Below, piece by piece: positions 1-64,000 of a stretch of DNA of 64,000 nt. Location: the NCBI RefSeq assembly GCF_000424445.1, contig NZ_AUJX01000014.1, positions 1 through 64,000 on the forward strand, given 5' to 3'. The notes beneath the pieces are model-generated. The model saw only the letters and a program-made list of their open reading frames with translations, did not search any database and was not told where the DNA came from. Origin of the DNA: Oribacterium sp. NK2B42. Its GTDB lineage: Bacteria > Bacillota > Clostridia > Lachnospirales > Lachnospiraceae. Each line of letters opens with the position of its first letter. The first letter of the stretch is position 1. The position numbers were made by a program, and so were the translations under genes.

Positions 1-305
<305 letters not shown>

Positions 306-475
306 AAAAAGGCTGGAAAGGTTTAGAGGAATGATGGATTACCAAGAATGATTCATAAATGGTATGCTGTTTTGAAGGTACGATACTGCTTTTGATCGTA
401 GATCAAAAGAGCCGTGCGGCTTTGAGCGGTTCAAAATAATCCGTTAGGATTATGTCTTTATATATAGATATATTT

Positions 476-510
476 AGCTTTCTGACTATAGTAGTTGGAA
501 AGCTTTTTTT
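476..510 (+). terminator. Intrinsic terminator after the rRNA operon
   Basis: A 7-bp stem AGCTTTC / GAAAGCT encloses a 15-nt loop and is followed by a run of T. It is placed where the rRNA transcript would end. Confidence 0.6.
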
Positions 511-694
511 GTTACGTAAAGCTTTTTTGTGATTATCTTTATTATTTTCATACCTGTTTTGTTTATTTAAAACATAAAGTCATATTCGTTTGTTTATTAT
601 ATTTATGTGTGAATATCAAAAAGAAGTTCTATAATTATGGTCATAGAATAATTATTATAAGAAAGATACAAGTATATATATTATCTGGATGACA

Positions 695-718
695 ATATTT
701 GAATTATAATTCAAATAT
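695..718. promoter_or_regulatory. 24-bp perfect palindrome, candidate LysR operator upstream of prpF-1
   Basis: The 24 bases are perfectly self-complementary: ATATTTGAATTA followed by its own reverse complement. The site lies 44 bp before the prpF-1 start. LysR regulators typically bind interrupted AT-rich dyads, and a LysR gene follows prpF-1. The half-site ATTCAAAT recurs before lysR-1 (2004), hydratase 1 (3175) and, inverted, before the 16.5-kb permease (16493). That the LysR protein binds here is inference; the DNA is AT-rich, so chance matches are possible. Confidence 0.45.
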
Positions 719-762
719 CAAATGATAGTTGATTGTGTAAGTTTATATAAAGGAGAAGCTAT

Positions 763-1911
763 ATGAGAAAATTCAGAACAGTATTTATGCGTGGCGGTAC
801 ATCTAAGGGCTGTTTATTCAAGAAAGAAGATCTTCCTGCTGACAGAGCCGAATGGGATGATATCTTTCTTGAGGTTATGGGAAGTCCCGATCCCAAGCAG
901 ATTGATGGTATGGGTGGAACTGTTTCTTCCAACAACAAAATTGTAATCATATGGAAATCAGAGGAAAAGGATGTAGACATTGAATATCTGGTTGGCCAGG
1001 TTATAGTTGGAAAACGTCAGGTGGATTATAAATCCAATTGTGGAAATATGACTGCTGCAGTTCCGGCATTCTGTGTTGAAGAAGGTATGGTTGATATTAA
1101 GGAGCCGGTAACAACTGTACGTATGCTTAATAAGAATACGGATAAATACATTAATGTCGATGTACCAATCGATCCTGAAACACATACATTTGCTCAGGAC
1201 GGTGATTGTGAAATTGCAGGAGTTGACGGAACAGCTGCTGAATTAAAGGTGGATTTTCTGAATCCAGCAGGTTCTAAAACAGGTAAGCTTCTTCCTACCG
1301 GTAATGTTGTGGATGTATTGGATATACCCGGTATTGGAAAGATCGAATCTACCATAATTGATGTGTCAAATCCCATCGTACTTGTAAGGGCAGAAGATTT
1401 AGGTATGAATGGAACAGAGCTTCCTGAAGAGATCAATTCTAACAGCGAAGTAATGGATAAGCTGGAGAAAATCCGCGGTACTGCCTGTGTTATGATGGGA
1501 CTGGCCAAGGATCTTAAAGAAGCTACAGATAATCAGCCCGGTGTTCCGAAGGTTGGATTTGTTACTGTTCCAAAGAATTTTGTTGATATTGAAGGGAAAG
1601 ACGTAGATGCAGAAAAGATGGATGTCTGCGCCAGAGTTATTTCTGTTTTCAAATGTCATAAGGCTATACCTCTTACAGCAGCAAGCTCAGTATCTACGGC
1701 AGCCTTTCTTGAGGGCACTATAGTAAATCAAATTGCTCCTGTAAAGGATAGTCAGATAACCGTCAGAATAGGTCATCCAAGCGGAATAATGACTATGGTT
1801 CCTACAGTAATAAAGGAAGGTAATGATCCGGCCGGATACAAGATTCCCGGTGTGGCAGTTCAGAGAACAGCCAGACGCATAATGGACGGATATGTTTATA
1901 TCAGAAATTAA
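763..1911 (+). CDS. prpF: PrpF-family aconitate isomerase (copy 1)
   Basis: A 382-residue protein of the PrpF family (cis/trans-aconitate isomerases that partner AcnD; related to 4-oxalomesaconate tautomerase and 3-methylitaconate isomerase). The N-terminal MRGGTSKG signature is at residues 9-16, GSPDPKQIDGMGG at 40-52, and the conserved SNCGN with the probable active-site Cys93 at 91-95. Length fits the family (about 380-400). The start is supported by AAGGAG ten bases upstream. It is followed by a LysR gene and an aconitase-like hydratase, so the likely reaction is trans-aconitate to cis-aconitate; the substrate is inferred from context only. A second copy lies at 15.2 kb. Confidence 0.85.
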   Translation: MRKFRTVFMRGGTSKGCLFKKEDLPADRAEWDDIFLEVMGSPDPKQIDGMGGTVSSNNKIVIIWKSEEKDVDIEYLVGQVIVGKRQVDYKSNCGNMTAAVPAFCVEEGMVDIKEPVTTVRMLNKNTDKYINVDVPIDPETHTFAQDGDCEIAGVDGTAAELKVDFLNPAGSKTGKLLPTGNVVDVLDIPGIGKIESTIIDVSNPIVLVRAEDLGMNGTELPEEINSNSEVMDKLEKIRGTACVMMGLAKDLKEATDNQPGVPKVGFVTVPKNFVDIEGKDVDAEKMDVCARVISVFKCHKAIPLTAASSVSTAAFLEGTIVNQIAPVKDSQITVRIGHPSGIMTMVPTVIKEGNDPAGYKIPGVAVQRTARRIMDGYVYIRN

Positions 1912-2162
1912 TTCACAGGAATATTGATTTTACACCGGGAGACTGAACATCTGCTTAGTTCATATTGCAGATAATCCTTCAACATCTGAATCATTAAAAT
2001 TGTATTCAAATACTAATAATCTATAGATATCTTCTATGATCTGCTTTAGAATAAAACTGAAGCTACAGGATAATTGAAAGAATTTATAAATCTGCCATGC
2101 AATTTTATCCTTTGCTGAGCTGATTTCTGACAGATGCTTTTTTCAATAGGAGAAGTGATTCT

Positions 2163-3098
2163 ATGGATTTTAGAGAGTTGACTTATATTACCGCGGTTGC
2201 GGATTATCATTCTGTAACGGAAGCTGCCAAAAGACTTTATATATCCCAGCCTTCCTTAAGCTATATAATTTCCAAGGTTGAAGAGGATATGGGTGTAAAA
2301 CTTTTTGACAGAAAAACAAATCCCATAAGTCTTACCTATGCAGGGGAGCGGTATGTAAAAACCGCAAGGCAGATACTTGTTTTGAAGGATAATCTGAGGC
2401 GTGAGTTATCTGATATAGGTCATGGTCAAAAGGGACGTATAAACATTGGCATACCTACAGAAAGAGCCGGATATATGCTTCCTAAGGTTATAGGCAGATT
2501 CAGGGAAATATATCCAAATGTCGAAATATATCTTCAGGAGTCAAAATCGGAAGAAATCATTAATAATCTGATGAATGACAAAATAGCCTTTTGCGTTTTG
2601 CCGGGTGGTAATGATCATTTACCGCCTGGAGTCAGAACTGAATATATTTATACAGAGAGGCTTTATCTTGTTACTTCAAAAGATATGATTGCTTCAGAAT
2701 GGATCAAAGATCATTTAACGGAGGGAGATTATCCACGGGTTGATTTTGAAAAATTATCGGAGCTGCCGTTTATTATTCTGAAGAGAGGACAGTATATCAG
2801 AAGAAAGGTCGATGCTGTCTTCAAGAGATATGATTTTATACCCAAAGAAGTTATGGAGGTATCCAGCTGCATATCGGCTACTCAGCTTGCAAGCTCCGGT
2901 CTTGGCATAACCATTGTTCCGGAAAGAGCCATTGAACCCTTTAAAAATCCTGATTTCAATGTCTATAATTTCAGTGATGAAGAAGACTCATGGGATGTGA
3001 ATGTGGTTTATAAGGAAGGCATTTATCTTGATGAAGCAGAGCGGGCATTGATTAAAACCATGAAGGAAGCATTCGCTGACAAAGCAGTTAAAAAATAA
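2163..3098 (+). CDS. LysR-family transcriptional regulator (lysR-1)
   Basis: A 311-residue regulator with an N-terminal winged helix-turn-helix (residues 1-60; AAKRLYISQPSLSYIISKVE is the recognition region) and a C-terminal periplasmic-binding-like effector domain (about 90-295). It lies between prpF-1 and hydratase 1 on the same strand, so it probably senses a tricarboxylate and controls this trio. The ribosome site AGGAGAAG is about seven bases before the ATG. Within LysR proteins the exact ligand cannot be read from sequence. Confidence 0.9.
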   Translation: MDFRELTYITAVADYHSVTEAAKRLYISQPSLSYIISKVEEDMGVKLFDRKTNPISLTYAGERYVKTARQILVLKDNLRRELSDIGHGQKGRINIGIPTERAGYMLPKVIGRFREIYPNVEIYLQESKSEEIINNLMNDKIAFCVLPGGNDHLPPGVRTEYIYTERLYLVTSKDMIASEWIKDHLTEGDYPRVDFEKLSELPFIILKRGQYIRRKVDAVFKRYDFIPKEVMEVSSCISATQLASSGLGITIVPERAIEPFKNPDFNVYNFSDEEDSWDVNVVYKEGIYLDEAERALIKTMKEAFADKAVKK

Positions 3099-3202
3099 TG
3101 ATAAACAGTATGTTCGATCAGATACAGCAGCTTTGGTATGACAGATGTCAGATAAATAATATCGTATAAAAAGTATTCAAATCGATATATTTTACTTATG
3201 GA

Positions 3203-3245
3203 AACAACACCTTTATAATCGTGTTTAGATTATGAAGGTGTTGTT
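3203..3245 (+). terminator. Long hairpin between lysR-1 and hydratase 1
   Basis: Arms 3203-3220 and 3228-3245 pair over 18 bp with one G-T pair and a 7-nt loop (AACAACACC at the base). The hairpin ends only about nine bases before the AAGGAG of the hydratase gene. The T-rich tail is weak, so it may be a leaky terminator or attenuator that separates regulator from enzyme expression. Confidence 0.5.
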
Positions 3246-3264
3246 ATTTGTATAAGGAGCAGAT

Positions 3265-5529
3265 ATGGTCAGACTGATTGAACATGGAGTTTTTATAGAC
3301 AAGTCTTATAATGTGATTTTGGGAGCGGATAATTTCGGGAATGTTGAAGAAGGCCGTAAAAAAACCATGGCTTATAAGATCCTGGAAAAACATAATCACA
3401 GCGGTAACATGGAGCAGCTTAAGCTTAAATTTGACTGCATGGTGTCTCCGGATAACAACTATGTAAACATTCTGCAAACAGCCAAAGCTTCAGGACTCAA
3501 AAAGTTTCCGATGCCTTATGTACTTTCCAACTGTCACAATACATTATGTGCTGTAGGTGGAACCATACTTGAGGATGATCATGCTTTTGGATTGTCCAAT
3601 GCAAAAAAATTCGGAGGAATATTCCTTCCGCCATACAGAGGAGTACTGCATCAGTATATGCGTGAAATGATGGCCGGAGGAGAAAAAATGATCCTTGGTT
3701 CCGATTCACATACAAGATACGGTGCTCTCGGTACCATGGGTATAGGAGAAGGCGGCGGTGAGCTTGTAAAACAGCTGGTGGGACAGACCTATGATATAGC
3801 ATATCCACAAATTGTAGGCATTAAACTTTTCGGAAAGCCCAAACCCGGTGTGGGACCGATGGATGTGGCACTTGCTTTGATTGCAAAGACATTCGCAAAC
3901 GGATTTAATAAAAATAATGTACTTGAAATAATGGGCCCCGGAATCAGGAACCTTTCCATGGAATTCCGAATGGGTATCGATGTAATGACAACGGAATCGG
4001 CAGCATTAAGCTCCATATGGGAAACAGATGAGCTGACGGAGCAGTATCTGGCTGAGCATGGAAGAGCCGGGGAGTACAAGTGCCTCCGTATCGAAGAAGG
4101 TGCCTACTATGACAAGTTTATCGAAATAGATATGGATAATGTTGAGCCCATGATTGCACTGCCTTTCCACCCTTCCCATGCTATGCCTATACGTGTGTTT
4201 AAAGCCGACATGACAAACATATTGAAGGAGATCGAAGAAGAAGGCAACAGGATAAAAGGTAACCATGGCGAACCCTTCAGGATCATGAATCATATTAAGG
4301 ATGGTGAATTCTATCCGGACCAGGCATTGATATCAGGCTGCGCAGGCGGACTCTTTGAGAATATAGTAGCTGTAGCGGATATCCTGAAGTCAGGTCTTAA
4401 TGATGACATTTACGGTATCCCGGGTAATAAACTGAACCTTCATGTGAATCCGGCATCCCTTCCTGTTATGGAAGACCTGATGACAAAAGGTATAGGATCG
4501 GAGCTTGCTGTTTCAGGCGTAACCATGCGCCCCTGTATATGCGGTCCCTGCTTCGGCGTCACCGATGCACCGGCAGATAATCAGATCTCTATCAGACATG
4601 TAACACGAAACTATCCAAACAGAGAAGGCAGCAAACCCGGTCAGGGACAAATGTCCGCAGTATGCCTGATGGATGCCCGCTCAATAGCTACAACAGTAAG
4701 AAACGGCGGAAAACTCACCGGAGCAGATGAACTTAAGGACATAAACTACCGTGAACTTAAGCACATATTCAACAGAAAGATATACGAAAAACAGGTATTT
4801 GATAATTACGGACATGAGAACCCTTCGGAAGAACTGATTAAGGGACCAAATATCGCTGACTGGCCTGAAATGGCTCCCCTGAAAGACCATATACTGCTGA
4901 AGGTTGCCGGCTCCTATAAAGGCTCAGTAACAACTGACGAACTTATCCCATCCGGAGAAGCCAGCTCCTACAGATCCAATCCCGAAAAAATCTCCGGCTT
5001 CACCATGATCTCCAGAGACCCTGAATATGTTGGCAGAGCAAAAGCCCTGAGAACTATAGAAACAGCTTTAAACCTTGACAAAAAAGCCGGTAACATAACC
5101 CTTGGTTCTATCATGATATCTGATCAGATAGGAGACGGCTCCAGCCGCGAACAGGCAGCCTCCTGTCAGAAAGTCCTCGGCGGTTTTGCCAACCTGGCCA
5201 ACGAATACTCCACAAAACGCTACAGAAGCAACCTCATAAACTGGGGCATATTACCATTACGTACAGAAGAACCCCTGGATATACCCGTCGGAAAATATCT
5301 CTTTATTTCGGACATAAAAGAAATACTAAGAAGCGGCAGAAGCGAAGTTGAGATACAAATTCTTGATGAAAAGTTTGATGTATCTACCGAAGATGAAGTT
5401 AGAAACCTTGATCAGATGGAAATCGAAAGTCATAAAGTCAAGACGATAAAAGCAAAACTCGATATCCTGACAGAAGAAGAAAGAAAAATACTCCTTGCAG
5501 GATGTTTAATAAATCACTACAAAGGATAA
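3265..5529 (+). CDS. Aconitase-family hydratase, divergent clade (copy 1)
   Basis: A 754-residue homologue of aconitase. [12 protein letters not shown] (145-156) matches the aconitase substrate loop. The three iron-sulfur cysteines are probably Cys359 (in SGCAGG) and Cys426 and Cys429 (in CGPC). A swivel-domain GDGSSREQAA motif lies in the C-terminal quarter. SGCAGG replaces the usual SCTNS around the first cysteine, so this is not a standard citric-cycle aconitase; the length resembles the poorly characterised YbhJ-type hydratases. Likely role: hydration of cis-aconitate to citrate or isocitrate, with PrpF-1 as partner. AAGGAG lies six bases before the ATG. Codon use is less biased than in copy 2, suggesting lower expression. 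Confidence 0.85.
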   Translation: MVRLIEHGVFIDKSYNVILGADNFGNVEEGRKKTMAYKILEKHNHSGNMEQLKLKFDCMVSPDNNYVNILQTAKASGLKKFPMPYVLSNCHNTLCAVGGTILEDDHAFGLSNAKKFGGIFLPPYRGVLHQYMREMMAGGEKMILGSDSHTRYGALGTMGIGEGGGELVKQLVGQTYDIAYPQIVGIKLFGKPKPGVGPMDVALALIAKTFANGFNKNNVLEIMGPGIRNLSMEFRMGIDVMTTESAALSSIWETDELTEQYLAEHGRAGEYKCLRIEEGAYYDKFIEIDMDNVEPMIALPFHPSHAMPIRVFKADMTNILKEIEEEGNRIKGNHGEPFRIMNHIKDGEFYPDQALISGCAGGLFENIVAVADILKSGLNDDIYGIPGNKLNLHVNPASLPVMEDLMTKGIGSELAVSGVTMRPCICGPCFGVTDAPADNQISIRHVTRNYPNREGSKPGQGQMSAVCLMDARSIATTVRNGGKLTGADELKDINYRELKHIFNRKIYEKQVFDNYGHENPSEELIKGPNIADWPEMAPLKDHILLKVAGSYKGSVTTDELIPSGEASSYRSNPEKISGFTMISRDPEYVGRAKALRTIETALNLDKKAGNITLGSIMISDQIGDGSSREQAASCQKVLGGFANLANEYSTKRYRSNLINWGILPLRTEEPLDIPVGKYLFISDIKEILRSGRSEVEIQILDEKFDVSTEDEVRNLDQMEIESHKVKTIKAKLDILTEEERKILLAGCLINHYKG

Positions 5530-5738
5530 TAAAACACACAAAGAAACTAAGGATGTTTCATGTAGAGCTATCCTTATTCCGATGACAACATCATAGAACT
5601 TTTCATTCTGGCTATACTAATTTTTTTCTGTAATATTGCATTCGGTTAATAACACTCTGACTACACGACTATTTATAGTTATAGTTCATTAGGTTTGTAG
5701 TTTAGGACATAATCAACATTCAGGCATTTGACAACGTA

Positions 5739-5783
5739 AAACAAGTGAGATGGTTCTCGCACGAGAACCGTCCTTCACTTGTT
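5739..5783. repeat. REP-like palindrome, GGTTCTC type (copy 1)
   Basis: Outer arms AAACAAGTGA / TCACTTGTTT enclose GGTTCTCG-CAC-GAGAACC followed by GTCC. Two related palindromes with the same GGTTCTC...GAGAACCGTCC theme occur at 20646-20684 and 52077-52117. This resembles the REP elements moved by RAYT transposases in other bacteria; no transposase is in the window. Confidence 0.6.
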
Positions 5784-5833
5784 TGGACGGTAATGTAAGA
5801 GTAAAAGATGGCATTTGTAAATAAATAGAATAA

Positions 5834-6118
5834 GTGAAGAAAATGCAGGGGATGTGCGGCTAGGCTTGCTTTATCAGCGTTTCGTAAGAAATGCTGATGC
5901 CCCCAGGCGGCGAGGCTGTTTCGGCGTAAGCCGAAATCAAACGAAAATGCCTGCGCGTAGCGCATTCAAATGGCATTTTCTCCTTGTTGCGGGTTGAAAA
6001 GACATACGGCCTTGTATGTACGGCACAGACGCACGTGAGTGCTTCTGGGACGAACATACAAGGCCGTATGTCTTTTCAATCCCGTGGGCCGTCGCGCATC
6101 CCCTGCATTTTCTGCCCC
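5834..6118. repeat. Long cloverleaf-like palindromic repeat, copy 1 (interrupted)
   Basis: The outer arms are GAAAATGCAGGGGATG (from 5839) and its complement near 6095-6113. The inner stem pairs 5994-6019 with 6054-6079 perfectly over 26 bp and caps a 34-nt loop containing GCAC-GTGA-GTGC. Outer arms and linkers match copy 2 at 48837-49002 almost base for base, but the inner stem differs at 8 of 26 positions, each compensated. The left linker is split by another module (5873-5982). The pattern is that of a structured RNA or a hairpin-maintained mobile repeat. Confidence 0.8.
5873..5982 (-). repeat. Nested multi-hairpin repeat module E (copy 1)
   Basis: Read on the minus strand, this 110-nt block begins GAGAAAATGCC and contains three clear hairpins (a GAAAATGCC/GGCATTTTC stem enclosing TGCGC/GCGCA, a TTCGGC/GCCGAA hairpin, and a terminal ATCAGC/GCTGAT hairpin) plus a weaker CAG/CTG pairing. 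It aligns along its whole length with 32843-32951 on the plus strand, where stem bases change in compensated pairs. It lies inside the left linker of the surrounding palindrome, so it probably inserted there. Confidence 0.75.
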
Positions 6119-6182
6119 ATTCCAAAATGAATAACAATCCCTCAGTTATATAACCCATTCCCAAAAATAATAAAAGACATGC

Positions 6183-6211
6183 TTGACACGTCCTTAAATG
6201 AGGTATATCAT
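6183..6211 (+). promoter_or_regulatory. Sigma-70 type promoter for isocitrate dehydrogenase
   Basis: TTGACA (6183-6188), a 17-bp spacer and TATCAT (6206-6211) give a near-consensus promoter. It would start a leader of roughly 150 nt before the gene at 6370. Confidence 0.65.
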
Positions 6212-6369
6212 AAGACACATAAGGAAAAAGGACACAACAAACAAGTCCTAAACAAAGCATAAAGTCAAAGTTGAGTCTGCAATTCATTTAAAGACGAGAA
6301 ATAAACAACAAATGATTCAAGACCCGATATAACGACAAAATATTAAAGCAATGGGGTGGGAGGTAAACT

Positions 6370-7413
6370 ATGAGAGCAACAGATAATAAGGCAATAAAGA
6401 CAGTTACATTCTTTATGGGTGACGGTATCGGACCTGAGATTTCAGATTCTGTATTTGCAGTATTCCAGGCGGCTCATGTTCCCGTTAGGTTTGATATATA
6501 CAACGTAGGTGAAGCAGAGTACAACAGAAACGGAAAGCTTATTCCGGACGAGGCATTCGCTTCCTTCGAGAAGACAAAGGTTCTTTTAAAGAGCCCCATC
6601 ACAACACCGGTTGGTAAGGGATTCCGTTCACTGAATGTTACCATGAGAAAGAAATACGATCTCTACGCAAACTTCAGACCTGCAAAGTCAAATCCGGCAG
6701 TAGTTACACCATTCCCTAACACTGATATCGTAACCTTCCGTGAGAATACAGAAGATCTTTACGCAGGAATCGAAGAGCAGATTTCAGATGATGAGATGCA
6801 CAGCATCAAGGTTATCACAAGAAGCAAGTCCGAGAGAATCTGCCGTTCAGCTTTTGAATTCGCAAGAAACTGCGGACGTAAGAAGGTAACCTGCATCCAC
6901 AAAGCAAACATCATGAAGCTTTCAGACGGACTTTTCCTTCATGTATTTGAGGAGGTTGCCAAGGATTATCCGGATATCATTGCAGACAACATGATAGTTG
7001 ATGCTTGTGCCATGAATCTTGTTTTGGATCCTACAAAGTTTGATGTTCTTGTAACTGAGAACCTTTACGGCGATATCCTTACAGACCTTACTTCAGGTCT
7101 CATCGGTGGTGTAGGTCTCATGCCTTCAGCAAATGTAGGAACAGATATGGCAATGTTCGAGGCAGTTCACGGATCAGCTCCTGATATCGCAGGAAAGAAC
7201 ATCGCAAATCCTACAGCATTCCTTTGGTCAGCATGTATGATGCTGGATCACATCGGATTAAATGATTACGCTGATCTTATCCGTTCAGCTATTAGCAATG
7301 TTATGAACGCAGGTGTTCACACAACAAGAGACATCGGCGGAAATGCAAGTACAACCGAGTATACAGACGCGTTGGTCAGCGAGATCAAAAAGCTGATCGC
7401 AATGGCAGCCTAA
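6370..7413 (+). CDS. icd: Isocitrate/isopropylmalate dehydrogenase family, probably NAD-isocitrate dehydrogenase
   Basis: A 347-residue decarboxylating dehydrogenase with the family start GDGIGPEI (18-25), RENTEDLYAGIE in the substrate region, KANIMKLSDGLF, and the metal-binding NLYGDILTDL followed by the HGSAPDIAGKN cofactor loop. The sequence around RENTEDLYAG fits isocitrate rather than isopropylmalate dehydrogenases. It would convert isocitrate to 2-oxoglutarate. Its position between hydratase 1 and the tricarboxylate sensor/transporter suggests it drains the isocitrate branch, giving reducing power and a glutamate precursor. A GGGTGGGAGG ribosome site lies before the ATG. Confidence 0.85.
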   Translation: MRATDNKAIKTVTFFMGDGIGPEISDSVFAVFQAAHVPVRFDIYNVGEAEYNRNGKLIPDEAFASFEKTKVLLKSPITTPVGKGFRSLNVTMRKKYDLYANFRPAKSNPAVVTPFPNTDIVTFRENTEDLYAGIEEQISDDEMHSIKVITRSKSERICRSAFEFARNCGRKKVTCIHKANIMKLSDGLFLHVFEEVAKDYPDIIADNMIVDACAMNLVLDPTKFDVLVTENLYGDILTDLTSGLIGGVGLMPSANVGTDMAMFEAVHGSAPDIAGKNIANPTAFLWSACMMLDHIGLNDYADLIRSAISNVMNAGVHTTRDIGGNASTTEYTDALVSEIKKLIAMAA

Positions 7414-7485
7414 GTGTTCAGATTTTTTCATTCGAAGAAGGGGGTACAGAACTCCCGAGACTCCAACTTAATACAACGTATAAAC

Positions 7486-7520
7486 CGGGCAGGAGGAATT
7501 TTTCCTCCTGCCTGCTTTGC
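7486..7520 (+). terminator. Terminator after isocitrate dehydrogenase
   Basis: GGGCAGGAGGAA pairs with TTCCTCCTGCCT across a very short T loop. The T tail after the stem is weak (GCTTTGCGT). Confidence 0.6.
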
Positions 7521-7579
7521 GTCTCCACAGCATATAATGTAATATATTTAAAAAACTGACTTAAGGGAAATGTATATTT

Positions 7580-9763
7580 ATGAAAAATATGTCATTTAAA
7601 AAAAACAACATGCTTTTCACGAACATCTTACAGAGGTCGGGGCTTGTCATATCACTGATCCTTGTGTTCATCATCCTATATGTGGATTACAAGAGCTTTC
7701 AGACTTACAGCAATGTTCTCATAAAACAGCAGGAGACAGAACTTCTTTCCATAGCGCGTATCGTAGGTGACAATCTCAACAATTTCCTTAAGCAGGAAAG
7801 AGATAAGATAGACGTGACTTTTTCAAAAGAATGCAGTGATCTTTCTGAAGTGCATGTCCGTAACAAATACCTTCTGGATGACAGCTTTCCTCTTTACAAC
7901 GGATATGTCCTTATGGATAAGGACTATAATATCGTGGATCTGTTCATGCCCGGGGGAAAGGATGCCTATCGGGAAGATAAGATTATGATGGGGGCTAAAA
8001 AATACAGTCTTGAAAAAAACTACAGAGCTGAAATCGTAGGAAAGAGCTATGACACTAAAGAAGGGAAATTTGCTCTGTATGTAAAGAAATCCCTGCGCAT
8101 TTCCGGTGATCCCTATACTGCCGTTTATTCCCTGGATCTAAACGAAATCTACAACAGGATCATCAAACCTGTGCGTATAAACGGAGGCGGATATATCTAT
8201 ATCAAGGATACCGGGAACACCATAATAATGCATCCCGTAACAGAGGAGGTAGGCACCACCGGTTTTCAATCCATATATGAAAACACCACAGGAGATCCCA
8301 ATGCCTTTGATGATATGTTCCGGTGGAGCAACTACCAGAAAAGAGCGGCTGAGGGATATGACGTCATTAATATTTATAAAAGGGATGGTGAAATCATAAA
8401 TCCCGAAACAGTCATCGGAGCATTTACAAAACTGTATATCCAGAACGAAGAATGGACGATAACGGCTATTCTTCCCATGGAGGTTTTGTCTCAGCCCCTA
8501 AGACAATTTCTCAATATTTTCTTTATCATCACACTTATCATGTTTTTGATAGCCATCATAGGGACCGCAGTTGTCATGAATATCATGAGGCAGAACAGAG
8601 AGATCAGCTATCTTCGTGAGATCAACAGCGGCATGGAGATGATCCAGAAACAAAGTGATGAAATAAGGAATTATCAAAGGATTCAGTCTCTTGGAATGAT
8701 GTCCAGTCATATAGCCCATGAGTTCAATAATTTCCTTACGCCGGTAATGGTCTATGTGGATCTTCTTGAGTCGGACCCTGACATTTCGGAAGAAAACCAC
8801 GAGCTCTTGAGGCAAATGTCTACATCTCTTGACCAGGCAAAGCAGTTATCTACGGACCTGCTCAGCTTTGCGAGACAGGATACCGGTGCGAAGCTTAATT
8901 TTATGGATCTTAGGGATGAAACAGAAAAAGCTGTGAATATTGTGAAACGTCTGACTCCACACAAGATCAAATTTGAGAGTGAGATCACACACGAAGACAT
9001 TCATCTCTACGGAAGAAACGGAAGCATTGAACATATATTGCTTAATCTCAGTAAAAATGCCTTTGATGCCATGGAGAATTCCGAGGAGAGAATTCTCAAA
9101 GTGACTCTGAAAAAAGAAGCAGATGAAGCTGTGCTCACGGTGTCGGATACAGGCTGCGGAATCCCGAATGAGATAATAGAGAAGATTTACGAGCCATTCT
9201 ATACAACCAAGGGCAGCAGGCAAGGCACCGGACTTGGACTTTCGGTGGTGAGGAATACAGTTACGTCAATGGGCGGAAGGATGAATGTTAAGAGCAGCAG
9301 TAAAGGCACAACCTTCACCATTCATTTTCCAATAAAAGAAAACGAACAGACAAGATCCCTGAGCAGGTTATCGGCCATAAGGCGTATAGCGATCATTTAT
9401 GACAAACGTATGGATCTGAGAAGAATTGAAGAGATATTCAGGGGAAGTAAATATCTGATTGAATATTTTGATCATCCGGCAGCTGTAATATCGATCATAC
9501 AGAGGAATAAGGATTATTTCGGTATGGTCATATCGTCTTATCACACACCTATTATGAACGGAGTGGAAACCCTGAACATCATAAGGAGTCTTAATCCGGA
9601 AATAAGACTCATACTCACAAGTGAAGAAAAGATGATCGAGTTTGAATGGTATCTCAACAATGGTTATTTTGACCGTCATGTGACTTTTGAAGACTTCTAT
9701 AAAGAGCTGAGTCAGCTCATATCATCAGACCCGTTAAACCTTCCCGGAGCAACAGGGGAGTAA
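7580..9763 (+). CDS. Membrane sensor histidine kinase with degenerate receiver domain
   Basis: A 727-residue hybrid-like kinase. A membrane segment at about 20-38, an extracytoplasmic Cache-like sensor (about 40-310) and a second membrane segment (about 311-335) precede the H-box SHIAHEFNNFLTP with His380. The ATPase domain has NLSKNAFDAM (about 488-497) and GTGLGL (549-554). The C-terminal 130 residues fold like a receiver, but the phospho-acceptor position reads SSYHTPIMNG, with Ser in place of Asp, so it probably cannot be phosphorylated. It sits directly before tctCBA and shares the locus with the response regulator at 13185. Inferred role: sensing extracellular tricarboxylate, as TctE does in proteobacteria. 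Confidence 0.85.
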   Translation: MKNMSFKKNNMLFTNILQRSGLVISLILVFIILYVDYKSFQTYSNVLIKQQETELLSIARIVGDNLNNFLKQERDKIDVTFSKECSDLSEVHVRNKYLLDDSFPLYNGYVLMDKDYNIVDLFMPGGKDAYREDKIMMGAKKYSLEKNYRAEIVGKSYDTKEGKFALYVKKSLRISGDPYTAVYSLDLNEIYNRIIKPVRINGGGYIYIKDTGNTIIMHPVTEEVGTTGFQSIYENTTGDPNAFDDMFRWSNYQKRAAEGYDVINIYKRDGEIINPETVIGAFTKLYIQNEEWTITAILPMEVLSQPLRQFLNIFFIITLIMFLIAIIGTAVVMNIMRQNREISYLREINSGMEMIQKQSDEIRNYQRIQSLGMMSSHIAHEFNNFLTPVMVYVDLLESDPDISEENHELLRQMSTSLDQAKQLSTDLLSFARQDTGAKLNFMDLRDETEKAVNIVKRLTPHKIKFESEITHEDIHLYGRNGSIEHILLNLSKNAFDAMENSEERILKVTLKKEADEAVLTVSDTGCGIPNEIIEKIYEPFYTTKGSRQGTGLGLSVVRNTVTSMGGRMNVKSSSKGTTFTIHFPIKENEQTRSLSRLSAIRRIAIIYDKRMDLRRIEEIFRGSKYLIEYFDHPAAVISIIQRNKDYFGMVISSYHTPIMNGVETLNIIRSLNPEIRLILTSEEKMIEFEWYLNNGYFDRHVTFEDFYKELSQLISSDPLNLPGATGE

Positions 9764-9790
9764 TACTGCCGGAAAAATAGCTTATACAAG

Positions 9791-9826
9791 CGGTCGGGCA
9801 TCCATTTAAACGGATGCCCGACCGTT
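9791..9826 (+). terminator. Terminator after the sensor kinase gene
   Basis: A perfect 13-bp stem CGGTCGGGCATCC / GGATGCCCGACCG with an 8-nt loop is followed by TTTGTCTG. It separates the kinase transcript from the tctC promoter. Confidence 0.7.
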
Positions 9827-9861
9827 TGTCTGTAAGTTTTATGACAAAACTGTCATTGTTA

Positions 9862-9912
9862 AATGTGCCCAAAATATTGCCTTCAAATGCAATGAAAAAT
9901 ATAATGTGCCCA
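9862..9912 (+). promoter_or_regulatory. tctC promoter flanked by direct repeats, candidate response-regulator site
   Basis: TTGCCT (9877-9882), a 17-bp spacer and TATAAT (9900-9905) form a good promoter. The 10-mer AATGTGCCCA occurs at 9862-9871 just upstream of the -35 and again at 9903-9912 over the -10/start region, 41 bp apart. A dyad ATGACA-AAAC-TGTCAT lies at 9841-9856. OmpR/PhoB-type regulators bind direct repeats, and one is encoded at 13185. That this protein binds these repeats is inference. Confidence 0.6.
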
Positions 9913-9943
9913 TAGGTTAAAGAACGAAAGGAGAAGTTCTATT

Positions 9944-10978
9944 ATGAAAAAATCATTTTTAGGTACTGTCGCAATTCTTGCGGCTATGTCAATGGCAGTT
10001 CTTACAGGTTGTGGTTCATCTACAGCACCTGAGACTAAGGCTGCAGGCGGAGATGCCAAGACAGAGACTGCTGCAGCTGGGGATGCTGCTGCAAGCGACT
10101 GGACCTGGGAGCGCAACATTGAAATCGTTTGCCCTTGGGGAACAGGTGGTGGAGCTGATACTACACTCAGAGCATTCGCTACAGCTCTTGAGAGTGAGAT
10201 CGGTGTTAAGGTTGTTGTAAACAACAAGTCAGGAGCAGGCGGAGTTACAGGTGTACAGTTTGCAGCCTCACAGCCTGCAGACGGATATACATATCTCCTC
10301 TGCACACAGTCACCTATGCTTGCACAGATCACAGGCGCTACAGATTTCGATGTTTACGGTTCAATCAAGCCTCTTTGCCAGCTCGTACATGACGTTAACG
10401 TATTCGTAGCAGGTAAGGATGAGCCATACAACAATATGGAAGAGCTTAAGGAGTACCTTAAGGCAAATCCGGGTTCTGTAAAGTGCGGAGTTATGACTAT
10501 CACAGGTCTTGACGCAGCCTGCGTACAGGGTGCATTTGATGGTGAGGTTGAGGCTGTTGCTTATACAGAGGGATCACAGCTCAATGCTGATATCGTAGGC
10601 GGACACATCAACCTTGGATGTGAGGGTCCTGCTGAGGTATCTGCAATGGTAGAGTCAGGCGACATGAAGGTTATCGGTGCTTGTACAGACCAGCACCTTA
10701 CACTTCCGGGCTGGGAGAATGTTCAGACAACCGCTGACATCAATAACGAGACAACTTATGGTCCTGCACGTGGTATCTTCTACATCCCTGGAACACCTGA
10801 TGCAGCTTTAAAGGCATTCGAGGCTGCTGCTGAGAAGGCTGTTGCATCTGATTCTTTCCAGGAGTTCTGCAAGCAGCAGGGTCTTGATCAGAGACAGGGC
10901 TGGCTCAACACAGCTGACTACACAGCCGCTTGGGATGCAGACTATGCGGATCTTACAGCTCTCTTTGGTACCAAGTAA
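9944..10978 (+). CDS. tctC: Tripartite tricarboxylate transporter, substrate-binding lipoprotein TctC
   Basis: A 344-residue TctC-family protein. The N-terminal signal ends in the lipobox LTGC with Cys23 as the lipidation site, then an Ala/Thr-rich linker (25-48) leads to the two-lobed Bug-type binding domain (NIEIVCPWGTGGGADTTLR; AASQPADGYTYLL). It binds a tricarboxylate outside the membrane and passes it to TctAB. GAAAGGAGAAG precedes the ATG. The strongly biased codon use (many AAG, CTT, GCA) implies high expression. The ligand is not provable from sequence; citrate or aconitate is inferred from neighbours. Confidence 0.93.
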   Translation: MKKSFLGTVAILAAMSMAVLTGCGSSTAPETKAAGGDAKTETAAAGDAAASDWTWERNIEIVCPWGTGGGADTTLRAFATALESEIGVKVVVNNKSGAGGVTGVQFAASQPADGYTYLLCTQSPMLAQITGATDFDVYGSIKPLCQLVHDVNVFVAGKDEPYNNMEELKEYLKANPGSVKCGVMTITGLDAACVQGAFDGEVEAVAYTEGSQLNADIVGGHINLGCEGPAEVSAMVESGDMKVIGACTDQHLTLPGWENVQTTADINNETTYGPARGIFYIPGTPDAALKAFEAAAEKAVASDSFQEFCKQQGLDQRQGWLNTADYTAAWDADYADLTALFGTK

Positions 10979-11012
10979 TTCATGATATTAGTATAAAGAG
11001 TTAGGTTTGGTC

Positions 11013-11046
11013 GGGGGAACAGGATATTGTTTCCCCGATTTTTCAA
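11013..11046 (+). promoter_or_regulatory. Intercistronic hairpin between tctC and tctB
   Basis: CGGGGGAACA pairs with TGTTTCCCCG (one mismatch) over a short loop, followed by ATTTTTC. It lies between the binding-protein and membrane genes. Such hairpins commonly stabilise the upstream message or partly terminate, giving more binding protein than permease. Confidence 0.55.
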
Positions 11047-11060
11047 AAGGGGGATTTATT

Positions 11061-11564
11061 TTGGATATCATTTTTTCAGCAGTTTTAATCATTGCCGGTA
11101 TAGGGCTTTTTGCAATGATCGGTGCAGATCCCGCAGCGGCAGCGTCACCAACAGAGCTTGGTGCAGCATTCTGGCCCCAGATCATTCTCGGCATAATGAT
11201 CATTCTTTCAGTAGTGAATATCGTTACTTCATTAAAGAAGCTTAAGGCTGATGGCAAGACCATCACTTCAGAGATTGATGTTGCAGGCTTCTTTAAGAGC
11301 AAGCTTTTTATCGGTATGATAGCAGTTGCGATCCTTGCCCTGGTACTTCCTACCATCGGATTTGTACCGTCATGTATTCTGTTCCTTATCGGTTACGGAA
11401 TCCTGCTTAAGGCAGATAATATCCCTAAGCTTGCAATAGTTTCAGTTCTTATCACCATCGTCATTTATATTCTTTTCCAGGGTGCTCTTGACATCATGCT
11501 TCCAAGAGGAACAGGTTTCTTCCGTGAGCTTGCACTTACATTTGAAAAGATATTACCGTTCTAA
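11061..11564 (+). CDS. tctB: Tripartite tricarboxylate transporter small membrane subunit TctB
   Basis: A hydrophobic protein of about 167 residues with four predicted membrane helices, matching the TctB family in size and location between TctC and TctA. The TTG start at 11061 is preferred because AAAGGGGG lies seven bases upstream; an in-frame TTG at 11007 would add 18 polar residues encoded by the intercistronic hairpin. It is the accessory membrane subunit of the sodium-driven TTT importer. The stop is 15 bp before tctA. Confidence 0.85.
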   Translation: MDIIFSAVLIIAGIGLFAMIGADPAAAASPTELGAAFWPQIILGIMIILSVVNIVTSLKKLKADGKTITSEIDVAGFFKSKLFIGMIAVAILALVLPTIGFVPSCILFLIGYGILLKADNIPKLAIVSVLITIVIYILFQGALDIMLPRGTGFFRELALTFEKILPF

Positions 11565-11579
11565 GGAGGAGATAAGAGT

Positions 11580-13082
11580 ATGTTTGATTTACTTGTAACA
11601 GGATTTTCTATAGTATTTGCGCCTGCTACCTTCCTCTTTATCGTAGGTGGTACCATCATCGGCGTTATCTTCGGAGCAATGCCGGGTGTTTCAGCATCCA
11701 TGGCGGTTGCCCTTGCACTGCCATTTGCTTACGCGATGAAGCCCATCGTTGCTATCGCGTTTCTTGTATCAGTTTACTGCGCATCCATCACCGGAGGCGG
11801 AATCACAGCTATCCTTTTCAAGATTCCGGGAACTCCTTCATCTGCGCCTACAACCTTCGACGGTTACCCCATGGCTCAGAGAGGTGAGGCAGGTAAGGCT
11901 CTGGGATATTCACTTATCGCATCTGCCTTCGGCGGACTTGTAGCAGCCTTCGCCATGGCTCTTATTTCTCCGCAGCTTGCAGCAGTAGCTCTTAAGTTCG
12001 GACCTTCAGAGCTTTTCGCAGTATCTTTCCTCGGACTTTCAGTTCTTTCATGTCTTGACAGTGACAATATCGTTAAGACTCTTATTTCAGGATGTATCGG
12101 ACTTTTGCTTGCATGTATCGGTATGGATCCTATGCTTGGTATCGCCCGTTTCACCTTCGGAAGCTCAACACTCCTTGGAGGTATCGAGATGATCCCTGTT
12201 ATGATCGGTCTCTTTGCCGTAACTGAGGTTCTTAAGCAGACAAACAAGCAGAAGAAGATCGATGTGGAGAAGGATTCTACCTCAAAGGGCGGAGATACAT
12301 CCGCAAAGCTTCCTTCATTCAAGGAGCTTTGGGATACAAAATGGACAATGATCCGTGCATCAATACTTGGTACAGTAGTAGGTATCCTTCCGGGTGCCGG
12401 CGCAACCATTGCTTCCTTCCTTTCATATGCAATTGAGAAGAAGGTTTCAAAGCATCCTGAACTTCTGGGTACAGGTATTCCTGACGGTATCGTAGCTTCC
12501 GAGGCAGCCAACAACGGTGCTACCGGTGGTGCCATGGTTCCTCTTCTTTCACTTGGTATCCCTGGCGGTAATGCAGCTGCCATTATGATGACAGCTCTCG
12601 TTATCCAGGGCGTGCAGGTAGGACCGCTTCTCATCAAACAGCAGCCTGAGTACCTTGCGTCAGTATTTGCATCAATGTTCGTTACCAATATCGTAATGGT
12701 AATTGTTTCCATGGGTATTGCGAGGGTATTCGCAAAGATCCTTTCCGTTCCGTATTCAATCCTCGGACCGGTTATCGTTATGCTTGCAACCATCGGTGCA
12801 TATGCCACAAACAATAACACAGGTGACGTTGTTCTCATGGTAGGTGCGGGTATCATCGGATATCTGTTCTCAAAGCTTAAATACAACTCGGCAGCACTTG
12901 TTCTTGGTCTCGTACTTGGACAGATGTGTGAGTCTAACTTCCGTAGAGCATATACACTCACAAACGGAAGCATTATGGCTATATTCTCAAAGCCTATCAC
13001 ATTCGTAATTGTAACAGCTTGTGTGATCATGCTTGTATATCCGTTTGTTAAGCCTCTTGTTTCAAAGAAGAAGGCAGCATAA
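11580..13082 (+). CDS. tctA: Tripartite tricarboxylate transporter large permease TctA
   Basis: A 500-residue TctA-family permease with about 10-12 membrane segments. Both family signatures are present: GTPSSAPTTFDGYPMAQRGE near residues 83-102, and ILPGAGATIASFLSYAIEKK near 270 with NNGATGGAMVPLLSLGIPG downstream. Together with TctC and TctB it forms a secondary importer for tricarboxylates. AAGGAGGA sits eight bases before the ATG. A strong terminator follows. Confidence 0.95.
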   Translation: MFDLLVTGFSIVFAPATFLFIVGGTIIGVIFGAMPGVSASMAVALALPFAYAMKPIVAIAFLVSVYCASITGGGITAILFKIPGTPSSAPTTFDGYPMAQRGEAGKALGYSLIASAFGGLVAAFAMALISPQLAAVALKFGPSELFAVSFLGLSVLSCLDSDNIVKTLISGCIGLLLACIGMDPMLGIARFTFGSSTLLGGIEMIPVMIGLFAVTEVLKQTNKQKKIDVEKDSTSKGGDTSAKLPSFKELWDTKWTMIRASILGTVVGILPGAGATIASFLSYAIEKKVSKHPELLGTGIPDGIVASEAANNGATGGAMVPLLSLGIPGGNAAAIMMTALVIQGVQVGPLLIKQQPEYLASVFASMFVTNIVMVIVSMGIARVFAKILSVPYSILGPVIVMLATIGAYATNNNTGDVVLMVGAGIIGYLFSKLKYNSAALVLGLVLGQMCESNFRRAYTLTNGSIMAIFSKPITFVIVTACVIMLVYPFVKPLVSKKKAA

Positions 13083-13108
13083 TTTCATAATAGAAACTGT
13101 AAATAATC

Positions 13109-13139
13109 GGAGCTTCCGCACTGTGCGGGAGCTCTTTTT
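13109..13139 (+). terminator. Terminator after tctA
   Basis: GAGCTTCCGCA pairs with TGCGGGAGCTC (one G-T pair) with a 3-nt loop, followed by TTTTTA. It separates tctCBA from the response regulator. Confidence 0.75.
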
Positions 13140-13184
13140 ATGGTATTATGATACGAAAGGATGATAATCGAAGGGGAGTGCTTT

Positions 13185-13886
13185 ATGGCTAATGAAAACA
13201 TACTGGTGGTAGATGATGAGATTTCAATACGTATGGCTATACGTACAGCCTTGAAGAGGGAAGGGATGCGGGTTACGGAAGCGTCGGACGGAAGCATTGC
13301 CCTCAAGCTCCTGAAGGAACAGAAATTCAGCCTCATCATCCTTGATGTGATGATGGAAAATGTGGGAGGTTATGAAGTGCTCCGGCAAATGAGAGGAGCC
13401 AATGACATGACCCCGGTTCTCATGCTGTCCGGAAAATCCGATGAAACCGATCAGATGACAGGCCTCCTGTACGGTGCAGACAGCTATATCACAAAACCCT
13501 TCCATACAGCCCTCCTCATACAAAACGTGAAAGCCCTTATCCGAAGATCCCAGGTATACGCCCAGGCAAACAATGACCAGATAAAAACAGGTCCTTTCAG
13601 TGTTGATACATTGAAACTTGAATGCCTGAAAAACGGAGAGAGACTGGACTTCACCGGCCGCGAAACCGCCCTTTTCCGTTTCTTCATGGAGCACCCCGGC
13701 GAAGTATTCACCAAAGAACAGCTCTACCGCCAGATTTGGGACGACAGCGGCGCAGTGGTAGACGAAAACACCGTCACGGTATATGTGAAACGCATACGAA
13801 GCAAAATAGAAGCAGATCCTAAAAACCCTATATATCTTAAAACAGTTCGTGGAGTAGGATATAGATTTGATCAGTCAGATACTTGA
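13185..13886 (+). CDS. OmpR/PhoB-family response regulator
   Basis: A 233-residue regulator with a receiver domain (acidic pair Asp10/Asp11, phospho-acceptor Asp54 in IILDVMM, Lys104 in YITKPF) and a C-terminal winged helix (about 133-228; AVVDENTVTVYVKRIRSKIE is the recognition helix region). The ATG at 13185 is preferred over the in-frame one at 13161 because AAGGGGAG lies seven bases before it. The kinase before tctC lacks a functional receiver, so this protein is its likely phosphorylation target and activator of tctCBA. Confidence 0.9.
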   Translation: MANENILVVDDEISIRMAIRTALKREGMRVTEASDGSIALKLLKEQKFSLIILDVMMENVGGYEVLRQMRGANDMTPVLMLSGKSDETDQMTGLLYGADSYITKPFHTALLIQNVKALIRRSQVYAQANNDQIKTGPFSVDTLKLECLKNGERLDFTGRETALFRFFMEHPGEVFTKEQLYRQIWDDSGAVVDENTVTVYVKRIRSKIEADPKNPIYLKTVRGVGYRFDQSDT

Positions 13887-13904
13887 TATAAATACAGTCA
13901 AGGC

Positions 13905-13969
13905 AGACCAGAGGGGCATCCCTGATACACTGCAGGCGACTCGGTGTATCAGGGATGCCCCTCTGGTCT
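13905..13969. terminator. Long bidirectional hairpin between convergent genes
   Basis: A perfect 26-bp stem (13905-13930 with 13944-13969) and a 13-nt loop lie between the response regulator and the oppositely oriented lysR-2. The core GGGCATCCC / GGGATGCCC resembles the hairpins at 9791 and 29791. It probably terminates both transcripts, though neither side has a long T tract. Confidence 0.65.
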
Positions 13970-13986
13970 GTCTGTCCGGATTGAGA

Positions 13987-14901
13987 TTACGTGAAGTCCC
14001 TAACAATCTTTATATACTCCGTGGCATGGTACGGCAGATAGCTGTTCTTCCGATAAGCCGCCACGAAATTGATGGGTGTACTGGGGTCTCCCACTGAAAA
14101 ATATTTCAGAGGTCTGTCAAGAGTCATATGCTTAAGGTGAGTCTCCGTAATGAAGCAGACCCCGTAATTTCTGGAGGCAAGCTCTGCCTCAGCCCGGATG
14201 TTGCTGGTTTCAAGGATTATGTTGGGGGTGATGCGGTGCTGCCTGAAAAGCCTGTCCACTATGATCCTGGTACGCTGATTGGGATTCTGCATTATCACAC
14301 CCTGCCCCCTTTCCTCCAAATAATTAAGATCCAGGTGAGGATAGCGGCAGCCCTCCATGGGGTAGGCCAGCTCACACAGAGGATTTTCCGGAGACATTAC
14401 CAAAACCATCTCCTCATGGCTTATGATCTCGGTCTCTATATTGGGGTTGTCATCCGGCTGATTGTAAAACGCAAGGTCGATGTCTCCGTTCAGGATCAGC
14501 TCGTTAAGGCGGCTGGAGCTGGCCTCATGGATTTTGATCTTTACATTCGGATAAAGACTGTGGAATATAGGGAGGGTACAGGGCAGCATGTAGGTTCCTC
14601 TCATGGCAGGAAAGCCCACATTGAGTAAACCCGAATCATTCTTCAGGATGTCTCCCAATTCCTGATCCAGTTCTTTTTTTATATTCAATATTTCTTTAGC
14701 TCTCGCAAGATAACGCTGTCCCATATAAGTCGGCACATACCTGTTCCCTATCCGGTTAAACAAGGGCTGCCCAACGGAGGACTCTGTATTCTGTAAGAAT
14801 CTTGAAAGAGAAGGCTGTGACAGAAAAAGTGCCTCCGCCGCCTTCGAAATATTTCCATACTTTTCAATCGCAATCAGATATGTAAGATCCTTGAAATCCA
14901 T
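13987..14901 (-). CDS. LysR-family transcriptional regulator (lysR-2)
   Basis: A 304-residue LysR protein on the minus strand. The helix-turn-helix covers residues 1-60 (AAEALFLSQPSLSRFLQN), and the effector-binding domain about 90-295. It is transcribed divergently from prpF-2 across a 327-bp spacer holding a long dyad (15032-15063), the usual LysR arrangement. It likely controls prpF-2 and the following permease/hydratase genes in response to a tricarboxylate. It is clearly paralogous to lysR-1 in architecture. Confidence 0.9.
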   Translation of the reverse strand: MDFKDLTYLIAIEKYGNISKAAEALFLSQPSLSRFLQNTESSVGQPLFNRIGNRYVPTYMGQRYLARAKEILNIKKELDQELGDILKNDSGLLNVGFPAMRGTYMLPCTLPIFHSLYPNVKIKIHEASSSRLNELILNGDIDLAFYNQPDDNPNIETEIISHEEMVLVMSPENPLCELAYPMEGCRYPHLDLNYLEERGQGVIMQNPNQRTRIIVDRLFRQHRITPNIILETSNIRAEAELASRNYGVCFITETHLKHMTLDRPLKYFSVGDPSTPINFVAAYRKNSYLPYHATEYIKIVRDFT

Positions 14902-15031
14902 AATAACTCCTTGCTTAAATTTCTGTGCAATAGCTCAGCCATAGCCTATTAAATGATGAATATTAGAATTCATGGTGAATCAGGCACCTGCGTGATCCGT
15001 ATTAATCATACACTAAACCCGACTATACGTT

Positions 15032-15063
15032 CAATGCATATATTTTATCGAATAAATGCATTG
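15032..15063. promoter_or_regulatory. LysR-type dyad between lysR-2 and prpF-2
   Basis: CAATGCAT (15032-15039) and ATGCATTG (15056-15063) form a perfect interrupted dyad with a 16-bp centre. A possible prpF-2 promoter, TTGGAT-18-TAATGT (15061-15090), overlaps its right edge. The position between divergent genes fits an autoregulatory LysR operator. Confidence 0.6.
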
Positions 15064-15228
15064 GATATATAAAAGTACAAATGCTAATGTATAGCTACAG
15101 AAACAAATGCGCACTTGTTCATTGAAAACCTAACGAAATGTTGCCCGTCATCCCCCTGATGAGTAACATTTCCCGATTCTTTTATTAAGATGCTGAGCTT
15201 TAAGGGAGTAGCAGCAAAAGGAGATAAT

Positions 15229-16392
15229 ATGGGAAAGATGCAAGGAAGTGCGATGAAGCTGCCGGTTACTATCATCAGAGGCGGAACCAGCAAAGGCGTT
15301 TACATTCTTGAAAGCGACCTTCCAAAGGATAAAAGCGAGTGGGACAACATCCTTCTGAGACTTATGGGAAGTCCTGACAAAAAGCAGATAGACGGACTTG
15401 GCGGTTCACAGTCAGTAACAAGTAAGGTAGCTATCATTAAGAAGTCTGACAGACCTGATGCAGATGTTGATTACACCTTCGCTCAGGTATCGGTTGATAA
15501 GCCTATCGTAAGCTACAAAGGAAACTGCGGAAACATTTCTTCCGGTGTAGGACCCTTCGCAATTGAAAAGGGACTGGTTGAAGTAAAGGACGGAATGACA
15601 AGCGTTCGTGTCTTCAATACAAACACAGATAAGATCATCGAAGAGGAAGTTAAGACTGAAGACGGAGAAGTAGTTTATGACGGCGATTTCGCAATAGCCG
15701 GAGTTCCCGGAACAGCATCCCCCATAAAGCTTAAATTTATAGATCCGGCAGGAACCCTTGGAAAAGGACTTCTTCCTACAGGTAATGCGGTAGATGTCCT
15801 GGATGTTCCTGATTTCGGCAAGGTTGAGGTTTCCATCGTTGATGCAGCAAATCCTCTGGTATTCGTAAAGGCACAGAGCCTTGGCTTAAACGGTGGCGAG
15901 ACACCTGATGATATTAACGGAGATGCTGAAAAGCTTGATCTTCTTGAAAAAGTAAGAGGTCTTGCAGCAGTAAAGCTTGGTCTTATAGATGACTATACAA
16001 AGTCAGCATGGGAGACCCCCGGTATTCCTAAGATGACCTTCGTTTCCGAAGCTGCGGATTACATAACTATGGATGGCAAGGAAATCAAGAAAGAAAACAT
16101 TGACCTTCTTTCCAGAATGATGTCAATGCAGAAGGCTCATCCAAGCTATGCTATGACAGGTGCTATGTGTACAGCAGCTGCGGCAGTAGTTGAGGGAAGC
16201 GTTGTTAATAAGGTTCTTTCAGTTGGTACAGATACACAGTTCATCCGTATAGGACATGCAAGCGGCATTCTTGAGTGTGGAGTTGACTATGCTGCAGATG
16301 CAGAAAAGCCAGGTGTACCAAAAATCGATGACACCTTTGGATTCAGAACTGCAAACCTGATCATGGAAGGTAATGCAGTCATAAGAGGCTGA
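15229..16392 (+). CDS. prpF: PrpF-family aconitate isomerase (copy 2)
   Basis: A 387-residue PrpF homologue with IRGGTSKG (16-23), GSPDKKQIDGLGG and the GNCGN motif with Cys100. It is a clear paralogue of the product at 763. The ATG at 15229 has AAAAGGAG seven bases upstream; an in-frame ATG at 15190 would add 13 residues without a ribosome site. It lies divergent from lysR-2 and upstream of a carboxylate permease and hydratase 2. The likely reaction is trans-/cis-aconitate isomerisation; alternatives in the family are oxalomesaconate and methylitaconate isomerisation, for which no partner genes are visible. Confidence 0.85.
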   Translation: MGKMQGSAMKLPVTIIRGGTSKGVYILESDLPKDKSEWDNILLRLMGSPDKKQIDGLGGSQSVTSKVAIIKKSDRPDADVDYTFAQVSVDKPIVSYKGNCGNISSGVGPFAIEKGLVEVKDGMTSVRVFNTNTDKIIEEEVKTEDGEVVYDGDFAIAGVPGTASPIKLKFIDPAGTLGKGLLPTGNAVDVLDVPDFGKVEVSIVDAANPLVFVKAQSLGLNGGETPDDINGDAEKLDLLEKVRGLAAVKLGLIDDYTKSAWETPGIPKMTFVSEAADYITMDGKEIKKENIDLLSRMMSMQKAHPSYAMTGAMCTAAAAVVEGSVVNKVLSVGTDTQFIRIGHASGILECGVDYAADAEKPGVPKIDDTFGFRTANLIMEGNAVIRG

Positions 16393-16548
16393 TAAGAAAG
16401 ACATAATAGTATAGAATAAAATTCTTCTGATTCCGGTAAGCCGGACAAATCGGAAGTAAGGATAGTAATTCTTTGGATATATAACGTTTGGGATATTTGA
16501 ATCTATGGTAGAGGCATTCAGCCTCGGAAAATTTTAGGAGATTTAGAA

Positions 16549-17814
16549 ATGAATTTTGCATTGATTTCGCTTGTAGTATTGGCTGTAGTAGTTGCAGTCG
16601 GATTTATCAAGAAGATAAATATCGGTTTCTTTTCAATCGGAGCAGCGTTCCTCCTTGGTCTGGCAGGAGAGATGTCAGCAAAGGATATTTCAAAGGGCTT
16701 TTCAAGCTCCATGTTTGTTACACTTGTAGGTGTTACCTTCTTCTTCGGAATGGCTTCACAGAATGGTACACTTGATCTTTTCTCCAAGAAAATCGTAGCT
16801 CTCGTAGGAAAGAGAACTTATCTTATACCGATTCTTATGTTTGCTCTTTCAGCATTCATCTCAGCTATCGGACCCGGACATATCGCAGCCGGAATCCTCA
16901 TGACAACCTTCGCTGTATATCTTGCATTTGAGCTTGATATCAACCCTATGGCAACCGCTCTTTACGCAAAGCTCGGTGCCAATGCAGGATGCGCTTCAAC
17001 CCTTTCCATGACGGGTATCCTGGCGAAGAACCTCAGTGAGCCTCTGGGATACACAGGATTTGGCACTCACCTTTTCCTTACAACACTTCTTTCAGGTTTC
17101 GTTTTCACACTTATTCTTTACATCTACTATAAGGGTTACAAGGTAAAGGGAGACAACCCTCTTAAGCTTTCAGATATTCCTGCATTTAACAGAGATCAGA
17201 AGATCACAGTTGCAGCTATCGTTATCATGGTTGTCGCATGTATCGGTTTCAAGCTTGACACAGGACTTTTCGCATTCGTTGCAGCTGCAGTACTTATCCT
17301 TCTCGGATGTGCAGATGAGAAGAAGGCTATTAAGTCAATCCCTTGGGGCACACTGATGCTCATCTGTGGTGTAGGCGTACTTGTAAATGTTATCGACAAG
17401 CTCGGCGGTATCACACTTGTATCAGATTTCTTAAGCTCACATATGAACCAGAGCACAGCAGCACCTATCATGGCAGCTACTTCAGGTATCCTTTCATGGG
17501 TAAGTTCAACAACCGGTGTTGTAATGCCTACACTTTATCCTATCTGTGACAACATTGTTAAGACATTCGGATCAAATGTAAGCTATGTAGAGCTTATATC
17601 AGCGGTTACAGCTACATCCTTTGCTGCAGCTATCAGCCCTCTTTCGACAGGTGGTGCGATCATCATGTCATCTTACTCGGCAGCTAAAGAAACAACAACA
17701 GATGAGATGAACAAGATGTTCAAAACTCTTTTTCTCTTATCGGTAATGAACGTTGTTATCAACGTAATCATGGCTGCGCTTGGTGTATTCAATCTCGGAC
17801 ATCTCTTCTATTAA
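16549..17814 (+). CDS. SLC13/MatC-like carboxylate permease
   Basis: A 421-residue integral membrane protein with about 11-12 helices. The N-terminal half resembles the MatC dicarboxylate-carrier domain; SAIGPGHIAAGILM and the repeated SAVTATSFAAAISPLSTGGA near the C-terminus are typical ion-transporter re-entrant loops. It sits between prpF-2 and hydratase 2, so it is probably a second, TTT-independent carrier for tricarboxylates or for an exchanged dicarboxylate product. TTAGGAGA precedes the ATG. The substrate is inferred. Confidence 0.75.
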   Translation: MNFALISLVVLAVVVAVGFIKKINIGFFSIGAAFLLGLAGEMSAKDISKGFSSSMFVTLVGVTFFFGMASQNGTLDLFSKKIVALVGKRTYLIPILMFALSAFISAIGPGHIAAGILMTTFAVYLAFELDINPMATALYAKLGANAGCASTLSMTGILAKNLSEPLGYTGFGTHLFLTTLLSGFVFTLILYIYYKGYKVKGDNPLKLSDIPAFNRDQKITVAAIVIMVVACIGFKLDTGLFAFVAAAVLILLGCADEKKAIKSIPWGTLMLICGVGVLVNVIDKLGGITLVSDFLSSHMNQSTAAPIMAATSGILSWVSSTTGVVMPTLYPICDNIVKTFGSNVSYVELISAVTATSFAAAISPLSTGGAIIMSSYSAAKETTTDEMNKMFKTLFLLSVMNVVINVIMAALGVFNLGHLFY

Positions 17815-18190
17815 TTCCGGATTTCAAGCACAATACAAGCTTCACCCTGAGAGAAGAATAAATAGTGCCGTTCCTACTCATAGGAAAATGTGGTAGGGAC
17901 GGTATGTTTTTTCTCATAAGCATAGGAAGACTGTATACAAGGTGGTGGAGACGATAGGAAATGCCTATGGCTTTTATATCGATATATATATTTTACTAAT
18001 ATTCATATCTGAATTAATATATTTGCATAGATAATTGATGGCATAAAGCAGATTGCGGATTAAAAATGTGGTACAATAATCGTAAATTTACTATTAAAAA
18101 CCACTTTTGTACTGTGCAACATGCATATGTCTATGGATTTTCAAAAACGTATATTTTAACCCATAAGGGCACTATTAAGGAGGTTTTATT
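17815..18190. other. 376-bp spacer with terminator and promoter-like elements
   Basis: The spacer contains the permease terminator (17867-17912) and, closer to hydratase 2, an extended -10 sequence TG-G-TACAAT (18069-18077). No open frame with a ribosome site was found. Confidence 0.5.
17867..17912 (+). terminator. Terminator after the SLC13-type permease
   Basis: GTGCCGTTCCTAC pairs with GTAGGGACGGTAT (with G-T pairs) around a 15-nt loop, followed by GTTTTTTCT. Confidence 0.7.
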
Positions 18191-20485
18191 ATGGTCAAGC
18201 TTCATGAAGGCGGCGTATATCTCGTAAACGGAAAAGAAATCGTTCCCGAGAAGGAAGCAGCTAAGGTAGAGCAGCTTACCGGCAAGGCTGCAGACAAGGC
18301 AGAGGCAAAGAAGGGTACTATCGCATATGGTATCATGAAGTCTCACAATACCAATTCAAACATGGATGATCTCAAGATCAAGTTTGATGCAATGGTATCA
18401 CATGATATCACTTATGTAGGTATCATCCAGACAGCAAGAGCTTCAGGAATGGAGAAGTTCCCTCTTCCTTATGTTCTTACCTGCTGCCACAACTCACTTT
18501 GTGCAGTAGGCGGAACCATCAATGATGATGACCACTACTTCGGTCTTACAGCTGCAAAGAAGTACGGTGGAATCTATGTTCCTCCTCACATTGCAGTATG
18601 TCACCAGTTCATGCGTGAGAAATTCGCAGGCGGTGGAAAGATGATCCTCGGATCTGATTCACACACACGTTACGGTGCTCTCGGAACCATGGCTATCGGT
18701 GAGGGCGGCGGAGAGCTTTCAAAGCAGCTCCTTCAGCAGACCTATGATGTTGCTTATCCCGGTGTGGTTTGTATCTACCTTACAGGAAAGCCTGCACCAT
18801 TTGTAGGACCTCATGATATCGCACTTGCAATCGTTAAGGCAGTATTCAAGAACGGCTACGTTAAGAATAAGGTAATGGAGTTCGTAGGACCCGGCGTTTC
18901 ATCTATGACAACAGACTACAGAAACGGCATAGATGTTATGACCACCGAGACCACATGTCTTTCTTCTGTCTGGAGAACAGACGACGATACAAAGGCATTC
19001 CTTACAAAGCATGGAAGAGGAGAAGACTTCAAGCAGCTTGATCCTGCTGAGGTTGCATACTATGACGGCTGCGTAGAGATCGATCTCTCAGAAATCCGTC
19101 CTATGATCGCACTTCCTTTCCATCCTTCAAATGCTTACGAGATCACAGAGCTCTATGCAAACCTTGAGGATATCCTTCGCGAGACAGAGAAGGAAGCAGA
19201 GAAGGTAGCTGAAGGAAGAGCACACTTTACTCTTCTTGATAAGATTACAGCTGATCATAAGCTTCAGGTACAGCAGGGAATCATCGCAGGCTGTGCCGGC
19301 GGTAACTATACAAACGTTGTTGAGGCTGCACATGCCCTTAAGGACAAGAACATCGGCGACGGTGAGTTCTATCTCAGCGTATATCCTTCATCACAGCCTG
19401 TATATACAGACCTTGACCGTAAGGGACTTCTTGCAGATCTTATGGATGCCGGTGCTATCATCCGTTCAGCATTCTGCGGACCTTGCTTCGGTGCCGGTGA
19501 TACACCTGCTAACAATGCTCTTTCAATCCGTCATACAACACGTAACTTCCCTAACCGTGAAGGTTCAAAGCCGGGTAACGGTCAGATGTCTGCTGTATGT
19601 CTCATGGATGCTCGTTCAATCGCAGCAACAGCTGCTAACAAGGGTATCCTTACATCAGCTGAAGAGCTTGATTGCTGGGGCGATATTCCTGAGTACAACT
19701 ACGATGACAAGGCTTACAGAAACAGACTGTATCAGGGCGTGGGTGAGGCTAAGCTTGATACAGAGCTTCGTTTCGGACCTAACATCAAGGATTGGCCTGA
19801 GCAGGAGGAGATGACAGACAATATTCTCCTTAAGGTTGCATCAAAGATACTTGATCCTGTAACAACCACCGATGAGCTTATCCCTTCAGGTGAGACCTCA
19901 TCCTTCAGATCAAATCCTCTCGGACTTGCTGAGTTTACACTTTCAAGAAGAGATCCTCAGTACGTTGGAAAGGCAAAGGCTGTAAGAGATCTTGAGGCTG
20001 AGCGTAAGAACGGAAAGGTTCCCGCAGAGGTAGCTGATGTATTCAAGGTTATCAACACAATTCCCGGTCAGGAGAATGTTAAGGCTTCAGACGTTGAGAT
20101 CGGTTCTACAATCTACGCTAACAAGCCGGGTGACGGTTCTGCCCGTGAGCAGGCTGCTTCCTGCCAGAGAGTTCTCGGAGCTCTTGCAAACATCACTCAG
20201 GAGTATGCTACAAAGAGATACAGATCGAACTGCATGAACTGGGGTATGGTTCCGTTCCATCTTAAGGGCGAGCCTGACAAGTTCGAGGTAGATGATTACA
20301 TCTATGTTCCGGGCATAAAGAAGGCTCTTAGGGACAACAAGCTCGACGATGTCAAGGCTTATGTGATCAAGGACGGAAAGGCTACAGAAATCGAGCTTTA
20401 TGTTCTTCCTATGACAGAGAATGAGCGCCAGATCGTTCAGGATGGATGCCTCATCAACTACAACAAGTTTGGACATAACAAATAA
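18191..20485 (+). CDS. Aconitase-family hydratase, divergent clade (copy 2)
   Basis: A 764-residue paralogue of the product at 3265. [12 protein letters not shown] is at 154-165, probable cluster ligands are Cys368 (AGCAGG), Cys429 and Cys432 (CGPC), and [10 protein letters not shown] lies in the swivel domain. An insertion of about 10-15 charged residues near 15-40 ([20 protein letters not shown]) is absent from copy 1. Codon use is highly biased, like that of tctCBA and citDEF, suggesting this is the main catabolic enzyme. Its position directly before the citrate lyase genes supports formation of citrate from cis-aconitate. AAGGAGG lies seven bases before the ATG. Confidence 0.87.
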
Positions 20486-20576
20486 TAGAAATACAAATTC
20501 TGATCATTGATGGAAATGGATTGCAGCTAAGCCGGAAGCTTTGATTTCGACATTCCAAAATGATTATAGACAAGGA

Positions 20577-20617
20577 GAAATGCTTTCACGTACGTAGATG
20601 AAAGCATTTCTTTTTTT
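20577..20617 (+). terminator. Strong terminator after hydratase 2
   Basis: A perfect 12-bp stem GAAATGCTTTCA / TGAAAGCATTTC with a 10-nt loop is followed by seven T. The citrate lyase genes therefore need their own promoter. Confidence 0.85.
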
Positions 20618-20645
20618 GTAAAAAGAAACCCGGTTTCATATCCAC

Positions 20646-20684
20646 CGGGGAAGTTTTCACCGGCGAGAATCGTCCCCGGTGCAT
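20646..20684. repeat. REP-like palindrome (copy 2)
   Basis: CCGGGGAAGTTTTC and GAGAATCGTCCCCGG form an imperfect palindrome with an ACCGGC centre. It matches the GGGGACGGTTCTC family at 52077 with several substitutions. Confidence 0.5.
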
Positions 20685-20810
20685 CCCTATAAAAACTGTT
20701 TGCATATTAAGTTCAAAATGCAATAGGAAAAACCTATAAATGCCATAACATCACAAATATTTTACTATAAAAAATATACGGATTATTATAGAAATAACAC
20801 AATTACAAAG

Positions 20811-20839
20811 TTTAAATTTCCGAAGCGCTAGGTTATAAT
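20811..20839 (+). promoter_or_regulatory. Promoter of the citDEF operon
   Basis: TTTAAA (20811-20816), 17 bp and TATAAT (20834-20839) form a sigma-70 type promoter about 160 bp upstream of citD. Confidence 0.55.
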
Positions 20840-21000
20840 TACTAATAGTTTAAGCGCAGTTAACAGCGCATAGGGATTGTAAATAACAGCTGTTTTGAGG
20901 GGCTTTCCGGCTTCCTTAAATGAGCGTTATGAAAGAACTTTAAAGTCACAATTGTTTACGCGGGATCAAAGGAAAGGATCCTGCATCCAAGGAGGAAACT

Positions 21001-21300
21001 ATGGAAATTAAGAAACCTGCTGTAGCGGGCACTATGGAATCCAGTGACTGCCAGGTAACTGTTGAACCTGGTGACGGAAAAATCGATTTCACACTGGATT
21101 CTGCTGTAGCTCATCAGTTCGGAAACCAGATCCGCAAGGTGACACTGGAGACACTCAAGAATCTTGGCGTAGATAACGTAAAGATTTCTATCGTTGATAA
21201 GGGTGCTCTTGACTGTACTATCAAGGCACGTATTGAGGGAGCAGTTTTCCGTTCAGTTGACCAGTACAAAGATTTACCATGGGGAGGTGCAATCAGATGA
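21001..21300 (+). CDS. citD: Citrate lyase acyl carrier protein (gamma subunit)
   Basis: A 99-residue CitD. The motif GTMESSD (10-16) contains Ser14, the residue that carries the phosphoribosyl-dephospho-CoA prosthetic group in characterised citrate lyases. It delivers acetyl/citryl thioester intermediates between CitF and CitE. CAAGGAGGAAACT precedes the ATG. Its TGA overlaps the citE ATG (ATGA), showing translational coupling. Confidence 0.95.
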   Translation: MEIKKPAVAGTMESSDCQVTVEPGDGKIDFTLDSAVAHQFGNQIRKVTLETLKNLGVDNVKISIVDKGALDCTIKARIEGAVFRSVDQYKDLPWGGAIR

Positions 21301-22202
21301 TTGAGAATCCTAACAAGAAGAGATTAAGAAGATCCATGATGTTCCTGAATGCTCAGAAGCCATCACTCATCAAGGATCCATATATTTACAAGATTGACTC
21401 TCTCATGCTTGATCTCGAGGATGCCGTTGCTGTTACAGCCAAGGATACAGCAAGATTTTCTCTTTACCATGCTTTAAAGACAATTGATTACAGAGGATCA
21501 GAGCGAGTTGTTCGTATTAACGGACTTGATACAGATCTTTGGGAAGAGGATATCAGAGTCTGCGTAGCAGGTGGTGCTGATGTTATCCGTATCCCTAAGA
21601 CAGAGGATGCTTCAATGGTACATGCCGTTGAAGAGAAGATCGTTGCAGCTGAGGAGGAGTTTGACCGTGAGCCGGGCTCAACTCTCATCATGTCAGCTCT
21701 TGAGTCCTGTAAGGGTGTTATGAATGCATATGAGGTATGTACATCATCAGACCGTATGATCGGTGTTGCCCTTTCAGGCGGAGACTATACAAAGGATCTT
21801 CAGACAAGAATCACAGGAACAGGCGTAGAGCTTATGGGTGCTCGTCAGCAGATGATCATCGCTGCTCGTGCTGCAGGTGTTCAGTGCTTCGATACAGTAT
21901 GGACAAATCTTGATGATATGGAAGGCTTCCGTAAGGAAGTTCAGATGATCCATGATATGGGATTTGATGGTAAGTCATGTATCAACCCTCGTCAGATCGA
22001 CATCGTTCATGATATTTATACTCCTACTCAGAAAGAAATCATATTTGCTGAGAAGGTTATCAAGGAGATCGATGAAAAGAAGGCTAAGGGCATCGGTGTA
22101 TTCACAGTTGACGGAAAGATGATCGATATCGCTTTCTATGACGGTGCTAAGAGAAACATCATGCTTGCAAAGGCTGCCGGAGTATATAAGGGGGATCTGT
22201 AA
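21297..22202 (+). CDS. citE: Citrate lyase beta subunit (citryl-ACP lyase)
   Basis: A 301-residue member of the HpcH/HpaI-like aldolase family. RRSMMFLNAQKPS at the start, LMLDLEDAVA near 38-47 and SALESCKGV are CitE signatures. It cleaves citryl-ACP to acetyl-ACP and oxaloacetate. The ATG overlaps the citD stop; the open frame extends 18 bases further upstream into citD, but ATG 21297 is the natural coupled start. Biased codon use suggests strong expression. Confidence 0.95.
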   Translation: MIENPNKKRLRRSMMFLNAQKPSLIKDPYIYKIDSLMLDLEDAVAVTAKDTARFSLYHALKTIDYRGSERVVRINGLDTDLWEEDIRVCVAGGADVIRIPKTEDASMVHAVEEKIVAAEEEFDREPGSTLIMSALESCKGVMNAYEVCTSSDRMIGVALSGGDYTKDLQTRITGTGVELMGARQQMIIAARAAGVQCFDTVWTNLDDMEGFRKEVQMIHDMGFDGKSCINPRQIDIVHDIYTPTQKEIIFAEKVIKEIDEKKAKGIGVFTVDGKMIDIAFYDGAKRNIMLAKAAGVYKGDL

Positions 22203-22204
22203 TT

Positions 22205-23767
22205 ATGATTAATGCAGTTGGTAGAGACATACCTGAGGAGATCTTAAAGGCTACAGGTAAGGAAGTTTTCCAGGGAACTCATCACTTCGACGGTTATGAG
22301 TATCAGACAGCTTCACATAAAGTAAAGTGCGTTATAAATTCTAACGGAACAAAGCTCGTTGATAACATCCACGAGGTTCTTGTAAAGTGCGGAATCAAGG
22401 ATGGCATGACTCTTTCATTCCACCATCACTTCCGTAATGGTGATAAGGTTCTCAACATGGTTATGGAAGAAGTTCATAACATGGGAATCAAGAATATCAC
22501 AATCTGTGCTTCATCACTTGGAAGCCAGAACGATCCAATCGTTTATATGCTTGATGACGGAACAATCACAAATATCCAGTCATCAGGTGTACGTGGTCAG
22601 ATCGGTAAGGCTATTTCTGAAGGAAGACTTCAGGGACTTGCCATCATGCGTTCACACGGTGCCCGTTCAAGAGCTATCGAGAGCGGTGAGACACATATCG
22701 ATATCGCATTTATCGGTGCTCCTACAGCTGATGAGTACGGTAACCTTAATGCTAACGGCGGTAAGGCTGACTGCGGTGTTCTTTCATACGCAGCTGCAGA
22801 TGCTATGTATGCTGACCGTGTAGTAGCTATTACAGATACACTTGTACCTTTCCCTAACCTTCCTGCACAGATCACACAGACCTATGTTGATTATGTGGTT
22901 AAGGTTGACGAGATCGGTGATCCTACAAAGATCGCTACAGGTGCTGCAAAGCCCACAACAGACCAGAGAAAGCTTCTCATGGCTAAGTACTGCACAGATT
23001 TCGTAGTAGCTACTCCTTACTTCAAGGAAGGCTTCTCATATCAGACAGGTGTCGGCGGAGCTTCTATCGCTTCCACAAAGTTCCTTGCTGAGATAATGAG
23101 AGAGAAGAACATTCACATGTCCTTCGGTGTAGGTGGTATCGCTAAGCCAATGTGTGATCTTCTTGAGGAAGGACTCATCAAGACTCTCGTAGATACACAG
23201 GATTTCGATCAGGACGCTATCAGGTCTGTTGCAACAAATCCTAACCATCACTACATCACAGCAAGTGAGTATGCTGATCCTTTCAACAAGGGTGCTTATG
23301 TTAACAAGCTTGACTTCGTTATCCTCGCTGCTCTTGAGGTTGATACACATTTCAACTGTAACGTAGTAGTAGGTTCTGACGGTGTCATCACCGGTGCTCA
23401 GGGCGGACATCCTGATACAGCTGCCGGTGCAAAGTGCACAATCGTTATCGCACCTATCATGCAGGGAAGAATTCCTACAATCTGCACAGATTGCACAACC
23501 GTTACAACTCCGGGTGAGGATGTTGACGTAGTTGTTACCGATTACGGTATCGCTATCAATCCTAAGAGAACAGACCTCATTGAGGCTACAAAGGATAAGG
23601 GACTTCCGCTCAAGACTATCGAAGAGCTCAGAGACATTGCTTACAGCATCACAGGCGAGCCTGAGAAGGTTCAGTTCGGTGACCGTATCGTAGGTATCAT
23701 CGAGGGCCGTGACGGTACTATCATGGACGTTGTTCGTCAGATTAAGCCTTTCGAGTTCAAGGACTGA
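22205..23767 (+). CDS. citF: Citrate lyase alpha subunit (citrate:acetyl-ACP transferase)
   Basis: A 520-residue CitF, the expected length. It starts with NAVGRDIPEEI and carries the transferase-type glycines (SSLGSQNDP; GVGGASIASTKF; GAQGGHPDTAAGAK). It exchanges acetyl for citrate on the acyl carrier protein. It starts two bases after the citE stop. A terminator follows, so citXG may be transcribed at a lower level. Confidence 0.95.
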   Translation: MINAVGRDIPEEILKATGKEVFQGTHHFDGYEYQTASHKVKCVINSNGTKLVDNIHEVLVKCGIKDGMTLSFHHHFRNGDKVLNMVMEEVHNMGIKNITICASSLGSQNDPIVYMLDDGTITNIQSSGVRGQIGKAISEGRLQGLAIMRSHGARSRAIESGETHIDIAFIGAPTADEYGNLNANGGKADCGVLSYAAADAMYADRVVAITDTLVPFPNLPAQITQTYVDYVVKVDEIGDPTKIATGAAKPTTDQRKLLMAKYCTDFVVATPYFKEGFSYQTGVGGASIASTKFLAEIMREKNIHMSFGVGGIAKPMCDLLEEGLIKTLVDTQDFDQDAIRSVATNPNHHYITASEYADPFNKGAYVNKLDFVILAALEVDTHFNCNVVVGSDGVITGAQGGHPDTAAGAKCTIVIAPIMQGRIPTICTDCTTVTTPGEDVDVVVTDYGIAINPKRTDLIEATKDKGLPLKTIEELRDIAYSITGEPEKVQFGDRIVGIIEGRDGTIMDVVRQIKPFEFKD

Positions 23768-23810
23768 TGAATATTTAAGCTAAGTTGTAAAACTTAACAT
23801 TTAATTAAAG

Positions 23811-23857
23811 ATGGCGTTGTGGTGGTCTTTTGGATACATCACAGCGCCATTCTTTTG
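23811..23857 (+). terminator. Terminator after citF
   Basis: ATGGCGTTGTGGTG pairs with CATCACAGCGCCAT (two mismatched or bulged positions), followed by TCTTTTG. Confidence 0.7.
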
Positions 23858-23969
23858 TATAATGATATTGATGTCACGAAGCACGTAAGGACGCTTTTTC
23901 AGGCCCGGGAGTGCGGAATGTGTGAGGAATAAATTGTTTTAAGATATATATGGCCCGGGAGGATGTAAG

Positions 23970-24506
23970 ATGCCGAAAATACTTGATTTTGAACATGAGG
24001 TTACAGTGCCGGAAATGATGGAAGCACGGGATCACAGAGTAGAAATGCAGAGAAGTATCATAGGGAATACCGGACATCCCGTAATCTGTTTTATGCTTAA
24101 TGTTCCAGGCCCCCACAAAGTGTCGGAAGACTTTTCGTGGGCATTTCATGAAGGTGTCAGCAGAATAAAGCATAAACTTGAGGCTAATGACTTCAGAATC
24201 GTGTATGAAGAAACAGAAGAGCATGTAACAGGATATTTATTTTATGCTTCTGTTGACAGTGATTCTGTAAGCATTAAAAAAGCCATGTGTGAGATAGAAG
24301 AGGCTGACAGGCTGGGACGTATTTTTGACATTGATGTGATAAAAACCGATGGGACGAAGGTCAGCCGTGAGGAATTTGGAATGGGTCCGAGAAAGTGCCT
24401 TATGTGTGAGGAGGAAGCCCATTTCTGTGCAAGAAACAGGACGCATAAAGTCAGTGACATGGTGGAAGAGATAAAAAGGATCATCAGGGATGCGAAAAGC
24501 ACATGA
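23970..24506 (+). CDS. citX: Holo-citrate lyase synthase (prosthetic-group transferase)
   Basis: A 178-residue CitX. RSIIGNTGHPVICFMLNVPG (about 29-48) and the cysteine-bearing GPRKCLMCEEEAHFCARN near the C-terminus are family features. It transfers the triphosphoribosyl-dephospho-CoA precursor to Ser14 of CitD. GGGAGGATGTAAG precedes the ATG. citG follows immediately. Confidence 0.92.
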   Translation: MPKILDFEHEVTVPEMMEARDHRVEMQRSIIGNTGHPVICFMLNVPGPHKVSEDFSWAFHEGVSRIKHKLEANDFRIVYEETEEHVTGYLFYASVDSDSVSIKKAMCEIEEADRLGRIFDIDVIKTDGTKVSREEFGMGPRKCLMCEEEAHFCARNRTHKVSDMVEEIKRIIRDAKST

Positions 24507-24557
24507 GTGATCAAAATAGTTTTCGGAACTTTAAAACTCACTATAAAAGCAGGGACA

Positions 24558-25739
24558 ATGTCAGGCATACAGTACAGCGAAAAAAACAGAATAAAGGTTA
24601 GAGAAGAGCTGGCGGAGACTGTCGGATGGCATGTGAGGAATGCTCTTCTGGGAGAAGTATATGCAACCCCCAAACCCGGGCTTGTGGACAGAAGAGATAC
24701 AGGTGCCCACAAAGATATGACCTTCGAGACGTTTCTGGCCAGCACTGAAGCTATAACACCATATCTTACAGAGATGTTCAGACAGGGGATGAATCATCAA
24801 AGAAGTGAAAATTCAGATTCTGATGTTTTCGGGAAAACGGAGGATGTTGAAACAAAAGCTCCCTCAGGTTCGGATGATTCCGGTAAAGCAAACTTCATTG
24901 ACGAGGAATCGGTTTTCTTAGAGATCAGAAAAACAGGAATAGAAGCTGAAAAAGCCATGTATGCTGCCACCGGTAATGTCAACACCCATAAGGGCATGAT
25001 CTTTACCATGGGGATACTTCTTGCGGCAGCAGGCATAAATGCAGGCAGGGATTTTTTTACTAAGCTTTGTGATAATACAGTGTCTGATGAAGATGTTTTC
25101 AGCGAGAAATATAAAACTTTCGGAGAGGATAAAACAGGAACGGCTGAAAGACTCTTTGACATACCTGAGATACTCGAGACCGGAATGCGTATGTCTGCCC
25201 GGATTCTTGAGAGAGATTTCGAAGAGATGGAAAAACGTGAACCGAGAACTCATGGTGAAATGCTCTATCATAAATACGGTGAAAAGGGTATCCGGGGTCA
25301 GGCCATGGCGGGTTTCCCCATCATCCGGGATATAGGCATTCCGACCATGCGCAAGTTCATGAATATTTCGGAGGATATGAAACTTCGAAGTGAGATTGCT
25401 GAAACTGCGACATTAAGAACCGACCTTCTTGAAGGGGAAGGAAGTATGCGGGATGAGCATTATGAGAATGCCGTAAACATTAGCACCCTCATAGCCATCA
25501 TGTCAGAGCTCAAGGATACCAATGTTCTCACCAGGAGCTCTTATGAAGAAATGGAGTGGCTAAGGGCGGAGAGCGCTAAAATCCTCAGGCTGGGAGCGGC
25601 TTTTAGTGAAGAAGGACTTTCGGCAATTGAGGAACTTAATGTAAAATGTATTGAGAAGAATATCAGTCCCGGCGGGGCGGCGGATATTCTCGCGGTAACC
25701 ATATTGCTTTTAAAGCTGGAGGGGAATAGTTATGTATGA
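24558..25739 (+). CDS. citG: Triphosphoribosyl-dephospho-CoA synthase
   Basis: A CitG of about 393 residues with the conserved YATPKPGLVDRRDTGAHKDM near the N-terminus, TGNVNTHKGMIFTMG in the middle and GIRGQAMAGFPI further on. It makes the citrate lyase prosthetic-group precursor from ATP and dephospho-CoA. It is longer than typical bacterial CitG (about 290) because of an acidic insertion around residues 75-120. The start is uncertain: ATG 24558 is chosen; a GTG at 24507 abutting citX would add 17 residues. Its end overlaps the next gene by 8 bases. Confidence 0.88.
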   Translation: MSGIQYSEKNRIKVREELAETVGWHVRNALLGEVYATPKPGLVDRRDTGAHKDMTFETFLASTEAITPYLTEMFRQGMNHQRSENSDSDVFGKTEDVETKAPSGSDDSGKANFIDEESVFLEIRKTGIEAEKAMYAATGNVNTHKGMIFTMGILLAAAGINAGRDFFTKLCDNTVSDEDVFSEKYKTFGEDKTGTAERLFDIPEILETGMRMSARILERDFEEMEKREPRTHGEMLYHKYGEKGIRGQAMAGFPIIRDIGIPTMRKFMNISEDMKLRSEIAETATLRTDLLEGEGSMRDEHYENAVNISTLIAIMSELKDTNVLTRSSYEEMEWLRAESAKILRLGAAFSEEGLSAIEELNVKCIEKNISPGGAADILAVTILLLKLEGNSYV

Positions 25740-27564
25740 GTGCCCGAATTGCGGTGGAGATCTGAGATTTGACATACCTTCACAGATGCTTAAATGTGAG
25801 CATTGTGATGCTACATTTGACCCTTATTCTGTTGAAAAGGAGCAGGATGTTGAGGAACATACTATAGAAGTGGAGGCTCCGGAGACGACTGGGGATGATG
25901 ACGGGGATGCTGTGGATTCCGCCGGTGCAGATGCCCCGGAGTTATCCGGGGAAAAAGTGGATCCTGCCGGTACTAAAGCCAAAAAGACATCCGGGAAAGC
26001 CGGAAATGAGGGAGACGCAGAGGGTAAGCGGGTTTTGCAGGTGACCATATTTACCTGTAAGAGCTGCGGTGCGGAAATATCCAGTACGAACCTGAGTGCT
26101 GCCGGATTCTGCAGCTACTGCGGACAGCCTGCGGTGTTCTCCTCAAGAATAAGTAATGAGAGGCGGCCTGAGAAGATCATCCCCTTCAAGATAGACAAGG
26201 CGGCCTGCAGGGAAAAATTTGTAAAGCGGATAAAGGGGGCGATTTATGCCCCAAAGGAGCTTACGGACCCTGAAGCATTATCAGGATTCGTAGGCGTTTA
26301 CATGCCCTACTGGGTCTACGGTTTTTCCGTTGGTCCAAAGGCTATAGTCCCTGTTTCCAAAACAAAGATGGAGGGCAGATATGAGATCACAGATAAATAC
26401 AGCCTTACCATGGATGTGGATGGACATTTTGACGGAATAGCCTTTGACGCTTCAAGCTCCTTTGATGACCACATTGCTGAGGTTATCGCCCCTTACGATG
26501 CAAAGGATATGATAGAGTTCACACCGTCCTTCCTTTGCGGCTTTTATGCGGACATCCCGGATGTGCCCTCGGATGTTTATAGGGATGATGCGGAGATTTA
26601 TGTCCTTGAGCATACCTTTGAAATGATAGACAAGGAGTGTAATAAGAAGGGCTTTAATCGAGATAATCTGGGATCCGGAGTCAAAAAAGCAGAGGATGTG
26701 GTGAAGCTTAAATATAACGGGGAAAAGGAAGCGATGCTTCCGGTGTGGTTCCTTACCTACAGGAAGGGAGACCGTGTATGTTATTCTGTCATGAATGGTG
26801 TTACCGGAAAGCTTTCCGCAGATATACCGGTGGATTTTAAGTCCTTCTATATCGCTTCCTTCCTTATGGCGATACCTATCTTTTTCCTCCTTAACCTGCA
26901 GTTCACCATTCAGCCCGGATCCGTGCTGATCTTCGCCATGATCATGGCGTTGGTGACGGCAATCCTGTATCTTACAGAGATAGATAAGATCGAGAAGCAG
27001 GAGGACCCTGCGGAAGACCAGGGTTATGTGGCTGCGAGATGCAGAGGAGTCTTTAAGGACGGTTCAAAGGTAGAATCCAATGCCTACAAAGAGTTCAAAT
27101 CAAAAACCGCAGAGAAGAAGACCTATCAGCCCGGAGGCTGCGGATCGATACTTGGATATCTTTTTGTAGCCTATTGGGGACTGGAGATGATCCTGGGAGT
27201 CATATTTATATTGATGGAGTACTGGTATATAGTTGTGGGCATCCTTTTCGTACTGGCAATATTCGTGTTCTATATCTACATGACAGACAGTAAGAAGGCT
27301 GACAAGGCAAAGGCTGCCGGTGACAAGAAGGCAGCCAAAAAATACAGCTACACAGAGATGGCGGGAGTGATAATAGGACTTGTTATAGCCGGTGTGGTGA
27401 TCATATGGAATCCTGTGGAAGACATCATTTTTTATGCAGCAAGTACTGCGGTTTTCGCAGGCATAGTTTACACCATTACAGGAATCATAAAGAAGTACAA
27501 CATTTTGTCCACACATCCCATACCGGAGTACTTTGACAGGGAAGGAGGTAACATTCATGCTTAA
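25732..27564 (+). CDS. Zinc-ribbon membrane protein of unknown function
   Basis: A 610-residue protein with two zinc ribbons: CPNCGG/CEHCD at residues 4-26 and CKSCG/CSYCG at about 106-132, separated by an acidic, low-complexity linker. A soluble domain of about 200 residues follows (PYWVYGF), then five to six membrane helices in the C-terminal third (SFYIASFLMAIPIFFLL onward). This TFIIB-type-ribbon plus membrane layout is frequent in Firmicutes, often beside TPM-domain proteins as here. No enzymatic motif is recognised. It overlaps citG and the next gene, so it is co-transcribed inside the citrate lyase cluster without an obvious functional link. Confidence 0.75.
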   Translation: MYECPNCGGDLRFDIPSQMLKCEHCDATFDPYSVEKEQDVEEHTIEVEAPETTGDDDGDAVDSAGADAPELSGEKVDPAGTKAKKTSGKAGNEGDAEGKRVLQVTIFTCKSCGAEISSTNLSAAGFCSYCGQPAVFSSRISNERRPEKIIPFKIDKAACREKFVKRIKGAIYAPKELTDPEALSGFVGVYMPYWVYGFSVGPKAIVPVSKTKMEGRYEITDKYSLTMDVDGHFDGIAFDASSSFDDHIAEVIAPYDAKDMIEFTPSFLCGFYADIPDVPSDVYRDDAEIYVLEHTFEMIDKECNKKGFNRDNLGSGVKKAEDVVKLKYNGEKEAMLPVWFLTYRKGDRVCYSVMNGVTGKLSADIPVDFKSFYIASFLMAIPIFFLLNLQFTIQPGSVLIFAMIMALVTAILYLTEIDKIEKQEDPAEDQGYVAARCRGVFKDGSKVESNAYKEFKSKTAEKKTYQPGGCGSILGYLFVAYWGLEMILGVIFILMEYWYIVVGILFVLAIFVFYIYMTDSKKADKAKAAGDKKAAKKYSYTEMAGVIIGLVIAGVVIIWNPVEDIIFYAASTAVFAGIVYTITGIIKKYNILSTHPIPEYFDREGGNIHA

Positions 27565-28459
27565 GAATAAAACAAAGCTTATGGGCTTGTTACTGACCGA
27601 TCTAACTCTTAAAAATATCATCAAACAATATAAGGCGAATGAGGCAAATATCAGAAACAACAGGGTATCAGCCTTTATGAGAGCTCTTTTGGGGATGCTT
27701 GTCCTTATATTCATTTTCGCATCGGAAAGTATTGCCGGGGAGGTGAAGTATACTAACCCCGAAACAAATTATGTGGTTTATATTGATGACGCTGCGAACC
27801 TCCTTACCGATGATGAAGAAAACAGCCTTTCCGAAAAAATGACAGGCATCACGGAATACGGTAATGCAGCCTTTGTTACCAATGAAGAAGCTCATAGTGA
27901 ATCAACCGCCTACTATACCGAGGACAGATATCAGGAGCTGTTTGACTGGGACAGCGGAACCATGTTCATGATCGATATGGCGGACAGAGAGATTTTTATA
28001 CACAGTGACGGAGATGTATACGGTATTGTAAATAACGACAGAGCAGAGACTATAACGGATAATGCCTACAGACTTGCAGGGAAGGGTGATTACTTTGGCT
28101 GCGCATCCCTTGTTTTTGAACAGATACTGAAGGTGCTGGAGGGCGGACGTATAGCACAGCCCATGAAGTACACCAGTAATGCTGTCCTTGCCATCATCCT
28201 TGCGTTGCTTATAAATTACGGTCTTCTTACATTTTCAAGAAGAGCATACAAGAGAGAGATAAGAAGTGATGAGGTTCTGGTACATGCGGTGAACAGCTTT
28301 ATATTGGGTGCCAGCGTGGAGCAGTTCCTGAGACAGACCAAGAAATATATACCGCCTTCATCCAGCAGTGGTGGAAGCCATCGCAGCGGAGGCGGCTTCA
28401 GTGGCGGCGGTGGCGGAGGCGGCGGCCACCACGGCGGTGGCGGCGGACATCGTTTCTGA
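27557..28459 (+). CDS. TPM-domain (YgcG-like) membrane protein with Gly/His-rich tail
   Basis: About 300 residues. A hydrophobic segment (about 38-58) exports a TPM-type domain (VYIDDAANLLTDDEENSLSEKM is its usual start), a second membrane helix follows (AVLAIILALLINYGLLTF), and the C-terminus is a glycine/histidine run ending in GGGGGHRF. The ATG at 27557 is chosen because GGAGGT lies seven bases upstream; the frame is open from 27533. TPM proteins are linked to membrane-protein quality control or phosphatase activity; the exact role is unknown. It pairs with the zinc-ribbon gene, which it overlaps by 8 bp. Confidence 0.75.
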   Translation: MLKNKTKLMGLLLTDLTLKNIIKQYKANEANIRNNRVSAFMRALLGMLVLIFIFASESIAGEVKYTNPETNYVVYIDDAANLLTDDEENSLSEKMTGITEYGNAAFVTNEEAHSESTAYYTEDRYQELFDWDSGTMFMIDMADREIFIHSDGDVYGIVNNDRAETITDNAYRLAGKGDYFGCASLVFEQILKVLEGGRIAQPMKYTSNAVLAIILALLINYGLLTFSRRAYKREIRSDEVLVHAVNSFILGASVEQFLRQTKKYIPPSSSSGGSHRSGGGFSGGGGGGGGHHGGGGGHRF

Positions 28460-28464
28460 GTGGA

Positions 28465-28559
28465 GTAGTTTTCCATCGGGAAAACTACGACCGATATGGC
28501 GAGAGCAAAGCTCTCGTCCCGAAGGGATCAGGTGAAGGCCTTCCTTGGGCCGAACCTGA
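28465..28559 (+). repeat. Three-hairpin structured module R (copy 1), in the citC leader
   Basis: In order: hairpin GTAGTTTTCC-ATCG-GGAAAACTAC, linker GACCGATATGG, hairpin CGAGAGC-AAA-GCTCTCG, mini-hairpin TCCC-GAA-GGGA, and a long hairpin TCAGG...CCTGA with symmetric GAA internal loops. The same order recurs at 32698-32792 with compensated stem changes and near-identical linkers. It ends seven bases before the citC ribosome site AAAAAGGAG, so it would be part of the citC leader. Confidence 0.75.
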
Positions 28560-28574
28560 CCAAAAAGGAGAGTT

Positions 28575-29780
28575 ATGGCAGAGGCAAATTATTCTATAAC
28601 ATCAGTCGGTCCCGGTGACCGATATATGAAAACACAGGTGGAGGCCCTCCTTGAAAAAGAAGGCATCCACTTAGATAAAAATCTGGATTACACGGCAGCC
28701 ATGCTGGACGATGATTACAATGTCATCGCTACCGGCAGCTGTTTCGGAAACACTCTGAGATGCATGGCGGTAAGCTCCGACCATCAGGGAGAAGCCCTGA
28801 TGAACGATATCGTATCCCATCTTATCGAATATCAGTTCGGCAGAGGTAACTATCATATCTTTCTTTATACTAAATGCAACACAGCTCTTTTCTTCAACAG
28901 CCTCGGCTTTAAAGAAATAGCCCGTATGGAAGAATGCAATATCGTATTCATGGAAAACAAGAGAACCGGCTTCAGGGATTATCTTGAGAATCTAAAGAAG
29001 GAGACATTGGCACAGCTTAAGGAAATGGATTTTGAAAAAGCTAAGGCTTACGAAACCCTGCTTGAAAATGATGCATCAGCTTCTGGAAGCGGTATTGCAG
29101 AAAACCCTGCGACACAGGCAGGTTCATCTGACACTGCTTCAGTAATGAGAAGCGACGCTCCGGGTCTCAAGGTATCAGCAATCGTGATGAATGCAAATCC
29201 TTTCACCCTCGGTCACAGATATCTTGTAGAAAAAGCCATGGAGAACTGCGACATACTCCATCTCTTCATGGTCTCCGAAGATGCGAGCCTTGTACCATTC
29301 GCCGTAAGACGTAAGCTTATAGAAGAAGGCACTGCTGACCTGAAGGGAATCATATATCATGACTCGGGCTCCTATATCATAAGCTCCGCAACCTTCCCGG
29401 CCTACTTCCAAAAAGGCGATAATGCTGTCATAAAGAGCCAGGCGGGAATAGACCTTCACGTATTCGAGGGAATTGCAAACAAACTCCATATCAATTCCCG
29501 ATTCGTAGGAGATGAGCCCACCTCACTTGTAACAGGCATCTACAACGACATCATGTCCGAAGCCCTGCCCAAAGCCGGCATAGAATGCAACATAGTCCCC
29601 AGAAAGGAACATGACGGAAAAGCAATCTCTGCCTCCACCGTCAGAAAGTACATTCATGACGGAGAGCTTGAAAGCATAAAAAACCTTGTTCCTGAGACGA
29701 CATACAAATACTTCACTAGCGACGAAGCAAAAGAGGTAATTGATAAAATCAAAAGTGAAACAGATGTGATTCATTATTAA
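28575..29780 (+). CDS. citC: [Citrate lyase] ligase (acetylates the ACP)
   Basis: A 401-residue CitC. The N-terminal about 130 residues form a GNAT-like acyl-transfer region (MAVSSDHQGEALMNDIVSHL), and the C-terminal part is the nucleotidyltransferase-type ligase with MNANPFTLGHRYLVEKA near 203-219 and SASTVRKYI near the end. A short Ser/Ala-rich linker (about 165-192) joins them. It activates citrate lyase by acetylating the prosthetic group at ATP expense. It is usually the first cit gene; here it is last, behind two unrelated genes and a structured repeat. AAGGAGAGTT precedes the ATG. Confidence 0.93.
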   Translation: MAEANYSITSVGPGDRYMKTQVEALLEKEGIHLDKNLDYTAAMLDDDYNVIATGSCFGNTLRCMAVSSDHQGEALMNDIVSHLIEYQFGRGNYHIFLYTKCNTALFFNSLGFKEIARMEECNIVFMENKRTGFRDYLENLKKETLAQLKEMDFEKAKAYETLLENDASASGSGIAENPATQAGSSDTASVMRSDAPGLKVSAIVMNANPFTLGHRYLVEKAMENCDILHLFMVSEDASLVPFAVRRKLIEEGTADLKGIIYHDSGSYIISSATFPAYFQKGDNAVIKSQAGIDLHVFEGIANKLHINSRFVGDEPTSLVTGIYNDIMSEALPKAGIECNIVPRKEHDGKAISASTVRKYIHDGELESIKNLVPETTYKYFTSDEAKEVIDKIKSETDVIHY

Positions 29781-30216
29781 TGAAAATTAGGCCGGAGGCG
29801 GAGGGCATCCATCTGAATGCGTTGAGCTGAGTCGAGAAAAATCAAACTTGGACATCTTAGCGGCTCTTGGTTCCCTTTTCCTTAGCTCCCTCGCCAAGTC
29901 TGAGTTTTCATAAAAGTAAACTCAGACATTGGCGAGGGCCTAGAGCCGCTTAGATGTCCAAGTTTAGATTTTTCCGACGAAGCGACTCGCATTCAGATGG
30001 ATGCCCTCCGCCTCCGGCCGACCGATCGAGAAGAATGAAAAAAGTCAATGAAAGTATTGCAAAATCGATGCCGATGTATTAAAATACATCAGTATTTTGT
30101 GAGCTCGAGTGCCGGAATGGCTTATCATGGTGCCACAAAGCACGAGAATTTAATTAAAAAAAGATAAACAAACCGAATAGAAATATTCAGTAGTTTCATT
30201 TATTTAGGAGGATTTT
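29781..30216. other. 436-bp spacer between citC and efp, mostly one long hairpin
   Basis: The left two thirds are an extended three-segment inverted repeat (29791-30018). After it come CCGACCGAT, an element shared with the R modules, and an AT-rich stretch leading to the efp ribosome site. No gene is seen. Confidence 0.6.
29791..30018. repeat. 228-nt near-perfect long hairpin
   Basis: The outer arms 29791-29820 and 29989-30018 are a perfect 30-bp match. A middle stem of about 30 bp (AAACTTGGACATCT with AGATGTCCAAGTTT) and an inner stem of about 20 bp (CCCTCGCCAA with TTGGCGAGGG) follow, with a 10-nt loop TCATAAAAGT. Only a few bulges interrupt it. It could terminate citC, act as an RNA element, or be a palindromic repeat. 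Confidence 0.75.
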
Positions 30217-30774
30217 ATGGTATCAGCAGGTGATTTCAGAAACGGTGTCACACTCGAGATCGAAGGTCAGGTGGTTCAGATCATTGAGTTCCAGCACGTT
30301 AAGCCGGGTAAGGGAGCAGCTTTCGTAAGAACAAAGCTTAAAAACGTAATCAACGGTGGTGTAACAGAGCGTACATTCCGTCCTACAGAGAAGTTCCCTC
30401 CAGCACACATCGACAGACAGGATATGCAGTATCTTTATGATGACGGTGAGATGTACAACTTCATGAATCCTGAAACATTTGAGCAGATCGCTCTTTCACA
30501 CGATGAGATCGCTGATTCCATGAAGTTCGTTAAGGAGAACGAGACAGTTCGAGTTGATTCATATCAGGGCAAGGTATTCGCAGTAGAGCCACCTCTTAAG
30601 GTTACTCTTGAGGTTACACATACAGAACCGGGTGTAAAGGGCAATACAGCTACAGGTGCTACAAAGCCTGCAACTCTTGAGACAGGTGTTGATATCCAGG
30701 TTCCTCTTTTCATCAATATCGGAGACAAGGTTATCGTTTCAACACAGACAGGTCAGTACGAGTCTCGCGGCTAA
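30217..30774 (+). CDS. efp: Elongation factor P
   Basis: A 185-residue EF-P with the three-domain length and order: an N-terminal KOW-like domain with the loop KPGKGAAF at 30-37 whose lysine contacts the ribosomal P-site tRNA, then two OB-like domains ending in [17 protein letters not shown]. It relieves stalling at proline runs. TTAGGAGGA precedes the ATG. It is followed by two hairpin terminators. Confidence 0.97.
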
Positions 30775-30794
30775 TTTTAGTTAAATAAAGATTT

Positions 30795-30849
30795 ACGGAG
30801 AAATCTCCGTTTTTGAGAAAGGTTTCCCGAAAGGAAACCTTTTTCTTTT
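30795..30849 (+). terminator. Tandem terminators after efp
   Basis: ACGGAGA-AA-TCTCCGTTTTT is followed directly by AAAGGTTTCC-CGAA-AGGAAACCTTTTTC. Both are short stems with T runs. Confidence 0.8.
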
Positions 30850-30887
30850 ACTGTAATAAAAATGTTTTATCATAAAGGAGTTTTACA

Positions 30888-32693
30888 TTGACTACCATAC
30901 TTAATGTTATCGGAGATGCGGTAAGAACGGGTTTTGCACTTTGCGGTTATGATTCAGAGCTTGGAAAGGTGACTGTTTCCAATCGTCCTGATCTTTGCGA
31001 GTACCAGTGTAACGGTGCCATGGCCGGCGCTAAGCAGTATCACAAAAAGCCTATTGATATCGCAAATGAAGTTGTAGAAAAGCTTAAGGATATGAAGAGA
31101 GATGATATCCTTATGTTCTCAGAAGTTTCAGCGGTTATGCCCGGATTCATAAACATTAACCTGTCACAGGAGCTGGTTAAGAAATACCTTAACGAGATGA
31201 CCTTCCGTGAGGATCTGGGACTTGATGCCCATGAGGGAAAGAAAATCATCGTAGATTACGGCGGAGCCAATGTTGCAAAGCCACTTCATGTTGGACACCT
31301 TCGTTCCGCTGTTATCGGAGAAACCATCAAGAGAATGGCTAAGCAGCAGGGAAATGAAGTTATAGGTGATGTTCACCTCGGGGACTGGGGACTTCAGATG
31401 GGACTTATCATAGCTGAGCTTGAGGACAGAGGACAGCTTGATGAAGAACTTGATATAGCACAGCTTGAGGAGATATATCCTTTCGCTTCCGGTAAAGCAA
31501 AGGAAAAGAATGAGGACGGAACACTGGTTAATCCGGAGTTCGCGGAACGTGCTCATACCGCAACTGTAAAGCTTCAGGAGGGTGACCCTAAGTACCGTGA
31601 GGTATGGAAGAGAATCATGGAAGTTTCTGTAGCTGATCTCAAGAAGAACTATGGAAACCTTGATGTTCATTTTGATCTATGGAAGGGAGAAAGCGATGCC
31701 CAACAGTATATTCCGGGACTTATACAGGATCTTATTGAAAAGGGTCTTGCCTATGAATCTCAGGGAGCTCTGGTGGTTGATGTAAATGAGCCCGAGGATC
31801 CTAAAGAGATACCTCCATGTATGGTACGAAAATCTGACGGAGGTGCCCTTTACGCCACATCAGATCTTGGTACCATCATTGAACGTGAAAAGCTCTATAA
31901 GCCGGATGAATACATTTACATTGCGGACAGTCGTCAGTCACTTCACTATACTCAGTTCTTCAGAGTTGCCCGCAAGGCAGGTTATGTAAGACCTGATGAG
32001 GAACTTAAGTTCATAGGCTTTGGCACCATGAACGGTAAGGACGGAAAGCCTTTCAAGACCCGTGAAGGCGGTGTGCTCCGGCTTGAGAAGCTCATAGCGG
32101 AGACCAATGCAAGGGTTCTTGACAGGATCAGGGAATCAAGGGGAGATGAGATAAGTCCTGAGGAAGCTGAAAAGATCGCTTCCATTGTAGGTCTGGCTGC
32201 CCTTAAGTACGGTGATCTCAGTAACCAGGCTACAAAGGATTATATCTTTGATCTTGATAAATTCACTGCATTTGAAGGAAATACCGGACCATATATCCTT
32301 TATACTATTGTCCGTATAAGCTCTATTATTCGTAAATTTATGCAGGAACAGGGCATGGGGGATGATATATCGGTAAAGGATTATATTAAAGCTCACGCCG
32401 TGGACTTTGAGATCCTTCCTGTAGAGGATAAGAGCGGACACACTCTGGAAACACTCCTCACAAGATATCAGGATGAGATAAAAGGTGCATGGAGAGAGCT
32501 TGCACCTCATCGTATATGTTCATATATTTATGAAGTGTCCAATGCTTTCAACAGCTTTTATCATGACGTTAAGTTCCTGAGCGAGTCTGATGAGAAAAAG
32601 AAGTATGGCTACATGAGCCTTCTCATGCTCACCTGGAAGACCCTCACCACCTGCATAGAAACCTTAGGATTTTCTGCTCCGGAAAGGATGTGA
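30888..32693 (+). CDS. argS: Arginyl-tRNA synthetase
   Basis: A 601-residue class I synthetase. GGANVAKPLHVGHLRSAVIG contains the HIGH-type motif (HVGH) and is preceded by an N-terminal tRNA-recognition domain (about 1-110). GKPFKTREGG replaces KMSKS as in many ArgRS. The C-terminal anticodon-binding DALR domain ends in GFSAPERM. The start is TTG at 30888 with AAGGAG seven bases upstream. It is followed closely by structured repeats. Confidence 0.95.
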   Translation: MTTILNVIGDAVRTGFALCGYDSELGKVTVSNRPDLCEYQCNGAMAGAKQYHKKPIDIANEVVEKLKDMKRDDILMFSEVSAVMPGFININLSQELVKKYLNEMTFREDLGLDAHEGKKIIVDYGGANVAKPLHVGHLRSAVIGETIKRMAKQQGNEVIGDVHLGDWGLQMGLIIAELEDRGQLDEELDIAQLEEIYPFASGKAKEKNEDGTLVNPEFAERAHTATVKLQEGDPKYREVWKRIMEVSVADLKKNYGNLDVHFDLWKGESDAQQYIPGLIQDLIEKGLAYESQGALVVDVNEPEDPKEIPPCMVRKSDGGALYATSDLGTIIEREKLYKPDEYIYIADSRQSLHYTQFFRVARKAGYVRPDEELKFIGFGTMNGKDGKPFKTREGGVLRLEKLIAETNARVLDRIRESRGDEISPEEAEKIASIVGLAALKYGDLSNQATKDYIFDLDKFTAFEGNTGPYILYTIVRISSIIRKFMQEQGMGDDISVKDYIKAHAVDFEILPVEDKSGHTLETLLTRYQDEIKGAWRELAPHRICSYIYEVSNAFNSFYHDVKFLSESDEKKKYGYMSLLMLTWKTLTTCIETLGFSAPERM

Positions 32694-32697
32694 GGGA

Positions 32698-32792
32698 GGA
32701 GTTTTGCATCAGCAAAACTCCGACCGATATGGCAAGAGCGGAGCTCTTGTCCCGAAGGGATCAGGTGAAGGCCTTCCCCAGGCCGAACCTGA
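32698..32792 (+). repeat. Three-hairpin structured module R (copy 2)
   Basis: GGAGTTTTGC-ATCA-GCAAAACTCC, linker GACCGATATGG, CAAGAGC-GGA-GCTCTTG, TCCC-GAA-GGGA, then TCAGG...CCTGA with GAA internal loops and loop TTCCCCA. Compared with 28465-28559 the first stem has two compensated pairs and the second has one, while linkers are unchanged. It starts five bases after the argS stop. Confidence 0.75.
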
Positions 32793-32801
32793 CCTGACAG
32801 A

Positions 32802-32998
32802 GGAGTTTTGCATCAGCAAAACTCCGACCGATATGGGGATAGGAGAAAATGCCATTGAGATGCGCTTTGCGCAGGCATTTTCGTTTGATTTCGACGAAGT
32901 CGAAACCAGCCTCGCCGGCTGGATGGCATCCTCGTTTGGAGAAACGAGGATATATTCCCGAAGGGGTCAGAAGCGGTTTTCCCCAGACCGCTTCTGAC
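32802..32998 (+). repeat. Composite module: R copy 3 interrupted by module E
   Basis: The first hairpin of R is repeated exactly (32802-32825) with its GACCGATATGG linker. Then module E follows (32843-32951), then the R tail resumes: TCCCGAAGGGG, and a hairpin TCAGAAGCGGT / ACCGCTTCTGA with the conserved loop TTTCCCCAG. E therefore stands in the place of the second R hairpin. The unit lies between argS and yfcE. Confidence 0.7.
32843..32951 (+). repeat. Multi-hairpin repeat module E (copy 2)
   Basis: This block begins GAGAAAATGCC and ends with the hairpin ATCCTCGTTT / AAACGAGGAT. It aligns end to end with the minus strand of 5982-5873. The TTCGAC-GAA-GTCGAA hairpin replaces TTCGGC-TTAC-GCCGAA, and the last stem is changed on both sides. 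Small open frames here (for instance MRFAQAFSFDF) come from the repeat and are not taken as genes. Confidence 0.75.
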
Positions 32999-33048
32999 CA
33001 GGCGGGTACGATCAATTACACCATTTCAAAAAATAGAAGAGGTTAATA

Positions 33049-33609
33049 ATGAAATATTTCATTGCCAGTGACATACACGGTTCAGCATACTGGTGCAGAA
33101 AAACATTGGAAGCCTATGGAAAGATAGGTGCGGAGCGCCTGATACTGCTCGGCGACTTACTGTACCATGGACCCAGAAACGATCTTCCCAGGGAGTATGC
33201 ACCTAAAGAGGTTATAGACATGCTGAATCCTCTGAAGGATAAAATATGGGCCGTAAGAGGAAACTGTGAAGCTGAGGTAGATCAGATGGTGCTTAAATTC
33301 CCTGTGCTTTCGGACTATGCAATACTGGTTCTGAATGGTCATACCATTTTTGCAACTCATGGGCATCTCTTTAATGAAGAAAAGCTTCCGCCTTTATCCA
33401 ACGGGGATGTGCTTCTTCACGGGCATACCCATCTTATCAATGCTGAGAAGCTTGAGAAGGACGGTGTTCACTTTTATCATTTGAATCCGGGCAGCACCTC
33501 CATTCCGAAGGGAGGAAACCCAAACAGCTATGCTCTGATAGATGGTGATGTATTCACTATATATGATTTTGAAGGAAATGTACTTAAGAGTATGGATCTG
33601 TCCTTTTAA
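33049..33609 (+). CDS. yfcE: YfcE/MJ0936-type metallophosphoesterase
   Basis: A 186-residue phosphodiesterase with all metal-binding motifs in order: SDIHGS (8-13), LGDLLYHGPRN (35-45), GNCE, THGH and HGHTH followed by LNPGSTS. It likely hydrolyses phosphodiester or phosphomonoester substrates in the cytoplasm. AGAAGAGG precedes the ATG. It stands between a repeat cluster and the signalling operon; no functional link is visible. Confidence 0.9.
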   Translation: MKYFIASDIHGSAYWCRKTLEAYGKIGAERLILLGDLLYHGPRNDLPREYAPKEVIDMLNPLKDKIWAVRGNCEAEVDQMVLKFPVLSDYAILVLNGHTIFATHGHLFNEEKLPPLSNGDVLLHGHTHLINAEKLEKDGVHFYHLNPGSTSIPKGGNPNSYALIDGDVFTIYDFEGNVLKSMDLSF

Positions 33610-33636
33610 TGACTTGTATAAAGAAGAGGTGGACTG

Positions 33637-35916
33637 ATGACCGGCATTTCGACGGTAACGTTAATATTCATCTTATTTGGTTTGATCATATTGATTTTTT
33701 CCGCATCTTATTTTGTTATGTTTAAAAGATACGGTAAGGATGCTGCGGCTTACGATCCTGAAAGCAAACAGAGAGGCAGCATTTTCTTTAAGCTGTCCAG
33801 CGCTGTCATTGGGATTGTTGTTATAACTCTGATACTTTCTTCCATTATCAGCATTTTTGCCATAAAAAGAGTCCATTCTTTTACAGAGAAGATAAATACA
33901 GGCTTTGCCAATGGTGCCGCTGACTTAAGTGAGGCAGCAATGATAGCCGATCTTGAGGATCAGGTCGGAGATCAGCTGAGTGAAAAAATAGCCTATGTTA
34001 ACGAAGCTGTCAACAGCTACATGGATGATGCGGTTTTTCTACAGTCCTACATGAATGATATTTACAAAAATGCCGATAATTATCATCCCCTGCAGGTATC
34101 GGATGTGTCTATGGATATGGCAGGAAAACTTTCCCTGTACAAATTACTTGCAAACAAGGACATCCGTTATGAGGAAGGGGTAAAAGAGGAGGCTGAATAC
34201 GCTGCGAATATCGTTAAGCTGTTTAAACCTTTAAAACATGTTAATTCTGAATATGTAGATCTCTATGTGGCTACGGAAACAGGAGTACTTATAAGCTATG
34301 ATGATTTTGCTGAAATAGCTGCAGCGGCTGAAGAAAGTGAAAGGTTCTATGAATTCAGGTCAAGGGACTGGTACAGGCAGGCAAAAAATGATCGTGAGAT
34401 CAGGTTTATTTCAAGATATGTTGATTCATTTATAAAGGGTAATGTAACAACATGTGCCATACCCTTCTATGACGGTAAGGGTGATTTTGCGGGCTGTGTC
34501 GGTATGGATATATATACGGATAATCTGTATCAGACGATGGTAAACAGCAATATTTCCGACAACATGGAAGCCTATGTTGTTGAGTCCTCCGGCAGGATAC
34601 TTGCGAGTAAGGATATGGAGGAAGGTACCGCTGACACGAGCTTTCCAGGTATTGAGGAGCTTAAAAGTAAGCTTGATAGTAAGGGAACTGATGAAACAGT
34701 AATATATACAGTTGATGATAATGATGGAAAATGTTATATCGGAGCCTCATATATCAGGCATACTGATTGGATCTTCGTTGTAAAGGCACCCATGGAATCA
34801 TATACAAGGGCGGCAACCGAGATCAGGTCAGACATCGGTAACAGCATCGCGGTCATATCGAAGAATTTTGATATGACTATACAGCAGGTTATAAATCATT
34901 GTCTCGTTATATTTGCGTTTCTCCTTGTTCTGGCTTCAGTATTTTCTGCTATTCATTCATTGAAGGTGATAAAACCTGTCAGATGCCTTGAAAAGGATGT
35001 GCTGAGGTTTTCAAAGGGCGACCTTTCACACAGGAGTAAGGTTGATACGAGGGATGAGATCGGAGACCTAGCAAGATCCTTTAACGGTATGGCAGCATCC
35101 ATCCAGCAGTACATGGAAACCATAAAGATTGTAACCGCAAAGGAAGAGCGTATAGCAACTGAGCTTTCCATGGCAAAGGATATCCAGACAAGCCTTCTTC
35201 CAAACAATTTCCCGGCTTTCCCGGACAGGCAGGATTTCGATATTTATGCTTCCATGGATCCCGCCAAGGTAGTTGGAGGAGACTTTTATGATTTCTTCCT
35301 GGTTGATGAAGATCATCTTGCAATCGTTATGGCGGATGTATCCGGAAAGGGGGTTCCGGCATCACTTTTCATGGCTGTTGCAAAGACTCTCATTAAAACC
35401 CATGCTTACATTGAAGATTCTCCGGAAAAGATATTCAGCTTCGTAAATAAGGTTATCTGTGAGAACAATCAGGACGATATGTTCGTGACCGCATGGCTTG
35501 GGATACTGGATCTCAAAACCGGTCTGGTGAAAGCTGTTAATGCAGGACATGAGTATCCTGCCATGATGCTTCCGGGGAAAGGCTTTTCGCTTTACAAGGA
35601 TGTACATACAGTGCCTGTCGGATGTATGGATGGTATAAGCTTTAAGCAATATGAATTCATGCTGCCTCCGGGCAGTAAGCTTTATCTCTATACGGACGGT
35701 GTTACGGAAGCAACAAATAAGGAAGAAAAATTGTTCGGGACTGACAGGATGATGGAAGCATTAAACAAGGTATATGACAAAACTCCCGAGGAGATACTCA
35801 GCTTCATGAAAAAGAGTATAAATGACTTTGTGGGGGAAGCACCTCAGTTTGATGACTTTACTATGCTTTGCGTTCAGTTTAATGGCATATCTACGCAGAA
35901 AGGCGGAGAGTCATGA
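33637..35916 (+). CDS. Membrane sensor SpoIIE-type serine phosphatase (first of pair)
   Basis: 759 residues. Two N-terminal membrane segments (about 7-28 and 51-76) precede an extracytoplasmic Cache-like sensor (about 80-415). A third segment (about 424-446) leads to a HAMP domain and a coiled linker (about 447-520). The PP2C/SpoIIE domain has VGGDFYDF (metal Asp549), DVSGKGVPASLFM, GHEYPAMM and LYTDGVTEATN. It would dephosphorylate an anti-sigma antagonist in response to an external signal. Its end overlaps the next gene (ATGA). Confidence 0.88.
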   Translation: MTGISTVTLIFILFGLIILIFSASYFVMFKRYGKDAAAYDPESKQRGSIFFKLSSAVIGIVVITLILSSIISIFAIKRVHSFTEKINTGFANGAADLSEAAMIADLEDQVGDQLSEKIAYVNEAVNSYMDDAVFLQSYMNDIYKNADNYHPLQVSDVSMDMAGKLSLYKLLANKDIRYEEGVKEEAEYAANIVKLFKPLKHVNSEYVDLYVATETGVLISYDDFAEIAAAAEESERFYEFRSRDWYRQAKNDREIRFISRYVDSFIKGNVTTCAIPFYDGKGDFAGCVGMDIYTDNLYQTMVNSNISDNMEAYVVESSGRILASKDMEEGTADTSFPGIEELKSKLDSKGTDETVIYTVDDNDGKCYIGASYIRHTDWIFVVKAPMESYTRAATEIRSDIGNSIAVISKNFDMTIQQVINHCLVIFAFLLVLASVFSAIHSLKVIKPVRCLEKDVLRFSKGDLSHRSKVDTRDEIGDLARSFNGMAASIQQYMETIKIVTAKEERIATELSMAKDIQTSLLPNNFPAFPDRQDFDIYASMDPAKVVGGDFYDFFLVDEDHLAIVMADVSGKGVPASLFMAVAKTLIKTHAYIEDSPEKIFSFVNKVICENNQDDMFVTAWLGILDLKTGLVKAVNAGHEYPAMMLPGKGFSLYKDVHTVPVGCMDGISFKQYEFMLPPGSKLYLYTDGVTEATNKEEKLFGTDRMMEALNKVYDKTPEEILSFMKKSINDFVGEAPQFDDFTMLCVQFNGISTQKGGES

Positions 35917-38138
35917 ATCATCAGAACCTACAGGACAGACTTAAAACCCGGCTGGGTGGTAAAAAAAGGAAGAGAAAGCGGTCGGCATTTGCCGGAAAAC
36001 TTACAGGCATGATTCTTTTGGCGACAATGGCTGCCATAGCGCTTTCTACTATTGTTTGTGTGTATGCATTAAGAAGGGTTCACGACGAAGCGAAAAACGA
36101 AAGTATCAGCTTCGGTATGGATGCAATGTCAAAAAGCAGGGAGGCACTTCTTGCTTCCTTCAGGGATAATGTCAGTAATACAGTCAGAGACAAAGCTAAT
36201 ATTGCGAGTTGGAATTTATACACATATATGGAGGATGTGGAATATCTTTCTATGTATGCGGAGGAAATACTTGAGGACACGGGGAAATTCATAAAGAAAG
36301 ACATATCCTTGATTGAAAAAATACCCATAGGGTACAGAAAACTGTTTCTGACACTTTGCGATGAAGATGTTAAGTATGAAGGCTTTGACCAGGCAAAGGC
36401 GGGGTATCTTGCCAATATTGAGGATATCGCAAGATCCATGTCCGATCGTCATTCTGAGATAATCGCAATATATATTGCTACAGAAGATGGCCTGATGCTT
36501 ACCTATGATGAAAATTTATCATCAACCGGGCAGGGTATAGCAAATACAAAGTATTATGATTATAAAAATACAGAATGGTACCGGCTTGGAATGAAAAAAA
36601 GCACCTTACCTGTTTTTACCGAACGCTATAAGGACGGCTTCGGGAGGGGAGATGTAGTGACCTGTGTTGCGCCTTTCTGCTATAAGAACGGAGACATTGC
36701 CGGCTGCGTGGCATTGGATGTGAAAGCTCTGGATATCTATACTCCGATTGTGGATATGGGTGCAAATGAGACAGAAACCGCTTTTATTGTGGATGATAAA
36801 GGTACTATTCTTGTGGAAAAGGATGGTTATCATGATGCAGATGATATGGTGACCATATTCGATTCGGAAAAACATCCCGATCTTTTTGAGATAAGTGACA
36901 TGATCGGGAAGGATGAAAAGAACGGAGCGGCTTTCTGGACGGATCCGGAAACCATGGAGGAGTATCTTTTTGCCTTTGCTGAAATAGAATATACCAACCT
37001 GAAGCTTGTGATAAAGAGTCCCGTAAGCTCTGTGCTTGGTCCTATAGATAACATAGATAATGAAATACAGCAAAATACAGAGCTTATGAATAAATCTATA
37101 GAAAATACCATAGTGTCCATGCTTGGCTTATGTTTTTTACTGTTTTTTGTTCTGAGTATAATTTCTGTGTATATTGCGGGAAAAGTGTCGTATAATCTTA
37201 GTAATCCCCTGAGGGTTCTTTCGGAGGATATGAAAAAGATAAGTCTCGGGAACCTGAAATACAGGACTTTAGTGTATACGAATGATGAAATAGGAAGTCT
37301 TGCCGTATCCTTCAACAACATGGCGGAATCTCTTGAAAAATATCAGGCGGATATGAAAGAAGCTGTTTCCAGGGAAGAACATACTGCAATGGAACTGTCT
37401 CTGGCTACGGATATACAGGCACATATGCTGCCGGTGAATTTTTCGGAGTTTACGGAAGGACGGAATTTCGATCTCTATGCAACCATGACGCCCGCTAAAG
37501 AAGTTGCGGGAGACTTTTATGATTTTTTCAGAATCGACGATGATAATATCGTACTGGTGATAGCAGATGTTTCGGGTAAGGGCGTACCGGCGGCTCTTTT
37601 TATGATGATCAGCAAGATTCTCATAAAGACCAATGCTTTTGCCGAAAGTTCACCTTCAGAGCTTTTTCGCATAGTTAACAATCAGCTTTGTGATCATAAT
37701 GATGAGAATATGTTCGTTACCGCATGGCTTGCAAAAATAGATATCAATACAGGTAAAGTTACTGCGGTCAATGCCGGACATGAATATCCTTCCCTAAAGC
37801 AGCCTAAGGGAAGGTTTGAGCTTATGGAGGATGTTCATGGTCTCCCGTTGGGTGTGCTTGAAGGCTCAAGATATAAGGAATATGAGTTCCAGCTGAAAGA
37901 AGAAGCTTCTCTTTTTACCTATACAGACGGAGTTCCGGAAGCCACTGATGTGGGGGACGAGCAGTTTGGTACAGACAGGATGCTGGAAGCGTTGAACAAA
38001 GATCCCGATGCTGTTCCGATGCAGCTTCTTAAAGAGGTAAAGAAAAAAATAGACAATTTTGTGGGGGAGTCGGAACAGTTTGATGATATTACCATGTTGG
38101 GATTCTGCTACAAGGGTAACTGCAGAGATGAATTATAA
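35913..38138 (+). CDS. Membrane sensor SpoIIE-type serine phosphatase (second of pair)
   Basis: A 741-residue paralogue of the preceding protein with a Lys/Arg-rich cytoplasmic N-terminus (KKRKRKR), one membrane segment (about 30-50), a divergent Cache sensor, a second segment (about 400-422), HAMP and PP2C domains (VAGDFYDF with Asp534, DVSGKGVPAALFM, TYTDGVPEATD). The sensor regions differ much more than the phosphatase domains, so the two probably read different signals into the same pathway. The ATG overlaps the previous stop by four bases. Confidence 0.88.
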   Translation: MNHQNLQDRLKTRLGGKKRKRKRSAFAGKLTGMILLATMAAIALSTIVCVYALRRVHDEAKNESISFGMDAMSKSREALLASFRDNVSNTVRDKANIASWNLYTYMEDVEYLSMYAEEILEDTGKFIKKDISLIEKIPIGYRKLFLTLCDEDVKYEGFDQAKAGYLANIEDIARSMSDRHSEIIAIYIATEDGLMLTYDENLSSTGQGIANTKYYDYKNTEWYRLGMKKSTLPVFTERYKDGFGRGDVVTCVAPFCYKNGDIAGCVALDVKALDIYTPIVDMGANETETAFIVDDKGTILVEKDGYHDADDMVTIFDSEKHPDLFEISDMIGKDEKNGAAFWTDPETMEEYLFAFAEIEYTNLKLVIKSPVSSVLGPIDNIDNEIQQNTELMNKSIENTIVSMLGLCFLLFFVLSIISVYIAGKVSYNLSNPLRVLSEDMKKISLGNLKYRTLVYTNDEIGSLAVSFNNMAESLEKYQADMKEAVSREEHTAMELSLATDIQAHMLPVNFSEFTEGRNFDLYATMTPAKEVAGDFYDFFRIDDDNIVLVIADVSGKGVPAALFMMISKILIKTNAFAESSPSELFRIVNNQLCDHNDENMFVTAWLAKIDINTGKVTAVNAGHEYPSLKQPKGRFELMEDVHGLPLGVLEGSRYKEYEFQLKEEASLFTYTDGVPEATDVGDEQFGTDRMLEALNKDPDAVPMQLLKEVKKKIDNFVGESEQFDDITMLGFCYKGNCRDEL

Positions 38139-38165
38139 AGTACCATACGGAGAGGTGCGATAGTT

Positions 38166-38615
38166 ATGAAGGATATAGTTGAGACCAATAAAAAAGAGAT
38201 CGTAGTAGATGCAGTTCTGGAAGAGCTTGATAATGTTACAGATTATATCAGTGAGTATCTGGCCGAAATGGGCTGCAGCACACCGATGGAAATTAAAATA
38301 TGTATCGCCTGTGAAGAGATCTTTGTAAATATTGCACATTACGCTTATCAGGATATTGACCCCGGGGTACCCAGGCTTGCCTCAGTTTCCCTGTCACAGG
38401 ATCCTTCCGGGAATAATGTTCAGATTACCTTCAGGGACAGGGGAATATCCTATAATCCTCTTGCAAAGGAAGATCCGGATATAACTTTAAGCGCAAACGA
38501 ACGTCAGATAGGCGGCCTCGGTATATTCATGGTGAAGAAGTCCATGGACAAGGTGCTTTATGAGAGGGACGGGGACGAGAATGTCCTTATGCTTATAAAA
38601 AAGGTCAAAGAGTGA
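38166..38615 (+). CDS. RsbW-like anti-sigma serine kinase (HATPase_c_2)
   Basis: A 149-residue GHKL ATPase of the RsbW/SpoIIAB type. The N-box is EIFVNIAHYAY (about 57-67) and the G-box GGLGIFMVKKSMD (about 119-131). It is expected to phosphorylate an antagonist protein and bind a sigma factor or other partner. It lies 27 bp after two phosphatases that would counteract it. No antagonist (STAS) or sigma gene is in the window. Confidence 0.87.
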   Translation: MKDIVETNKKEIVVDAVLEELDNVTDYISEYLAEMGCSTPMEIKICIACEEIFVNIAHYAYQDIDPGVPRLASVSLSQDPSGNNVQITFRDRGISYNPLAKEDPDITLSANERQIGGLGIFMVKKSMDKVLYERDGDENVLMLIKKVKE

Positions 38616-38699
38616 TGACCCAAAATAGTCAAAGCGAAGATTGATCGGTTTTTCAAAGTAATTGAGGGGTTCCCAAACAGATTGATCTGTAACATGATA

Positions 38700-38735
38700 A
38701 AGCCTCAGGGATTTAAAAATCCCTGAGGCTTTATT
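38700..38735 (+). terminator. Terminator after the phosphatase/anti-sigma operon
   Basis: AGCCTCAGGGAT-TTAAAA-ATCCCTGAGGCT is followed by TTATTATT. The stem is perfect over 12 bp. Confidence 0.85.
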
Positions 38736-38741
38736 ATTGCA

Positions 38742-38822
38742 GAGCCGCCGAAAGGAAGATGTCAGCTGAAGCTGACCGGCGGCTCGCATGCGAGTAGGGT
38801 GCGATTTCATCTTCCCTACTCG
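38742..38822. other. Compact structured element with possible pseudoknot
   Basis: GAGCCGCCG / CGGCGGCTC (38742-38785) encloses the hairpin GTCAGC-TGAA-GCTGAC. CGAGTAGGG / CCCTACTCG (38791-38822) forms a second stem. The loop of the second contains CATCTT, complementary to AAGATG (38756-38761) inside the first, which would tie them together. It is located between convergent genes and has no coding potential. Confidence 0.45.
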
Positions 38823-38839
38823 ATTTTTGAAAATCCGTT

Positions 38840-39904
38840 TTAAGGAGTGATCTTGTAATATGCAACTTCGTCTATCTCACGGTTGGTTGCAACGATAACG
38901 TCTACGCCATCCTTGTCTTTGAAATGAAGAGCGTTGGCACATCCGGTATTCTTGTCGATGAAATCAACGTGGTAATCACCGGCAGCATCGTCCCATGTGA
39001 TGGCAATGGTGTCCTTTGTTCCTTTTCTCCATCCAACGATCCATGTCTGCTTGCCGAGTATCTCTGCGGCCCAGGTTGCGTGAACCATCTCTGTGTCCTT
39101 TTCGGGAGCTGAATATTTCCATTGAGGAACATATCTGTCATGCTCGTCGAGATGCCAGATTGTAAGTGAATTGCCATGGAACGGACTTATCATTCCGAGT
39201 TCAGGCTTTCCGTCTCCGTCGAAATCGATAAGTACGGAATCACTTGAAGGAACATCACAAACCTGGGTTACAGTCCAGTCTGCACCGGGTACTGCAGGAG
39301 GATCGAAGAGGAAGGTTCCTTCTTCGCAGCCAACCAATGCAGCATCGTGACCGCCGTGAGAAGTCTTTGCATATCCGTGGTTTTTAAGCATGCCATCCTT
39401 TATAAGGGTGAGCTTCAACTGATTGTCTTCATTGAAACCTGAAAGATCCTTGGGAAGTACTGCACCGTAGCAGGCACCCTTGAAGCGCCAGTCATTTTTA
39501 TACTCATGTCCTGACTTCAGGCAGCAGACAATGAGATAATCGACGCCTGCCCTGTGAAGTATACCAAAGCGGTGAACAAAAGGAGCATTACACAGAGTTC
39601 TTATCTCAAAGGAGCCATCGGCTCTCGGAGTGGCGATAACGATCTTTGCATTCAGAGAATCGTTAGGGGAGTAGAACTTGTGGGTTGCAAGGAACTGTCC
39701 GTCTGTTCCGGGAACCTGTGCCATGGTCATAACGCCGCCGGGCTGTTCCCATACTGTTGTGAGCTGTGTCCCGTCCTCACTGAAGAGATAGCAGGGATCC
39801 TGTTTCTCCGCTGCAACAAGGAAACAATGCTGACCCTTGTAGTTCAGCTCTGCCATGGAATAACACTTATTGAGATTTGATATTACCTTTTTTTCTACAT
39901 GCAT
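38840..39904 (-). CDS. Unknown cytoplasmic protein, beta-propeller-like
   Basis: About 354 residues without signal peptide or membrane segment. The sequence has repeating beta-rich units of the type DFDGDGKPELGMI (a calcium-binding FG-GAP-like loop near 230), HGGHDAALVG and WKYSAPEKDTEM, suggesting a seven-bladed propeller. ATG 39904 is preferred over GTG 39913 because AGAGAGGTG lies just before it. It follows the UlaE gene by 14 bp on the same strand and is divergent from ulaG, so it probably serves the ascorbate-type pathway. No catalytic residues can be assigned. Confidence 0.7.
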   Translation of the reverse strand: MHVEKKVISNLNKCYSMAELNYKGQHCFLVAAEKQDPCYLFSEDGTQLTTVWEQPGGVMTMAQVPGTDGQFLATHKFYSPNDSLNAKIVIATPRADGSFEIRTLCNAPFVHRFGILHRAGVDYLIVCCLKSGHEYKNDWRFKGACYGAVLPKDLSGFNEDNQLKLTLIKDGMLKNHGYAKTSHGGHDAALVGCEEGTFLFDPPAVPGADWTVTQVCDVPSSDSVLIDFDGDGKPELGMISPFHGNSLTIWHLDEHDRYVPQWKYSAPEKDTEMVHATWAAEILGKQTWIVGWRKGTKDTIAITWDDAAGDYHVDFIDKNTGCANALHFKDKDGVDVIVATNREIDEVAYYKITP

Positions 39905-39918
39905 ATTTTTCACCTCTC

Positions 39919-40770
39919 TTATTTAGACTCTGAAACCTTATCAATGATTTCACTCATACTCTTATTGGCAAACTTAATGTCTTCCTTCCAACTGTCCTGA
40001 CCGACATACCACATTTCTGTTACGAAACGTCTGATGCCCAGATCCCAGGCCTTCTCTACAACGCTCTTGAAATCAACATGACCTGTAAGGAACGGGATCT
40101 CTCTGAATTTGCCCGGAACAGTTTCCTTAAGATGTAATGCAAAAAGGTGTCCCCGGCCGGTTTCCAGGTCATCCAGAACGCTGGTGCAATAGGTTACTGC
40201 GGCGTTTGTAAGATTTCCGGAGTCGGGATAAACCCCGAGATAGGCATTATCCACTTGAGAAACATACTTCATGGACTTTTCGGTGGTGTTCATAAATTCT
40301 GTTTCCATGGTCTCGAAGCCCATGACTATGCCCCTGGCTGAAGCCATAAGAGTGGCTTTTTTGAGGTTTTCAAGGAAGAGAGCCTTACTTTCCGGAGTAC
40401 TGTCTTCATAATAAACGTCGTATCCCGCAAGCTGAATGATCCTTATGCCAAGGTCATCGGCGAGACATATGGCCTTTTCCATGATTTCCATACTTCTGTC
40501 TCTTGTGGCCTTATCTTTGGAACCGAAGGGATACTTTCTGTGACCGGACAGGCACATGCTTCTGAGTGGAACACCTGTCTCAAACATAGTCTTGATGAGA
40601 TCCAGACGTTCTTCTTTGGACCATTCCAGACGGGAAAGCTTGTCATCTGTTTCGTCTATGGATATTTCGACGAAATCATAACCGCATTCCTTTGCACATA
40701 GTAGCTTCTCCTTCCAGGAAAGATTTCCCGGCATGGCCTTTTCATAAAGGCCGATACTGTATGCTTTCAT
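39919..40770 (-). CDS. ulaE: L-ribulose-5-phosphate 3-epimerase
   Basis: A 283-residue UlaE/SgbU-type TIM-barrel epimerase: SIGLYEKAMP at the start, GYDFVEISIDE, RSMCLSGHRKYPFGS and the metal-site region GVYPDSGNLTNA with HLKETVPGKFRE. It converts L-xylulose 5-phosphate to L-ribulose 5-phosphate in L-ascorbate catabolism. AAAGGAG lies about six bases before the ATG. It heads a two-gene operon divergent from ulaG. Confidence 0.92.
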   Translation of the reverse strand: MKAYSIGLYEKAMPGNLSWKEKLLCAKECGYDFVEISIDETDDKLSRLEWSKEERLDLIKTMFETGVPLRSMCLSGHRKYPFGSKDKATRDRSMEIMEKAICLADDLGIRIIQLAGYDVYYEDSTPESKALFLENLKKATLMASARGIVMGFETMETEFMNTTEKSMKYVSQVDNAYLGVYPDSGNLTNAAVTYCTSVLDDLETGRGHLFALHLKETVPGKFREIPFLTGHVDFKSVVEKAWDLGIRRFVTEMWYVGQDSWKEDIKFANKSMSEIIDKVSESK

Positions 40771-41013
40771 ACCATTCTCCTTTAACTGGATTTACTAATG
40801 TTACAAACGCTCATAAAATAAACGTTAAATGTAAACAAAAGAAGTGAAAAAATAAGGTTTACCGGCTTGCAAAACGGTCAAAATGCGTTTTTTGCGATAG
40901 CCACAGTTATTATAATACATAAAAATCAACTAATACAAGCTTATAACATCTAATATGGTAAAAAATATGCACAAAAAATCACCTTAAAATTTTAATGTGT
41001 TAAAAATTTAGTA

Positions 41014-41116
41014 AAACGAACATATAAAATTTTTATAAAATGTCAATAAAACCGCCATTTTACGTGATTAAATGGTTGATTTTCACGTGTAAACCAAAAA
41101 TAAACGAACATATAAA
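41014..41116. promoter_or_regulatory. Direct repeats AAACGAACATATAAA, candidate DeoR-family operators
   Basis: The identical 15-mer occurs at 41014-41028 and 41102-41116, 88 bp (about eight helical turns) apart. CGAACAT is the half-site of known DeoR-family repressors such as GlpR, and a DeoR-family gene is encoded in this locus at 45785. Looping repression between the two sites is plausible but inferred. Confidence 0.5.
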
Positions 41117-41130
41117 CAAACAAATAACTA

Positions 41131-41159
41131 TTGCGAAATTCACATTATTCTGTTAATGT
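41131..41159 (+). promoter_or_regulatory. Promoter of the ulaG operon
   Basis: TTGCGA (41131-41136), 17 bp and TAATGT (41154-41159). The downstream AACGAACATA repeat copy ends 15 bp before the -35. Confidence 0.45.
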
Positions 41160-41215
41160 TTTCATAAAGGCGCATTGAGTTATTTAATGAATCTATAAAA
41201 AGGAGGAAATCTTTG

Positions 41216-42319
41216 ATGAGCAAGATTTCAGAAATGACACGAGAGAGCTGGATCAATAGCACATTCCCTGAGTGGGGAACATGGTTGGTCGAGGATATCG
41301 AGAATGAGGTTGTTCCCGAGGGTCAGGTTGCCATGTGGTGGCTTGGTTGTACAGGAATCTGGTTCAAGACTCCGGGCGGCGCAAATCTTACCATAGATTT
41401 GTGGTGCGGCAACGGAAAGAGAACCCATGGAAACGGCAAGATGGCCGTTGGCCATCAGATGGCAAATATGTGCGGCGGACGTATGATGCAGCCTAACCTG
41501 AGAAATGTTCCCTTCGTGATCGATCCGTTTGCTTTCAAGCAGGTTGATGCGGTTCTTGCAACACATTATCATCAGGATCATATGTCAGCTGAGTGGGCAG
41601 CACATGTTATCAATTCAGGAATGACAACAACTGATGAGAACGGAAAAGAGATTCCTGTTCCTTTCATCGGACCACAGAAGTCAGTTGATACCTGGGTTAA
41701 GTGGGGCGTTCCTGTTGAAAGATGTAAGGTTGTAAAGCCCGGCGATGTGATCAAGATTAAGGACATTGAGATCGTATGTCTCGACAGCTTTGACAGAACT
41801 TGTATCGTAACAACAGATTCAACCGGTGAGGACAGAGAAGAGCTTACTGGAAAGTGTCCTACAGATATGGATGAGAAGGCAGTTAACTACCTTGTTAAGA
41901 CACCCGGAGGAAACATTTATCATTCCGGTGATTCACACTTCTCAATCTACTTTGCTAAGCATGGCAAGGATCATGACATTGATGTGGCATTCGGCTCATT
42001 CGGAGAGAATCCTATCGGTATGCAGGATAAGATGACATCTGTTGATGTCCTCAGAATGGCTGAGAATCTTCAGTGCAAGGTTGTTATTCCTATCCACTGG
42101 GATGTATGGACAAACTTCCAGGCTGACTGCGAAGAGATCAAGCTTCTTTACGACTTCAAGAAGGATCGTAACGAGTACAAGTTCCATCCATTCTTCTGGC
42201 AGGTAGGCGGTAAGTATGTATATCCTCAGGATAAGGATAAGATCTACTATCACCACCGCAGAGGATTCGAGGATTGCTTCGAGCATCCACAGAATATTCC
42301 ATTCAGATCATGTCTGTAA
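41216..42319 (+). CDS. ulaG: L-ascorbate-6-phosphate lactonase (metallo-beta-lactamase fold)
   Basis: A 367-residue UlaG. The N-terminus [13 protein letters not shown] is characteristic of the family, THYHQDHMS carries the metal-binding histidines, and GDSHFS and HWDVWTNF come later. It opens the lactone ring of L-ascorbate 6-phosphate, giving 3-keto-L-gulonate 6-phosphate. ATG 41216 has AAAGGAGG about eight bases upstream. It is the first gene of the PTS operon. Confidence 0.93.
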
Positions 42320-42335
42320 ATGAAAGGGGAAACAT

Positions 42336-42812
42336 ATGGGAGTTTTAGAAAAAATTGTTGAAACCGGCAACTACAGTTTCATCGATGGAGAGGGCGTCAC
42401 ATGGCAGGAAGCTGTCAGACTGTCAACACTTCCAATGATAAAATCAGGCACTGTATCTGAGGATTATTATAAACAGATCGTTGCGTGCATCGAGAAGTAT
42501 GGACCATATGTGGTTTTCGAGCATAACATCGCTATGCCCCATACCCAGGAAAATGCAACCGGCGCATTGAAAACCGGAATTGGCTTCATGGCATCAAAGA
42601 AGCTTATAGATTTCGGAGAAGATGAGGACGGAGAGAAGAAAGAAGCCAATGTTTTCTTTACACTTTCTTCCACAAATCCTGACGAGCATCTGGATAATAT
42701 TTCGCAGCTCACAGAGATTTTCTTAAATGAGCCGCTTATCGATGCACTTGCAAAGGCGACATCACCTGAGGATATTCTTGAAGCAGCAAAGAAGTATCCT
42801 TGCGAAGAATAA
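42336..42812 (+). CDS. ulaC: PTS IIA component, ascorbate/mannitol-fructose type
   Basis: A 158-residue EIIA-2 domain with NIAMPHTQ (65-72), His69 being the phospho-acceptor. It relays phosphate from HPr to the IIB at 44440. It starts 17 bp after ulaG (GAAAGGGG ribosome site) and precedes the IIC gene. Confidence 0.9.
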   Translation: MGVLEKIVETGNYSFIDGEGVTWQEAVRLSTLPMIKSGTVSEDYYKQIVACIEKYGPYVVFEHNIAMPHTQENATGALKTGIGFMASKKLIDFGEDEDGEKKEANVFFTLSSTNPDEHLDNISQLTEIFLNEPLIDALAKATSPEDILEAAKKYPCEE

Positions 42813-42855
42813 AAGTTTATTGTTGTTTATATTTATTTAAACGGAGGAAAAATAA

Positions 42856-44343
42856 ATGTCTATTCTTGTGGAAATTTGGAAATTTTTCACGACCTATATC
42901 TTAAGACAGGCTCCATACATGGTAGGCTTTCTTACACTTATCGGTTACTGCCTTATGGGCAAAAAATGGTATGAGACACTCAGTGGTACTATCAAAGCTA
43001 TCGTTGGTTTCCTGATCCTGAACGCTGGTTCCGGCGGATTGACAAGTAACTTCAGACCTATCCTTGCAGGTCTTCGTGAGCGTTTCAACCTTAACGCAGC
43101 AGTTATCGATCCTTATTATGGACAGAACGCCGTAGAGGCAGGTGTTGAGGAAGTATTCGGAAAGGGCTTCTCACAGGCTCTTACACTTCTCCTGATCGCG
43201 TTCATCGTAAATATCCTGCTTGTAAGATTCAACAAGATCACAAAGTGCCGTTCACTTTTCACAACAGGTCACGTTCAGGTACAGCAGGCGGCTACAGCTT
43301 ACTGGCTCATCCTCTTCGCACTTCCTGCACTCAGAAACAATGATATGACACTCCTTATCGTTATGGCTGTCATTCTTGGTTCTTATTGGGCAGTTGGTTC
43401 AAACCTTACAGTTAAGCCTATGCAGGAGCTTACAGATGGTGCAGGCTTTGCTATCGCTCATCAGCAGATGTTCGGTATCCGTCTTGCTTATATCGTTGCT
43501 GACAAGTTCTTCGGAACAGACGGTGGAAAGAAGAAGAGAGAAGTTAAGAAGGTTGGCGAGATGGAGATGCCCGGTTTCTTCTCAATCTTTAACGAGAACA
43601 TGGTATGTACAGCGATCCTAATGACTGTATTCTTCGGAATCATCATGATGGTTATCGGTAAGGATTTCTTCGTTGAGAATGGTTCAATGAAGGTTGACAG
43701 CTTTGGTTTCTACATCATCAATACATCACTTCAGTTCGCTGTATATCTTGCAATCCTTCAGCTCGGTGTTCGTACCTTCGTTACAGAGCTCACAGCTTCT
43801 TTCCAGGGTATCGCTGATAAGCTTCTTCCTGCATCAGTTCCCGGTGTTGACTGTGCAGTTTGCTACGGATTCGGTGATTCAAACGCTGTTACATTTGGTT
43901 TCCTCGCAGGTCTTACAGGTCAGATCGTTGCTATCCTTGCACTTATCGTTATGGGTAGCCCGACCATCATCATCTGCGGATTCGTTCCTGTATTCTTTGA
44001 TAATGCTACAATCGGACTTGTTGCCAACGAAAAGGGCGGACTTAAGGCTTGTCTCATAATTCCATTCCTTTCAGGTCTCATCCAGGTATTCGGTGCAGCT
44101 TTCATCTCAGGATGGGTTGGACTTGCAAACTACGGCGGATATCTCGGAATGTTCGACTGGGATACAGTATGGCCTTGCTTCACAGTTCTTATGCACTATC
44201 TTGGATATATTGGTATCGCTATCGTTGTTGTTATCCTCTTTGCTCTTCCTCAGCTTGAGTATCGTCAGGATCCTGAAGGATACTTCCTTATCACAGAGGA
44301 CTATGAGGCATACAAGGAGCACATTGCTAAGAGGAATGCTTAA
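42856..44343 (+). CDS. ulaA: PTS ascorbate-type IIC permease
   Basis: A 495-residue membrane protein with about 11 helices, matching UlaA/SgaT. GNTxxGGLTSNF-like NAGSGGLTSNFRPI near 57-70, TGHVQVQQAA and GFGDSNAVTFGFLAG fall in the transport domain. It carries and phosphorylates L-ascorbate or a related acid during entry. ACGGAGGA precedes the ATG. A hairpin separates it from the IIB gene. Confidence 0.93.
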   Translation: MSILVEIWKFFTTYILRQAPYMVGFLTLIGYCLMGKKWYETLSGTIKAIVGFLILNAGSGGLTSNFRPILAGLRERFNLNAAVIDPYYGQNAVEAGVEEVFGKGFSQALTLLLIAFIVNILLVRFNKITKCRSLFTTGHVQVQQAATAYWLILFALPALRNNDMTLLIVMAVILGSYWAVGSNLTVKPMQELTDGAGFAIAHQQMFGIRLAYIVADKFFGTDGGKKKREVKKVGEMEMPGFFSIFNENMVCTAILMTVFFGIIMMVIGKDFFVENGSMKVDSFGFYIINTSLQFAVYLAILQLGVRTFVTELTASFQGIADKLLPASVPGVDCAVCYGFGDSNAVTFGFLAGLTGQIVAILALIVMGSPTIIICGFVPVFFDNATIGLVANEKGGLKACLIIPFLSGLIQVFGAAFISGWVGLANYGGYLGMFDWDTVWPCFTVLMHYLGYIGIAIVVVILFALPQLEYRQDPEGYFLITEDYEAYKEHIAKRNA

Positions 44344-44379
44344 GCCGGGGGTTTAAACATTATCACATGTAACTAAAAA

Positions 44380-44414
44380 AGGAGTGACATATTCTTTCAA
44401 AAGATGTGTCACTC
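44380..44414 (+). promoter_or_regulatory. Hairpin between PTS IIC and IIB genes
   Basis: GGAGTGACA pairs with TGTCACTCC around a 17-nt partly paired loop. It lies upstream of the IIB ribosome site AAAGGAGG. There is no T tract, so message stability or partial processing is more likely than termination. Confidence 0.5.
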
Positions 44415-44439
44415 CGATATTCTCAAAGGAGGCTATTAA

Positions 44440-44751
44440 ATGGCAAAGAAATTAGATAATAAGAAAATTCTTGCATGTTGTGCAAATGGAGCAGGTTCTT
44501 CACTTATGATGGAGAATGCTATCAAGAAGGTTCTTACACGTAACGGAATCAAGGTTGCAGAGCTTCGTCATGCACCTATCTCTGAAGGAAAGACAGCTTC
44601 AAGAAACTATGATGTTGTGTTCTGTGCAAAGACCTTTGTTAACACTTTTGAGGGTGTTGAGGCAAGCGGAACTGTTCTTATTCCTCTTAAGAATGTAATG
44701 TCAGATAAGGAAATCGAAGCAGCACTTGCAGAGAGAGAACTGCTTGATTAA
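44440..44751 (+). CDS. ulaB: PTS IIB component, ascorbate type
   Basis: A 103-residue IIB with the phosphocysteine loop CANGAGSS, in which Cys14 is the likely phosphorylation site (Cys13 is adjacent). It transfers phosphate from IIA to the sugar acid bound by IIC. It completes the IIA-IIC-IIB set of the operon. Confidence 0.92.
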   Translation: MAKKLDNKKILACCANGAGSSLMMENAIKKVLTRNGIKVAELRHAPISEGKTASRNYDVVFCAKTFVNTFEGVEASGTVLIPLKNVMSDKEIEAALAERELLD

Positions 44752-44778
44752 TTCTTCATTCAGATAACGATGTCTTTG

Positions 44779-44822
44779 ATAACAGCGAAATTCAAAAATA
44801 GAGAGTTTCGCTGTTATTCCAT
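44779..44822 (+). terminator. Terminator after the PTS IIB gene
   Basis: TAACAGCGAAA pairs perfectly with TTTCGCTGTTA around a 15-nt loop. The following T run is short. Confidence 0.5.
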
Positions 44823-44847
44823 ATAAGAACAGATTGAGAGAACGGCT

Positions 44848-45678
44848 ATGGACAAAAAAGTATTGTTTCTTGATATAGATGGCACTCTTTTGGACGATCA
44901 GAAAAAGATCAGCAATGAAAATAAAAGTGCGATAGATTTGATGCTCTCCAAAGGGCATAAAGTTATCATAAATACCGGTCGTCCTCTCTACGGGGTAACC
45001 GGAATCATAAAGGAACTGTCCCTTGAAAGAGAGGGTTGTTACGTTCTTGCTTTTAACGGAGGTCTTCTTTATGAGCCTCTTACCAAAAAGATTCTGTTTA
45101 AATCTACTTTATCTCCTGAACTTATAAAAATGGTATCTTCCGAAGCTGTAAAAGAGAAGGTGCATATCCATATGTTTGACGAATGGGATGTACTTTGTGA
45201 GTCCCATTGGGATGATGATGATCTCAGATACTATATAGGCCGTCTTCCGGGTTTGAAGTATAAGATTATTCCTGAGAATGGACTGGATGATATTTACTCC
45301 TATAAGATAAGCGGAGTGGACCAATCTTCAAAAGAAAGACTTAAAGAGTTCGGTGATAAACTAAAGCGTATATCCGATGGTCGGATCGATGCATTCCTTT
45401 CTCACAGTACGCTGCTTGAGATCGTGATATCCGGACAGAATAAGGGAACAGGAATTGACAAGGTTATGGAGGTTCTTGGAATAGATAAGAGACATTCCAT
45501 AGCAGTCGGAGATGAAGAAAATGATATTCCCATGCTGGAACAGGCAGGGATAGGTGTAGCTACAAAAAATGCAACACAAAAACTAAAAGATGTGGCCGAT
45601 ATGGTAACAGAAAATGACAACAACAATTCTGCAGTTGCGGAAGTGATATACAAGCTCATACTTAAGGACGGTAATTGA
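44848..45678 (+). CDS. Cof-type HAD-superfamily phosphatase
   Basis: A 276-residue HAD hydrolase of subfamily IIB. Motif I is DIDGTLLDD (9-17), motif II NTGR, and motif III/IV AVGDEENDIPMLEQAG. It is likely a sugar-phosphate phosphatase that relieves accumulation of phosphorylated intermediates. It is located between the PTS genes and the DeoR regulator. Confidence 0.9.
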   Translation: MDKKVLFLDIDGTLLDDQKKISNENKSAIDLMLSKGHKVIINTGRPLYGVTGIIKELSLEREGCYVLAFNGGLLYEPLTKKILFKSTLSPELIKMVSSEAVKEKVHIHMFDEWDVLCESHWDDDDLRYYIGRLPGLKYKIIPENGLDDIYSYKISGVDQSSKERLKEFGDKLKRISDGRIDAFLSHSTLLEIVISGQNKGTGIDKVMEVLGIDKRHSIAVGDEENDIPMLEQAGIGVATKNATQKLKDVADMVTENDNNNSAVAEVIYKLILKDGN

Positions 45679-45784
45679 TCAGTATTTCCGTATATACTAA
45701 GTGTGTTTTCCGAGTCGATGCATCAGTACCATTTGTGTTAACCGACTCTGCCATCTTTACTAAAAAAGCTCTTGGAGATTACTA

Positions 45785-46558
45785 ATGAAGAATACGCGAA
45801 AAAGTGTTGAGGAGCGACAACTGAATATCCTGAAAGCTGTTAACCAGCGGGGTGAGATAAAGGTAGAGGATCTGGTTGAGCTATACGGTATATCTGCCAT
45901 GACAGTCAGAAGAGACCTCCAGTATCTGGAGGACAGGCAGATGCTTTTCAGGACACATGGAGGAGCCATGTCTCTTGAAAGAAGCAGATATACAAAATTG
46001 ATTACTCCTGAGATAGCAGTTTATCGTGATAAGATATCTCAATATGCTTCAAGTCTTCTTGAAGATGGAGACACTATTTTTATCAATGCCAGTAAAACGG
46101 CTTTGGGAATACTTAAATTTGTAAATGACAAACATATCACTGCAATAACAAACAACGGATGGATATTTGAAGAACAGTATCCGGAGAATGTTTCCATCCA
46201 CATTACCGGCGGACAGGTCAGAGGTAAGGCCATGGTGGGAGATTACGTTATGAGAAATCTTCTGGATATGTCTGTGGACAAAACCTTTGTAGGCTGTGCT
46301 GCTGTGTATGATAATGGTGAGTTCAGGTATGACATACCTACCGAGATAGGTATCAATGAAGCCATGATAAGCAGGACAAAGGAATCATTTTATATCCTTG
46401 CAGATCATTCCAAGCTTATGCATGGTTCGGAAAGAAGCAGCCTGTATGGCAGCTTTATATACGAGCAGCCGGTGACATTGATAACGGATGATATGGCAGA
46501 TCCAGAGATCCTTGAAAGGCTTAGGGGATTAGGAATGGAAATAATTGTAGTTAGGTGA
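45785..46558 (+). CDS. DeoR-family transcriptional regulator
   Basis: A 257-residue DeoR protein: the N-terminal helix-turn-helix (KVEDLVELYGISAMTVRRDL, about 26-45) and the C-terminal sugar-phosphate sensor domain (DGDTIFINASKTALGI; ADHSKL). It probably represses the ascorbate-type genes until a phosphorylated intermediate appears. Candidate operators are the repeats at 41014-41116. Its end overlaps the open frame of the next gene. Confidence 0.9.
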   Translation: MKNTRKSVEERQLNILKAVNQRGEIKVEDLVELYGISAMTVRRDLQYLEDRQMLFRTHGGAMSLERSRYTKLITPEIAVYRDKISQYASSLLEDGDTIFINASKTALGILKFVNDKHITAITNNGWIFEEQYPENVSIHITGGQVRGKAMVGDYVMRNLLDMSVDKTFVGCAAVYDNGEFRYDIPTEIGINEAMISRTKESFYILADHSKLMHGSERSSLYGSFIYEQPVTLITDDMADPEILERLRGLGMEIIVVR

Positions 46559-46572
46559 TGGTTGGAGGCGTA

Positions 46573-47388
46573 ATGCAGGATTTCACACAGTATTTTTTAT
46601 ATATACCGGGAATTGTGATATTTCTTCTTGGCTCAGGTCAGGTGCGGAAGTGGATCACAAGCAACAGGAACGGTTCTGTAGACGGACTTGTAGTGCGCTG
46701 CGAGCATGTTGTAAAAAAAGACAGAAAGAACCGGGAAGCCTTCAACTATTTCAATACTACAGTCGAATATGTTAATCCCAAAACAGGAAACAAAGAAATA
46801 CACGCCATAAAGACACCGACAGAATATGCGGTGGGGCAGCAGGTACGTCTGACCAAAACATCGGAATTCGGAAATATCGTAATCAATGATGCAGATGAAA
46901 GTACCATATTTCATCCTGTAGCCGTTATGGTGGGAGGTGCACTGACTATCCTGCTGGCTCTCTGGACAAATCAGGGAAACGAGGTTTATGCCATGGGATG
47001 TCTGGCAGCGCTGTTCATGGGAGCAGGAGCCTGCCTTGTGCATAATTATGTGAATGTTTCCCGTATGGGACTTAAACCATTTGAAGCAGAAATAATCGAT
47101 ACCTATAAGAGGCAGATATCCAAGTCTTCAAAGATATTAAGAGGAGATAAATTCATTTATTATCCTGTGGTTAAATATGAAATGAACAGAAGCGAAAATA
47201 TCATGCGCCTGCATGTGGATTCTGAATATGAGAAGACATTTCCCATAGGAGATAAGATAACGCTGTTTTATGATGAAAAAACCCAACAGATCAGGGAAAA
47301 GAATGCACAACCAATACAACTTATTATTGGACTTATGCTTTTGATACTGGGTATAGCAGTAGCATTTTCGATATTGACTGCTATATAA
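46573..47388 (+). CDS. Membrane protein of unknown function (DUF3592-like)
   Basis: About 271 residues with four membrane helices, at the N-terminus (YFLYIPGIVIFLLG), in two central segments (about 118-165) and at the C-terminus (LIIGLMLLILGIAVAFSIL). Two soluble beta domains lie between them, each with the pattern seen in DUF3592 proteins (VEYVNPKTG, VGQQVRL; VVKYEMNR, IGDKITLFYDE). The start is uncertain: ATG 46573 has GGAGG upstream; GTG 46555 and ATG 46558 overlap the deoR stop. The function is unknown and there is no evident link to sugar uptake. Confidence 0.7.
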   Translation: MQDFTQYFLYIPGIVIFLLGSGQVRKWITSNRNGSVDGLVVRCEHVVKKDRKNREAFNYFNTTVEYVNPKTGNKEIHAIKTPTEYAVGQQVRLTKTSEFGNIVINDADESTIFHPVAVMVGGALTILLALWTNQGNEVYAMGCLAALFMGAGACLVHNYVNVSRMGLKPFEAEIIDTYKRQISKSSKILRGDKFIYYPVVKYEMNRSENIMRLHVDSEYEKTFPIGDKITLFYDEKTQQIREKNAQPIQLIIGLMLLILGIAVAFSILTAI

Positions 47389-47458
47389 TATAGAAAGAAT
47401 CCTCGGGGTTCTTTTGAAGTACCGGGATAGTTATTATTAACAAACAGGAGGTTTTCCA

Positions 47459-48157
47459 ATGTTAGAGGAACTTAAGAAAAAAGTCTATGAGGCAAATATA
47501 CTTCTTCCAAAGTATGGGCTTGTTACCTTCACATGGGGCAACGTAAGCGCAATAGACAGAGAGTCCGGCTTATTTGTAATCAAACCAAGTGGGGTTGATT
47601 ATGAGACAATGACTCCGGATGATATGGTGGTTATGGATCTTGACGGAAATAAGGTTGAAGGAAAACTCAATCCTTCATCAGATACTCCTACACATTTGGA
47701 AATATATAAGGCATTTAAAGACGTAGGCGGAGTTGTTCATACCCATTCCTCATATGCTACAAGCTGGGCTCAGGCCGGACGCAGCATTCCTTGCTACGGT
47801 ACAACACATGCTGACTACTTCTATGGAGAGATCCCATGCGTAAGATGTCTCACAAAGGATGAGATCGAGTCAGCTTACGAGGAGAATACAGGAAAACTTA
47901 TCGTATCCGAATTCCAACGTATGGAGAAGGATCCTGTGGCAGTTCCTGCGGTTCTTTGCAAGAATCACGGTGTATTTGCCTGGGGCAAGGACGGCCATGA
48001 AGCAGTTCATAACGCGGTTGTTACTGAGGAAGTAGCAAAGATGGCATACAGATGCGAAGTTATCAACAAAGATGTTAAGCCTGCACCTCAGGAGCTTATG
48101 GATAAGCATTATTATCGTAAGCACGGTGCTAATGCATATTACGGACAGGGAAAATAA
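47459..48157 (+). CDS. ulaF: L-ribulose-5-phosphate 4-epimerase
   Basis: A 232-residue class II aldolase-fold epimerase (AraD/UlaF). [10 protein letters not shown] (22-31) and [10 protein letters not shown] bind phosphate; [17 protein letters not shown] holds the zinc histidines, and [11 protein letters not shown] the third ligand. It converts L-ribulose 5-phosphate to D-xylulose 5-phosphate, the last specific step of ascorbate catabolism. AGGAGG precedes the ATG. Confidence 0.93.
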
Positions 48158-48158
48158 A

Positions 48159-48815
48159 ATGAGAATACTAAGTCCCTCTATCCTGTCTGCGGATTTCAAA
48201 AATCTGGGACAGCAGATCGTTGATGTAAAGAATGCGGGTGCAGAGTATCTTCATGTGGATGTAATGGACGGTGTTTTTGTAAAGTCCATATCACTCGGTA
48301 TGCCGGTTATAAAAAGTGCCAGAAGCGCATGCGATATCTTTTTTGATGTACACCTTATGATTGTGGATCCTATAAGATATATTGAAGAAATAGCCGCTTC
48401 CGGAGCTGACGGCATAACCTTCCATCTGGAAGCTGCCGAGGATCCCATGGCTGTTATCGATAAGATTCACAGCCTCGGAAAGCACGCAGGAATTTCCATC
48501 AAACCCGGCACAGATGTAGCAACACTTAAACCATATCTTGACAAGGTTGAAATGATTCTGCTCATGACAGTGGAACCCGGTTTCGGCGGTCAGAAGATTA
48601 TCCCCGAAAGCTTTGACAGAATCAAAGCCGTCAGAAAAATGCTCGAAGATGCCGGCTCCAACGCCGACCTCGAAGTTGACGGCGGCATCAAAAAAGACAA
48701 TGTCCAGGAAATCGTAAAAGCCGGAGCCAACGTCATCGTTGCCGGCTCCGCCATTTACGCTGGTGACGCAGCCGCGAACGTCAAAGAATTTTTATCTCTG
48801 ATAAATAATGCATAA
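48159..48815 (+). CDS. rpe: Ribulose-phosphate 3-epimerase
   Basis: A 218-residue TIM-barrel Rpe: LSPSILSADF (4-13), HVDVMDGVFV, DVHLMI, MTVEPGFGGQ and VDGGIK are the classic motifs. It interconverts D-ribulose and D-xylulose 5-phosphate, joining the ascorbate product to the pentose phosphate pathway. It starts one base after the ulaF stop. It is not the decarboxylase UlaD, whose motifs are missing. Confidence 0.93.
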   Translation: MRILSPSILSADFKNLGQQIVDVKNAGAEYLHVDVMDGVFVKSISLGMPVIKSARSACDIFFDVHLMIVDPIRYIEEIAASGADGITFHLEAAEDPMAVIDKIHSLGKHAGISIKPGTDVATLKPYLDKVEMILLMTVEPGFGGQKIIPESFDRIKAVRKMLEDAGSNADLEVDGGIKKDNVQEIVKAGANVIVAGSAIYAGDAAANVKEFLSLINNA

Positions 48816-48836
48816 ATAAGTACTTTTAGCCAATAC

Positions 48837-49002
48837 GTGAAGAAAATGCAGGGGATGTGCGGCTAGGCTTGCGAGTTGAAATAACAGTCGGCTTCACATG
48901 TACGACCCAGATGCACGTCAGTGCAGTTGGGGCGAACATGTGAAGCCGACTGTTATTTCAATCTCGTGGGCCGTCGCGCATCCCCTGCATTTTCTGTCCC
49001 AT
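48837..49002. repeat. Long cloverleaf-like palindromic repeat, copy 2 (intact)
   Basis: A 166-nt unit with the same outer arms and linkers as 5834-6118. The inner stem pairs 48876-48901 with 48936-48961 perfectly (26 bp) and caps a 34-nt loop of the same length as copy 1, again with GCAC-NNNN-GTGC. It lies between rpe and the copA promoter. Confidence 0.8.
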
Positions 49003-49018
49003 TTAAAAAAAACAGGTA

Positions 49019-49047
49019 TTGACTAACATACCCCCGGGTGGTATATT
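49019..49047 (+). promoter_or_regulatory. copA promoter with CsoR-type operator in the spacer
   Basis: TTGACT (49019-49024) and TATATT (49042-49047) are separated by exactly 17 bp. The spacer contains ATACCCCCGGGTGGTAT (49029-49045), a GC-rich pseudo-palindrome flanked by A/T as in known CsoR operators. A half-site GGGGGTAT follows near 49073. Apo-CsoR (encoded at 51703) would block the promoter and copper would release it. Confidence 0.75.
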
Positions 49048-49109
49048 TAGCTCACACCTCAAGATAGGGAGTGGGGGTATATTGATTAACGATCATCACG
49101 GAGGACGAG

Positions 49110-51692
49110 ATGGAACAGTATATAGTAACCGGCATGAGCTGCGCCGCATGCCAGGCAAGAGTAGAAAAAGCCGCAAAAAAAGTACCCGGTGTTAAAGAAG
49201 CCAACGTCTCACTTCTGACCAATACACTTATGGTCGACGGCACCGCCGAATCCTGTGACATCATAAAAGCAGTGGAAGAAGCCGGCTACGGAGCTTCGGT
49301 TAAAGGCGCACAGAAGACAGAGGAAAATACCTACGAAGACAGCCTCAAGGCCCAGGAAGAAGCATTAAAAGACCATGAAACACCGGTATTGAAGAATCGC
49401 TTACTCAGATCTGCGGTACTGCTCCTGACACTCATGTATCTCTCCATGGGACACAACATGGCAGGATTCCCGGTTCCCGCCTTTCTTGAAAATCCTGCGG
49501 CCAATGCATTGACTCAGATGCTCATCGCAATAGTTGTGATGTATATAAACCGGAAGTTTTTCATAGACGGCTTCAGGACGCTTTTTGACGGCTCCCCCAA
49601 TATGGATGCGCTTATCGCTTTGGGATCCACAGCATCCTTTGCATATTCACTTGTATCTCTTTATATCATGATAAATGCCATGGGCAGAGGTGAGTCGGAG
49701 ACAGTCCATCATCTGGCACATAACCTATATTTTGAGACAGCGGCAATGATACCTACGCTCATAACTGTAGGAAAGCTTCTGGAAGCAATGTCAAAAGGAC
49801 ATACAACAGATGCGCTTAAGAGCCTCATGAAGCTTTCTCCAAAAACTGCGGTTCTTTACCGCGACGGAAAGGAGACAGAAGTTCCTATTGCCGAGGTTAA
49901 AACCGGAGACCTGTTTGTTGTAAGACCCGGAGAGAATATCCCCGTGGACGGAATCATAGAAGAAGGAGAAACTTCTGTAAATGAGTCAGCCCTTACGGGA
50001 GAATCCATACCGGTTGACAAAACTTTAGGGGATATGGTTTCTGCCGGAACCATCAATCAGTCAGGATATGTAAAGTCAAGGGCTACGAGAGTCGGCAAGG
50101 ATACAACATTATCCCAGATCATAAATATGGTTTCGGATGCAGCCGCAACAAAGGCTCCTATAGCAAGAATTGCGGATAAGGTCGCTTCTGTATTTGTGCC
50201 TTTCGTCATTACCGTTTCGGTGCTTACATTATTTATCTGGCTTTTTATGGGAAAAGGCATCGAGTTCTCCATTCCGAGAGCAGTTGCGGTACTGGTTATT
50301 TCCTGCCCATGTGCTTTGGGACTTGCAACACCGGTGGCCATAATGGTAGGAAACGGCATGGGAGCCAAAAACGGTATCCTGTATAAAACCGCTGCTTCCC
50401 AGGAACAGTCAGGACGTATAGAGATAGTTGCACTTGATAAGACAGGCACCATCACAAAGGGTGAGCCGGTGGTGACGGATATAATACCTGAGGAAGGTGT
50501 CACAAAGGAAGAACTGCTGAGTCTTGCGGCTTCCCTGGAACAGAAATCGGAGCATCCTTTGGCAAAGGCTGTTATGAGCTATGCCAATGAAAACCATATA
50601 CGTATTCCTGAGGTAAGTGACTTCCGCGCATTACCGGGAAACGGCATAACTGCAAAGCTTGACTGCCATGAGCTTTACGGCGGTTCCGGGAAGTTCATGA
50701 TGGAGAAATTCGGAGCTGATGATACAATTGTCCGTAAGTCCGATGAGCTTTCTGAAATGGGAAAAACACCGCTTTTCTTTTCCGAAGATAATAAGCTTCT
50801 TGGCATGATTGCTGTCTCTGATACAATAAAAGAGGATTCCGCCAAAGCCATAAAAGAGCTTAAAGGTATGGGCATCGAGGTCTATATGATCACAGGTGAT
50901 AATGAAAAGACCGCACAGGCAATCGCTAAGCAGGCAGGAGTCTATCACGTGATTGCCGGTGTTCTTCCGGACGGTAAGGAAGCGGTTATCCGTGAGCTTC
51001 AGAAAAAGGGCAAGGTTGCAATGGTTGGTGACGGAATCAATGATGCGCCGGCATTAACAAGATCGGATCTTGGTGTAGCCATAGGAGCGGGGGCTGATGT
51101 AGCCATTGACGCTGCCGACGTGGTCATCATGAAGTCAAAGCTTACGGATGTAGCTGCAGCCATAAGACTTGGCAGGGCCACCATAAGGAATATCCATGAA
51201 AATCTTTTCTGGGCATTCTTTTATAATGTTATCTGCATACCTCTTGCGGCAGGCTTTTACTCGGCTCTTTTCGGATGGGATTTTGAAATGAATCCTATGG
51301 TGGGAGCAGCCGCCATGAGCATTTCCAGCTTCACGGTATGTATGAATGCCCTGAGACTGAATCTTTTCGATGTATTCGACGCATCAAAGGATAAAAAAAT
51401 AAAAAGGAAAACTACAGCGACCGCGGAAAAGGAAGCTGAGTTAAATACAAATGAAGAAACAAAAAAGGAGAATGAAATCATGACAGAAACAGTTAATATC
51501 AAGGGAATGATGTGCGGACATTGCGAGGCAACAGTTAAGAAGGCTCTGGAGGCCCTTGACGGAGTTACTTCAGCAACAGTTTCCCATGACAGCGGAACAG
51601 CCGTTATTGAGCTTTCAAAGGACGTTGATGAGGCAGCAATTAAAAAGGCTGTGGAGGATCACGACTTCGAGTTCGTTTCCATCGTAAAGTAA
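49110..51692 (+). CDS. copA: Copper-exporting P1B-type ATPase with C-terminal CopZ-like domain
   Basis: 860 residues. The N-terminal HMA domain has GMSCAAC (Cys11, Cys14). The membrane core carries the copper-site CPC at 399-401 (SCPCALGLATP), the phosphorylated Asp443 in DKTGT, then GDGINDAPAL. After the last helices an acidic/lysine linker (about 755-790) leads to a second HMA domain with GMMCGHC (Cys802, Cys805). This last domain begins at an ATG (51480) preceded by AAAAAAGGAG nine bases upstream, so a free 70-residue CopZ could also be made. It exports Cu(I). The operon continues with csoR. Confidence 0.95.
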   Translation: MEQYIVTGMSCAACQARVEKAAKKVPGVKEANVSLLTNTLMVDGTAESCDIIKAVEEAGYGASVKGAQKTEENTYEDSLKAQEEALKDHETPVLKNRLLRSAVLLLTLMYLSMGHNMAGFPVPAFLENPAANALTQMLIAIVVMYINRKFFIDGFRTLFDGSPNMDALIALGSTASFAYSLVSLYIMINAMGRGESETVHHLAHNLYFETAAMIPTLITVGKLLEAMSKGHTTDALKSLMKLSPKTAVLYRDGKETEVPIAEVKTGDLFVVRPGENIPVDGIIEEGETSVNESALTGESIPVDKTLGDMVSAGTINQSGYVKSRATRVGKDTTLSQIINMVSDAAATKAPIARIADKVASVFVPFVITVSVLTLFIWLFMGKGIEFSIPRAVAVLVISCPCALGLATPVAIMVGNGMGAKNGILYKTAASQEQSGRIEIVALDKTGTITKGEPVVTDIIPEEGVTKEELLSLAASLEQKSEHPLAKAVMSYANENHIRIPEVSDFRALPGNGITAKLDCHELYGGSGKFMMEKFGADDTIVRKSDELSEMGKTPLFFSEDNKLLGMIAVSDTIKEDSAKAIKELKGMGIEVYMITGDNEKTAQAIAKQAGVYHVIAGVLPDGKEAVIRELQKKGKVAMVGDGINDAPALTRSDLGVAIGAGADVAIDAADVVIMKSKLTDVAAAIRLGRATIRNIHENLFWAFFYNVICIPLAAGFYSALFGWDFEMNPMVGAAAMSISSFTVCMNALRLNLFDVFDASKDKKIKRKTTATAEKEAELNTNEETKKENEIMTETVNIKGMMCGHCEATVKKALEALDGVTSATVSHDSGTAVIELSKDVDEAAIKKAVEDHDFEFVSIVK
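51480..51692 (+). CDS. copZ: Possible internal CopZ-like copper chaperone (in frame with copA)
   Basis: In-frame translation from ATG 51480 would give a 70-residue HMA protein (GMMCGHC; ends VSIVK) identical to the C-terminal domain of CopA. The Shine-Dalgarno AAAAAAGGAG (51461-51470) has ideal 9-nt spacing, which is unlikely in the middle of a coding region by chance. Its length equals free CopZ proteins. Whether it is made is inference. Confidence 0.5.
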   Translation: MTETVNIKGMMCGHCEATVKKALEALDGVTSATVSHDSGTAVIELSKDVDEAAIKKAVEDHDFEFVSIVK

Positions 51693-51702
51693 GGTGAATG
51701 AC

Positions 51703-52008
51703 ATGCCTGCTTGTTGTGACGGAGAAAATGTAAGACATAAGAACAGAACCCCTGAGCAGATAAAGGCCCTGACAACCAGGCTTAACCGTATAGAAGGTCA
51801 GATCTGCGGGATAAAAAAGATGATCGAGGACAACAGGTATTGCCCCGATATCCTTATCCAGGTAAGTTCGGTTCAGGCATCTCTCAATTCATTTAACAAA
51901 GAACTCCTGAGTTCGCATATCAAGTCCTGTGTTGTGGAGGATATAAAAGACGGAAAAGAAGACGCGGTGGATGAGCTGTGTGAGCTTCTGAAGAAAACAA
52001 TGAAATAA
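51703..52008 (+). CDS. csoR: Copper-sensing repressor CsoR
   Basis: A 101-residue CsoR/RcnR-family repressor. The Cu(I) ligands are in the expected order: Cys47 (NRYCPDIL), His72 and Cys76 (SHIKSC). ATG 51703 is preferred over GTG 51694 because AAGGTG precedes it. N-terminal Cys4-Cys5 are additional. It binds the operator in the copA promoter in the absence of copper, closing a feedback loop with copA. Confidence 0.92.
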   Translation: MPACCDGENVRHKNRTPEQIKALTTRLNRIEGQICGIKKMIEDNRYCPDILIQVSSVQASLNSFNKELLSSHIKSCVVEDIKDGKEDAVDELCELLKKTMK

Positions 52009-52076
52009 CAATACCATATAACTTCCGGAGGTTTTATTCTTCGGAAGTATTTGTTTTTTACGGGATTTCGACGAGC

Positions 52077-52117
52077 CATAGGGGACGGTTCTCTCCGGTG
52101 AGAACCGTCCCCTATGA
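52077..52117. repeat. REP-like palindrome (copy 3, near perfect)
   Basis: ATAGGGGACGGTTCTC and GAGAACCGTCCCCTAT form a palindrome around a short CCGG-like centre. It is the best preserved of three related palindromes in the window and could also terminate csoR. Confidence 0.65.
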
Positions 52118-52244
52118 CTATTTAAATCCATTCTTTTGGTTCTTCAATTGTTCACAATGAATACACATTTGCCAGATATAATCAAAAATCATTAAAACCC
52201 ATAGTTTTATAGATATATAGACAGAGTAGCAGAAAGGACATTTT

Positions 52245-54284
52245 ATGATAAATATCTTAAATGTTTTCAAAGGCAGGAAGCCACAGTCACAGATGAATCT
52301 TGCAAATGAAAACTATTCCGGGAACAATAACCGAAATGACAATGGATTTGACAATTTCAATGATTTTTTCAATCAGTTCAATAAAAATAACCAGAATGGA
52401 GGAAACAGCTACAAGCCCCGCAACAGGAAGCCGCTGATTTTCTATTATTTCGTGGCTCTGGTGATCATACTTTTGCTGAACACCTTTGTTTTTCCTTCCA
52501 TTATGACCCGCTCAGTGAAGGACACGACCTATACCGAGTTCATAAATGCCGTTAACAACAACGCAATAACGGATGTTAAATTCACCGACGACACTATTTA
52601 TTATGTTGCCAATGTTAACGGCCAGGCACTTACCTGCCGCACGGGACGAATAAAAAACGAGTACACAGAAGCCTCTGTGCTGGACATTCTCTACAACCAG
52701 AATGTTAATTTTATCGAGGAGATACCGGTTGAGACAAGTCCCATAATCAGCTTCCTTTTAAGCTGGATATTCCCTATCCTTATTTTCTGGGCGCTTGGAA
52801 ACTGGCTTTCCAGAAAAATGGCCTCAAGCATGGGTTCCATGGGAGGCGGCGGAATGTTCGGAGGCTTCGGAAAGTCCAATGCCAGAGAATATGAAGCCAA
52901 TGGCGACAATAAGGTAACCTTTAAGGACGTTGCAGGTGAGGATGAAGCCAAGGAGCTTCTCAGCGAGATGGTGGACTATCTTAAGGAGCCTGACAAGTAT
53001 ACCGAGATCGGTGCCCATATTCCGAAGGGTGCTCTTCTTGTAGGTCCTCCGGGAACAGGTAAGACACTTCTGGCAAAGGCTGTGGCCGGAGAAGCAAATG
53101 TTCCATTCTTTTCCATTTCCGGTTCTGAATTTGTTGAGATGTTCGTAGGTATGGGTGCAGCCAAGGTCAGAGACCTTTTTGATCAGGCAAAGAAAAAAGC
53201 ACCTTGTATCATTTTTATCGATGAGATCGATGCCATAGGTAAAAAGAGAGGCGGCGGTGCCCTGGGCGGTAATGATGAGCGTGAGCAGACATTGAACCAG
53301 CTGCTTACCGAAATGGACGGTTTCGACTCCTCAAAGGCCATCATTATCCTGGCGGCAACAAACCAGCCGGATTCCCTGGATCCCGCTCTCCTTAGACCGG
53401 GACGTTTTGACAGACGTGTTCCGGTTGAGCTTCCTGATTTCCAGGGCAGAGTAGATATCCTGAAGGTTCATGCAAAGGATATCAAGATGGCGGAAAATGT
53501 TAATTTGGAAGCTATCGCAAAGGCCGCAGCAGGTGCCAGCGGTGCAGAGCTTGCCAACATTATAAATGAATCTGCATTAAGAGCTGTAAGAGCCGGACGT
53601 GAAAGAGTTATCCAGTCAGACCTCGAAGAGTCCATAGAAGTTGTTATAGCCGGTTACCAGAAGAAGAATAAGGTAATGACGGATAAGGAAAAGCTTATCG
53701 TTTCATATCATGAGGTGGGACATGCTCTTGTGGCGGCTCTTCAGAAGAATAGTGCACCCGTTCAGAAGATTACTATTATCCCGAGAACCTCAGGTGCTCT
53801 TGGCTATACCATGCAGGTTGAGGAAGAGGGTAACCATTACCTTTACTCAAAGGAAGAGCTTGAGAACAAGATCGCAACGCTTACAGGCGGAAGATGTGCC
53901 GAGGAGCTGATCTTCCATACCTGCACCACAGGTGCAAGCAATGATATCGAGCAGGCTACAAAGTATGCCCGTGCCATGATCACTCGCTACGGTATGTCCG
54001 ACGAGATCGGTATGGTTGCCATGGAGCAGCTTCAGAATCAGTATCTCGGCGGTGATGCGTCACTTACCTGTTCGCCTGAGACCCAGACTAAGATTGACAA
54101 GATGACGGTTGACCTTGTGAAGGCGCAGCATGACAAGGCCATGGAGCTTCTTAAGGACAATATCAACAAGCTCCATGAGATCACAAAGTTCCTTTACGAA
54201 AAGGAGACCATTACAGGAGCTGAGTTCATGGAGATACTTAACCGAAAGGAAGTTGATCCTTCGGTTGTGGCTCCGACAAACTAA
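52245..54284 (+). CDS. ftsH: ATP-dependent zinc metalloprotease FtsH
   Basis: A 679-residue FtsH. An unusual Asn-rich cytoplasmic extension of about 60 residues ([18 protein letters not shown]) precedes membrane segment 1 (about 66-86), the extracytoplasmic domain and segment 2 (about 166-190). The AAA domain has Walker A GPPGTGKT (267-274), Walker B IIFIDEID and the second region of homology ([10 protein letters not shown]). The protease site is HEVGH (489-493), a variant of the usual HEAGH. It degrades membrane and regulatory proteins. Confidence 0.95.
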
Positions 54285-54458
54285 TATAATACCGGCCGTT
54301 CAGGCATCCCCCGCTTTCACTGCGTTTTTTGTTAATTTTATATCATTTATGCACGTTTTTTTATTAGTACAATGGTGATTTTGTATAGTAAAAATATTAC
54401 TTCATCGTTATAATTACAACATGACGAAGGCTGTATACATAATTTTTAGGGAGTAATT

Positions 54459-56420
54459 ATGCGTGATCTTGATTATTTAAAACTTTTGGCAAAACAGTTT
54501 CCCACTGCTACTGCAGCAGGTGCGGAGATCATCAACCTGCGTGCTATCTGTGCTTTGCCTAAGGGGACAGAATATTTCTTCTCTGACCTTCACGGGGAGA
54601 GTGAGGCATTTATCTACCTTATGCGTTCTGCATCCGGTATCGTAAGAGATAAGATTGATGAGACCTTCGGAAATCTTCTTCCTGAGGAGGAGCAGCTTGA
54701 GCTTGCAAATCTTATTTACTATCCGAGAGACATCCTTTCAAGTCCTAAACATAAAGAAAAGGATACTCCTGAGTGGAACCGCATAACTATAAACAGGCTT
54801 ATAAACATTTGCCGAGTGGTTTCATCAAAGTTCACCCGTTCAAAGGTTCGTAAGAAGATGCCCCAGAGCTATGCTTACGCCATCGATGAGCTTTTGCATA
54901 TAGACAATCATGATGAAGACAAAAAGGATTATCTACGCGAGATCATGAATGCCATAATCGACACCGGCATGGGGGACGATTTCATTATTGCCCTCTGTGA
55001 GCTTATACAGAATCTCGTTATCGATAACCTCCATATAATCGGTGATGTTTTCGACAGAGGTCCTCACGCTGACCGTATCATGGAGGAGCTTATGAGCTTC
55101 CACGATGTGGATATCCAGTGGGGCAATCATGATGCTGACTGGATGGGGGCTGTCTGCGGTAATCCTGCATGTATCGCCAACGTTCTCCGTATCGCCACCT
55201 CCTACAATTCATTTGATGTACTTGAGGACGGTTACGGTATAAACCTGAGACCGCTTTCCATGTATGCGGAGGAGGTTTACGGGGATGATCCATGTGAATG
55301 CTTCCAGCCACATCTTCTGGATTCCAATGTTTCCGACTCGGTTTCACCGGATCTCGCGGCAAAGATGTGTAAAGCCATATCCATTATCATGCTTAAGGAG
55401 GAAGGTCTTCTCATCAAGAGACACCCGGAGTACCATCTGGAGCACAGACTTCTTCTGGAGAGGGTGGACTATGCGAAGGGAACCGTAAACATCGACGGAA
55501 AGGTTTATCCGCTGAAGGACAAGAATTTCCCGACCATTGATCCTAAGAATCCTTATAAGCTCACAGAGAGAGAAGAGACCTTGATGAAGACGCTTATATA
55601 CAGCTTTACTCATTCCCAGCTTCTTCAGAAACACATTCGTTTCTTCTTTACAAACGGATCAATGTATAAGGTTGTAAATAACAACATCCTTTACCACGGC
55701 TGCATACCTATGGAAAAGGACGGCAGCTTTACAAAGATAAAGACACCTGACGGTACATTCTCCGGAAAGGCGCTTCTTGATTACTTTAATGACAAGGCTA
55801 TCGATGCTTATTTCCTTAACGGTGAAAACGATCCTCAGGGTAAGCTCTATGCAACAGATTTTTTCTGGTATATGTGGTGCGGTCCCAATTCTCCTCTTTT
55901 CGGAAAGGACAAGATAACAACCTTTGAGCACTGCTTTATTGAAGATCCTGCGACTCACAAGGAAAAATTCAATGTTTACTATGACTTCGCAAAGGAAGAG
56001 AAGTATGTAGACAAGATCTTTGAGGAATTTGGCGTGGACGCTTCCGTCGGACATATCGTTAACGGTCATGTTCCGGTTAAGACGAAGCTTGGCGAGTCAC
56101 CTATCAAGGCAAACGGTAAGCTGTTTATCATTGATGGTGGTATCTCAAAGGCTTATCACTCGAGAACAGGTATAGCCGGCTACACACTTATCTTTAATTC
56201 CCGTCATCTGGCTCTGGCTAAGCATAAGGGATTCCAGAAGGGCGCCGAGAATACTCCTGAAATCCAGATCGTGGAGCAGATGAAGACAAGAGTAAGAGTA
56301 GGCGCAACCGACAACGGAAAGAATCTTAAGAGTCAGATAGCTGATCTCGAAGAGCTTCTGGCAGCATACAGAAACGGTGACATCCTCGAGCAGGGAGAGG
56401 TCATTCCCAGGAGACACTGA
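54459..56420 (+). CDS. fbp: Fructose-1,6-bisphosphatase class III
   Basis: A 653-residue Firmicutes-type FBPase. The calcineurin-like motifs are FFSDLHGESEAF (about 37-48), GDVFDRGPHADRI and WGNHDADWMGA, with NGHVPVK towards the C-terminus. It converts fructose 1,6-bisphosphate to fructose 6-phosphate in gluconeogenesis, which is needed for growth on carboxylic acids such as those of region 1. AGGGAG precedes the ATG. Confidence 0.95.
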   Translation: MRDLDYLKLLAKQFPTATAAGAEIINLRAICALPKGTEYFFSDLHGESEAFIYLMRSASGIVRDKIDETFGNLLPEEEQLELANLIYYPRDILSSPKHKEKDTPEWNRITINRLINICRVVSSKFTRSKVRKKMPQSYAYAIDELLHIDNHDEDKKDYLREIMNAIIDTGMGDDFIIALCELIQNLVIDNLHIIGDVFDRGPHADRIMEELMSFHDVDIQWGNHDADWMGAVCGNPACIANVLRIATSYNSFDVLEDGYGINLRPLSMYAEEVYGDDPCECFQPHLLDSNVSDSVSPDLAAKMCKAISIIMLKEEGLLIKRHPEYHLEHRLLLERVDYAKGTVNIDGKVYPLKDKNFPTIDPKNPYKLTEREETLMKTLIYSFTHSQLLQKHIRFFFTNGSMYKVVNNNILYHGCIPMEKDGSFTKIKTPDGTFSGKALLDYFNDKAIDAYFLNGENDPQGKLYATDFFWYMWCGPNSPLFGKDKITTFEHCFIEDPATHKEKFNVYYDFAKEEKYVDKIFEEFGVDASVGHIVNGHVPVKTKLGESPIKANGKLFIIDGGISKAYHSRTGIAGYTLIFNSRHLALAKHKGFQKGAENTPEIQIVEQMKTRVRVGATDNGKNLKSQIADLEELLAAYRNGDILEQGEVIPRRH

Positions 56421-56422
56421 TT

Positions 56423-57109
56423 ATGAAAAAAATATCGGCAACACAAAAAACGATAAATGAATTAAAGAAGTATTTATTGTCTGATGAGGCAAAAATAGGA
56501 GATAAGCTTGCAACGGAGAAAGAAGTATGTGAAAGATTATCCGTCGGCAGAGGTACAGTGAGAGAAGCTTTCAGAAATCTGGAGGCGGAAGGCTACATTT
56601 CAATTAATCCCGGAAAAGGAGCTTTTATAGTAAAAAAATCCCAAAATGATGAGGATGCTCTTGCCAGCTGGTTTACAAAAAACAGAGGAAAAATACAGGA
56701 TTATGTTGAGTTCAGAAATATCCTTGAACCTGCGGCGGCAAGAATGGCGGCAGAAAGAGCTTCTGACAAGGATCTGAAGGCTCTTGAAAAGATTCATAAT
56801 GATTTTATCGAATATGCAGCTGTCATGGATGACGAAAAGCTGGCACTTCTTGATGAAGAATTCCACACCAGGATAATGAAGATGACCGGAAATGAGGTCA
56901 TGGAAATGATCAATCAGAGTGTAAGTAAAAGGATAATGAATTTCCGTTTCCAGACCTTTAAAATTAAACACAATGTTGAGAATGGAATTAAGGCACACGA
57001 GAAAATCCTGAGAGCTCTTATGGACAGGGATGCTGATGTGGCCGAGGTTTATATGAAGCGACATATCGAACTTATCGATAAGGATATGGAACGCATAATT
57101 GTGATGTAA
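56423..57109 (+). CDS. GntR-family regulator, FadR subfamily (FCD domain)
   Basis: A 228-residue regulator. The N-terminal winged helix (about 7-74) carries KEVCERLSVGRGTVREAFRN, and the C-terminal helical FCD domain (about 90-215) has the metal-ligand pattern EFHTRI and HEKILRAL. It begins two bases after fbp and may be co-transcribed. FadR-type regulators often sense sugar acids, so a link to the nearby pectin genes is plausible but unproven. Confidence 0.88.
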   Translation: MKKISATQKTINELKKYLLSDEAKIGDKLATEKEVCERLSVGRGTVREAFRNLEAEGYISINPGKGAFIVKKSQNDEDALASWFTKNRGKIQDYVEFRNILEPAAARMAAERASDKDLKALEKIHNDFIEYAAVMDDEKLALLDEEFHTRIMKMTGNEVMEMINQSVSKRIMNFRFQTFKIKHNVENGIKAHEKILRALMDRDADVAEVYMKRHIELIDKDMERIIVM

Positions 57110-57239
57110 CATAATGCCCAGAAGTATTGACTTTCAGCGCTCAAGTCATAAAATATTAGTAGTAATGGACCGAGTCTGTGAAATGAGATTTCAAGGATGA
57201 TAAGACTTGGTTTTTGGTCAAAATACCAGGAGGAAAAAC

Positions 57240-57896
57240 ATGAAATTTTTTATTGATACCGCAAATGTAGATGAGATTCGTCAGGCTAATGACATGGGCA
57301 TCATCGCCGGTGTAACAACCAATCCTTCACTTATCGCAAAAGAGGGACGTGATTACATGGCTACATTGAAGGAGATCACAGAGATCGTTGATGGTCCTAT
57401 TTCAGGCGAGGTTAAGGCAAGCACAACTACAGCTGAGGGGATGATCGCAGAGGGCAGAGAGATTGCCAAGATGCACAAGAACATGGTTGTTAAGATTCCT
57501 ATGACTCCGGAAGGTCTTAAGGCTGTTAAGGTTCTTTCAAGTGAAGGCATCCATACAAATGTAACTCTTATCTTCACAGCTACACAGGCTCTTCTTGCTG
57601 CAAGAGCAGGTGCTACTTATGTTTCTCCTTTCCTTGGACGTCTTGATGATATTTCTACAGACGGAATCACTCTTATCCAGGATATAGAGGATATTTTCCA
57701 GATGTATCCTGATATCGAGACAGAGGTTATCTGCGCATCTGTTCGTCATCCTATGCATATCATTGATTGTGCTAAGACAGGCGCTGATATCGCTACAGTT
57801 CCTTTCAAGGTTCTTATGCAGATGACCCAGCATCCTCTTACAGATATCGGTATCGACAAGTTCGTAAAGGACTACGAGGCTGTATTCGGAAAATAA
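57240..57896 (+). CDS. fsa: Fructose-6-phosphate aldolase / transaldolase-like protein
   Basis: A 218-residue small transaldolase-family protein: [13 protein letters not shown] at the start, [13 protein letters not shown] (26-38) and [14 protein letters not shown] with the Schiff-base lysine (Lys83 region). Its length fits FSA/TalC rather than full transaldolase. ATG 57240 has AGGAGG eight bases upstream. Many such Firmicutes proteins act as transaldolases in the pentose phosphate pathway; the two activities cannot be separated by eye. Confidence 0.9.
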
Positions 57897-57909
57897 TCCA
57901 AGTGTTATT

Positions 57910-57947
57910 AAATCCCCTGAGATTACATCTCAGGGGATTTTCCGTTA
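57910..57947. terminator. Bidirectional terminator between fsa and pectinesterase
   Basis: AAATCCCCTGAG-ATTACAT-CTCAGGGGATTT is a perfect 12-bp stem with A and T runs on both sides, suitable for the two convergent genes. Confidence 0.85.
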
Positions 57948-59111
57948 GGAAAATACTTTTTGTTTCCGGTATTTCTGGATTTCGTTGAAGTTAAGTTCTT
58001 TTACGAAGGGAGCACGGTAATCGGAGGCGCCGGGGCCGTAGTTTTTGTATTCGCAGAAAGAGACGGTGGATTCGGCATCTTTTTTATTCCAGTTGTGGAA
58101 ACCGGAGGGGTGGATATGGTTTCCAAGGTAGGAGTTTCGGATCAGGACTTTTGCGTAGTTTCGCCACGGGCGGCCAAGGTAGCAGCTATGCTCGGGGCAA
58201 TCAGACTCGAAACGGCAGTTGTCGAATATATAGCCGTAGTTCTGTCCCTCAGGGGTTGAAGCTGCGGTGGCATAGCTTTTTCCTTCTTTTGACTCGCCAT
58301 TATCTATCATGGAAGTTAACTCGCTGAGTTTATCTTCGCCCAGATTTTTTTGGGCAGTTTCCATAAGACTGTTCATAGATAAATTTCCGGTCATCTTTAT
58401 ATCATTTTTTAACAGAGACTTATATATAAGAAGAGGTGTCCTGTCCTTCTGGAAGAGGTAGCAATCATCAAAATAAGCAGTGGCGGAGCCGAAAATAAAA
58501 TCTATATCTCCTTCTATATATGAATCTTTATAATATTGTCTTCCGTTGATCCGTGGTGAAAACTGTTTTGGACCGATAAAACCGTTTTTTTCTATTTCTT
58601 TTGGCGGAAGTGGACCTGTGAAGAGAGTATCCTGCCAGCCCAGGAGTCGTATATTGCTGCAGCTGATTCCTTCTCCTTCTGCGTAAAGAGCTATAGCCTG
58701 ACCTATATCGGGGCCGGCTCCGGCGGAATTCTCGATGGTTAGGTTATTCAGACTTACATTTTCCGCATCTATTAACATTGTATAAGAGCGGAAGGTTCCA
58801 AGCTTGCCTACGTCCTCTGAAGGCATCATTCCGTATAAGCCCTGTGTGATGATGGTTTTGTCGGATGGAAGGTATCGATTTGGGAGCAGGTTACCTTCAG
58901 GATCCGCAAACCGGTTTTCAGGAGTTTCTTCTTTTATATATTGTTTGAAGTCTGTATTGCATCCTCTTAATGTAATGTCTGGAATCTTTATTTCAACTCT
59001 TTCTTTATATATTCCTTCTTTAATAAATATGGTGTCGCCTGATTTGGCATGATTTACAGCTTCCTGAATGGAAGTGTAATCTCCGTTTCCTGTTTTGGAT
59101 ACCGTGATCAT
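57945..59111 (-). CDS. Pectinesterase (CE8), cytoplasmic form
   Basis: A pectin methylesterase of 388 residues with the right-handed parallel beta-helix motifs: GQAIALYAEGEG, LGWQDTLF (Asp161), GDIDFIFG (nucleophile Asp204) and LGRPWRNYAKV. There is no signal peptide, so it acts inside the cell on imported methylated oligogalacturonides. ATG 59111 is chosen because GGAGG lies eight bases upstream; the frame is open from 59126. It is divergent from the GH28 gene. Confidence 0.92.
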   Translation of the reverse strand: MITVSKTGNGDYTSIQEAVNHAKSGDTIFIKEGIYKERVEIKIPDITLRGCNTDFKQYIKEETPENRFADPEGNLLPNRYLPSDKTIITQGLYGMMPSEDVGKLGTFRSYTMLIDAENVSLNNLTIENSAGAGPDIGQAIALYAEGEGISCSNIRLLGWQDTLFTGPLPPKEIEKNGFIGPKQFSPRINGRQYYKDSYIEGDIDFIFGSATAYFDDCYLFQKDRTPLLIYKSLLKNDIKMTGNLSMNSLMETAQKNLGEDKLSELTSMIDNGESKEGKSYATAASTPEGQNYGYIFDNCRFESDCPEHSCYLGRPWRNYAKVLIRNSYLGNHIHPSGFHNWNKKDAESTVSFCEYKNYGPGASDYRAPFVKELNFNEIQKYRKQKVFS

Positions 59112-59394
59112 GGGATTTTCCTCCATTAAAGATTTATATGATTTGTACTATCAGAAAACCGATGGTTTATTCTGTGATAAGTAATTCCCGGGTTTAAGTT
59201 ATGGCGTACGGAAATATCAAAAAACCAGCGGCTATCAATATTATATGATGAATAAATGTCAGGCATGATTATAAAATCGGATATTTTTATTCTATCGAAT
59301 ACTATTTTGCCAAAAATCATGAGAAAAGCCATGAAGATTTTTAAGATAATAGCGAGCTTGATAGTAAATTGACAAAAATTGTGACTATTGACGA

Positions 59395-59409
59395 TGTAAA
59401 ACGCTTACA
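59395..59409. promoter_or_regulatory. Candidate sugar-regulator operator (TGTAA-N5-TTACA)
   Basis: TGTAAAACGCTTACA has 5-bp inverted arms and a central CG, as in LacI-family sites. It lies between the divergent pectin genes. Confidence 0.35.
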
Positions 59410-59625
59410 AAAATTATTAATATATTGATATCGACGAGCGAAAACACAAGAAAGTGTGCAAAAAATTGCAGCAAATATTGGGGATGATTATCTAAAAGGA
59501 TATTTTAAACAATAAAAAACTCTAAAATCATAGTTGAATAAGACGAAATATTTATATAAATAGTGTCCGATAAGATAATTATGTGTAAATTGGGTCAGTA
59601 ATTGTAAGATTTATCTCAAAGTGAC

Positions 59626-59634
59626 TGATATAAT
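59626..59634 (+). promoter_or_regulatory. Extended -10 promoter for the GH28 gene
   Basis: TG-A-TATAAT is an extended -10 element placed about 58 bp before the GH28 start. No good -35 is seen. Confidence 0.5.
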
Positions 59635-59692
59635 CATACATGTCAGTAAGAAATGAATAAGTGATCAGGAATGATCATTGAAAAGAGGAAGT

Positions 59693-61270
59693 ATGGATTT
59701 TCAAATAGCAGCCGTTTTTAAACGGAGTATAACAATAGAATTATTGAATGATACGATCTGCTATGCTCCTTCGGGATACAGCATTTTGATAAACGGAGAG
59801 GAAAAATTAAAGTCCGATCTTAATGTTGTGACGGTTGACGGATTAAAGCCCGATACGGAATACACCATCACTCTTCTGACAGAGAACGGCAGATCGGATA
59901 AAACCTTCCGAACAGAATATGAATCGGTTCTGCTGGATGTGAAAGCATTTGGAGCATCCGGAGACGGGGAACAGGATGATTCAGGTTTTATACAGGCCGC
60001 TATAAACAGTTGTCCTAAGGATGGTACGGTATATCTTCCTAAAGGAACATATCTTTCAAAACCGATCTTCCTTAAAGGCCATATGACCTTATGGATAGAT
60101 GATGAGGCGGTTCTGCTGGGAGATCCGGACAGAAGACATTATCCCTTATTACCGGGACTTACACCCACAACGGATGAAAAGGATGAGTACAATCTTTCAA
60201 GCTGGGAGGGTAATCCGGAAACAAGCTTTGCTTCACTGCTTACAGCTGTTAATGCTGAAGAAATTGAGATCGTCGGTAACGGTATCATTGATGGAAACGG
60301 AGACAAGGGTGACTGGTGGCAGGATCCCAAGAAGAAAAGGATAGCCTGGAGGCCCAATACTGTTTTTTTCAATCATTGCAGATCCGTAAGGATGCAATCG
60401 GTGACAGTGAGAAATTCTCCCTGCTGGACCATCCATCCCTACTATACGGATGATATAGCACTTTACAACTTAAGTATCTGGAATCCATCGGATTCACCCA
60501 ATACAGACGGGTTTGATCCGGAAAGCTGTGACGGGGTTCTGATTCTGGGAACAAGGATTTCTGTCGGAGATGACTGCATTGCCATAAAATCAGGCAAATA
60601 CTACATGAGTGATAAACACCATAAGCCTGCAGATCATTTCGTGGTCAGAAACTCATTCCTTGAAAGGGGTCACGGAAGCGTAACCGTTGGTTCCGAAGCA
60701 GCAGCCGGTGCACAGAATGTAGAGGTTTCAAGATGCATATTCAAGGAAACTGACAGAGGACTCCGCATCAAAACAAGACGAGGCAGAGGCCCCAATGCGG
60801 TTTATGACAACATAGTATTCCATGACATAAAAATGGAAAATGTGCACATGCCCTTCACCTTCAACATGTTTTACTTCTGTGATCCCGACGGTCACAGTGA
60901 GTATGTTCAGGATCAGAATGAGAGACCTGTTGATGATAAAACACCGACGATAGGATCTGTAACAGCAGAGAATATCGTGGCAGAGGGTGCCGATCAGTGC
61001 ATGCTGGTTGCTTATGGATTGCCTGAAAGATTTATCGACAGGATAGTCTTTAAGAACATAAAGGTTTCATTCCTTCAAAAGGAAGAAAGAAAACCCGGTC
61101 AGACCATAATGATGGATAACTTCCCTGAAATGACCGGAAAGAGTATTTATGCCAGAAATGTAAAACATCTGGTACTTGACAATGTTGAGATATCCGGTTG
61201 CGACGACACAGGTCCGGAACTTATAAATGTTTTGGATTATGACAGCCTGAATATCGTATATAAAAGTTAA
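59693..61270 (+). CDS. Glycoside hydrolase family 28 polygalacturonase, cytoplasmic
   Basis: About 525 residues. An N-terminal fibronectin-like domain (about 1-85) precedes a GH28 beta-helix that starts VKAFGASGDGEQDDSGFIQ. The catalytic aspartates are Asp272 (NTDGFD) and Asp293-Asp294 (GDDC), with His327 (GHGS) and RIKTRRGRG. No signal peptide is present, so it probably releases galacturonate from short oligomers in the cytoplasm (exo-type). ATG 59693 has AAGAGGAAG upstream; the frame is open from 59678. Confidence 0.92.
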   Translation: MDFQIAAVFKRSITIELLNDTICYAPSGYSILINGEEKLKSDLNVVTVDGLKPDTEYTITLLTENGRSDKTFRTEYESVLLDVKAFGASGDGEQDDSGFIQAAINSCPKDGTVYLPKGTYLSKPIFLKGHMTLWIDDEAVLLGDPDRRHYPLLPGLTPTTDEKDEYNLSSWEGNPETSFASLLTAVNAEEIEIVGNGIIDGNGDKGDWWQDPKKKRIAWRPNTVFFNHCRSVRMQSVTVRNSPCWTIHPYYTDDIALYNLSIWNPSDSPNTDGFDPESCDGVLILGTRISVGDDCIAIKSGKYYMSDKHHKPADHFVVRNSFLERGHGSVTVGSEAAAGAQNVEVSRCIFKETDRGLRIKTRRGRGPNAVYDNIVFHDIKMENVHMPFTFNMFYFCDPDGHSEYVQDQNERPVDDKTPTIGSVTAENIVAEGADQCMLVAYGLPERFIDRIVFKNIKVSFLQKEERKPGQTIMMDNFPEMTGKSIYARNVKHLVLDNVEISGCDDTGPELINVLDYDSLNIVYKS

Positions 61271-61326
61271 CAATGAGGTAAAACTCAATTTAAACAGGAG
61301 GCCGGAAAGGCTCCCAGGAGGTAAAA

Positions 61327-62724
61327 ATGAAAAAGACAATTACTAAGTTTCTCGCCGGCGGTATGGCAGCATCAATGATGCTCAATCTTGCAGCTTGTGG
61401 TGGTTCATCCACAGCTGCCAATGATTCAGCATCAACAACAGCAGCAGCCCAGGGTGCAACAGAGGCAGCTCAGGGTGCAACAGAGGCAGCAAAGACTGCA
61501 GCTGAGACAGTAGCCAAGTCTGAGGGCGGAAACGGAACAACACTTAGAATTTCATGGTGGGGCGGTGATTCAAGGCATACAGCTACACTTAAGGCACTTG
61601 ATGAATATATGGCAGCAAATCCGGGCATCAAGGTTGAGTCAGAGTATGGCGCATGGTCAGGCTGGCAGGATAAGATCGCTACTCAGATCGCAGGAAATTC
61701 AGAGCCGGATCTTTTCCAGATCAACTGGAACTGGTTATGGCAGTTCAGCCCGGACGGAACAAGATTTGTAGATATTCAGGATCTTACGGATTTCGATCTT
61801 TCACAGTATGATCAGTCACTTATCGACCTTATGACCATTGACGGACATGTTCTCGGTGTTCCTGTTTCATCAACCGGAAGAGTATTCTACTGGAACAAGG
61901 CAACCTTTGAGAAGGCAGGCCTTGAGGTTCCCAAGAGCTTCGCAGATATCCTTGCAGCAGGTCCTGTATTCAAGGAGAAGCTGGGCGATGATTACTATCC
62001 TCTTGCAGCAGGAACCTATGATCTTACAATCCTTCTTACCTATTATATGCAGGAGAAGTACAACAAGCAGTGGGTTGTGGATCACAAGCTTAATTACACG
62101 GTAGAAGAGCTTACAGACGGTTTTGATTTCCTTAAGAGCCTTGAGGCTAACCACGTAATTCCTACACAGGAGAAGCTTACAGGTGACGGTGCTGATTCTC
62201 TTGATAAGAACCCTAACTTCATCGATGGTCACTATGCGGGTGTTGTTGAGTGGGACAGCTCAATCAAGAAGCTTGCAGATGCACTTGATTCAGATCAGGA
62301 GCTTGTAATCGGTGAGTATCCTGCAGATTACGGCACACCTGCTACAGTTTTCAAGATTTCCATGGGCTTTGCCGTATCTCCTAACTCTGCAAACAAGGAA
62401 GAGGCTGCCAAGCTTATGGAGTACATGTTCAATGGCGACGGTGTAGAGACCCTTGGACTTGAAAGAGGTGTTCCTTCATCCCATAAAGCTCAGGAGAAGC
62501 TTGAAGCTTCAGGTGCTCTTCAGGGACTTACCTATGAAGCTTTTAAGGCCGCATCATCCAATGCTCCCTTCCAGCTTTCACCTTACTATGAGGATGCAGC
62601 TCTTAAGGACAGCGCAGAGGGCGCATATCAGGAAATCATGGACACAATGTCTTATGACGGTGTAGATTCCAAGGAGCTTGCTGAAATGCTCATTGAAGCA
62701 GTTAATGAGGTTGAGGGCAAGTAA
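61327..62724 (+). CDS. ABC sugar transporter, substrate-binding lipoprotein
   Basis: A 465-residue family 1 binding protein. The signal sequence ends in the lipobox LAAC (Cys24), followed by an Ala/Thr/Gln-rich spacer with the repeat AQGATEAAQGATEAA (about 41-55). The binding fold starts TTLRISWWGGDSRH. Its location behind pectinesterase and GH28 suggests oligogalacturonides as ligands. AGGAGGTAAAA precedes the ATG. Biased codon use suggests high expression. Confidence 0.9.
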   Translation: MKKTITKFLAGGMAASMMLNLAACGGSSTAANDSASTTAAAQGATEAAQGATEAAKTAAETVAKSEGGNGTTLRISWWGGDSRHTATLKALDEYMAANPGIKVESEYGAWSGWQDKIATQIAGNSEPDLFQINWNWLWQFSPDGTRFVDIQDLTDFDLSQYDQSLIDLMTIDGHVLGVPVSSTGRVFYWNKATFEKAGLEVPKSFADILAAGPVFKEKLGDDYYPLAAGTYDLTILLTYYMQEKYNKQWVVDHKLNYTVEELTDGFDFLKSLEANHVIPTQEKLTGDGADSLDKNPNFIDGHYAGVVEWDSSIKKLADALDSDQELVIGEYPADYGTPATVFKISMGFAVSPNSANKEEAAKLMEYMFNGDGVETLGLERGVPSSHKAQEKLEASGALQGLTYEAFKAASSNAPFQLSPYYEDAALKDSAEGAYQEIMDTMSYDGVDSKELAEMLIEAVNEVEGK

Positions 62725-62818
62725 TCCTTTACAAGCATTGATAAGTCAATGTTTATAAACAGTTTTCCCTGATCCTCCTAATCCGGGGTTAAGAATTACC
62801 GCATTAAATGCGGTATAT

Positions 62819-62854
62819 ATCGGGCCTTGGCTTACATCTGAGGCCCGATTTTAT
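62819..62854 (+). terminator. Hairpin terminator between binding protein and permease
   Basis: ATCGGGCCT pairs with AGGCCCGAT over a 13-nt loop and is followed by TTTATT. A second hairpin TACCGCAT-TAA-ATGCGGTA lies just before. Partial readthrough would give excess binding protein. Confidence 0.7.
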
Positions 62855-62921
62855 TGTAATAACTTATGTTTCAGTCAAGGTAGACCGGTGAAAAACGGTA
62901 CCTTCCAAAGGAGTAGATAAA

Positions 62922-63830
62922 ATGTCAAATTCAAAAACAAATACCGCTCCGAATAACTTTTGGAAAGAGAATAAAGGATTCTTATTCATCTTCCCATGGT
63001 TTGTAGGATTTCTTGTTTTCAAAGGATACCCTTTCCTTTCATCACTGGTTTACAGTTTCAGCGATTATTCTCTTTTTGAGGGAATTTCAAAATGGGGTAT
63101 CTTTAATTATCTGGACGTATTTACAAATAAAAAGATACAGGAAGGCTTTATGATCACCTTTAAGTATGCATTTATGACGGTGCCTCTTAAGCTGGTGTTC
63201 GCATTGTTTGTAGCATATATCCTTAACTTCAAGATAAAGGGAGTTAAGATGTTCAGAACAGTCTATTACATTCCTTCGATCCTGGGTTCCTCAGTTGCCA
63301 TCGCAGTTCTCTGGAAAGCGATCTTCAAGGATGACGGAATCGTTAATATGCTCCTCGGAATATTCGGCGTGGAAGGACCTCACTGGCTGTCTAACAAAAA
63401 TGCAGCCCTTTTCATTATCTGTCTCTTACGTGTATGGCAGTTCGGTTCAACCATGGTTATTTTCCTTGCTGCATTAAAGGGCGTATCTCCTGATCTTTAT
63501 GAGGCAGCTTCTCTTGACGGAGCAGGTAAGTGGAGACAGTTCTTCACCATCACTGTACCCATGATCACACCGGTTATTTTCTATAACCTGGTAACTCAGC
63601 TGGTTCAGGCATTCCAGGAATTTAACGGACCTTATATCATTACGGCAGGTGGTCCGAGAGGTGCAACCACACTTGTATCACTGCTTATCTATAACAACGC
63701 GTTTAAGAAGTATGCAATGGGACTTGCAAGCTCACAGGCATGGGTTCTGTTCATTATCCTTATGATATTCACAGCGATTTTACAGTACAGCCAGAAGCAC
63801 TGGGTATACTATTCTGATTCGGAGGACTAA
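62922..63830 (+). CDS. ABC sugar transporter permease (UgpA/LacF type)
   Basis: A 302-residue inner-membrane permease with six helices and the EAA loop YEAASLDGAGKWRQFFTITVP (ends near residue 214), which contacts the ATPase. It pairs with the next permease to form the channel for the imported oligosaccharide. CAAAGGAG precedes the ATG. Confidence 0.93.
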   Translation: MSNSKTNTAPNNFWKENKGFLFIFPWFVGFLVFKGYPFLSSLVYSFSDYSLFEGISKWGIFNYLDVFTNKKIQEGFMITFKYAFMTVPLKLVFALFVAYILNFKIKGVKMFRTVYYIPSILGSSVAIAVLWKAIFKDDGIVNMLLGIFGVEGPHWLSNKNAALFIICLLRVWQFGSTMVIFLAALKGVSPDLYEAASLDGAGKWRQFFTITVPMITPVIFYNLVTQLVQAFQEFNGPYIITAGGPRGATTLVSLLIYNNAFKKYAMGLASSQAWVLFIILMIFTAILQYSQKHWVYYSDSED

Positions 63831-63833
63831 GCA

Positions 63834-64000
63834 ATGACACTCGAAAGAAAAAGACAGATTGCAACGGTATGTAAGTATGTCGTACTCATTCTGGTGGGCA
63901 TTTTCATGATCTACCCGCTGGTTTGGATGATCGGTGCATCCTTCAAAACAAATTCAGAGATATTCTCAAGTATCGGATTTATACCTAAGGAACCCACCTT
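63834..64000 (+). CDS. ABC sugar transporter permease, second subunit (UgpE/MalG type, partial)
   Basis: The gene runs off the window end; 55 residues are visible. MTLERKRQIATVCKYVVLIL leads into the first membrane helix (VGIFMIYPLVWMIGASFKT), the standard start of the second CUT1 permease. It starts three bases after the previous stop, with GGAGG inside the end of that gene as ribosome site. Confidence 0.85.
   Translation, partial: MTLERKRQIATVCKYVVLILVGIFMIYPLVWMIGASFKTNSEIFSSIGFIPKEPT

Follow-up and report, generated by a model that had tools for sequence, protein, structure and literature searches.

Conserved internal start site in copA of Clostridia, a gene that very likely encodes both a copper pump and a free CopZ-type chaperone

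The window analyzed here is a stretch of 64,000 nucleotides of the genome of Oribacterium sp. NK2B42 (contig NZ_AUJX01000014.1, family Lachnospiraceae). It contains copA, the gene for a Cu+-exporting P1B-1 ATPase with an HMA domain at each end, and directly after it a gene for a CsoR-like repressor (Table 1). The start codon of csoR is probably ATG 51703 and not GTG 51694, and its Shine-Dalgarno (SD) sequence AAGGTG overlaps the copA stop codon (51691-51705). A CsoR operator-like palindrome in the spacer of the promoter-like sequence upstream of copA is a plausible operator of a copA-csoR operon, as judged by eye from the sequence. None of the five promoter-like sites listed was in the linker of copA. 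Two nested inverted repeats lie between the upstream gene and copA (41-nt arms, 48876-48961; 21-nt arms, 48841-48995), and csoR is followed by a near-perfect palindrome of two 23-nt arms at 52074-52119 (AGGGGACGGTTCTC..GAGAACCGTCCCCT), of which no second copy was found in the window.

Table 1. Features of the copA-csoR region, in coordinates of the window
Feature	Position	Strand	Remarks
Promoter-like TTGACT-17-TATATT	49019..49047	+	Promoter match, upstream of copA
CsoR-operator-like palindrome ATACCCCCGGGTGGTAT	49028-49044		In promoter spacer; found by eye
copA, Cu+-exporting P1B-1 ATPase with N- and C-terminal HMA domains	49110..51692	+	860 aa
N-terminal HMA domain	49119..49289	+	CAAC motif
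Linker, residues 767-790	51408..51479	+	Disordered in the predicted structure (pLDDT about 30); residue entropy among relatives is high
Internal Shine-Dalgarno AAGGAG	51465..51470	+	
Internal start codon ATG (Met791)	51480..51482	+	Nearly invariant among 39 aligned proteins
Predicted free CopZ isoform	51480..51692	+	70 aa; stop codon common to copA; ordered domain from residue 791
CopZ-type metal motif CGHC	51513..51524	+	
csoR-like repressor	51703..52008	+	PF02583; directly after copA; start picked by eye
Terminator-like hairpin	52021..52048	+	3' of csoR

All of the tested criteria for a P1B-1 Cu+-ATPase are met by CopA. It scored above the cutoff of the Cu-ATPase model TIGR01511 (576.9 bits; cutoff 397), and the transmembrane CPC (C399, P400 and C401) and the catalytic DKTGT (D443-T447) were invariant among 39 aligned CopA proteins. 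The top Foldseek match of the predicted structure (mean pLDDT 77) was 4bbj, a Cu P1B-ATPase. In this predicted structure, order resumes after the disordered linker at residue 791, which is the internal Met. Residues 794-852 match Pfam HMA; when the 70-residue piece starting at the internal ATG was searched by itself, its residues 4-62 matched positions 1-60 of the 62 positions of the HMA profile (62.0 bits; cutoff 24.8). An earlier note, made from the sequence alone, had claimed that the last 70 residues of CopA form a complete HMA domain starting at an ATG and that a well-spaced SD sequence precedes this codon. Both claims held: the gap between AAGGAG and ATG is 9 nt, and the A of the ATG is 13 nt downstream when counted from the first G of GGAG. 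In the whole window, 11 sites of the form AAGGAG-N7-10-ATG were observed against 3.6 expected, and therefore a single such site is weak proof. Since the SD sequence is unremarkable in the window or in any one gene, we relied on comparison with relatives.

The 70-residue domain satisfies the criteria for CopZ, namely a length of about 70 residues, a complete HMA fold (strand-helix-strand-strand-helix-strand from residue 791 in the predicted structure), and a CxxC motif. Its structure matches included CopZ (6ff2, 5e-11), with ATP7B entries scoring higher. The cutoffs of the curated NCBIfam CopZ models were not met (55.8 bits with a cutoff of 85, and 55.1 bits with a cutoff of 91), and we therefore call the domain CopZ-type and do not consider it a member of the equivalog. 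The metal motif is CxHC in 173 of 175 C-terminal HMA domains of fused genes and in 9 of the 12 free CopZ proteins of split copA/copZ relatives, and it is CAAC in 150 of the 173 N-terminal HMA domains found. In the tree of HMA domains, a single branch (SH-aLRT 98) separates the C-terminal domains and the free CopZ proteins from the N-terminal domains, although the inner order is unsure in this tree of 113 rows and only 70 columns, for which 35 of the 175 C-terminal domains were sampled. The earlier note had proposed a comparison with split copA/copZ relatives; such an arrangement was found in 12 of 80 hand-picked loci of the class, and the fused domain groups with their CopZ. These data show that the C-terminal domain is derived from CopZ and is not of the N-terminal ATPase-domain kind. 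That it occurs as a free cytosolic protein and delivers Cu(I) is inferred.

A pump match (E<=1e-150) was found in 16 of the 17 genomes of the genus, and 15 of these matches extend to query residue 856 or further. The alignment of one locus (L019) stops at 796, yet the C-terminal domain is present; another locus (L012) lacks its 5' end. At the same threshold, the family gave a match in 375 of 396 genomes, but only the best match per genome was taken and the share of fused genes was not counted. Named fused loci include those of Butyrivibrio, Pseudobutyrivibrio, Frisingicoccus, and Acidaminococcus, and fused loci were also found in records labelled Pyramidobacter, Synergistaceae, and Treponema. 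The 80 loci from the class comprised 57 fused genes (L188 was added by hand to these), 12 split copA/copZ pairs, 10 loci with neither, and one (L196) without a readable open reading frame; because they were our own pick from the matches, they give no estimate of prevalence. The first fused set contained 124 complete open reading frames, or 118 after removal of six identical linkers, with L002, L003, L004, and one incomplete open reading frame left out. A later sample of 20 family loci consisted of four odd-looking matches and 16 loci hand-picked down the family list. One of its members, L218, was scored as strong despite an HMA frame cut short: the frame stops 34 residues past the motif and the remainder appears in another frame, reflecting either a real shift or a sequencing error. 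Two loci (L237 and L238) are outside all counts.

A signal was scored where a start codon lay 5-13 codons upstream of the metal motif and had an SD sequence of -5 kcal/mol or better. By this rule, 169 of 175 distinct linkers from many genera have an SD sequence and a start codon (148 strong, 21 medium, and 6 absent), or 166 of 175 without three doubtful medium linkers (L065, L125, and L160) that have GTG or TTG with weak SD sequences. The later family sample gave 19 strong linkers of 20, with one lacking the signal. Combined, the signal is present in 185 of 195 distinct linkers, doubtful in 3, and missing in 7 (L039, L048, L055, L072, L120, L128, and L231), and the ATPase-core identity between signal-bearing fused genes is as low as 42%. 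Both ATG and SD are retained in every one of the 14 distinct linkers from the genus, with 10 scored as strong and 4 as medium. The earlier note had said that its idea would be refuted if close relatives with the fusion had lost the site; no such case was seen within the genus, and the losses are further out. Of 118 linkers, 110 have the Met; L064 and L150 have GTG in its place, with a strong SD sequence. At least six of seven matches to AAGGAGG were found at 145 of 167 internal sites but at only 67 of the 4225 remaining in-frame ATGs in these genes; the SD enrichment across relatives is far above chance. As a control, we inspected second N-terminal HMA domains, all from non-fused genes: none of ten has an ATG at the equivalent place, and four have GTG or TTG there, one of them with a medium SD sequence.

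The start site is under selection at the nucleotide level, as shown by the genes collectively and not gene by gene. Residue entropy in the linker is 3.0-3.7 bits, exceeding 3 at each of the 11 positions between -16 and -6, and despite this turnover the Met and a Glu at -4 are kept (Glu in 93 of the 110 linkers with Met). The codons used are skewed. For Lys at -5, AAG occurs 63 times and AAA twice, whereas the AAG:AAA ratio is 182:338 in the rest of the linker and 2654:1982 in the gene; for Glu at -4, GAG occurs 87 times and GAA six times, against GAG:GAA ratios of 59:162 and 2417:2184, respectively. Furthermore, the SD core is in codon phases 2, 0, and 1 at 137, 23, and 7 sites, respectively, and in the other phases the same nucleotides encode E-R, G-G, or K-G peptides. 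On the gene tree (FastTree, with many weak branches), at least 19 changes of SD phase and at least 17 changes of the place of the ATG are required. An SD-to-ATG distance of 12-13 nt was measured in 144 of 167 genes, comprising 117 of the 133 whose ATG is at -8 codons and 27 of the 34 whose ATG is elsewhere; ties in SD placement were resolved towards 13 nt. The MFE of the 45 nt around the internal start averages -1.1 kcal/mol, compared with -9.0 kcal/mol at other ATGs, but these control ATGs are located in the ATPase body and not in A-rich linkers. Against a null of synonymous codons, only 4 of 110 SD sites individually reach 0.05, whereas 103 of the 110 are stronger than the null mean (Wilcoxon 2.7e-18).

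The few losses of the signal were compared with the genes nearby. A free HMA gene is present no more than 450 nt downstream in 5 of the 7 signal-less fused genes (L039, L055, L072, L120, and L231) and in none of 175 signal-bearing genes with enough flanking sequence (Fisher 1.3e-8; 1.5e-7 with the three doubtful linkers counted as losers); ten signal bearers were omitted for too short a flank. L231, the only linker of the later sample without the signal, was inspected when the pattern was already known from the first four. In L048 and L128, which also lack the signal, no adjoining free HMA gene was found. An eighth loss (L237, outside the counts) has the ATG without SD, and a free CopZ-like gene with an open frame of 79 aa is directly upstream. 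When kinship on the tree is considered, only four to five independent pairs remain; random pairings averaged 3.6 in the expected direction and none in the opposite direction (median p 0.125), and with so few pairs a sign test cannot pass 0.05. We nevertheless consider it likely, jointly with the two-product reading given below, that copA tends to lose its internal start where a separate chaperone gene adjoins it.

The free HMA proteins encoded after signal-less copA form a distinct family with GMMCGMC or GMMCGHC, HVN, and a C-terminal KKG, and, measured from the copA stop, the open frame is at +174 nt in L231, +260 in L039, +10 in L055, and -19 in L120. A small HMA gene of another kind (open frame of 89-160 aa with a longer N-terminal part) lies just upstream of copA in eight loci that bear the signal (L043, L051, L052, L057, L058, L084, L093, and L150), and an upstream HMA neighbour is therefore no clean predictor of signal loss. 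We searched 25 genomes for small HMA proteins and excluded one (G249) in which the SD sequence is absent. In 20 of the remaining 24 signal-bearing genomes, an open frame of no more than 150 aa located elsewhere gave another HMA match (E<=1e-5); no such match was found in the other four (G461, G449, G546, and G577). The idea that the internal start of copA is the only source of CopZ was dropped in view of these other frames. It was also dropped for the window's own genome, where a separate small HMA gene (contig C18, L131; open frame of 76 aa) precedes a gene for a cadmium-family P-type ATPase. Free CopZ from copA would thus in most cases not be the sole small HMA protein of the genome.

One possible explanation of the internal site is that it is a relic: the copA stop codon was lost, copZ was fused in frame, and the old ribosome-binding site and ATG persist without use. 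The clear CopZ-like nature of the C-terminal domain and the split relatives (12 of the 80 class loci) are in favor of this, and the tree (FastTree, with many weak branches) requires at least nine changes between fused and non-fused states, so that some fusions may be younger than the whole set. However, an unused relic should decay, and here the linker has diverged at the 11 positions from -16 to -6 to more than 3 bits of entropy, yet Met and SD remain; spacing is largely kept through core identities down to 42% and through at least 19 changes of phase and 17 of ATG place. We regard the relic explanation as very unlikely. A second possibility, to which we give as little weight, is that Lys-Glu-x-x-x-Met is retained as a feature of the protein, for example a protease site releasing the domain. 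The frequencies of Met (110 of 118 linkers) and of Glu at -4 (93 of those 110) would agree with such a motif, but the Lys and Glu codons are skewed to AAG GAG against the linker's own usage, the other phases yield E-R, G-G, or K-G from the same nucleotides, and GTG replaces ATG in two genes.

The SD-like stretch might alternatively slow the elongating ribosome for folding or insertion of the pump, without any initiation. Its position in the linker, shortly after the last transmembrane helices, would suit this role. However, a start codon is retained at near-constant spacing and the SD follows an ATG that has moved; among the seven signal-less linkers, the one case of an SD core with no start codon is L039, and a free HMA gene is near it. 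This explanation too is hardly tenable. Finally, a frameshift of the E. coli type was rejected for the gene in the window, as its candidate product comes from the C-terminal end without a change of frame. CCCAAAG, the slippery motif of the E. coli-type copA frameshift, does not occur in the first 600 nt of this gene, and only one of 175 fused genes (L055) contains it.

With the alternatives so weighed, the preferred reading is that copA is a conserved dual-product gene, producing a pump with a tethered CopZ and, by internal initiation, a free CopZ. We hold this to be very likely, although no translation product has been measured. The anatomy, its conservation, the nucleotide-level selection on the start site, and the CopZ ancestry of the domain are shown; the use of the internal start in vivo and separate roles of the tethered and free forms are inferred. 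The suggestion of the earlier note that one gene could give both a pump with a tethered domain and a free chaperone is accordingly strongly supported by comparison, the expected 7-8 kDa product being unmeasured. In the proposed mechanism, initiation at 49110 would give CopA with the CopZ domain on a disordered linker, and initiation at the internal ribosome-binding site and ATG 51480 would give a free 70-residue CopZ ending at the same stop codon. In the cytosol, this free form would pick up Cu(I) and pass it on to the pump. How much chaperone is made per pump would depend on the strength of the internal site, and both products would be under one promoter, probably controlled by CsoR.

A bolder reading, which we consider likely, is that a two-product copA, with every pump also tethering a CopZ, occurs in many families of Clostridia as a solution independent of the frameshift in E. 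coli, the start tending to be lost beside a separate chaperone gene. If this is true, a hidden free copper chaperone is encoded in 185 of the 195 distinct fused linkers sampled, many of them from gut and rumen bacteria, and annotation of copA as a one-product gene misses it. Two unrelated translational mechanisms would then have led convergently to a pump and a chaperone from a single gene, and copA would be a simple system for asking why cells want tethered and free copies of one domain. The combination of SD phase changes, codon skew, GTG starts, and complementary loss may also serve as a comparative recipe by which further internal starts could be identified in the absence of ribosome profiling.

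Internal initiation in frame is an established type of mechanism; its use by copA/copZ is inferred, with no evidence yet from a product, and no report of it in copA was found in a partial search of the literature that left out many subscription papers. In two-polypeptide phage endolysins, which are frequent in phages of Gram-positive hosts, an in-frame internal start is used with a common stop codon (PMC9430671); they resemble copA in these two features and are unrelated in function. For spaO/sctQ of type III secretion, a conserved internal start was experimentally shown to produce a free C-terminal domain besides the full protein (PMC13059759). The internal SD and start, the shared stop codon, and the conservation across relatives are all found in copA, whose short isoform is so far only predicted; the SpaO/SctQ proteins are unrelated to CopA, and their short form is a structural subunit. 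Otherwise, copZ is typically described as a separate gene (PMC10187127), for example in E. hirae and B. subtilis. As in those organisms, a CopZ-type HMA domain is encoded here in a copper operon, but here copZ is in frame inside copA and has its stop codon in common. A counterpart in outcome is CopA(Z) of E. coli, in which a single copA likewise gives a pump and a chaperone of about 70 residues (PMC5009743, PMC7558416). The view of the earlier note that the present gene is a different solution from that of E. coli held: in E. coli, a -1 frameshift (PMC5009743) and an early stop yield a 70-residue chaperone from the 5' part of the gene, corresponding to the N-terminal part of the pump, whereas the CopZ-type domain described here is the C-terminal HMA domain, preceded by an internal start in the same frame.
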